Below are positions 1-37,051 of a DNA stretch of 37,051 nt, in pieces; within the stretch, counting starts at the first letter, position 1, and every line of letters begins with the position of its first letter. The notes under the pieces were generated by a model that worked only from the letters and a program-made list of their open reading frames with translations, was not told the DNA's origin and did not search any database. Source of the stretch: Lachnospiraceae bacterium (lineage in GTDB: Bacteria > Bacillota > Clostridia > Lachnospirales > Lachnospiraceae); contig JAJBTX010000073.1 of NCBI GenBank assembly GCA_020860645.1, positions 1 to 37,051 on the forward strand. The letters are read 5' to 3'. The position numbers were made by a program, and so were the translations under genes.

Positions 1-28
1 ACCTTATCGCCCTTCATCAGCGTAAGTG
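1..28. repeat. Left copy of a perfect 28-bp inverted repeat (may extend beyond the window)
   Basis: accttatcgcccttcatcagcgtaagtg is the exact reverse complement of 1010-1037. Confidence 0.95.
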
Positions 29-152
29 TAATAAACCAAGGAGGTGTGCACATGTTGACGAATATTCAAAGTACAGACCTCTTCCACTGTTACTTCTTGC
101 AGTGGATAAAGGTCTACAAAGAAGGTGCTGTCCGAAAGGTTACAATGGATAA
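3..152 (+). CDS. hsdS: 3' end of a probable type I restriction specificity subunit (hsdS) entering from the left edge; reads LIALHQRKCNKPRRCAH... to a TAA at 150-152
   Basis: Frame open from the left edge; LIALHQRK is identical to the HsdS conserved-region motif in the inverted copy (1000-1575). Confidence 0.55.
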   Translation, partial: LIALHQRKCNKPRRCAHVDEYSKYRPLPLLLLAVDKGLQRRCCPKGYNG

Positions 153-981
153 GTACCTCATGACCCACAAGTGGGTGGAACGTCTCGCCCCATCGCTTCG
201 CCTGTGTGATGTGAACAGATTGACCTATCAGCAGTTGTTAAACGAATACGCGCTCAGTCATGAGAAGCAGACCACGATGGATTTTCATCATCAGCTCAAG
301 GGAGCAATCTGTGATGCAGTTGACGACGGCCTTATTGAAAAAGATCCCACTCGCAAAGCCATTGTCAAAGGAAAAAATCCTGCTGAGAAGAAAATCAAAT
401 ACCTGAACCAGTTCGAGCTTCACACTCTGCTCGCCGCGCTTGATCTTCGCGGGGAACTCAACTGGGACTGGCTCATTTTGCTGATTGCCAAGACGGGAAT
501 GCGGTTCTCAGAGGCGCTGGCTCTTACACCCAAGGATTTTGATTTTGCGCACCAGACCTTGTCTGTCAACAAAACGTGGGATTACAAGGAAGGAAGCGGC
601 TTTCAGCCGACGAAGAATGCTTCTTCCGTCCGAAAGATTCAAATCGACTGGCAGACGGTCATCCAATTTTCAGAATTGGTAAAAGGATGCGAAAGTGACA
701 AGCCCATCTTTGTTACTACGGATAATGTATATAACTCGACTGTGAACGGGATTCTCGCGCGTCATTGTAAGAGATTAAACATTCCTGTTATCACAATCCA
801 TGGGCTGAGACATACTCATGCCTCGCTCCTGCTATTTGCTGGTGTTTCTATTGCAAGTGTGGCAAGAAGACTGGGACATTCAAGCATGACCACTACACAA
901 AAAACGTATCTTCATATCATCCAGGAACTCGAAAATCAGGATATCGATTTGGTGATGCGTTCACTTTCCAATCTTAGCTGA
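52..981 (+). CDS. Tyrosine recombinase/integrase, likely hsdS invertase
   Basis: Phage-integrase motifs: TGMRFSEAL, HGLRHTHASLLL, RRLGHSSMTTTQKTYLH; ATG at 52 preceded by AAGGAGG. Confidence 0.9.
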   Translation: MLTNIQSTDLFHCYFLQWIKVYKEGAVRKVTMDKYLMTHKWVERLAPSLRLCDVNRLTYQQLLNEYALSHEKQTTMDFHHQLKGAICDAVDDGLIEKDPTRKAIVKGKNPAEKKIKYLNQFELHTLLAALDLRGELNWDWLILLIAKTGMRFSEALALTPKDFDFAHQTLSVNKTWDYKEGSGFQPTKNASSVRKIQIDWQTVIQFSELVKGCESDKPIFVTTDNVYNSTVNGILARHCKRLNIPVITIHGLRHTHASLLLFAGVSIASVARRLGHSSMTTTQKTYLHIIQELENQDIDLVMRSLSNLS

Positions 982-999
982 TCTCTATCCTTATTGCAT

Positions 1000-1575
1000 C
1001 TAGTAAAACCACTTACGCTGATGAAGGGCGATAAGGTGGTCGAGATGGGAGAAAAATACTCCAATTTGTTTTTGCTCGCTCTCAGTTGGAATAGCAATTT
1101 CAAGATTGTTTACTTGCTCTAAAGAGAGATTAGGTTGTGCTCCAACAGTTGGATTCTTCTTCACAAAATCGGAGACAGCCTTGCCTTTTAGATATGTTTT
1201 CACATACTCCAAATAGCCACTTTTTAATCGAATAATTGCCAAGGCTTGATTTGTATTTGCCGGCAATATGCTTGATTTTACTGAAGTTACTCGTCCAAGA
1301 GTTCCAGCAATTGAAAAAAGAATATCATTTTCTTTGAGCTGAGAACGATGCAAGTATCCTCCGTGTTCTTCCATTGAAATCTTTTGCGTGATAGTGACCT
1401 CACCAGAAGATTCGTCAATACTTTCAATCTTTACAAAATTGACAGTTCCTGTGTTACTTTTATCTAAAGGTGTCGTGCCTTTTGTAATGAGTGATGCAAG
1501 CTCCCCCAACTTCCGCTGTTCCCAAGCATTTGTGGCAGACACCAACAGTACTCCAAGCAAATTTTTGCCAATCAC
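1000..1575 (-). CDS. hsdS: Inverted partial type I restriction specificity subunit (one TRD plus conserved region)
   Basis: NAWEQRKLGELASLITKGTTP at the N-terminus and EQKQIGVFFSHLDHLIALHQRK at the C-terminus are HsdS half-repeat hallmarks; ends WFY*. Confidence 0.85.
   Translation of the reverse strand: MIGKNLLGVLLVSATNAWEQRKLGELASLITKGTTPLDKSNTGTVNFVKIESIDESSGEVTITQKISMEEHGGYLHRSQLKENDILFSIAGTLGRVTSVKSSILPANTNQALAIIRLKSGYLEYVKTYLKGKAVSDFVKKNPTVGAQPNLSLEQVNNLEIAIPTESEQKQIGVFFSHLDHLIALHQRKWFY
1010..1037. repeat. Right copy of the 28-bp inverted repeat, inside the 3' end of the inverted hsdS
   Basis: cacttacgctgatgaagggcgataaggt, exact reverse complement of positions 1-28. Confidence 0.95.
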
Positions 1576-1585
1576 GATTTTCCCG

Positions 1586-1614
1586 TTGTTATAGTGGCAT
1601 AATTATGATATAAT
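1586..1614 (+). promoter_or_regulatory. Promoter of the TA module (TTGTTA-N17-TATAAT) with a CATAATTATG palindrome at 1598-1607
   Basis: Consensus -10, 17-nt spacer, palindrome between the boxes consistent with antitoxin autoregulation. Confidence 0.6.
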
Positions 1615-1640
1615 TGAGCGCGAAGAAAGGAGTGAACACA

Positions 1641-1904
1641 ATGCCTCTTATCATACCGATTAAGGAATTAAGGAAAACCAGTGAGCTTTCAGAACTCGCA
1701 CACAAGGAACAGGAACCGATTTTCATTACGAAGAATGGGTACAGCGATCTCGTTATCATGAGTTCTGAATTATATGACCGTTTTGCCAGGGTGAACCGTA
1801 TAGATCAGGCTATCTATGAGTCGGAACTGGAAATCGAAAATGGTGCTGAAGCAGTAGATGCCGAAACCGTCTTTGCAGAATTGGAGAAAAAACACTTTGG
1901 ATAA
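1641..1904 (+). CDS. Phd/YefM family antitoxin
   Basis: MPLIIPIKELRKTSELSELAHKEQEPIFITKNGYSDLVIMSSELYD; start preceded by AAGGAG. Confidence 0.88.
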   Translation: MPLIIPIKELRKTSELSELAHKEQEPIFITKNGYSDLVIMSSELYDRFARVNRIDQAIYESELEIENGAEAVDAETVFAELEKKHFG

Positions 1905-2334
1905 ATATCGGGTAAAGATCAATCCGCGGGCAATCCGCGAGCTGGATCAAATTTACAAATACATCGCCCTGGCAAAGCTTTCTCCGGAAAATGCAAAAGG
2001 TCAGACCGACAGAATTAAAGCCGCCATTTTGGATCTTGATACCTTTCCAGAGGCGCATCAGGAGCGGCAGGAAGGCCGCTATGCCGGGAAAGGATATCGC
2101 CAGCTCCTGATTGATAACTATCTCGCCATCTTTCGGATTGATAAAAAAAAGAAGGTTGTCACAGTCATTACTATTCAGTATCAGGGCAGAAACACCTGCC
2201 CATCATTACTGAGGCCAAGTCAGCTGACCTCCACCATCTCCCGGTTCGTCTTAAAATACATTGCCCTTGAAACTTTGCTTTTCTCGAGATACTGGTTTTC
2301 CTCCAGATTTCCAAGCACCTGCTTTCTCAGATAG
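1897..2334 (+). CDS. RelE/ParE family toxin, probable TTG start overlapping the antitoxin stop; C-terminus extended past the usual end
   Basis: LDKYRVKINPRAIRELDQIYKYIA...GKGYRQLLIDNYLAIFRIDKKKKVVTVITIQYQGRN; the tail after QYQGRNT looks non-homologous. Confidence 0.8.
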   Translation: MDKYRVKINPRAIRELDQIYKYIALAKLSPENAKGQTDRIKAAILDLDTFPEAHQERQEGRYAGKGYRQLLIDNYLAIFRIDKKKKVVTVITIQYQGRNTCPSLLRPSQLTSTISRFVLKYIALETLLFSRYWFSSRFPSTCFLR

Positions 2335-2390
2335 CTGGAATCACTGATTCCGAGATATTCCGTGATCTCGAAAATCTTCTCCAAGTATAC
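2220..2390 (-). pseudogene. 3' remnant of a decayed gene encoding a winged-helix-like C-terminus
   Basis: Minus strand reads VYLEKIFEITEYLGISDSSYLRKQVLGNLEENQYLEKSKVSRAMYFKTNREMVEVS*; resembles C-termini of divergent AAA/ATP-binding or Fic-type proteins; frame closed by stops upstream. Confidence 0.5.
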
Positions 2391-2472
2391 TTCAAATTAA
2401 CTTCAAGGTTACTTCAAGGTTACTTCAAGTTCACTTCAAGCTCACTTCAAGTTCACTTCAACTTACTTCAAG
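2389..2472. repeat. Tandem repeat, about 7.5 units of an 11-bp consensus ACTTCAAGKTY
   Basis: acttcaaatta/acttcaaggtt/acttcaaggtt/acttcaagttc/acttcaagctc/acttcaagttc/acttcaactt/acttcaag. Confidence 0.95.
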
Positions 2473-2486
2473 CAGCATCCCTCCGG

Positions 2487-5400
2487 CTACGGCATCCGAA
2501 TTTCAAACCCGCCGCTGAGGATGAAGTCCCGGAGCAGCTTATCGGTCTTTACAGGCACCTTGGGCGGGATAATCTTTGTACCTTCCAGCCACTCAAAATA
2601 TGCCCTGGCTTTCTTCTTATCGACCGTGGCCTTCAGAGCGTCGAAGCGGCCAAACTCATTGATATTGGCTTCGGTCACGTGCAGGCTCATCATGCCTCGC
2701 AGCTGATACTCGTCAAGTCCCAGCGCGGAGGAGAGACGGTGAATCTGATCCTCTTTCGCCTTTGAAATATATTCAATGATATAATCCCGGAGCAGCTTCC
2801 CCTCTTCGGGGATCACATCCCCGCGCTGAATGTCGTGAAGAAAGATATTGGCGTACTTCTGCTCTTCCTGCGAGAGCGTCGCAAAGGTTTTGTGCAGCTC
2901 GTCCTCCGCCTGCCGGAGGGCTTCCTCGCTGGCAGTTCCCAGCTGGAACAGCTTGAGATATTTTACAAAGCGGCTGTTCATATAATCCGTGTCGATCTTT
3001 TCCGTATCGATAATGGTGAGGTAGCCTGCGACATCATAGGGAATATCTCCCGTGCTGTCGCCGTCACTGCCGCTGAACAGCTCCTTATAACGTAAGGCAA
3101 GCACTTTATAGGTTCTCTCATCTATTTCCACCTGAATCGTGAACGGCTTTCCTGTTTCAGCATCCGTGAAAACGTAGCTGTCCCGCTTCCAGATGAAGCC
3201 CTGTATTTTCGCGGCTTCCAGATACTCGTTAAACTCCCGGAAAAGATTTGCGAATTTTCTGCGCTCCGTTACGTCTTCGGGCAGCTGACGGAAGCTGTCC
3301 ACGCCTGCCTGCTCGAATAAGTCTTTGATCTCAGCATAGATCGCGTTCATTTTCTCCAGATTCTTGTCCAGGCGCTGGACAAACAGGCCAAAGGGCCGGT
3401 CTCCGGAGTACAGTTTCACCGCCGCCTCAATATTCTTTTCCATGGTGTGCGGACGGCGATAGTATTTAATGGTGCCAAAAGGCTTATCCGGGCCAAAGAG
3501 CCGGTTTGTGCGCGAGAATGCCTGGATAATGTTCTCATACTGGAGCATTTTATCCAGATATAAGGTATTGATCCACTTGGAATCAAAACCGGTCAGCATC
3601 TGATCCACGACGATCAGCAGATTGATCTGCAGTTCCGGGGCGCGGTCAATCCGTTCATAGGGCTTCTTGTGGGCGAGACGAGCGGCGATGTCCTTCTTCA
3701 TCCTGGCAAAGGTCGGAATCGTAAAGTCCTGCCCATATTGTTCATTATAATCCGTGATAATTTCGACCAGGCCGTCTTCCTTCCACTTCGCGCCGCCATT
3801 ATTGTCAATACCGGGATCAAACAGGGCGGTCACCTTCAGGTCGGGAGCCTTTTCCTTCAGTATCCGGTAGTACTCGACCGCTTCCGGAATGGAGCTGGTA
3901 GCCAGTATCGCGTGAAACTTTCCGCCGCGGCTCAGCGTGACCCAGTTTTCCAGAATATCTTCGATCACCAGAGCTCTGTATTCCCGCGTCTCATACTGCG
4001 CATTGGGAAGGTAATCTTCGATGCCCTTGCAGTATTTGCCGCTCTCGTCCGTCCACCCGGCCATGGGCAGTTCCATGTACTGATAGAATATTTCGCTTTT
4101 CTGCAGATCGGCTAGTGCCTCCTGCACGGTATCTGCCTTCGCCTTTTCGAGCGCAACCGCCTCCCGCAGGTCTTTATCTTTATAAGTCAGCACCTTATAG
4201 GGGTCAAAGCCCAGTACGTTCCTGTCACGGATGCCGTCCGCGATGCTGTAGCGATGCAGCTCGTTTCCGAAAACCGTGGTCGTGGTACTCATTTTCTTCT
4301 GGTTTTCGTCCTGAATCGGCGTGCCGGTGAATCCGAAAAAGAGCGCCCGGGGGAAGGTATGCTTGATAGTCAGAAGCATATCGCCGAAGGTAGAACGATG
4401 GCATTCATCTACAATGAAAACAATGCGTTTGGAATTCATGATTTCCAGATCGACTGCCTTCAGACGTCCATCGGCCTCGTCCCGGATGTTACTCATCTTC
4501 TGGATAGAGGTGACGATCAGCGTGTCTGCGGGATCATCGCTTTTCAGTTTGGTGATCAGAACGCCAGTATTTTCCGTGGCCTGCACGTCTTCGTCGTCAT
4601 TGGCAAAATTCCGGTATTCCTTCAGGCTCTGCGTCCCCAGCTCGATACGATCCATGAGAAAAATCACTTTGTCGGCATCATGGGAGGCGGCAATCAACTG
4701 AGCAGATTTGAAGGAAGTCATGGTCTTACCGGAGCCGGTGGTATGCCAGACATAGCCGCCCAGCTGGCTGTCCGCGTCCCACCTGGTTTTGGAAACCTTA
4801 TCGGAAATGGCGCTGGCGGCATAATACTGGTAACTGCGCATCACCTTCAACACACCGTCGGAATCATCCGCCACCGTATAGAAACCGATCAGTTCATGCG
4901 CCATCGGTATGTAGAGAAATCTGGATGCGATCTGCTTCCAGTCATTCATTGGTTCGTTGTCAAAGTCCGCCCAGTGAAAACGATAATTGGGGTTGAAAAC
5001 GCCATCAGGACCGGGATTGGCAAAATAGACGGTCTCCTCCGGGTTCATGGCCACAAAAATCTGTATCAGCGAAAACAGTCCGGTAAAAATACCCTCCTGC
5101 GCATATTTCTCGATCTGATTGCAGGCCCGGCTGACCGGATCACCGCTTCTTTTTAGTTCAATATGGATGACGGGCATCCCGTTGATAAGCAGCATCAGAT
5201 CTCCCCGCCGGTCATTCAGCATTTTTGACCTGGTGGGAAATACAGGCTGCTCGGCAATCTGGTAACGGCTCTGCCCGGCGGCAATCTCACGCCGGTCATA
5301 GATTTTCAGAGATATCTCTTTCCCAAAATGCAGGACATCCTCCGTGTTGTCCCGGATAATCGTGACATAGTTGCCATTGATAAAACCGTTGAGGCGGTTG

Positions 5401-5627
5401 GGTGTTCGCAGGGTGTTGATCTGCTCTATAATCTGCTGCATCTCTCCGGAGGTCAGGGGCTGACCGTTCAGGCGATCAATCCCCATGTTGTTTTCATAGA
5501 GGATATTCGCCCAGTTGTCGATAAGCTGCTGCTCCGTATAATGATACAGGACCTTATTCTCCCATCCCTGTTTGAACAGTATTTTGATCAATGCAGCCTC
5601 AAAATCGGCTTCTTTCGTGAATGCCAC
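2487..5627 (-). CDS. hsdR: Type I restriction enzyme R subunit (HsdR)
   Basis: PD-ExK region GDLMLLINGMPVIHIELKRSG; Walker A TTGSGKTMTSF; DECHRS; C-terminal HsdR helical region. Confidence 0.95.
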   Translation of the reverse strand: MAFTKEADFEAALIKILFKQGWENKVLYHYTEQQLIDNWANILYENNMGIDRLNGQPLTSGEMQQIIEQINTLRTPNRLNGFINGNYVTIIRDNTEDVLHFGKEISLKIYDRREIAAGQSRYQIAEQPVFPTRSKMLNDRRGDLMLLINGMPVIHIELKRSGDPVSRACNQIEKYAQEGIFTGLFSLIQIFVAMNPEETVYFANPGPDGVFNPNYRFHWADFDNEPMNDWKQIASRFLYIPMAHELIGFYTVADDSDGVLKVMRSYQYYAASAISDKVSKTRWDADSQLGGYVWHTTGSGKTMTSFKSAQLIAASHDADKVIFLMDRIELGTQSLKEYRNFANDDEDVQATENTGVLITKLKSDDPADTLIVTSIQKMSNIRDEADGRLKAVDLEIMNSKRIVFIVDECHRSTFGDMLLTIKHTFPRALFFGFTGTPIQDENQKKMSTTTTVFGNELHRYSIADGIRDRNVLGFDPYKVLTYKDKDLREAVALEKAKADTVQEALADLQKSEIFYQYMELPMAGWTDESGKYCKGIEDYLPNAQYETREYRALVIEDILENWVTLSRGGKFHAILATSSIPEAVEYYRILKEKAPDLKVTALFDPGIDNNGGAKWKEDGLVEIITDYNEQYGQDFTIPTFARMKKDIAARLAHKKPYERIDRAPELQINLLIVVDQMLTGFDSKWINTLYLDKMLQYENIIQAFSRTNRLFGPDKPFGTIKYYRRPHTMEKNIEAAVKLYSGDRPFGLFVQRLDKNLEKMNAIYAEIKDLFEQAGVDSFRQLPEDVTERRKFANLFREFNEYLEAAKIQGFIWKRDSYVFTDAETGKPFTIQVEIDERTYKVLALRYKELFSGSDGDSTGDIPYDVAGYLTIIDTEKIDTDYMNSRFVKYLKLFQLGTASEEALRQAEDELHKTFATLSQEEQKYANIFLHDIQRGDVIPEEGKLLRDYIIEYISKAKEDQIHRLSSALGLDEYQLRGMMSLHVTEANINEFGRFDALKATVDKKKARAYFEWLEGTKIIPPKVPVKTDKLLRDFILSGGFEIRMP

Positions 5628-5771
5628 TGCGCATCCTCCCTTTCGATTAACCAGACGTTGTCTCGTCGACTCAATTTCAGGAAAAATAAAGCTGTCCTGA
5701 TTTATAAACAGTATAGCATAGAAAATATTTCAGTGCGAAATGATTTTATTCAAATTCATTCACTTAGGGTA

Positions 5772-5801
5772 TTGACATTCCTGTGAGCACAATGTTATAA
5801 T
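5772..5801 (+). promoter_or_regulatory. sigma-A promoter (TTGACA-N18-TATAAT) for the Zn-ADH
   Basis: Perfect -35 (5772-5777) and -10 (5796-5801) hexamers. Confidence 0.8.
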
Positions 5802-5808
5802 GCTCACA
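5782..5808. promoter_or_regulatory. Putative operator TGTGAGCA-N11-TGCTCACA overlapping the ADH promoter spacer and -10
   Basis: Perfect 8-bp inverted repeat. Confidence 0.6.
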
Positions 5809-5870
5809 ATGAATGATAAAAATTTAACAAAGTCGTTCATGCAAAATTATCAGGAAAAGGAGGCTACAAC

Positions 5871-6932
5871 ATGAAAGGTTACGCAATGCTGAAAATCGGA
5901 GAATCCGGCTGGATCGAGAAGGATCGCCCCGCCTGCGGGCCGCTCGACGCCATCTGCAAACCGCTGGCGCTGGCGATCTGCACTTCCGACGTTCACACAC
6001 TCTGGGAAGGCGCGATCGGTGAGCGCCACAACATGATCCTCGGACACGAGGGCTGCGCCGAAGTCGTAGAGGTCGGCTCTCTCGTGAAGGACTTCAAGCC
6101 GGGCGACCGCGTGCTGGTACCGGCGATCACGCCGGACTGGAACTCGCTGGAAGCGCAGGCCGGTTACTCCATGCACTCAGGCGGTATGCTCGCCGGCTGG
6201 AAATTTTCCAACTTTAAAGACGGCGTTTTCTCCGAATACTTCCATGTAAACGACGCGGACGGCAATCTTGCCCTGCTCCCCGACAACATCAACACCGTCG
6301 ACGCCTGCATGCTCTCCGATATGGTGCCGACCGGCTTCCACGGCGTGGAGCTGGCTGATGTGCAGTTTGGCGATACGGTCCTGGTGATCGGTATCGGCCC
6401 GGTGGGTCTGATGTCCGTGGCCGGCGCAAATATGCGCGGCGCTTCCCGCATCATCGCGGTGGGCACCCGGCCCGTGTGCGTGGAGGCCGCGAAGGGCTAC
6501 GGCGCGACGGATTTCGTCAGCTATAAGAACGGTCCGATCTTCCAGCAGGTGCTCGACATGACCGGCGGCAAGGGCGTTGATAAGATCGTCATCGCGGGCG
6601 GCGGCGTGGAGACCTTCGCCGAGGCCGTGAAGTGCTTAAAGCCCGGCGGCAAGATCGGCAATGTCAATTATCTCGGAAGCGGTGATGTGATCGACATCCC
6701 GCGCGTGGAATGGGGCGTCGGTATGGGCCACAAGCAGTTAAGCGGCGGCCTGATGCCGGGCGGACGTCTGCGCATGGAAAAGCTGAGCGCGCTGGTATCC
6801 GCGGGCAAGCTCGACCTCGCGCCCTTAAGCACCCATGTCTTCGACGGCTGGGAGCACCTCGAGGAGGCGCTGTTCCTGATGCGCGACAAGCCGAAGGATC
6901 TCATCAAGCCGGTGGTAAGAATCGAAGCTTAA
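5871..6932 (+). CDS. NADP(H)-dependent zinc secondary alcohol (isopropanol) dehydrogenase
   Basis: Near-colinear with Thermoanaerobacter brockii ADH: MKGYAMLKIGESGWIEKD, CTSDVHTLWEGAIGERHNMILGHEG, GYSMHSGGMLAGWKFSNFKDGVFSEYFHVNDAD. Confidence 0.95.
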   Translation: MKGYAMLKIGESGWIEKDRPACGPLDAICKPLALAICTSDVHTLWEGAIGERHNMILGHEGCAEVVEVGSLVKDFKPGDRVLVPAITPDWNSLEAQAGYSMHSGGMLAGWKFSNFKDGVFSEYFHVNDADGNLALLPDNINTVDACMLSDMVPTGFHGVELADVQFGDTVLVIGIGPVGLMSVAGANMRGASRIIAVGTRPVCVEAAKGYGATDFVSYKNGPIFQQVLDMTGGKGVDKIVIAGGGVETFAEAVKCLKPGGKIGNVNYLGSGDVIDIPRVEWGVGMGHKQLSGGLMPGGRLRMEKLSALVSAGKLDLAPLSTHVFDGWEHLEEALFLMRDKPKDLIKPVVRIEA

Positions 6933-6948
6933 ACACTCTCTTCTTGAA

Positions 6949-6984
6949 GTCCGGCGGAGCAATCCGCCGGGCTTCCTCTCTTTT
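6949..6984 (+). terminator. Hairpin (10-bp stem, GCAA loop) followed by a pyrimidine/T-rich tract between ADH and the CobW-like gene
   Basis: gtccggcgga-gcaa-tccgccgggc then ttcctctctttt. Confidence 0.6.
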
Positions 6985-6996
6985 GGAGGTCAGGCC

Positions 6997-7989
6997 ATGA
7001 AGATATTGATCGTATCAGGCTTTCTCGGAGCGGGAAAGACGACGTTTATCAAAAGCCTTTCAAAGCATACAGGCCGGGAAATCGCCATCCTGGAAAATGA
7101 ATACGGCGAGGTCGGCGTAGACGGCGACGTCTTGCGCGCGGACAGCGCACAGAGCATCGGAAAAGTCAATATCTGGGAACTGACCGAGGGCTGCATCTGC
7201 TGTTCCACGAAGGGCGATTTCGCAGCCTCCGTACTGACGATCGCGAATACAGTCGACCCGGAATATCTCGTAGTCGAGCCGACAGGCGTCGGCATGCTGA
7301 GCAATATCATCGCAAACCTGCAGCAGATCGAATACGAGCGGATCACCCTGCTCGCGCCGGTTGCAATCGTGGACGGGCAGAGTTTTCATAACAATTTAAG
7401 AGAGTATCCGGAAATTTATAAGGATCAGATCCGCGAAGCGCGGACCGTCTTTGTATCGAAGCTGGAAAACGCGTCGCCGGAAGAGCTCCGGAAAATCAAA
7501 CAGGATATCGAGACGCTCTGCCCGGGCGGACAGGTCGTGGCCGAGCACTACTCCGGCATGGATGAGGCTGCATGGCTCGCTCTCCTCAAACGGGGCTACG
7601 ACGGTTCGCATCTTGAGACAAAGCCGGAGAGCTCTGAGCTTCCCGACACCTTTTCCATGAGCGGTGTAGAGATGGAGTCACCGGAAATGCTGCTTCTGCT
7701 GCTCGAGCGCCTCATCCACGGTGGACTCGGCGGGGTCGTGCGCGCGAAGGGCTGCGTCAGGGCGGGCGGCGAGTGGCTGCGCTTCGACGCCGTGGACGGC
7801 AGATATACCCTGTCCGGCGCGGAGTCCGCACCAGAGGGCAAGGCCGTCTTCATCGGGAGGGACATTCGCCGCCAGACGATACGGCGTTATTTCACGCAGA
7901 CGCGCAGGCGGCCGCGCATCGGGAAGAACAGCAGCCACGCGCAGGCGGGCGCGGGGCGTTCTTCTATCATCATCCCCTGGAACGAATGA
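6997..7989 (+). CDS. COG0523/CobW-family G3E GTPase (putative metallochaperone)
   Basis: GFLGAGKTT P-loop, EGCICCSTKGDF CxCC motif, VVEPTGVG. Confidence 0.9.
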   Translation: MKILIVSGFLGAGKTTFIKSLSKHTGREIAILENEYGEVGVDGDVLRADSAQSIGKVNIWELTEGCICCSTKGDFAASVLTIANTVDPEYLVVEPTGVGMLSNIIANLQQIEYERITLLAPVAIVDGQSFHNNLREYPEIYKDQIREARTVFVSKLENASPEELRKIKQDIETLCPGGQVVAEHYSGMDEAAWLALLKRGYDGSHLETKPESSELPDTFSMSGVEMESPEMLLLLLERLIHGGLGGVVRAKGCVRAGGEWLRFDAVDGRYTLSGAESAPEGKAVFIGRDIRRQTIRRYFTQTRRRPRIGKNSSHAQAGAGRSSIIIPWNE

Positions 7990-8134
7990 GACACAGTAGA
8001 GCCAGAATATGGCATCAGATGCGGCAGAATGAAATCAGTGCCGTGTTGTATTTGCGATGCATCCACTCATCCCATCTATCCGTCAGGACAATGCACCTGT
8101 CATGTTGAAAATCTGCTCCTTCAGCTATAAAAGA

Positions 8135-8158
8135 GGTGCCGGACAAATATCCGACACC
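8135..8158 (-). terminator. Rho-independent terminator of lon
   Basis: Minus strand GGTGTCGGA...TCCGGCACC then TCTTTTATAG. Confidence 0.7.
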
Positions 8159-8187
8159 TGTCATTATACATGCCGCAGCACGCTTTA

Positions 8188-10452
8188 TCACATCACTTTC
8201 CCCAGCACCTCCGACACCCGGTGCACCGGGATGATCGTCAGGCTGTCCTTCACTTCCTGCGCCACCTCGTCGAGGTCGTCTTCATTTTCCCGCGGGATAT
8301 AGACTGTGGTGACACCCGCTCTCTGGGCCGCCATCAGCTTTTCCGGCAGTCCGCCGATCGGCATCACAAAGCCGCGCAGAGACACCTCGCCGGTCATCGC
8401 GACGTCCGGCGAGACCGCTTTTCCGTTCACCAGCGAGGCGATCGCCGTGGTCAGCGTGATACCGGCGGAAGGACCGTCCTTCGGCACCGCGCCCGCGGGC
8501 ACATGAATGTGCAGGTCATTTTTCTCAAAGAGCTCCGCCTTATCAGGATACATGCTCTTCACGAGGCTGACCGCGATCTGAACCGACTCCTTCATGACAT
8601 CGCCGAGCTGTCCGGTGATTACCGTCTTTCCCTCTCCCTTGGTAAACAGAGCCTCGATAAAGAGGATGTCCCCGCCCGCGCTGGTCCAGGCAAGGCCGGT
8701 CACCACGCCGGGCTGCTTCTCCTCCAGACGGCGGTCGTGCGGAATCGGCTTCTGATCCAGGAATTCGCGCAGCCGCTTCGGGCTGACGGAAACGCTCTTA
8801 TTTTCCCCCTTTACCAGGCGGACGGCCGCCACACGGCAGAGCGTGTCGAGCTGCTTCTTCAGGCCGCGCACACCGGCCTCCATCGTATAATCGGAGATGA
8901 TCGTGCGCAGCGCGACGTCGGAAATGCGCAGGCTCTGCGCTTTGATCCCCATATCCTTCATCGAGCGCGGAAGCAGGTGCTTCTTCGCGATCTGGAACTT
9001 GTCCGTCGCCGTATAACCCGGGAACTGGATGACCTCCATGCGGTTCAGCAGCGGCTCCGGGATCGTGTCAGTGGTATTCGCCGTACAGACGAACAGTACA
9101 TCGGAGAGGTCATAGGGCACATTCATATAATGATCGGTAAAAGTATTATTCTGCTCCGGGTCGAGCACCTCCAGCAGCGCACTCGAGGGGTCGCCGCCGT
9201 AGTCCCGCACCAGCTTGTCTACCTCGTCCAGCACCATGACCGGATTCGACGTGCCGCTGCGCTTAATGCCCTCCATAATCCGGCCCGGCATCGCGCCGAT
9301 ATAGGTGCGGCGATGGCCGCGAATCTCCGCCTCGTCGCGCACGCCGCCCAAGCTCACGCGCACATAGCTCCTGCCCAGCGCTCTGGCGATGCTCTGCCCG
9401 ATGCTCGTCTTGCCGGTGCCGGGCGCGCCGACGAAGAGCAGGATCGATCCCGCCTGCTTCCGGTTCAGCGTCATGACCGCGAGCTGCTGGATAATCCGCT
9501 TCTTGACCTTTTTCAGGCCAAAGTGATCCTCATCGAGGATCCGCTCCGCCTCCTTCAGATCGACCGGCGGTATCTCCTCCTTCTTCCAGGAGAGCGAAGT
9601 CACAAAGTCAAGATAGTCATACAGCATGCCATACTCGTGACTGTTCTGCCCCTCCTGCTTCATGCGGTTCAGCACCTTCATCGCCTCGGCGCGCGCCGTA
9701 TCGTTCATCTGGGATTTCTCGATCTTCTGCTCGAACTTTCTCACATCGGAAATGCTCTCCGGGTGCATCTCATCGAGCTGCTTCTGCAGGAACTCAATCT
9801 GCTTGCGAATCGCCTGCTCCCGGTAGATCTGCTCGTTGGAGCTCGCCTGCGCGTCCGCGGCCTCCTTCTTCACCTTCTCCATCTCCAGATACTCATAGAT
9901 CGCCTTCTCCATGCGCGTGGTGCGCTCCGAGATGGTGTCTGCCGCCAGAATCGCGTATTTCTCCTCATTGGAATTGCCCAGCATAAAGGACAGCGTCGCA
10001 GTCATTTCTCCCAGCGAATCCCACTGCATCACGTAATTGCGGGCGAGCAGCCCAAACTGGGTCTTCTGGATATGATTCATGAAAGCCGTCTTCGCCGCCT
10101 CAAAATGCTTACCGATCTCCTCCGGCGTCATATCCTCCACATCCTGCCGCTCCGAGAGCGTCACCACAATGCGCTCTCCCACCGTCGCGATCGTATCAAT
10201 ATTGACGCGGCTGCCTGTCAGGACCTTTACATTGCCCTCCTTGTCAACGGCCTCGATCTTTCCGGTGATGCCGATCGGATAAAAGTCGTCCGCCCGCATC
10301 TCCTCACGGGACTTGTCCTCCTTCAGCATCAGAAAGACGACCTCTTCGCCGGGCTGCGCCGGCCGCTCCGTAATCTTCTGAAAATAATTATTCTGAAAAT
10401 ACAGGTAAATATCCGGGACAATCACTATATTGTAATAAGGAACTGTAATCAT
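8188..10452 (-). CDS. lon: ATP-dependent protease La (Lon)
   Basis: GAPGTGKTSIGQSIARALGRSYVRVSLGGVRDEAEIRGHRRTYIGAMPGRI; catalytic region KDGPSAG. Confidence 0.97.
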   Translation of the reverse strand: MITVPYYNIVIVPDIYLYFQNNYFQKITERPAQPGEEVVFLMLKEDKSREEMRADDFYPIGITGKIEAVDKEGNVKVLTGSRVNIDTIATVGERIVVTLSERQDVEDMTPEEIGKHFEAAKTAFMNHIQKTQFGLLARNYVMQWDSLGEMTATLSFMLGNSNEEKYAILAADTISERTTRMEKAIYEYLEMEKVKKEAADAQASSNEQIYREQAIRKQIEFLQKQLDEMHPESISDVRKFEQKIEKSQMNDTARAEAMKVLNRMKQEGQNSHEYGMLYDYLDFVTSLSWKKEEIPPVDLKEAERILDEDHFGLKKVKKRIIQQLAVMTLNRKQAGSILLFVGAPGTGKTSIGQSIARALGRSYVRVSLGGVRDEAEIRGHRRTYIGAMPGRIMEGIKRSGTSNPVMVLDEVDKLVRDYGGDPSSALLEVLDPEQNNTFTDHYMNVPYDLSDVLFVCTANTTDTIPEPLLNRMEVIQFPGYTATDKFQIAKKHLLPRSMKDMGIKAQSLRISDVALRTIISDYTMEAGVRGLKKQLDTLCRVAAVRLVKGENKSVSVSPKRLREFLDQKPIPHDRRLEEKQPGVVTGLAWTSAGGDILFIEALFTKGEGKTVITGQLGDVMKESVQIAVSLVKSMYPDKAELFEKNDLHIHVPAGAVPKDGPSAGITLTTAIASLVNGKAVSPDVAMTGEVSLRGFVMPIGGLPEKLMAAQRAGVTTVYIPRENEDDLDEVAQEVKDSLTIIPVHRVSEVLGKVM

Positions 10453-10487
10453 GGGAATCCTCCTCTTTTGTAAGTTCTGTTATACGC

Positions 10488-10516
10488 AATATAGCACATT
10501 TACTAGCACTCGTCAA
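10488..10516 (-). promoter_or_regulatory. lon promoter TTGACG-N17-TATATT, with the -35 inside the CIRCE spacer
   Basis: Minus-strand hexamers at 10511-10516 and 10488-10493. Confidence 0.65.
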
Positions 10517-10533
10517 GTGTGAGTGCTAGTAAA
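10499..10533. promoter_or_regulatory. CIRCE operator (HrcA binding site)
   Basis: TTTACTAGCACTC-N9-GAGTGCTAGTAAA: perfect 13-bp inverted repeat, canonical 9-nt spacer and core. Confidence 0.92.
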
Positions 10534-10548
10534 TTATGGGTGATTTTT

Positions 10549-12383
<1,835 letters not shown>

Positions 12384-12413
12384 TCAATCTTTATGGTATG
12401 CAGTCTCCATTCA

Positions 12414-14744
12414 TCAGGAACGAAACCTGTCCGCCAGCAAGGACAGATAGCGGAATACCGGTTCCGTCGCGATGGAGAACAGGACAAAGAGCATGATACA
12501 CTTCACCGACATGCCGCTCAGAGAGAAAAGCTCCGGCAGATAAAAGCTGCACAGCAGCAGTCCCGCGATGGATCCAATGAATATGACCCACTGCCGACGG
12601 GAAGGCGGACTGATCGTTCTGTACAGGATCATGAATCCGACGATTGCGAGCAGCATCGTCGCGGCGGTGGAGATATCGTCCGAGGCTACGCCGAAGGTAT
12701 CGCCGAACACCACGAGCGCGGCCACAGCGAGCGTATCCGTAATCGCTGCGGGAAGCGCCTTCGCAAAAACATTTTTCATAAAATTCCCGCGGATGCGTTC
12801 CTTATTCGGCTCCATCGCAAGGAAGAAACCGGGACCCCCAATCGTAAACGTACTGATCAGAGAAATCTGCGCGGGCTCCAGCGGATAGGTGTAGACCGTA
12901 ATCAACGAGAACAGGGAAAGCAGCAGGGAAAAAATATTTTTGACGAGAAACAGCCCCGCAGAGCGCTGAATATTATTGACTACACGTCGGCCTTCCAGCA
13001 CGACCTGCGGCATACGGGAAAAATCGGAATCCAGCAGCACAAGCTGGGCCGCCTGCGCGGCGGCGTCGCTGCCGGAGGCCATCGCCACGCTGCAGTCCGC
13101 GTCCTTCAGCGCCAGCACGTCGTTGACACCGTCCCCCGTCATGGCGACCGTATGTCCCTGATGCTGCAGCGCGCGGATCATCTGCCGCTTCTGCTCCGGC
13201 GTGACCCTCCCAAAGACCGTGTATTCCTGCATGGCCGCCTCAATCTCCCGCTCTGTCTTCAATGTCGTCGCGTCGACATAGCGCTCCGCGCCGCGGATCT
13301 TCGCCTCCTTCGCCGCCTCAGAAACCGTACGCGGCGTATCGCCGGAGATCACCTTGATCTTCACGCCCTGCTCCTCGAAGTAAGAGAAAGTCTCCGCCGC
13401 CGTCCTCCGCACCGGATTGGACAGCAGGATAAAGCCGAGCGGCGTCGCTGCTTCCGTAAGCACCCTGCCATCCGGCTCCGACGGATAAGACGCCAAGACC
13501 AGCACGCGGTATCCGCGCCCCGCATAGCTCTCCACCGTATCCATTACTTTTACAAAGCCATCCCGCAGCACAAACTCCGGCGCGCCCAGCACATAAGAAC
13601 CCTCCTCAAAGGCCACAGCGCTGTACTTGTAGACAGGGGAAAAGGGAATGACGGTCCTCACATGCAGGCCTGACCCCTCCCGGAAATACGCTTTCAGCGC
13701 CTGCATGGTGGCGTTGTCACTGCTCATGGCAGCTGCAAAATCCCCCAGAATCCCGGAGAGCTCCGACAGCCTGTCCGGGCTGTAACCCTCCGCCGGAATC
13801 AGATCGCGTACCTCCATGGTGCTCTCCGTGATGGTTCCGGTCTTGTCCACACACAGGACGTCGACCCGCGCCAGGGTCTCGATGCTCTTCATGTCATGCA
13901 GCAGCACCTTTTTGCGGGCCAGACGCATGGAACTGACCACCAGCGTGACGCTCGTCAGCAGGTACAGGCCCTCGGGGATCATCCCGATCAGCGCCGCCAC
14001 CATGGAGGTCACACTGTCCGCAAGCGTCTCCTGATTGACATAATAGCCCTGCAGGAAAAGCGCAATGCCGATAGGAATCAACGCAACGCCCACGAATTTC
14101 AGGATGCCGTCCAGGGAGCGCAGCATCTGCGACTGTTCCTTCACATTCATGGACTGCGCCTCGCGCGTCAGCTTTGAAATATAAGAGTCCTCGCCCACGG
14201 CTGTCAGCCGGGCGCGGCACTCTCCGGCCACGACGAAACTGCCTGAGATCAGCTCGTCCCCCGGTCTTTTCGCGATATCATCCGACTCGCCGGTCAGCAG
14301 CGCCTCATTGACCTGGACTTCCCCCTCCGTCACTATGGCGTCCGCGCAGATCTGGTTTCCCGCCTTCAGAATCATGATATCGCCGCGCCGCAGCTCATCG
14401 ACGGGAATCACGATCGTCTCCCCGCCGCGCTCGACGGTCGCCCGCACCGCGCCCAGCATATTCATCTCATCCAGAACCTTCTTCGCGCGAAGCTCCTGGA
14501 TGATACCGATCAGTGTATTGACAATAATAATGGGCAGGAAGGTAAGGCTCCGGAATGCCCCGACCAGGCACAGGAGCAGCGCCAGAAAGGCAAAAATGAA
14601 GTTAAAATACGTGCAGACATTCTCCCGGACAATATCCCCGACTGTCTTCGTACCTGAGGTCTCCTGCCGTCTTTCAGAACCCGTTTCCCGGCGCTTCTTC
14701 GTATTCTGCTTTTTCCTTCTCATTGGCAATGTGGTAGCGGCCAT
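12414..14744 (-). CDS. Cation-translocating P-type ATPase, CtpE-like
   Basis: Phosphorylation motif CVDKTGTITE; LTGESD; MTGDGVNDVLALKDADCSVAMASGSDA; M4 motif MIPEGLYLLTSV. Start chosen at MAATTLP. Confidence 0.9.
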   Translation of the reverse strand: MAATTLPMRRKKQNTKKRRETGSERRQETSGTKTVGDIVRENVCTYFNFIFAFLALLLCLVGAFRSLTFLPIIIVNTLIGIIQELRAKKVLDEMNMLGAVRATVERGGETIVIPVDELRRGDIMILKAGNQICADAIVTEGEVQVNEALLTGESDDIAKRPGDELISGSFVVAGECRARLTAVGEDSYISKLTREAQSMNVKEQSQMLRSLDGILKFVGVALIPIGIALFLQGYYVNQETLADSVTSMVAALIGMIPEGLYLLTSVTLVVSSMRLARKKVLLHDMKSIETLARVDVLCVDKTGTITESTMEVRDLIPAEGYSPDRLSELSGILGDFAAAMSSDNATMQALKAYFREGSGLHVRTVIPFSPVYKYSAVAFEEGSYVLGAPEFVLRDGFVKVMDTVESYAGRGYRVLVLASYPSEPDGRVLTEAATPLGFILLSNPVRRTAAETFSYFEEQGVKIKVISGDTPRTVSEAAKEAKIRGAERYVDATTLKTEREIEAAMQEYTVFGRVTPEQKRQMIRALQHQGHTVAMTGDGVNDVLALKDADCSVAMASGSDAAAQAAQLVLLDSDFSRMPQVVLEGRRVVNNIQRSAGLFLVKNIFSLLLSLFSLITVYTYPLEPAQISLISTFTIGGPGFFLAMEPNKERIRGNFMKNVFAKALPAAITDTLAVAALVVFGDTFGVASDDISTAATMLLAIVGFMILYRTISPPSRRQWVIFIGSIAGLLLCSFYLPELFSLSGMSVKCIMLFVLFSIATEPVFRYLSLLADRFRS

Positions 14745-14842
14745 GCGCAATTCTCCTCGTATCCTGCAAAATCTGCCGTCTTTATACGGATTATAGCATA
14801 TCCCCGGCGACATGAATCTAAATATTCTCTAAAAAATCGACA

Positions 14843-16114
14843 TCAGGATCCGAAAACGCGGTCGAGCACATCAGCCAGCGGCTCCATCGTGTTCATCACC
14901 TCCTCCAGCGTATTGGTCTGCGCCCCCGCCTCGATCAGCAGCGCCTTGTCGGACAGATGCAGATTGTAGCGCAGACTCTTGAGGTAAATATTCCGGGAAA
15001 GTCCCGGATAATACTGTTCACACTGGAGCTTAAGCTGCAGTGTCAGCGCCAGATTGTCCTCGATATACGGATTATAGAGGTAGTCGATATTTCCGTTTTT
15101 TGTCCGGCTTAAGCCATTGAAAAACATAAAGCGCGCTACAGTTTTCCCGTCTATTTCGGTCACAAGGCGCGTGCCCTCGTCGACGCCGTCCCGGTGCAGG
15201 TCGATGACCGCCTGGATCGATGGATAGGCCTCCAGAATTTCGCTGATCTCCTCCGCCGCGCGGCTGTAGGCCTCACTGCGGTCGAGTTCCCCGTCGATCA
15301 GATCATAGACGCTCGTCACATGCATGACACGATAACCCTTCTCCTCGAGCAGTTCTGTCAGATAAGCCCCGACTCCCACGATCGTCGTAGAATTGTCGCC
15401 CGGAACGGAATCAACAAAGCCCTCCTGCGAATGCGTGTGGTAGATCAGGATCTGCGGACCGTCCACGCCTTTATCGATCGTCATATCCTTTGCGAGCAGC
15501 TTTTCCGCATTGAGATCTTCCGCCGTGACCGTCGTGTTCGACTCGACTGTATAGAAATTGCTGAGCAGATAGTCGAAATCCGACAGTTCCTCCAGGCTGT
15601 AGATCTGTCCGGTCTGCGTCGGGGCGCTCTCCTCGGTTTCTGTCGGCTGCCCTGTATCCGACAGTCCCGCGAGGGACGCATTCTCCTCCTCGACAAGCGA
15701 GGCCAGATCATACTCCTCTCCTGTTTCATTCAGTTCGTTCTCATCCTCACTGCTCCCGCTGATCAGCATCTCCCAGGTCACAGCGCTCTCAGCCGTGCCT
15801 GCATCCACCGCCGCATAGCTCAGCTTTTTCAATGGATGCAGTCCAAGCGCCCAGTCCAGATAACGTGAGAAAAGGGATACTTCATCCCGTTCCTCTCCGC
15901 TCGTATAGAAAAGCCCCGGATACAGGAGGCGCGCCGCTTCCCCGCGAAGCGCGCGCTGTACATATCCGGCTTCCTCCAGAAGCAGCGCCCCCGGATCGCA
16001 CTGCAGAAATTTCTGCCCGCCAGCGAGCAGAATATAAAAACCGGCCGCCAGGAAACAGATCCACAGCAGCCGATTGACAAGCCCTGACAGTTGTCGTCTC
16101 ATACGCATCCCCAC
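14843..16114 (-). CDS. spoIIP: Stage II sporulation protein P
   Basis: PQILIYHTHSQEGF; VIDLHRDGVDEGTRLVTEIDGKTVARFMFFNG; LLIEAGAQTNTLEEVMNT. Confidence 0.93.
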   Translation of the reverse strand: MGMRMRRQLSGLVNRLLWICFLAAGFYILLAGGQKFLQCDPGALLLEEAGYVQRALRGEAARLLYPGLFYTSGEERDEVSLFSRYLDWALGLHPLKKLSYAAVDAGTAESAVTWEMLISGSSEDENELNETGEEYDLASLVEEENASLAGLSDTGQPTETEESAPTQTGQIYSLEELSDFDYLLSNFYTVESNTTVTAEDLNAEKLLAKDMTIDKGVDGPQILIYHTHSQEGFVDSVPGDNSTTIVGVGAYLTELLEEKGYRVMHVTSVYDLIDGELDRSEAYSRAAEEISEILEAYPSIQAVIDLHRDGVDEGTRLVTEIDGKTVARFMFFNGLSRTKNGNIDYLYNPYIEDNLALTLQLKLQCEQYYPGLSRNIYLKSLRYNLHLSDKALLIEAGAQTNTLEEVMNTMEPLADVLDRVFGS

Positions 16115-16143
16115 CGCTTCATTCTATGCGTGTAGACAAAGCC

Positions 16144-17010
16144 TTATGTCCGCGGAAAGAAAGCAAGGTTCAGCGCCTCCGAGATCGTAAAGCTGAGCTG
16201 CCGGACCGTCTCGTCGATGTTTTTCGGTGTCACAAACATGCCGTTCAGATGCGGCGGCATCCGCTCACAGCTCCCCTGCGCGTCATAGATAATCGCTGCG
16301 GCTTCCACCACCGTCGGCACGCCGATCGCGATAACCGGCACGCCAAGACTCTCCTTTGTGAGACTTCCCCGGTGGTTTCCGACGCCGGAGCCCGGCTGTA
16401 TTCCGGTATCCGTCAGCTGGATCGTCCGGCTCAGACGCCGGGTACTGCGAGCCGCCAGCGCGTCGATCACGATCACGAGATCCGGCTTCGTCTGATCGAT
16501 GACGCCCTGAAGAATCTCCGAAGTCTCCATCCCTGTCTGCGCCATAACACCCGGCACGATACCGCTGATCGCGTTCACACTCTCGCCGCCCACGGCCTCC
16601 TTCCCATACTCCCGGATCAGATGCCGCGTAATCAGCAGATTGGAGACTGCCTTCGGCCCCAGCGCGTCCGGCGTCACATCACGATTTCCCAGTCCTGCCA
16701 CCAGGATCTCCCGCGCGCGGGGCTCTCCCACCAGCTCCAGCAGGCAGGAGGCCAGGCACTCCGATATCTCCCGATGATAATTCTCATCCGGCGAGGCCAT
16801 ACCCGGCGCCTCCAGCGTGAGGTAATTTCCCACCGGCTTCCCCATCTCCTTCGCGCCGCGTTCGGACTCAATCCGCACCCGCGTCACCCGGATATCCCGC
16901 TCCTTATCGTACTCTTCCTCCACGATGACGCCGTGTACCTCCGTCTCGCTCCCCTCGAAGCTCTCCCTCGCCTCCAGCGCGAGGTCGGTCCGCACCCGCA
17001 TCCGTTCCAT
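16144..17010 (-). CDS. gpr: GPR endopeptidase (spore protease)
   Basis: RTDLALEARESF; VAGLGNRDVTPDALGPKAV; GVPVIAIGVPTVVEAA; FVTPKNIDETVRQLS. Confidence 0.95.
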   Translation of the reverse strand: MERMRVRTDLALEARESFEGSETEVHGVIVEEEYDKERDIRVTRVRIESERGAKEMGKPVGNYLTLEAPGMASPDENYHREISECLASCLLELVGEPRAREILVAGLGNRDVTPDALGPKAVSNLLITRHLIREYGKEAVGGESVNAISGIVPGVMAQTGMETSEILQGVIDQTKPDLVIVIDALAARSTRRLSRTIQLTDTGIQPGSGVGNHRGSLTKESLGVPVIAIGVPTVVEAAAIIYDAQGSCERMPPHLNGMFVTPKNIDETVRQLSFTISEALNLAFFPRT

Positions 17011-17070
17011 CTGCTCACTCCCAGTACTCTTTTTTATCTTAAACTTCCCTCAAAACTTGCATTTTATGTA

Positions 17071-17099
17071 TTGACAAGGAGAGTTCTTTCACCTAAAAT
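17071..17099 (+). promoter_or_regulatory. rpsT promoter TTGACA-N17-TAAAAT
   Basis: Consensus hexamers and 17-nt spacing. Confidence 0.75.
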
Positions 17100-17196
17100 A
17101 TATCCGTGTGTTTCCATGCAAAGCTTTTCCGTGTCTCGCTTTCAGGAAGCATGTATAACAGCAGTGAGCGTTTAAAGGAATCTGGAGGTGCACGAG

Positions 17197-17463
17197 TTGG
17201 CTAATATCAAGTCTGCGAAGAAGAGAATTCTGGTCACCGAGACCAGAACTGCGAGGAACAAGGCGATCAAGTCGAAGGTAAAGACCATGGTGAAAAAGGT
17301 CTACGCCGCGATCGATGAGAAGGATCAGGAAGCCGCGAAGGCCGCTTTGAAGGAAGCGATCTCCACGCTGAACAAAGCCGGTTCCAAGGGAGTCTATCAT
17401 AAGAACACCGTTTCGAGAAAGATTTCCCGTCTGCAGAAGGCCGTCAATGAGATGGCTTCATAG
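17197..17463 (+). CDS. rpsT: 30S ribosomal protein S20 (TTG start)
   Basis: (M)ANIKSAKKRILVTETRTARNKAIKSKVKT; GGAGGT 7 nt upstream of TTG. Confidence 0.95.
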   Translation: MANIKSAKKRILVTETRTARNKAIKSKVKTMVKKVYAAIDEKDQEAAKAALKEAISTLNKAGSKGVYHKNTVSRKISRLQKAVNEMAS

Positions 17464-17480
17464 AGAATAAAACAGCGAAA

Positions 17481-17516
17481 AGAAGGTCGGTACCGTCATG
17501 CCGACCTTCTTTTTTA
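17481..17516 (+). terminator. rpsT terminator
   Basis: agaaggtcgg-N10-ccgaccttct followed by a T run. Confidence 0.9.
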
Positions 17517-17541
17517 TTGCGCGGAGCAATCAACTTTTATA

Positions 17542-18519
17542 TTACCCACTATACTTCACGATCAGCATCTCCACCCCGACCTGGTCCGCAAGCTGCCCCG
17601 TCTTGATAAGCTCATCTGTCTTCACACAGTCCTCCACGATGCCGCGAAGCCCCGCGCTGGTAAAACCGCGCGCCTGCGCCTGCGCTTCGCCAAGGCGGAA
17701 GGCGGGTATCCCCGTCTGCTTTGCGAGCGCCGCGCGATCCAGACCCCTGCCGGACAGCTCCTTCAAAAGCAGCAGGCCGTTGAACTGCCGGGTGACAAGG
17801 GCGAGAATCTTGACCGGCGCCTCTTTCATCAGCAGCAGATCCGCGTAGAGGGAAAGCGCCTGCGCCTGTTTCTTCTGGGCGACGGCGCGCACCATGTCAA
17901 AGATGCGGTCCTCCGTCTGCTCCGTACAGATCGCCTCCACGTCCTGCGGCAGGATCTCCTCTCGCCCCATCGTATAGCTCAGAAGCTTCTCCAGTTCCTG
18001 CTCGATGTTCTGCATATCCGTACCGCTGCGCGCAAGGAAAGCGCGCAGCGCTTCCTCCGTGATCTGTTTTCCCTCCCTTTTAAGCGTGCCGAGTATCCAG
18101 CGCGTGAGCGTTCGCTCATCCTGGCGCTGAAATTCTACGACTCTGCCATGCTTTTTGATCTCCTTGTAAAGCCGGTTTCGCTTGTCCACCTCCGACTCGG
18201 TCAGGATGAGGCAGGTGCTCTGTGGGATTTCCGCCACATAATCGGCCAGCTCCGGGCAGGCATTCTTCACGAAACCGCTGTCGTTCAGCAGAATCACGCG
18301 CCGATCGGCGAAGAAGGGCAGCGTCTCCGCAAGGTCGATGACCTCATTGGGATTGATCTTCCGTCCCTCGAACACCGTCACATTCATCGTGTCGTCCGGC
18401 GCCGCCAGCGCGTCGCGCAGCCGCCTCCGGTACTGATTGCGCAGATAGAGTTCCTCCCCGGTGAGCAGATAAATATTCTTAAAATGTTTATTTTTGATAT
18501 CTTCCATCAGCATTTTCAT
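17542..18519 (-). CDS. holA: DNA polymerase III subunit delta
   Basis: NIYLLTGEELYLRNQYRRRLRDAL; LPFFADRRVILLNDSGF; domain layout of HolA. Confidence 0.93.
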   Translation of the reverse strand: MKMLMEDIKNKHFKNIYLLTGEELYLRNQYRRRLRDALAAPDDTMNVTVFEGRKINPNEVIDLAETLPFFADRRVILLNDSGFVKNACPELADYVAEIPQSTCLILTESEVDKRNRLYKEIKKHGRVVEFQRQDERTLTRWILGTLKREGKQITEEALRAFLARSGTDMQNIEQELEKLLSYTMGREEILPQDVEAICTEQTEDRIFDMVRAVAQKKQAQALSLYADLLLMKEAPVKILALVTRQFNGLLLLKELSGRGLDRAALAKQTGIPAFRLGEAQAQARGFTSAGLRGIVEDCVKTDELIKTGQLADQVGVEMLIVKYSG

Positions 18520-18583
18520 AGCTGTAGTATACCATGTCGAAGGGATTCTTACAAACAGCTTTTCTGAGGGCTGCTCCGCCGCG

Positions 18584-20788
18584 CTATCGGTACTTCCTAA
18601 CGCTCACCCTCTTCCCATCCGTCCGGACACTGATCGCGCCGCAGTCCTTCGTAATGAAAACCGTGCTGCCGATGGCTTCCAGCCGCGCAAGCGTCTCCTC
18701 CGAGGGATGTCCGTAGGTGTTTGCGGCGCCGCACGAGATCAGGCTGACTGTGGGCTGTACCGCCTCCAGAAATTCTGCCGAGGTAGAATAACGGGAGCCG
18801 TGGTGGGCGGTCTTCAGCACCTCGACCGAAGAGAGCAGTCCTGCTTCCAGCAGCGCTCCTTCCGTCTCCTCTCCGATGTCGCCGGTGAGCAGCATGTCAA
18901 AATCCCGATACTCTGCCAGCAGTACGAGCGAGAGTTCATTTCGGTCGTCCGAATGTGCCGACGGGGAAGGCCAGAGGCAGGTGAGGGAAAACTCCTCCGA
19001 GGCCAGTATATCGCCCGTTTTCATATAGAGAATCTCCACACCGGCTTCGGTGAGCAGCGCCTCCATCTCCTCGTAGGCCTCATCCTTCTCATTGATTCCC
19101 GGCAGCACCGCCGTCCCGATATCGATGCCGCCGGGCGTCATGCTGTCCGCGAGCAGCTCCTCGATTCCGCTGATGTGGTCGGCATCCATATGGGAGATCA
19201 TCAGATAATCCAGTCTGCCGACGCCCTCGTATTTCAGATAGGGCAGAATCCGGTAGGTTCCGACCGAAGAGACGCCCGTGCTGCCCCCGTCGATCAGGAA
19301 GGTCGTGCCATCGGCGCTGCGAATGAAAATGCCATCCCCCTGCCCGACAGCCAGCAGCGTGACCTGAAGCCCGCTGTGTACGCGAATGCAGATCAGCAGC
19401 AGCGGAACCGCCAGCAGCGCTGTACTGAGTGTGAGCACGCCCCGCCCCGGGCGAAATTCCTCCGGCTTTCTGCTGTACTTCTGCCTGCGCTTCTCCCGGT
19501 AGAGCAGGCAGAGCACTACGCACAGCATGATGTAATACAGCGTGATTTTCCACCGCGAAGGCGTTCCAAGCGACAGCACGGAGCCGGGAAGCGTGAGGCA
19601 CAGCTCCCCCATCTTCCGGTAGAACAGCAGGATCAGACGGCAGGAAAACGCAATGAGCCGCGCAGCTCCGATCTCCGCCAGCCCGGTAAAGCCGCAGAGG
19701 ATGGTCGCCGCCATGAGCACGCTCATCAGCGGAATGACGAGCAGGTTCAGCAGGGTGGAATAGAGGGAATACTCCGAAAACGCACACAGAAGGATCGGGA
19801 AAGTCACCGCCAGTACGGACAGGCTGACGCTCAGCGCCTGGAAAAGCCGCCCCTGCTTTGGGCGGTACAGCCGCAGAAGCGGCGTGAGCAGCGCGATGCC
19901 GAGTACTGCTCCAAAGGAGAGCAGGAAGGCGCTCTGCCTGCTGTTCAGCGGTGAAGTGAGCAGCAGAACGATCGCCGCAACGCCTATTGCCGTCAGCATG
20001 TCATAGCTGCGTCCGACCAGATCTGCCGTCACCATGAGCGCGCACATGATCACGGCACGCAGGGCAGAGACAGAAGCACCTGCCATCCAGCCGTAAGCGA
20101 CAATCAGCAGAATCGATGGAATCCCCGCCGGAAGATAATGTCCGGTCAGTCTGCGCAAAACCCGATAGAGCCCCATCCCGATCAGCGAAATGTGCAGACC
20201 CGAGATCGCAAGCAGGTGCGAGATTCCGTTTTTCTGATACAGATTCTTTGTATCACTGTCGAGCGCACTCTTCTCTCCGAGCACCATCGCCCGGATAACT
20301 CCGGCGTCTTCCTCATCGAACACAGCGTCGTAGACCTCGCCGAGCCGTTTTTTTAACTGCAGCAGATTTTCCCGCAGCGGCGCCGGGTGCAGCGCCAGGA
20401 TCTGCGCATTTTCTGCAAAAACCGTGCACGAAATGTCCTTCGCCCCATAGTAGAGGCTGCTGTCAAACTGTCCCGGATTAGTTGGTGTTTCTACAGGATA
20501 AATGGTTCCCGACAAGGATAGATCCGCGCCCACCGGATAAGCGGCGGCGCCTGACAGATATACGAGGATGCGCTCCGCTTCGAAGCTGCCCTCCCCGGCC
20601 TCAATCCGGCAATTTACCAGACTGAGCTGCATGCCTTCTTCTCTTACAGACCACCTGGCGACCCGGCCTGTGATCCGCCCCGACTGTTTCTGCGTGATCG
20701 GCGGCGACTCCTTCAGAAGTCCCGTCGGCAGAAGCAGAAGAAGCAGAAACAGCGCCAGCGCCGCGCAGGCAGCCGGCCTTCTCTTCAT
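18584..20788 (-). CDS. comEC: ComEC/Rec2-family DNA internalization protein
   Basis: KNGISHLLAISGLHISLIGMGLYR; C-terminal beta-lactamase fold DYLMISHMDADHISGI, LKTAHHGSRYSTS. Confidence 0.93.
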   Translation of the reverse strand: MKRRPAACAALALFLLLLLLPTGLLKESPPITQKQSGRITGRVARWSVREEGMQLSLVNCRIEAGEGSFEAERILVYLSGAAAYPVGADLSLSGTIYPVETPTNPGQFDSSLYYGAKDISCTVFAENAQILALHPAPLRENLLQLKKRLGEVYDAVFDEEDAGVIRAMVLGEKSALDSDTKNLYQKNGISHLLAISGLHISLIGMGLYRVLRRLTGHYLPAGIPSILLIVAYGWMAGASVSALRAVIMCALMVTADLVGRSYDMLTAIGVAAIVLLLTSPLNSRQSAFLLSFGAVLGIALLTPLLRLYRPKQGRLFQALSVSLSVLAVTFPILLCAFSEYSLYSTLLNLLVIPLMSVLMAATILCGFTGLAEIGAARLIAFSCRLILLFYRKMGELCLTLPGSVLSLGTPSRWKITLYYIMLCVVLCLLYREKRRQKYSRKPEEFRPGRGVLTLSTALLAVPLLLICIRVHSGLQVTLLAVGQGDGIFIRSADGTTFLIDGGSTGVSSVGTYRILPYLKYEGVGRLDYLMISHMDADHISGIEELLADSMTPGGIDIGTAVLPGINEKDEAYEEMEALLTEAGVEILYMKTGDILASEEFSLTCLWPSPSAHSDDRNELSLVLLAEYRDFDMLLTGDIGEETEGALLEAGLLSSVEVLKTAHHGSRYSTSAEFLEAVQPTVSLISCGAANTYGHPSEETLARLEAIGSTVFITKDCGAISVRTDGKRVSVRKYR

Positions 20789-21711
20789 TCTTCTATCAGC
20801 TCCTCATTCTTCTCAAAAATCGTGTTAAAGCTGATCGTCTCGCGAAAGAGCTGGTTCGTCTCGCCGTTGATGCTGATCTGCACCTGTTCGGCGTCCGTAT
20901 TGTCCACGATCGAATTGACAATCGAATAGATCGGGACAGCCTCCGCGACATTGTAGACGGATTCCAGGAATGTCTCATCCAGATTTACGTAGCAGATGCC
21001 ATCCTTGATCGAAATACTGATGAGCTTTGTCTCCGGCGGTATCGTCGGATAAAGCCCGTCTGAAATCGGACCGGAAATCAGCTCCTCTACAATCAGCTTT
21101 TCCAGTGAAATGTTACTGTTGTACTCCATGGTAACCTGTTCGGCTGCCAGCGCGTCTCCCGCCTCGTTGGTGAAATAGAGGGTCAGCTCCGCGGTCTTGT
21201 AGACGTCGCTCTCCTCCCCGGCGCTCTCGATGAACTGCTCGTCGTTCATATAGCCGATCTCCTCGCCGTTCGTATCGGTCAGCGGCTCACCGTCCACCAG
21301 GAAGCTCACATACTCCACACCCTGGAGCTGGCAGAACGTGCGGACATATGCCGCCCTGCACAGGACCTCGCGTGTCTTCTCCATCTGCAGGTATTCCGTG
21401 GAAAAATCAAGATAGAGCCGCAGCCCTTCCAGCGTGCTGTCCAGCAGGCGGACATCCTCCGGCAACGCGCTCTGCAGCTCCTCATCGCGCGGCTCCTCAC
21501 GCAGCAGCTCCAGCATCTCGCTTACCATGCCCTCCGCGGTCTTCGCCTGCAGCTCCCGGTATTCACAGGAAATAGCCGTTTCTTCCTGGTTGATATACCA
21601 TATTCTGTATCCGCTCTCTTCCTCCTCTTTGCCTGCGCCGCAGCCTGTGCTCAACACAGCCGCACACAGCAAAAGGAAAAAGCAAAACCATCTTCTCATT
21701 CTGATCTCCAT
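20785..21711 (-). CDS. Lipoprotein with two GerMN domains
   Basis: Lipobox LSTGCG; two repeats of the GerMN pattern, including TLYFTNEAGDALAAEQVTMEYNSNISLEKLIVEELISGP...LPTI-type segments. Confidence 0.8.
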   Translation of the reverse strand: MEIRMRRWFCFFLLLCAAVLSTGCGAGKEEEESGYRIWYINQEETAISCEYRELQAKTAEGMVSEMLELLREEPRDEELQSALPEDVRLLDSTLEGLRLYLDFSTEYLQMEKTREVLCRAAYVRTFCQLQGVEYVSFLVDGEPLTDTNGEEIGYMNDEQFIESAGEESDVYKTAELTLYFTNEAGDALAAEQVTMEYNSNISLEKLIVEELISGPISDGLYPTIPPETKLISISIKDGICYVNLDETFLESVYNVAEAVPIYSIVNSIVDNTDAEQVQISINGETNQLFRETISFNTIFEKNEELIEE

Positions 21712-21806
21712 TCCGCCATTCCCAGGTCGGCAATGTAAACAATCCTCATAGAGTTATCGGCTGACTGCTCAGAAACAGGCTGTTCCAGGGCAGTGCCTTA
21801 CCTCTG

Positions 21807-23243
21807 CTATACAATATACTTCAGCGGAATCCGCACCGTAAAGGTCGTCCCCTCATCGACAACGCTCTGTACCTTGATCGCGCCGCGGTGCGCCACGACC
21901 GCGCTCCTCGTGATGGCGAGCCCGAGTCCTGTCCCGCCAATCTCGCGGGAATGGGACTTGTCCACACGATAGAAGCGCTCGAACACATAATCCAGCGATT
22001 CCTGCGGAATACCGATCCCCGAGTCGCTGACCTTCACATAGAAAAATTTGTGATCCGCGTCGAGCGTCACGCGCACCCAGCCGCCGCTGCGATTGTATTT
22101 AATTGCATTCTCGACCAGATTGGTGAAGGCAAGCGAAAGACGCGTCGGATCGATCTCCGCGCTGACGCTGCGGTTGCTCTCAAAGACAACCTCAATGTTC
22201 CCCTTCTGGGCAATCGGCCTGAGTCTTTTGAGAATCTGCTCCAGAAACTCATTGACATCCACCGTCTCCACGTTCAGCTCCGGCGTCTTGCGATCCATCT
22301 TCACGAGCGTGAGCAGATCGGAAATAATCGAATTCTCGCGGTCAATCTCGTTGGCGATATCCTCCATGAATTCCTGATAAAGCTCCTTCGGCGTATCCTC
22401 CTGCGCCAGCAGGGAGTCTGCCAGCACTTTCATGGAAGCCAGCGGCGTCTTCAGCTCATGCGAAACATTCGACACAAATTCCTGACGGGATTCCTCCATG
22501 ACACGCAGCTTCGCGAGCATCAGGTTGAAGGAATCAGAGATCATCTCCACCTCCGTACAGTCGTGAATGTTCATATTATCCTCGAGCGTACCGTCCAGCA
22601 TGTCCCCGATGTACTGGTTCATGTGCCGCAGCGGCCGTACAAGCAGCCGCGAAAGCACGATAGCCAGGGAAAGCGAACAGAAGGCGATGATCAGCACGCA
22701 GATCTGCGCCGAAAACTCAAACTCGTCCAGCCTGATATAAATATTATCTGTGGATGCGCTTGCCAGAATAACGCCGACGATCGTCATCCCATCCTCTTCC
22801 GTCAGGGTGATGGGAACCGCGATCTGAATATAGCGGCCGCTTATGTAATCTGCCGCAGTCTCTCCGCGGAAGCATCTGACGACGTTTTCCGCCACCATCG
22901 TGCGTCCTTCCTCCAGATCATAGGTGTCCTCCACGATCACGAGATTGTCATCAATCAGGATAATCCGGCCGTCATACAGGGTCGCCACCTGGCTGATATC
23001 GCCGGTCAGCATCTCATTCTCCTGATTATAAAGATAATCCGCACTGACAATCTGTGTGGAGAGAATCTGACACTGGTTCCGAACTTCGTTTGCAAGCTGA
23101 GTGAGGGCCTGTCTCTCGTAGAACACGCGAAGCACGACCGCCGTCAGGCCCGCGCTGAGCGTGCCGAAGAGAAACAGGAATATTATGATGCGGAAATTCA
23201 GACTTCTGAAAAATTTCCCTTTAATCCTGAACTTTTTAAACAT
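21807..23243 (-). CDS. Membrane sensor histidine kinase with HAMP domain (WalK/PhoR-like)
   Basis: FVSNVSHELKTPLASMKVLADSLL; NLVENAIKYN; GIGIPQESLDYVFERFYRVDKSHSREIGGTGLGLAI. Confidence 0.93.
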   Translation of the reverse strand: MFKKFRIKGKFFRSLNFRIIIFLFLFGTLSAGLTAVVLRVFYERQALTQLANEVRNQCQILSTQIVSADYLYNQENEMLTGDISQVATLYDGRIILIDDNLVIVEDTYDLEEGRTMVAENVVRCFRGETAADYISGRYIQIAVPITLTEEDGMTIVGVILASASTDNIYIRLDEFEFSAQICVLIIAFCSLSLAIVLSRLLVRPLRHMNQYIGDMLDGTLEDNMNIHDCTEVEMISDSFNLMLAKLRVMEESRQEFVSNVSHELKTPLASMKVLADSLLAQEDTPKELYQEFMEDIANEIDRENSIISDLLTLVKMDRKTPELNVETVDVNEFLEQILKRLRPIAQKGNIEVVFESNRSVSAEIDPTRLSLAFTNLVENAIKYNRSGGWVRVTLDADHKFFYVKVSDSGIGIPQESLDYVFERFYRVDKSHSREIGGTGLGLAITRSAVVAHRGAIKVQSVVDEGTTFTVRIPLKYIV

Positions 23244-23940
23244 TAAAGTAGTACCCTACTCCCCATTTCGTATGTACATATTTCGGTTCGCTCGGATTCG
23301 GTTCGATCTTTTCGCGCAGGCGGCGGATGTGCACATCCACGGTCCGCACATCGCCCGGATAATCGTAGCCCCATACCGCGTTCAGCAGATGGTCGCGGCT
23401 GTACACGCGGTTCGGATTCGACGCCATCAGTTCCAGCAGATCAAACTCCTTCGCCGTCAGATTGATCTCTTTTCCCGCAATGGTCAGCCTCCGGCCCTCG
23501 CAGTCCATGTGAAGATCACCCTTGTCGATCACCCGGCGAAGCTCTTTCTCAGGCTCCTTCTTCTTCGTCCGCCGCATGATCGCCTTGATCCGGGCCTTCA
23601 CTTCGAGAATATTGAAGGGCTTTGTGATATAATCATCCGCGCCGTAGTCCAGGCCGAGAATCTTGTCCATGTCGTCGCCCTTCGCCGTCAGCATGACAAC
23701 CGGCACACTGGAAAACTCCCGCAGCTGCTGGCAGACCTCGAAGCCGCTCAGCTTCGGCAGCATCACGTCCAGCAGAATAAGATCGTATTCATTCGCCCGT
23801 ATCTTCTCGAGTGCTTCCTCTCCGTCATAGGCGCAGTCCACCTCCATGCCGTCCTGCTCGAGGCTGAAACGGATACCCTTCACAATCAGCTTTTCATCGT
23901 CCACCACCAGTATTCTCTGTGCCATCATGCCCCTCCTCAC
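23236..23940 (-). CDS. OmpR/PhoB-family response regulator (WalR-like)
   Basis: RILVVDDEKLIVKGIRFSLEQDG; LILLDVMLPKLSGFEV; GADDYITKPFN; VRTVDVHIRRLREKIEPNPSEPKYVHTKWGVGYYF. Confidence 0.95.
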   Translation of the reverse strand: MRRGMMAQRILVVDDEKLIVKGIRFSLEQDGMEVDCAYDGEEALEKIRANEYDLILLDVMLPKLSGFEVCQQLREFSSVPVVMLTAKGDDMDKILGLDYGADDYITKPFNILEVKARIKAIMRRTKKKEPEKELRRVIDKGDLHMDCEGRRLTIAGKEINLTAKEFDLLELMASNPNRVYSRDHLLNAVWGYDYPGDVRTVDVHIRRLREKIEPNPSEPKYVHTKWGVGYYFNV

Positions 23941-24452
23941 TGAACTCTGATCTGATCCTTAATCTTTGCGTAAATGCCCTCCGCGATGCCGGAGACTTCC
24001 ATGATCTGCTCCGTGCTCGTGAAGGAGCCGTTCTGCGTCCGGTACTCGATGATCGCGTCCGCGCGGCTCTCGCCGATGCCGTTCAGGCTCATCAGCGCCT
24101 CGCGGTCTGCAGTGTTGATGTTCACGCGGGTGTCGGCGGCTTCGGAAACCGCCCCGGATCCGACTGACGAAACACTCAAAGATGCGTCTGTCCCGCTGTC
24201 TGAACCTGCCTTAGCAGGACTTTCAACATTACCCTGCACGGCGGCAGAAATCTGGTCGCCCTCCACATCCTCCGCGCAGCAGAACACGAACTCCTCGCTC
24301 TTTCCGACGCGGAAACCCAGAAAAGAAAAACTGCATCCGGACAGACTCATGCTCAGAAGCAGTGCCAGACCGAATACAGCCAAATCTCTGATTCTCTTAT
24401 ATGTCACGCCTCTCTCCTTTCCGGAGAAAAGCCTTTCTGTGTCCGCTTTCAT
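23937..24452 (-). CDS. ComEA-like helix-hairpin-helix protein with a predicted lipoprotein signal
   Basis: VNINTADREALMSLNGIGESRADAIIEYRTQNGSFTSTEQIMEVSGIAEGIYAKIKDQI; LSMSLSGC lipobox; exact start uncertain. Confidence 0.88.
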   Translation of the reverse strand: MKADTERLFSGKERGVTYKRIRDLAVFGLALLLSMSLSGCSFSFLGFRVGKSEEFVFCCAEDVEGDQISAAVQGNVESPAKAGSDSGTDASLSVSSVGSGAVSEAADTRVNINTADREALMSLNGIGESRADAIIEYRTQNGSFTSTEQIMEVSGIAEGIYAKIKDQIRVQ

Positions 24453-24491
24453 TGTAACTGACCCGGACAGAAAAGACAAGGGAATCTTTTT

Positions 24492-24926
24492 TTATTTTTC
24501 CCACTCGAATACTACAACTCCAACCACAGCTACCAGAAGGCCGAGCAGCTTCCGAAGCGAGAATTCTACTTTATCTACGCCGAAGAGACCCAGCAGCTCG
24601 ATTCCCCACGAGACGGCGAGCTGCGCAATGACGATCAGCATCGTCGCGCGGGCCGGGCCAAGCGCGGACATACCCTGAATAACCGTGTAGGTGATGAACG
24701 CGCCGAACACGCCTCCGAGCAGCATGTACTTCGGGGTGACCCGCACGACATTCATGAGGCTTTCGCGGTCGAAGGCTGCCCAGATTGCAAGACAGGTCAG
24801 CAGCGCCGAAAACTGCACCCACGAGGCCGAGGCCCAGACGCTGCTCTGCTCCGTCACCTCGGTGTTGAAAACGCCTTGAATACTCATGAGCGCGCCGGAT
24901 ATCAGCGCAATAAAAAATCCGACCAT
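24492..24926 (-). CDS. DMT-superfamily transporter, YdcZ/DUF606 family
   Basis: MVGFFIALISGALMSIQGVFNTEVTEQSSVWASASWVQF; strong SD before M at 24926. Confidence 0.85.
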   Translation of the reverse strand: MVGFFIALISGALMSIQGVFNTEVTEQSSVWASASWVQFSALLTCLAIWAAFDRESLMNVVRVTPKYMLLGGVFGAFITYTVIQGMSALGPARATMLIVIAQLAVSWGIELLGLFGVDKVEFSLRKLLGLLVAVVGVVVFEWEK

Positions 24927-25121
24927 AGGGAGACCTCCTTCTTTCCATGAAAGTATTCCCATATGATCGGATTCTATTCTTCTGCTGCAACACACCCTGC
25001 CGCCAGATAACGACACAGGTCAAAAACACACGCGCAAACAGACAGCGCCGGGGATATCGAGCCTGCACCGTCTAAAACGAATCGGCTGAAAGCTCAAATG
25101 TTGCGAAAACGCTGTGCCAGC

Positions 25122-26435
25122 TCAATCCAGCCGACTCTCCAGAAGCTCCGAAAATTCCGCAATCTCCTCCCCTGCGTCCTCGCCGCGCCAGATGTCGGCC
25201 AGCGTAGCCTCCAGGTTCAGCCACATATCGGAGAGCTCGATGATCTTCGGCGTCTCCGCCGCCGCGTCGTAGGCCGCGCAGACCGCCTCCCAGGCAGGCG
25301 TCGGGTCTTCCGCGAGATTCCGGTAAGCCGGGAGCTTTCCAACCATACTGTAGAGCTCACCCGCTTTTGTCTCCGTAAAGTAACGGGCAACGGCTTCCGC
25401 CATCTCCGTGTTCGCCGAATAAGGATTTACCACAATCGAATTGGTAACGGAAAGTCCGCGCGACGCAAGCTCCCCGGTAAGGTCCGGCAGCGCAGCCGCC
25501 GCGTAGAAGGGCTCATAGGAGAGTTCCTCCGTCGTCGTCTCCCCATTCTCATCCGTTACCGTCCGCTCCGTCGGATATTCCGGCAGTTCTCCGGCCTCCA
25601 CCGCCTGATCGAGCTGTGCGAGCATGGCGACATTGGCAATCACAAAGACTGTTTTGCCATCAATAAAGTCCTGAATCACATCATCGGAAGTGACCGTATC
25701 CGCATCGATCGCGAAGTATTCGTTCAGGCTCTGATAATAGTTCAGGCACTCCTCGATCTTTTCCAGATCCATCGACACCTGTTCCTTATCGTCTCCGTCT
25801 TCGCCGCCCAGCTCGGTATACGCGCCGAGAAACATATAATCATCTATCACATCGGCCACATTCCACGCAAAGATATTTTCCACCAGAGAGGTCACGGTAT
25901 CCGATTCAAAGGCCTCCGCATAGGTCAGAATATCCGCGATCGTGGCCGGAGCACTCTCTGTGTAATACTGATTATAGAGGAGAAAACAGGTCTCAATGTA
26001 AAAAGGAACTGCAATGATCTCCCCGTCATAAGTCACCGCGTGAGCCGCTTTTTCCGAATAATTCTCCGCGACACCATCGGCATCCAGGCGGGTCGCCAGT
26101 CCCGCCAGATAAGCCTTCTCCAGCTGCGCGCTGGACGCCACGTAAAGATCCGGCCCTGCCATCTCCTCCGCTATGGACTCCTCACCGATCGTCTCGATAT
26201 AATCCACTTCCGACACAAGCGCCGTACTCACTTCAATGCCGTAGGCTTCCGCCGCCTCAGCCGCCGCTGTCTCCATATATTCCTGAAGCTCCGGATCGGT
26301 ATACCAGACCAGGATCGGCTGCTCCTCCACAAGTTCAGGCTCCTCCGGCCTGTATTGCAGGGCAGAGTGGATGCACTGTGCCAGAAACATCAGCACAAGC
26401 AGCACAATGAGCGGCTTTTTCCACGGTATTTTCAT
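25122..26435 (-). CDS. Extracellular solute-binding protein (ABC-transporter type)
   Basis: N-terminal signal/anchor; GPDLYVASSAQLEKAYLAGLATRLD; EIIAVPFYIETCFLLYNQYY; TKAGELYSMVGKLPAYRNL. Confidence 0.8.
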   Translation of the reverse strand: MKIPWKKPLIVLLVLMFLAQCIHSALQYRPEEPELVEEQPILVWYTDPELQEYMETAAAEAAEAYGIEVSTALVSEVDYIETIGEESIAEEMAGPDLYVASSAQLEKAYLAGLATRLDADGVAENYSEKAAHAVTYDGEIIAVPFYIETCFLLYNQYYTESAPATIADILTYAEAFESDTVTSLVENIFAWNVADVIDDYMFLGAYTELGGEDGDDKEQVSMDLEKIEECLNYYQSLNEYFAIDADTVTSDDVIQDFIDGKTVFVIANVAMLAQLDQAVEAGELPEYPTERTVTDENGETTTEELSYEPFYAAAALPDLTGELASRGLSVTNSIVVNPYSANTEMAEAVARYFTETKAGELYSMVGKLPAYRNLAEDPTPAWEAVCAAYDAAAETPKIIELSDMWLNLEATLADIWRGEDAGEEIAEFSELLESRLD

Positions 26436-26453
26436 GCAGTATCCTTTCTATTC

Positions 26454-27638
26454 TCACAAAGCCTTCTCCAGCTTTGCGACCATCTCATCCACGTCCGCCT
26501 TCGTGATCACAAGCGGCGGCACAAAGCGCAGCACATTGCTTCCCGCCGTGATGATAAGCACGCCTTCCTCCTGCGCCCGGCTCACGATCTCGCCGATCGG
26601 ACGGCCCGTCACCTCAATGCCCTGGATCAGACCCTTGCCGCGGCGCTCCGCGAAGCAGTCGTATTTCTGCACAAGCGCGTCCAGCTTTTCCGTGAGATAC
26701 GCGCCGACCTCACGGACATTTTCCAGGATATGCTCCTCCTCATAGAGGTCGAACACGACGCTCACCGCCGCGCAGACAAAGGGGTTGCCGCCATAGGTTG
26801 TGCCGTGATCCCCGGGCACGAGCGAACTCTCCGCCGCCTTCTTCCCGACGACGAAAGCGCCCACCGGCACGCCGCAGCCAAGCGCCTTCGCGCAGGTCAT
26901 CACGTCCGGCTCCACGCCGTACTCCTGCCAGGCAAACTGGTAGCCGGTCCGGCCCATGCCGCACTGTATCTCATCAAGAATCAGGATCAGGTCCTTCTCG
27001 TCGCAGAGCGCGCGCAGTCCCTTCAGGAATTCCTCCGTAGCCGGGTAGATGCCGCCCTCGCCCTGCAGCGTCTCGAGAATAATTCCGCAGGTCTTATCCG
27101 TCACCTGCGCCTTCACGCTCTCGAGATCGTTGTAATCCGCGAAGCGCACGCCGCCAATCAGCGGCTCAAAAGGCTCGCGATAGTGCGCGTTGCCGGTCAC
27201 GGAGAGCGCGCCCATGCTCCTGCCGTGGAAGGAATGGTTCATCGCGATGATCTCATAGCGGTCCTTCCCGTATTTTCCATAGGAATATTTCCGCGCGACC
27301 TTCAGCGCGCCCTCGATCGCCTCGGTGCCGCTGTTCGTGAAAAATACTTTTTCCATGCCGCTGGCCTTTTTCACCTTCTGCGCGGCCTCCATCATCGGGA
27401 CCGAATAGTACAGATTCGAAATGTGGGTCAGCTTGTCGATCTGATCCTTCAGAGCCTGCGTGTATTTTTTATTATTATAGCCGAGCGACTGCACAGCGAT
27501 GCCGGCCGCGAAGTCCAGATACTCTTTTCCGTTTACATCATAAAGACGCACCCCTTCACCGTGATCCAGTACAATCTGATAACGGTTGTAGGTGTGGAGG
27601 ACGGCCTCCTCTGCCTGCTCAATATACGGATTACTCAT
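26454..27638 (-). CDS. argD: Acetylornithine aminotransferase
   Basis: [61 protein letters not shown] overlap with argB. Confidence 0.93.
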
Positions 27639-28527
27639 GATAAAATCTCTCCTCTCCGTCCCCCAGGATCGCCGTGCCAACGCCCCGGTTTGAAAATATC
27701 TCCATCAGTACGCTGTGCGGAATGCGCCCATCTATGATATGGACGCGGGATACGCCCGCCTCGATCGCGTCGATACAGTTCGCAAGCTTCGGGAGCATGC
27801 CGCCGCCGATCGTCCCACCGCCGATCAGTTTCCGCGCCTCGCTGACGGAAATCTCGGAGATCAGGGAATCCTTGTCATTGAAATCCCGGTACACGCCCTC
27901 GATGTCGGTCAGAAACGCAAGTTTATTCGCCTTCACCGAACGCGCGATCGCACAGGCCGCATCGTCGGCGTTGATATTATAGGTCTCGAAATGCTCGTCG
28001 AGACCGATCGGGCACACGATCGGCAGAAAATCTTTCTCCAGCAGGTCGTAGAGGATCTTCGGATTGACTTCCTCGATCTCCCCGACGTAGCCGATATCCT
28101 GCCCGTCGGAATATTTTTTATGTACTTTCAGGAGGCCGCCGTCCTTGCCGCTGATACCGACAGCCTTGACGCCGAGCTCCTGCACCATCGTCACGAGGCT
28201 CTTATTCACGCGTCCCAGCACCATCTCGGCGATCTCCATCGTGGCCTCGTCGGTCACGCGCAGGCCATTGACAAAACGCGGTTCCATGCCGACTTTGCCG
28301 ACCCACTTGCTGATCTCCTTGCCGCCGCCGTGGACGATGATCGGCTTAAAGCCGACGAGTTTTAAAAGGGTCACGTCGCTGATGACGCTTTTTTTCAGGT
28401 TTTCGTCAACCATGGCGCTGCCGCCGTACTTGACGACGATGATCTTCCGGTTGAACTTCTGGATATAGGGCAGCGCCTCGATCAGGACGGCTGCCTTCTC
28501 CATATATTTTTCGTAGTCTTCTCTCAT
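27631..28527 (-). CDS. argB: Acetylglutamate kinase
   Basis: [66 protein letters not shown]. Confidence 0.97.
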
Positions 28528-28550
28528 GGGTTCCTCCTTGACTAAGTGGC

Positions 28551-28700
28551 GCTCCGCCGCCAGACATATCTGACGCGGACTCGCTCTCGCTCAGTGTGCG
28601 GTGTAGCGGACACTAAATTCAACCTTCGCCTTACGGCTTGGTTTCATTAAGTGCCGACACCGCACAATGGTCCGCTTTCAGATATGTCTGGCGGCGGAGC
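28551..28700. repeat. 150-bp palindromic element able to form a near full-length hairpin
   Basis: Perfect 23-bp terminal inverted repeats (28551-28573 / 28678-28700) plus nested complementary segments and a central GCC-GTAA-GGC tip on the minus strand. Confidence 0.9.
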
Positions 28701-28858
28701 TGATTCACTGGCGAATGACAGACGGATCTGGCAATGGGGCAGGTTCACTGACAGCTGGCGGATATGCCTGACGGCGGAGCTAACTTATCGACAGATGTCA
28801 GTTACGACAACTCCGGATAATTCTCAGGACAAAATATCTGGAGAGCATTTTACATTTA

Positions 28859-30082
28859 TCAGCTGCGGTAGTCCGCGTTGATATTCACGTACTCGTGGGT
28901 CAGGTCGCAGCCCCAGGCGAGGGCGGTCTCGCTGCCCATTTTGACGTCGGCGAGCGCGGTCACGTAATCTTCAGAGAGGATTTTTGTGGCGAGTTCTTCG
29001 CTGTAGCCGGTCGAGACGCCGTTTTCGATGATTTTGATTTTGCCCGCGGCGCTCTTAAACCAGAGGTCGACACGCTCGGGATCGAACTGCGCTCCGGAGT
29101 ATCCCATGGCGCAGAGGATGCGGCCCCAGTTGGCGTCGTGGCCGTAGATCGCGGCCTTGGTCAGCGTCGAGGTGACGATCGACTTCGCGAGGATTTTTGC
29201 CTGTTCGTGAGACTCTGCGCCAATGATTTTCGCCTCAAAGAGGCAGGTCGCGCCTTCGCCGTCACCGGCAATCTTTTTCGCGAGCTCGGTGTTGACGTAA
29301 TGGAGTGCTTCTTTAAAGGTATCGTAGTCCTCGCCCTCCGCGCAGATGACGGGATTTCCGGCCAGGCCGTTCGCGAGCAGCAGCAGGGTGTCGTTCGTCG
29401 AAGTGTCACCGTCCACGGATACCATGTTGTAGGTATCCTGCACGTCGTCAGAGAGGGCTTTCTGCAGCATTTCCTTCGTGATCGCAGCATCGGTCGTGAG
29501 GAAGCTCAGCATCGTGCACATATTGGGATGGATCATACCAGACCCCTTGCACATGCCGCCGATCGTGACGGTCTTGCCGCCGATTGTGATTTCCGCGCCG
29601 ACGTATTTGGGCTTTGTGTCGGTCGTCATGATCGCGCGCGCTGCCTCAAGTCCGGCTTCTTCCGCAAACTGTTTTTCGGCTGCAAGCGTTGTGACGCCCG
29701 CCGCGATGCGGTCGATCGGGAGCTGCATGCCGATCACGCCTGTGGAGGCGACCAGCACGGAGTCCGCCGGGATATCCAGCGACGCTGCGGCGGCTTCGGC
29801 AGTCTTTCGGCAGTAGCCGTAGCCCTCCTCACCGGTGCAGGCGTTCGCGATGCCGGAATTGACGACGACTGCGCGGGCGGGCTGCCCGCCGTACACGAGC
29901 GCCTGATCCCATTTGACCGGCGCGGCCTTGACGAGATTCGTCGTGAAGGTACCGGCTGTCACGCAGGGCGTTTCGCTGTAGATGAGCGCCATGTCCTTCC
30001 TGCCTTTGTATTTGATTTCCGCCTCTACGGCCGCGGCTGCGAATCCCTTCGCGGCCGTCACGCCACCCGTTATTTTTTTCAT
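28859..30082 (-). CDS. argJ: Bifunctional glutamate N-acetyltransferase/ornithine acetyltransferase
   Basis: GVTAAKGFAAAAVEAEIKYKGRKDMALIYSE; VVNSGIANACTGEEG; VLVASTGVIGMQLP; DGDTSTNDTLLLLANG. Confidence 0.96.
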   Translation of the reverse strand: MKKITGGVTAAKGFAAAAVEAEIKYKGRKDMALIYSETPCVTAGTFTTNLVKAAPVKWDQALVYGGQPARAVVVNSGIANACTGEEGYGYCRKTAEAAAASLDIPADSVLVASTGVIGMQLPIDRIAAGVTTLAAEKQFAEEAGLEAARAIMTTDTKPKYVGAEITIGGKTVTIGGMCKGSGMIHPNMCTMLSFLTTDAAITKEMLQKALSDDVQDTYNMVSVDGDTSTNDTLLLLANGLAGNPVICAEGEDYDTFKEALHYVNTELAKKIAGDGEGATCLFEAKIIGAESHEQAKILAKSIVTSTLTKAAIYGHDANWGRILCAMGYSGAQFDPERVDLWFKSAAGKIKIIENGVSTGYSEELATKILSEDYVTALADVKMGSETALAWGCDLTHEYVNINADYRS

Positions 30083-30174
30083 ATTATTCTCCCATCTGCT
30101 GACAGCATATACAGCCTTCTCTTTTTCCTCAGCATCTGTCTTATATAATCTGCCTCGAAAATGCTGTACTATCA

Positions 30175-30633
30175 CTAACCATCGTCTTCTTCAATAAAAG
30201 CGGTAATGTTCTTTTCATTCAGTGTGAAATCGTAGTAATTCAGATCCTGCCGCTTCGTCCAGCCGATTTTGTTCCAGAATGCGTTTCCGATGTCATTCTT
30301 CGTAAAAGCGATCAGCGACACTTTATTGATCTGCTCCGCGCGCAGCGCTTCCATACAGGCCACAACCATAGCCTTGCCAACGCCATGACGGCGATAGCCC
30401 TTGCGCACGCAGACGTGGTAGAAACAGCCGCGTCTGCCGTCATGCCCGCAGAGAATCGCGCCGATCAGCAGATCGCCCTCCCAGGCCGTGACGCTCGTCG
30501 TCGGGTTCCTTCTGAGGAAACGCTCCACGCCCTCACGGGAGTCGTCGATACTCCGGATGCCAAAGCCGCGAATCGTCATCCAGAGCTCATATAATTTGTC
30601 GTAATCGTCTACGGTCATCACACGGATATCCAT
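30175..30633 (-). CDS. GNAT family N-acetyltransferase
   Basis: FYHVCVRKGYRRHGVGKAMVVACMEALRAEQINKVSLIAFTKNDIGNAFWNKIGW. Confidence 0.9.
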   Translation of the reverse strand: MDIRVMTVDDYDKLYELWMTIRGFGIRSIDDSREGVERFLRRNPTTSVTAWEGDLLIGAILCGHDGRRGCFYHVCVRKGYRRHGVGKAMVVACMEALRAEQINKVSLIAFTKNDIGNAFWNKIGWTKRQDLNYYDFTLNEKNITAFIEEDDG

Positions 30634-30775
30634 TCTAACACCCTCTCCCTGCAGCAAATCCAAGCCGGTCAAAATCCACGGGACTTTTCCGCCTTCTTTC
30701 GTTCTTCAAACCAGATCTGATCGAAGTGAAACATGCTGCGTTTTCCAGTTCTCCGCGCTGAAAACTTCTGCTGTT

Positions 30776-31816
30776 CTACGGGAACAGCGGCGGCATGCGC
30801 AGCCCCTCGGCCTCATCAAAGCCGAACAGCAGGTTCATATTCTGCACCGCCTGACCGGCCGCGCCCTTGACCAGATTGTCCATCGCCCCCATCATAACAA
30901 TGCGTTTTGTCCGCGGGTCGATCTTAAAATTCACATCCACGAAATTGCTGCCCTCCACCCAGCGGGTCTGCGGGCAGACGCCCTCATCCAGCACGCGGAC
31001 GAAAAATTCTTTTCCATAATATTGATCATAAACGGCCTTTACCTCCCCATAGGAGACGTCCTTTTTCAACGACGCGTAGGCCGTCACGAGAATGCCTCTC
31101 TGCATCGGCACGAGATGCGGCGTGAAGCTGATCACGACCGGCTCGCCCGCCGCGTAGGAGAGCTGCTCCTCAATCTCCGGCGTGTGCCGGTGGGAGGCCA
31201 CCCCGTAAGCCTTGATATTCTCATTGACCTCACAGAAGAGATTGTCCACCTTCGCCCCGCGGCCTGCGCCGGAGGTGCCGGATTTCGCGTCGATGATGAG
31301 CGTATTCGGGTCGATCAGGCCCTCCTTCACGCAGGGATAGACGGAAAGGAAGCTGCAGGTCGGGTAGCAGCCGGGATTCGCGATCAGCCGCGCCTTCTTC
31401 ACGGCCTCGCGGTTGACCTCGCAGAGTCCATAGACAGCCTCACCGATGTACTGCGGAGCCTTGTGCTCGATGCCGTACCATTTCTCATAGACCGATACGT
31501 CCTTGATCCGGAAATCCGCGCTCAGGTCAATGATCTTTACCTTATTTAAAATATCCTCATTCACAAGGGAGGCACAGAGCCCCTGCGGCGTCGCCGTAAA
31601 AATCACGTCCACCGCCTCCGCCATCGCCGCCATATTGTCGTCCAGGCATTTCGCATCCACCAGCTGAAACATATTCTGATAGACCGAGGCATAGGCTTTA
31701 TCTACATAGCTCCGGGAGCCGTACCACGCGATCTCCACGTCCTTGTGCCCAAGCAGCAGCCGCACAAGCTCCGCCCCCGCATAGCCGGTTGCCCCGATAA
31801 TTCCCGCTTTTATCAC
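30776..31816 (-). CDS. argC: N-acetyl-gamma-glutamyl-phosphate reductase
   Basis: MIKAGIIGATGYAGAELVRLLLGH; IANPGCYPTCSFL; VSFTPHLVPMQRGILVTAYA. Confidence 0.97.
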   Translation of the reverse strand: MIKAGIIGATGYAGAELVRLLLGHKDVEIAWYGSRSYVDKAYASVYQNMFQLVDAKCLDDNMAAMAEAVDVIFTATPQGLCASLVNEDILNKVKIIDLSADFRIKDVSVYEKWYGIEHKAPQYIGEAVYGLCEVNREAVKKARLIANPGCYPTCSFLSVYPCVKEGLIDPNTLIIDAKSGTSGAGRGAKVDNLFCEVNENIKAYGVASHRHTPEIEEQLSYAAGEPVVISFTPHLVPMQRGILVTAYASLKKDVSYGEVKAVYDQYYGKEFFVRVLDEGVCPQTRWVEGSNFVDVNFKIDPRTKRIVMMGAMDNLVKGAAGQAVQNMNLLFGFDEAEGLRMPPLFP

Positions 31817-31908
31817 ATTATTTACCTCTCAATCCTGCCCCTTTGCCGGGACTTTCCTATCATAAACCAATTAAAAAGGAAAGTAAAGTAGAAATTCCCG
31901 CCGCGGCA

Positions 31909-31980
31909 TTGCATAATTATACATTTATTATACAATTTATGCAATATATTATTATACAAATTCTAAATTTATGTATAATC
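31909..31980. promoter_or_regulatory. Candidate ArgR/AhrC operator (ARG box) cluster between argC and argG
   Basis: AT-rich dyads: TTGCATAA (31909-31916) with TTATGCAA (31937-31944), ATTATACAA and TTATGTATAAT. Confidence 0.5.
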
Positions 31981-32127
31981 TTTCACTTGCAATCAGTTTT
32001 CTATTGTTGTATAGTAAGAACACCGGGATTTCGGGAGCACTTCAGCACGATGATTTTTGTGATCGAACATATGCTTTGCAGAAATCCGCAGTATCATTAC
32101 ATACACATCTTGAGGAGGAATCTCATA

Positions 32128-33360
32128 ATGAAGGAAAAAGTAATTCTGGCCTACTCCGGCGGGCTCGACACGACCGCCATCATCCCGTGGCTGAAGGAAA
32201 CCTTTGATTACGACGTTGTCTGCTGCTGCATCGACTGCGGACAGGGAAACGAGCTGGACGGCCTGGAGGAGCGTGCGAAGCTCTCCGGCGCGACGAAATT
32301 ATATATTGAGGATATCAACGACGACTTCGCGGAAAATTATATCATGCCCTGCGTACAGGCAGGCGCCGTATATGAGAACAAATATCTGCTCGGCACCTCG
32401 ATGGCCCGCCCGGCGATCGCGAAGAAACTCGTGGAGATCGCCCGTAAGGAGGGCGCGACCGCAATCTGCCACGGCGCGACCGGCAAGGGCAACGACCAGA
32501 TCCGTTTCGAACTCGGCATCAAGGCGCTGGCTCCCGACATCAAGATCATCGCTCCCTGGAGAATGACCGACGTCTGGAAGATGCAGTCCCGCGAGGACGA
32601 GATCGAATACTGCAAGCAGCACGGCATTGACCTGCCCTTCGACCACAGCCACAGCTACAGCCGTGACCGCAATCTCTGGCACATCAGCCATGAGGGCCTT
32701 GAGCTCGAGGATCCGGCCAACGCACCGAATTACGATCATATGCTTGTGCTCGGCGTGACCCCGGAGAAGGCTCCCGACGAGCCGGAGCTGGTGACGATGA
32801 CCTTCGAGAAGGGCGTGCCCACCTCGATCAACGGAAAGAAGATGAAGGTCGCCGACATCATCCGTGAGCTGAACAAGCTAGGCGGAAAGCACGGCGTCGG
32901 CATCGTCGATATCGTTGAGAACCGCGTCGTCGGCATGAAGTCCCGCGGCGTCTACGAGACCCCGGGAGGAACGATCCTGATGGAGGCGCATGCGCAGCTC
33001 GAGGAGCTTGTACTCGACCGCGCCACGATGGAGACCAAGAAGGATATGGGCAATAAGCTGGCCCAGATCGTCTATGAAGGAAAGTGGTTCACGCCTCTGT
33101 GCGATGCGGTACGCGCTTTCGTGAGCAGCATGCAGGAATATGTGACCGGCGAAGTGAAGTTCCGCCTCTATAAGGGCAACATCATCAAGGCAGGCACCAC
33201 CTCCCCCTACAGCCTCTACAGCGAGTCGCTGGCCTCCTTCACGACCGGCGATCAGTACGACCACCACGACGCGAGCGGCTTCATCACACTGTTCGGCCTT
33301 CCTCTGAAGGTGCGCGCGCAGATGCTCGCTTCGGTAAAAGAGCAGGAAAACGCAAAATAA
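32128..33360 (+). CDS. argG: Argininosuccinate synthase
   Basis: KVILAYSGGLDTTAIIPWLKE; TSMARPAIAKKLVEIARKEGATAICHGATGKGNDQIRFE; SD GAGGAGG. Confidence 0.97.
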   Translation: MKEKVILAYSGGLDTTAIIPWLKETFDYDVVCCCIDCGQGNELDGLEERAKLSGATKLYIEDINDDFAENYIMPCVQAGAVYENKYLLGTSMARPAIAKKLVEIARKEGATAICHGATGKGNDQIRFELGIKALAPDIKIIAPWRMTDVWKMQSREDEIEYCKQHGIDLPFDHSHSYSRDRNLWHISHEGLELEDPANAPNYDHMLVLGVTPEKAPDEPELVTMTFEKGVPTSINGKKMKVADIIRELNKLGGKHGVGIVDIVENRVVGMKSRGVYETPGGTILMEAHAQLEELVLDRATMETKKDMGNKLAQIVYEGKWFTPLCDAVRAFVSSMQEYVTGEVKFRLYKGNIIKAGTTSPYSLYSESLASFTTGDQYDHHDASGFITLFGLPLKVRAQMLASVKEQENAK

Positions 33361-33375
33361 AACTGCAAAGCGAAA

Positions 33376-33412
33376 GGGCGCTCCCGCCAGTCCGGGAACG
33401 CCCTCTTTTTTC
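33376..33412 (+). terminator. argG terminator
   Basis: gggcgctcccg...cgggaacgccc followed by a T run. Confidence 0.85.
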
Positions 33413-33417
33413 TGTCA

Positions 33418-33660
33418 TCAATCGGTCACGCCATATTCGCTGAGGAAATCGTCCAGCGCCGTGACATCCGCCTCGATCGGAATGCTGTTCTGCTTCGTCT
33501 GATAAGAATCCACCGCGGAATAGCCGAGCCAGCCGACGAAAGCCAGCGCGACAACGCCCGCACAGCAGCGTGCGATCAGCGAGTTTCTCTTCTTTTTGGC
33601 TTCAATAGCCTTGCGGTTCCTTTTTTGCTCTTTATAACGATCTACCTTTTCCTGACTCAT
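33418..33660 (-). CDS. Small single-pass membrane protein of unknown function (80 aa)
   Basis: Basic N-terminus, one hydrophobic helix (CCAGVVALAFVGWLGYSAV); AAGGAGAT SD upstream. Confidence 0.65.
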   Translation of the reverse strand: MSQEKVDRYKEQKRNRKAIEAKKKRNSLIARCCAGVVALAFVGWLGYSAVDSYQTKQNSIPIEADVTALDDFLSEYGVTD

Positions 33661-33709
33661 CGGTTGTATCTCCTTTTCCCATAACTAAAGAAGAGTATAG
33701 CACTGACAT

Positions 33710-34843
33710 TCACTGCGCGTCAAGTTCGATCTCGATGTAATCGCCCATCGAGTGGGGCACCTCCATGCAGAGCCAGACCTTTCCGTCCGCCAGATAAGAA
33801 TAGCCGTAGGGGTCGCTCCCATCCTCCGCGTAGTCGTAGCCCTGCAGCGAACGCGCGAGACTGTCCGGACTCTCATAAATACTCTGAATCCGTTCCAGAA
33901 AATATGGTGCGAGAGCCTCATCCACATAATAACTTTTTCCCTCAAACATATGCTCCGCGAGGAGCTCCACATCCACATGATCTGCAAGACGGATACTCTC
34001 CCCGGTGTTCAGGTCGATATTATAGGTATACTTGAAGGTCTGCTCATTGTAAGAACCGTCAGAATAAATCCCATCCATCAGGATGGAAAGCGTATCTGCC
34101 GTCATGGTCTTCAGCGTAAAAGTAACGGTATAGGTACCGCCTCCGCTCCACCCTTCCACGGCCATCTGCTCGTTCGTGAGCATGATCTCATTCCATTTTT
34201 CCTGAATCTGTTCGTCACCGAGACCCTCGATCTGCGGGCAGGAGATAGACACCCCGTTCTCGGTCTCCAGAAGCTCTGCCACCACGCGATAAGTAGACTC
34301 CACATAAGGATAATACTCCAGATATTCCTCGTAGACATTATAATTCGTCTCCAGCACCTTTCCCTCGACAGTCACCAGCAGCAGCTCGCACTGGTAGCAG
34401 TCCAGAAAGGTATTGGTCATGCTGCCCATGACAATATTCTCGCCGGCGGAGCTCAGCTTTTTCACGTAATCCGCGAAGGCCTGATTGAAATCCAGCATGA
34501 CCACCTTATCGCCGCCCTGGTTCGTGCCAAAGGAGATGCTGTTCAGCCCCACTTCGCCGCTGATTTCCAGCGCTGCGAGAAGCTCCTCCATAACCGTCTG
34601 TTCATCCACTGTCTCCACGTAGACCGTCTTCTGCACAATATTTTCGGCCAGCTCGTCCCCGCAGTAAATATGCAGGGCAATGCCCTCTGAAGTTTCTGTC
34701 ACGACCGGCTCAAGCGGCTCCTCGGCCAGCTCTACCGTTTCCTGCGTCTCTGTCAGCAGCTCGGAACCCGTCTCTTTTTTTCCGCAGCCCGCAAGCAGGA
34801 TAAGGCAGACAAACGCCGCGATATATACTTTCCATCTTTTCAC
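33710..34843 (-). CDS. Lipoprotein with an N-terminal GerMN-like domain and a C-terminal DUF3298/RsiV-like domain
   Basis: LILLAGCGKK lipobox; EELLAALEISGEVGLNSISF...VVMLDFNQAFADYV; YTYNIDLNTGESIRLADHV...YFLERIQ. Start uncertain (GTG at 34843 or ATG at 34864). Confidence 0.7.
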   Translation of the reverse strand: MKRWKVYIAAFVCLILLAGCGKKETGSELLTETQETVELAEEPLEPVVTETSEGIALHIYCGDELAENIVQKTVYVETVDEQTVMEELLAALEISGEVGLNSISFGTNQGGDKVVMLDFNQAFADYVKKLSSAGENIVMGSMTNTFLDCYQCELLLVTVEGKVLETNYNVYEEYLEYYPYVESTYRVVAELLETENGVSISCPQIEGLGDEQIQEKWNEIMLTNEQMAVEGWSGGGTYTVTFTLKTMTADTLSILMDGIYSDGSYNEQTFKYTYNIDLNTGESIRLADHVDVELLAEHMFEGKSYYVDEALAPYFLERIQSIYESPDSLARSLQGYDYAEDGSDPYGYSYLADGKVWLCMEVPHSMGDYIEIELDAQ

Positions 34844-34926
34844 ATCATCACTTCCCTGCTCCATACAGCATATCTGCATATCCACACCGCGGATCATGCC
34901 AGACAGAAAAGGCTCCGGCTATTATC

Positions 34927-35020
34927 CGGAACTTTTATAATATATGAATATATGTTCTTATTATAGCAGTCAAATGTTGAATATGTGTTACGAACTCATT
35001 ACACTACTATAAAAGTTCCG
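34927..35020. repeat. AT-rich 94-bp segment bounded by 13-bp perfect inverted repeats
   Basis: cggaacttttata (34927-34939) / tataaaagttccg (35008-35020). Confidence 0.85.
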
Positions 35021-35037
35021 ATCAGTGAGACAATCGG
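35018..35037. terminator. Weak putative bidirectional terminator just past the yqeG stop
   Basis: ccgat-N10-atcgg stem flanked by an A/T run on one side and AACTTTTATA on the other strand. Confidence 0.4.
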
Positions 35038-35042
35038 CTTTT

Positions 35043-35546
35043 TTAAGGCTCCGAATGGCGGCTGTGTACACGCCGGAACGGCCGCTCCAGCAGCCGCTTC
35101 ACGACAATCTGCGGCTCGTCGGTCGAGGGATCGACCGGATCAACCAGAACCGCAGATACGCCCGCGCGCTTTGCGCCCCAGATATCGGTGAAAATCTGGT
35201 CGCCTACAAACAATGTCGTCCCCGGAGTCGTCTCCATTTTCCGCATGGCCTCGAGATAGCCGCGCGCCTTCGGCTTTCCTGCCTTATATACATAGCCGCT
35301 GCCCACCTGCTCCGCAAACGGGCGCACCCGCTCCTCATCATTATTTGAAACGAGCATCGTCCCCATGCCAAGGGCATGGAGCCGCGCGAACAGCTGTCGT
35401 GTGCGCTCATCCGCCGACGCGCCGTGCGGCACAAGCGTATTGTCAATGTCGAACAGGACGCCCCGATATGTCCCGGAGAGCGTCTCCCAGTCAAGCTCCC
35501 AGGCGGAGCGGATCATCCGGTCCGGATACAGGTTTCTGAAAAACAT
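35043..35546 (-). CDS. yqeG: YqeG family HAD IIIA-type phosphatase
   Basis: LFDIDNTLVPHGA; TMLVSNNDEERVRPFA; YKAGKPKARGYLEAM; FVGDQIFTDIWGAKRAGV. Confidence 0.93.
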   Translation of the reverse strand: MFFRNLYPDRMIRSAWELDWETLSGTYRGVLFDIDNTLVPHGASADERTRQLFARLHALGMGTMLVSNNDEERVRPFAEQVGSGYVYKAGKPKARGYLEAMRKMETTPGTTLFVGDQIFTDIWGAKRAGVSAVLVDPVDPSTDEPQIVVKRLLERPFRRVHSRHSEP

Positions 35547-35708
35547 CGCAATTCCTCCTGCGCCTATTTTACAGGGATAGCTCCTTACAGTCAATCTGAC
35601 ATCTGCGAGGACATCGAAATAAAATGTCCCGGCTTTTAAATTTTTGCGTATATATTTTCCTTCCATAAAATGTTATACTATGGACAAACAATCTGAGGAG
35701 GTCTAGCC

Positions 35709-36887
35709 ATGATAAATTTTGAATACCACTCCCCGACCAAAGTGATCTTCGGAAAGGACACGGAGAGAAAAGTCGGCGAGGAGGTGAAGGCCTGGGGCGG
35801 CCATAAGGTCATGGTCGTCTACGGCAGCGGACATGTCAAAAAGACCGGACTGCTGGACCGCGTGCATCAGAGCCTTGAGGACGCGGGGCTGCCCTTTGTA
35901 GATCTGGGCGGCGTCATCCCGAATCCGCTGCTCGGCCTGGTAAAGGAGGGCACGCGCATCGCGAAGGCGGAGGGCGTCGATTTCCTGCTCGCGGTCGGCG
36001 GCGGCAGCGTCATCGACACCGCAAAGGGCATCGGGTACTCTCTGGCAAATGATTTTGAGCTGGAAGAGCTGCTGATGAAGAGGCGCAAGACGGACAAGAT
36101 TGCCCCTATCGGCTGCGTGCTGACGATCGCCGCCGCAGGATCCGAGACCAGCAATTCGATGGTCATCACGATCGAGGACGGCGGCCTGAAGCGCTCCTAC
36201 AATCACGACTGCGCGCGCCCGAAGTTTGCAATCATGAACCCGGAGCTGACCTATACGCTTCCCGCCTATCAGACGGCGAGCGGCGCGTCGGACATCATGA
36301 TGCACACGATGGAGCGCTATTTCACCAACACGCCGGATGTCGAGCTGATCGACCGGATCTCCGAGGGGCTCCTCGTTTCGGTCCGTGAGGCTGCAAAAGC
36401 CGCAATCAAAAATCCAGATGACTACGAGGCGCGTGCCACGCTCATGTGGGCGGGCAGTCTCTCTCACAACGGTCTGACCGGCACAGGCCGCGTCACCGAC
36501 TTCGCGACGCACAAGCTCGAACATGAGCTGGGCGGCATGTTCAATGTCGCGCACGGCGCGGGGCTCTGCGCCGTGTGGGGAAGCTGGGCGAGATACGTCT
36601 ATAAGACAAATCCGGCGCGCTTTGCACAGTTTGCGGTGAAGGTCTTTGACGTCCCTGAGAATTTCCATGATCTCGATGCCACGGCGCTCGCCGGTATCGA
36701 AGCCTGGGAGGACTGGTGCCACAAGATCGGTATGCCTGTGACCATGACAGAGCTCGGCATTGACCCGACCGACGCGCAGATCGAGGAGATGGCAGAGAAG
36801 TGTATGCAGGTCGGCGGTGGCTCGATCGGCTTCTTCCAGCCGCTCTATAAAGACGATGTAGTTCAGATTTACCAGAATGCAAGATAA
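35709..36887 (+). CDS. Iron-containing alcohol dehydrogenase (butanol dehydrogenase/YqhD-like)
   Basis: INFEYHSPTKVIFGKDTE; AVGGGSVIDTAKGI; AAAGSETSNSMVIT; THKLEHELGGMFNVAHGAGLC. Confidence 0.95.
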   Translation: MINFEYHSPTKVIFGKDTERKVGEEVKAWGGHKVMVVYGSGHVKKTGLLDRVHQSLEDAGLPFVDLGGVIPNPLLGLVKEGTRIAKAEGVDFLLAVGGGSVIDTAKGIGYSLANDFELEELLMKRRKTDKIAPIGCVLTIAAAGSETSNSMVITIEDGGLKRSYNHDCARPKFAIMNPELTYTLPAYQTASGASDIMMHTMERYFTNTPDVELIDRISEGLLVSVREAAKAAIKNPDDYEARATLMWAGSLSHNGLTGTGRVTDFATHKLEHELGGMFNVAHGAGLCAVWGSWARYVYKTNPARFAQFAVKVFDVPENFHDLDATALAGIEAWEDWCHKIGMPVTMTELGIDPTDAQIEEMAEKCMQVGGGSIGFFQPLYKDDVVQIYQNAR

Positions 36888-36900
36888 GCACAGACACGCA

Positions 36901-36930
36901 AAAATCCCAGACCGGACAATCTGGGATTTT
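36901..36930 (+). terminator. Terminator of the Fe-ADH gene
   Basis: aaaatcccaga-N8-tctgggatttt perfect 11-bp stem with terminal Ts. Confidence 0.85.
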
Positions 36931-37051
36931 CGCGTGAAATGTATAACTACCAGGGGATAGAGAAAAGCATAACAAAAGGGATAGAGCCTGCACAGCGCTA
37001 GCCCCTTTGATAACAAGAACAATGATACTGAGTTCACAAGACAAGGCATGT

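Follow-up and report, generated by a model that had tools for sequence, protein, structure and literature searches.

Few bacterial type I restriction-modification loci rearrange their own specificity genes; the proportion of type I loci with inverting systems was a few percent in a REBASE survey (PMC7394358). The system closest to the locus described here is that of Listeria monocytogenes ST8/CC8, whose invertible hsd locus likewise comprises hsdR, hsdM and two opposed hsdS genes around an integrase and has been found in four configurations among close ST8 strains (PMC4783014). Comparable features are found in streptococci. The pneumococcal system known as SpnIII, cod or ivr has a locus-borne tyrosine recombinase (PsrA, synonymous with CreX and IvrR) and short inverted repeats (PMC4948785, PMC6620402, PMC7096588); it also contains silent hsdS genes, including a single-TRD copy, and the orientation of its recombinase flips with the locus. 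In SsuCC20p of Streptococcus suis, also a type I system, TRD shuffling needs the recombinase encoded in the locus (PMC10790761).

Here we describe a fresh example of the kind known from Listeria and Streptococcus, the system type itself not being new. It lies at the left end of a 37,051-nt window, which is one whole contig (JAJBTX010000073.1; contig C8 of genome G000) of a Lachnospiraceae bacterium and whose first base is already inside an inverted repeat. Positions 1-1575 contain a tyrosine recombinase gene flanked on both sides by the arms of a perfect 28-bp inverted repeat and by convergent hsdS pieces. This agrees with the first-pass annotation, in which the recombinase was placed between an hsdS-like + strand frame, at its 3' end, and an inverted single-TRD hsdS, except that real hsdS sequence in the + strand frame is limited to about 10 codons. 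The same annotation left unmentioned the hsdR gene, located within the window to the right of the inverted copy. Direct evidence was obtained for the gene content, the catalytic residues of the recombinase, the inner repeat, the match to the Listeria sites and the opposite orientation of the segment in two near relatives. Taking this evidence into account, window 1-1575 together with hsdR very probably makes up half of a type I locus inverted by its own recombinase and equipped with two classes of site (designated W and C) and a silent TRD cassette. The original proposal of an inversion-type hsdS locus is thus supported by the reverse-oriented recombinase segment of a relative, by Listeria-matching sites and by a complete recombinase.

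The recombinase gene (46..981, + strand; PF00589, E=8e-21) encodes 311 aa when read from GTG 46, but a Shine-Dalgarno sequence (AAGGAGG) at positions 38-44 suggests that ATG 52 is the likely true start. Missing catalytic residues would have spoken against the inversion proposal; all six (R153, K190, H252, R255, H278 and Y288) are present in the window protein, and they are at least 98% invariant among 87 recombinase homologues. The locus therefore contains a catalytically complete tyrosine recombinase.

The two arms of the inner inverted repeat, at positions 1..28 (+ strand) and 1010..1037 (- strand), are 100% complementary and both correspond to LIALHQRK codons (C site). The right arm belongs to the inverted hsdS copy, while the left arm, cut by the contig end, is all that is left of a second, convergent hsdS on the + strand, namely its 3' end. 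A perfect 28-bp inverted pair greatly exceeds chance expectation, which by our estimate is of the order of 1e-8 in 37 kb of random sequence, although the match partly reflects homology between hsdS genes. The outer site (W site), TTGGGAACAGCGGAAGTTGGGGGA, is located at 1502..1525 (- strand) and codes for WEQRKLG; its partner has gone with the missing hsdS. A second inverted repeat, predicted earlier around the AWEQRKLGEL codons, does exist in a near relative, designated L008, as a 25-bp inverted pair. Inverted repeats are therefore found within the hsdS copies, the inner pair in the window and the outer pair in L008 only.

The inverted copy, hsdS' (1000..1575, - strand; PF01420, E=1.3e-16; PADLOC Specificity_I, E=1e-28), starts with NAWEQRKLGEL, contains one TRD and ends with LHQRKWFY*, i.e. 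with the short tail WFY*. A promoter scan revealed no promoter-like match directly upstream of it on its own strand. As the first-pass annotation had surmised, this copy is very probably a silent TRD cassette. It provides the locus with an additional inverted hsdS carrying a different TRD, since no DNA match was found among the three TRDs seen across the window and L008.

Both sites of the window differ in no more than a few bases from the repeats published for inversion in Listeria, agcttgggaacagcgt and ctatcgctcttcatcagcgtaagttagat (PMC4783014), one difference being the Arg codon of the W site. Two Listeria records that we examined have both repeats in inverted pairs, and the recombinase enclosed by them is 64.5-65.9% identical to that of the window. 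Unlike the window copy, which has one TRD and C sites beside the recombinase, each Listeria hsdS has two TRDs with the C sites in the middle of the gene. The pneumococcal system differs in having three repeats of 15, 85 and approximately 300 bp and the core ATTATGGGAA instead of the CAGCGTAAG of the window, and PsrA is likened to our recombinase by description only. The 14-bp repeats of SsuCC20p, TAAATCATCATTTA, are unrelated in sequence to those of the window (PMC10790761).

Related loci share the same two types of site: W, TTGGGAACAGCGTAAG, at each TRD start, and C, ATCACCCTTCATCAGCGTAAG, at the TRD end, with CAGCGTAAG common to both. Compared with the Listeria-type cores TTGGGAACAGCGTAAG and CTTCATCAGCGTAAG, the window has an exact C core at both arms and a W core with one mismatch, CGG in place of the CGT found in 92% of W sites; the 10-mer CAGCGTAAGT present at the window C cores has no other copy in the 37 kb. 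Across dozens of genomes of many genera, the W- and C-site codons are nearly fixed at synonymous positions. Among 148 W sites CAG is used in 99% and CGT in 92% (53% and 25%, respectively, in the neighbouring-gene background), while among 127 C sites the values are 93% for ATC, 91% for ACC, 100% for CTT and 91% for CGT (background 27, 22, 24 and 25%). The same codons persist in hsdS genes from genomes without the recombinase. Codon fixation is therefore supporting evidence rather than proof of present use.

Among 390 other genomes sampled evenly from the class, the recombinase and an hsdS encoding the C site co-occur (both in 9 genomes, one of the two in 3 and 9, neither in 369; Fisher p=2e-11); in 9 of the 390 the C-site motif has no close recombinase, and most of these use the same codons. 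In 30 of 82 related loci the recombinase lies between two inverted C sites, the remainder having a C site upstream only (19), downstream only (11) or none (22). The loci with a single C site or none, together with the integrase-family nature of the recombinase and the presence of its relatives on plasmids and phage contigs, could also indicate that hsdS was interrupted by a small mobile element consisting of the recombinase segment, the repeat being a duplicated target and the two orientations independent insertions. The repeats, however, are inverted and not direct, they are located at the same codons of convergent hsdS pieces across many genera, and the flanks match a Listeria locus for which four inversion variants have been observed (PMC4783014). 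We consider such an origin extremely improbable. The closest viral, plasmid and phage relatives are at most 75% identical and added no orientation data for this lineage.

The whole locus is present in L008 (JAJQCB010000089.1), a near relative with approximately 95% nucleotide identity, known from a MAG contig of low coverage (6.2 according to its title). With hsdM placed at the left, L008 aligns in the forward direction with contig C53 of the window genome (94.4%), which carries hsdM, and with the hsdR side of the window (95.3%), whereas window 1-1047, comprising the recombinase and both arms, aligns in reverse (94.9%). Relative to hsdR and hsdM, the approximately 1-kb recombinase segment thus has opposite orientations in the two genomes, and the breakpoints are at the repeat. 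Since the segment and hsdR are on one contig in each genome, its orientation with respect to the hsdR side is independent of the joining of C53. The alternative configurations were observed between genomes and not within one clone, and the difference could reflect one old inversion. The inverted pairs of L008 are 34 bp (inner) and 25 bp (outer, at the WEQRKLG codons).

Inversion of this segment could also be ascribed to general homologous recombination, given that in pneumococcus the longer repeats still invert to some extent when the local recombinase is absent. Inversion at the pneumococcal 15-bp repeat, however, strictly needs it and recA mutants still invert (PMC6620402); the repeat in question here is only 28-34 bp long, and the segment itself encodes an intact recombinase. 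We regard homologous recombination as a very unlikely agent, and inversion by the recombinase of the locus as the probable one.

Several further features of the window were noted on the hsdR side. A Phd/YefM-type antitoxin gene (1641..1904, + strand; PF02604), situated between the cassette and hsdR, and its partner, a ParE/RelE-type toxin gene (1897..2334, + strand; PF05016, E=3e-13), have no counterpart in the L008 alignment; this pair (1641-2334) has its own promoter-like site at 1586-1614. Just downstream of hsdR, at 2391-2471, there is a short tandem array of approximately 12-bp units (ACTTCAAGTTC-like). A gene for a 487-aa protein adjoining hsdR is intact in L008 (3377-4840) and has no NCBIfam match; in the window approximately 1.3 kb of it is deleted, as indicated by an alignment gap, leaving a C-terminal remnant (ORF 2220..2384, - strand, within region 2217-2391) that matches the end of the L008 gene.

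The window genome encodes both remaining subunits of a type I system. The hsdR gene (2487..5627, - strand) is intact and encodes 1046 aa with HSDR_N, SWI2_SNF2 and EcoR124_C domains (TIGR00348 above cut-off), and hsdM, also intact (878 aa; TIGR00497 above cut-off), is located beside prfC on C53, in the same prfC-hsdM neighbourhood as in L008; C53 is joined to the window contig solely by this synteny. The first-pass annotation had expected hsdM and an active hsdS to the left of the window. By synteny this holds for hsdM, but a complete hsdS was found nowhere in the assembly, in which a PF01420 profile search and a repeat search matched only the window cassette. At 2 nt past the hsdM stop on C53 begins not hsdS but a repeated sequence with 11 copies in the genome, each within approximately 55 nt of a contig end. 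This distribution marks the sequence as one terminus of a repetitive and probably mobile element, and we therefore rejected its interpretation as the start of an unusual hsdS. The element is known from its end alone, its body not having been recovered. The start codon of hsdS in L008 sits exactly where the element begins after hsdM on C53, and so the assembly probably lacks the stretch running from the element to the inverted repeat, and with it the expressed hsdS. The element may have displaced or silenced hsdS in this genome, uncoupling it from hsdM.

The element end (AAGTTTGAAACTGGAACGTRGCGGTTAGAAAGC...) occurs at C53 4104-4158 (locus L088) and at the ends of C3, C6, C37, C47, C71, C79, C103, C108, C115 and C123; most of these at least 11 copies directly follow a purine-rich, Shine-Dalgarno-like stretch. 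It is also present in one congener (G001) and has no exact match in viral contigs. One allele has, approximately 40 nt into the sequence, ATGGCAAACAAA, which may mark the beginning of a gene for a transposase or TnpB-like protein.

These findings raise the possibility that the locus is a decayed relic: having once inverted, it would no longer switch anything, hsdS expression having been abolished by deletions and by a mobile element at the hsdM/hsdS junction. Such decay would account for the repeated sequence 2 nt after hsdM and for the truncation of the gene neighbouring hsdR. In L008, moreover, hsdR and hsdM (2-3266 and 7082-9653) each consist of two overlapping frames and are thus frameshifted, by decay or by assembly error, and the hsdS adjacent to hsdM has a single TRD and ends with LHQRKWFY*. 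On the other hand, hsdR, hsdM and the recombinase are all intact in the genome of the window, and the L008 frameshifts may be errors in a contig of such low coverage. We judge the relic state to be unlikely, though deserving serious consideration, and favour a locus in which inversion probably still occurs within today's population.

The contig break at the repeat was also considered as proof of mixed orientation, but this was rejected, because strain-level hsdS variation or a coverage gap could equally have produced it. The breaks at the element ends suggest an assembly word of approximately 55, in which case a repeat of 28-34 bp alone should not break a contig; the right arm of the inner repeat is unbroken in the assembly. 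The break is therefore neutral: it fits mixed alleles or orientations without proving them.

We propose that the recombinase would act on two classes of inverted site in hsdS, W at the TRD start (WEQRKLG codons) and C at the TRD end (LIxLHQRK codons). Inversion between two W sites or two C sites would give the expressed hsdS beside hsdM another TRD or another tail, producing either a new target specificity, and hence a change in methylation, or a truncated HsdS. In relatives, full-length expressed hsdS genes have a conserved tail such as LEKLQNIKKACLEKMFV, while the recombinase-side copies end abruptly (WFY, CFY or RFY). This suggests that C-site inversion at TRD1 would leave a truncated single-TRD HsdS, as seen beside hsdM in L008, and such a product may be inactive. 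Engineered half-HsdS subunits, however, can dimerise and methylate palindromic sites (PMC6158711), and by analogy a half-subunit state might exist here, although the half-HsdS of L008 is without the usual C-terminal helix segment. C-site inversion might even make single-TRD HsdS deliberately, toggling between bipartite specificity and a half-subunit that self-pairs at a palindromic site or is off. We regard this as a doubtful, speculative proposition; if true, the switch would have a third state in addition to TRD exchange.

Highly similar TRDs were also observed in different genera (loci L028, L029, L035, L077, L022, L049 and L008), where they occupy the first, second or cassette position between the same W and C sites. 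This distribution suggests that TRDs travel as cassettes between species.

Our analysis places the Listeria-type hsdS inversion sites, together with their recombinase, in an uncultured clostridial lineage. Two near-fixed short DNA sites constitute a simple signature by which loci for phase-variable methylation may be recognized in metagenomes. For the organism itself, if hsdS is still expressed, mixed methylomes and mixed phage-resistance states are predicted.
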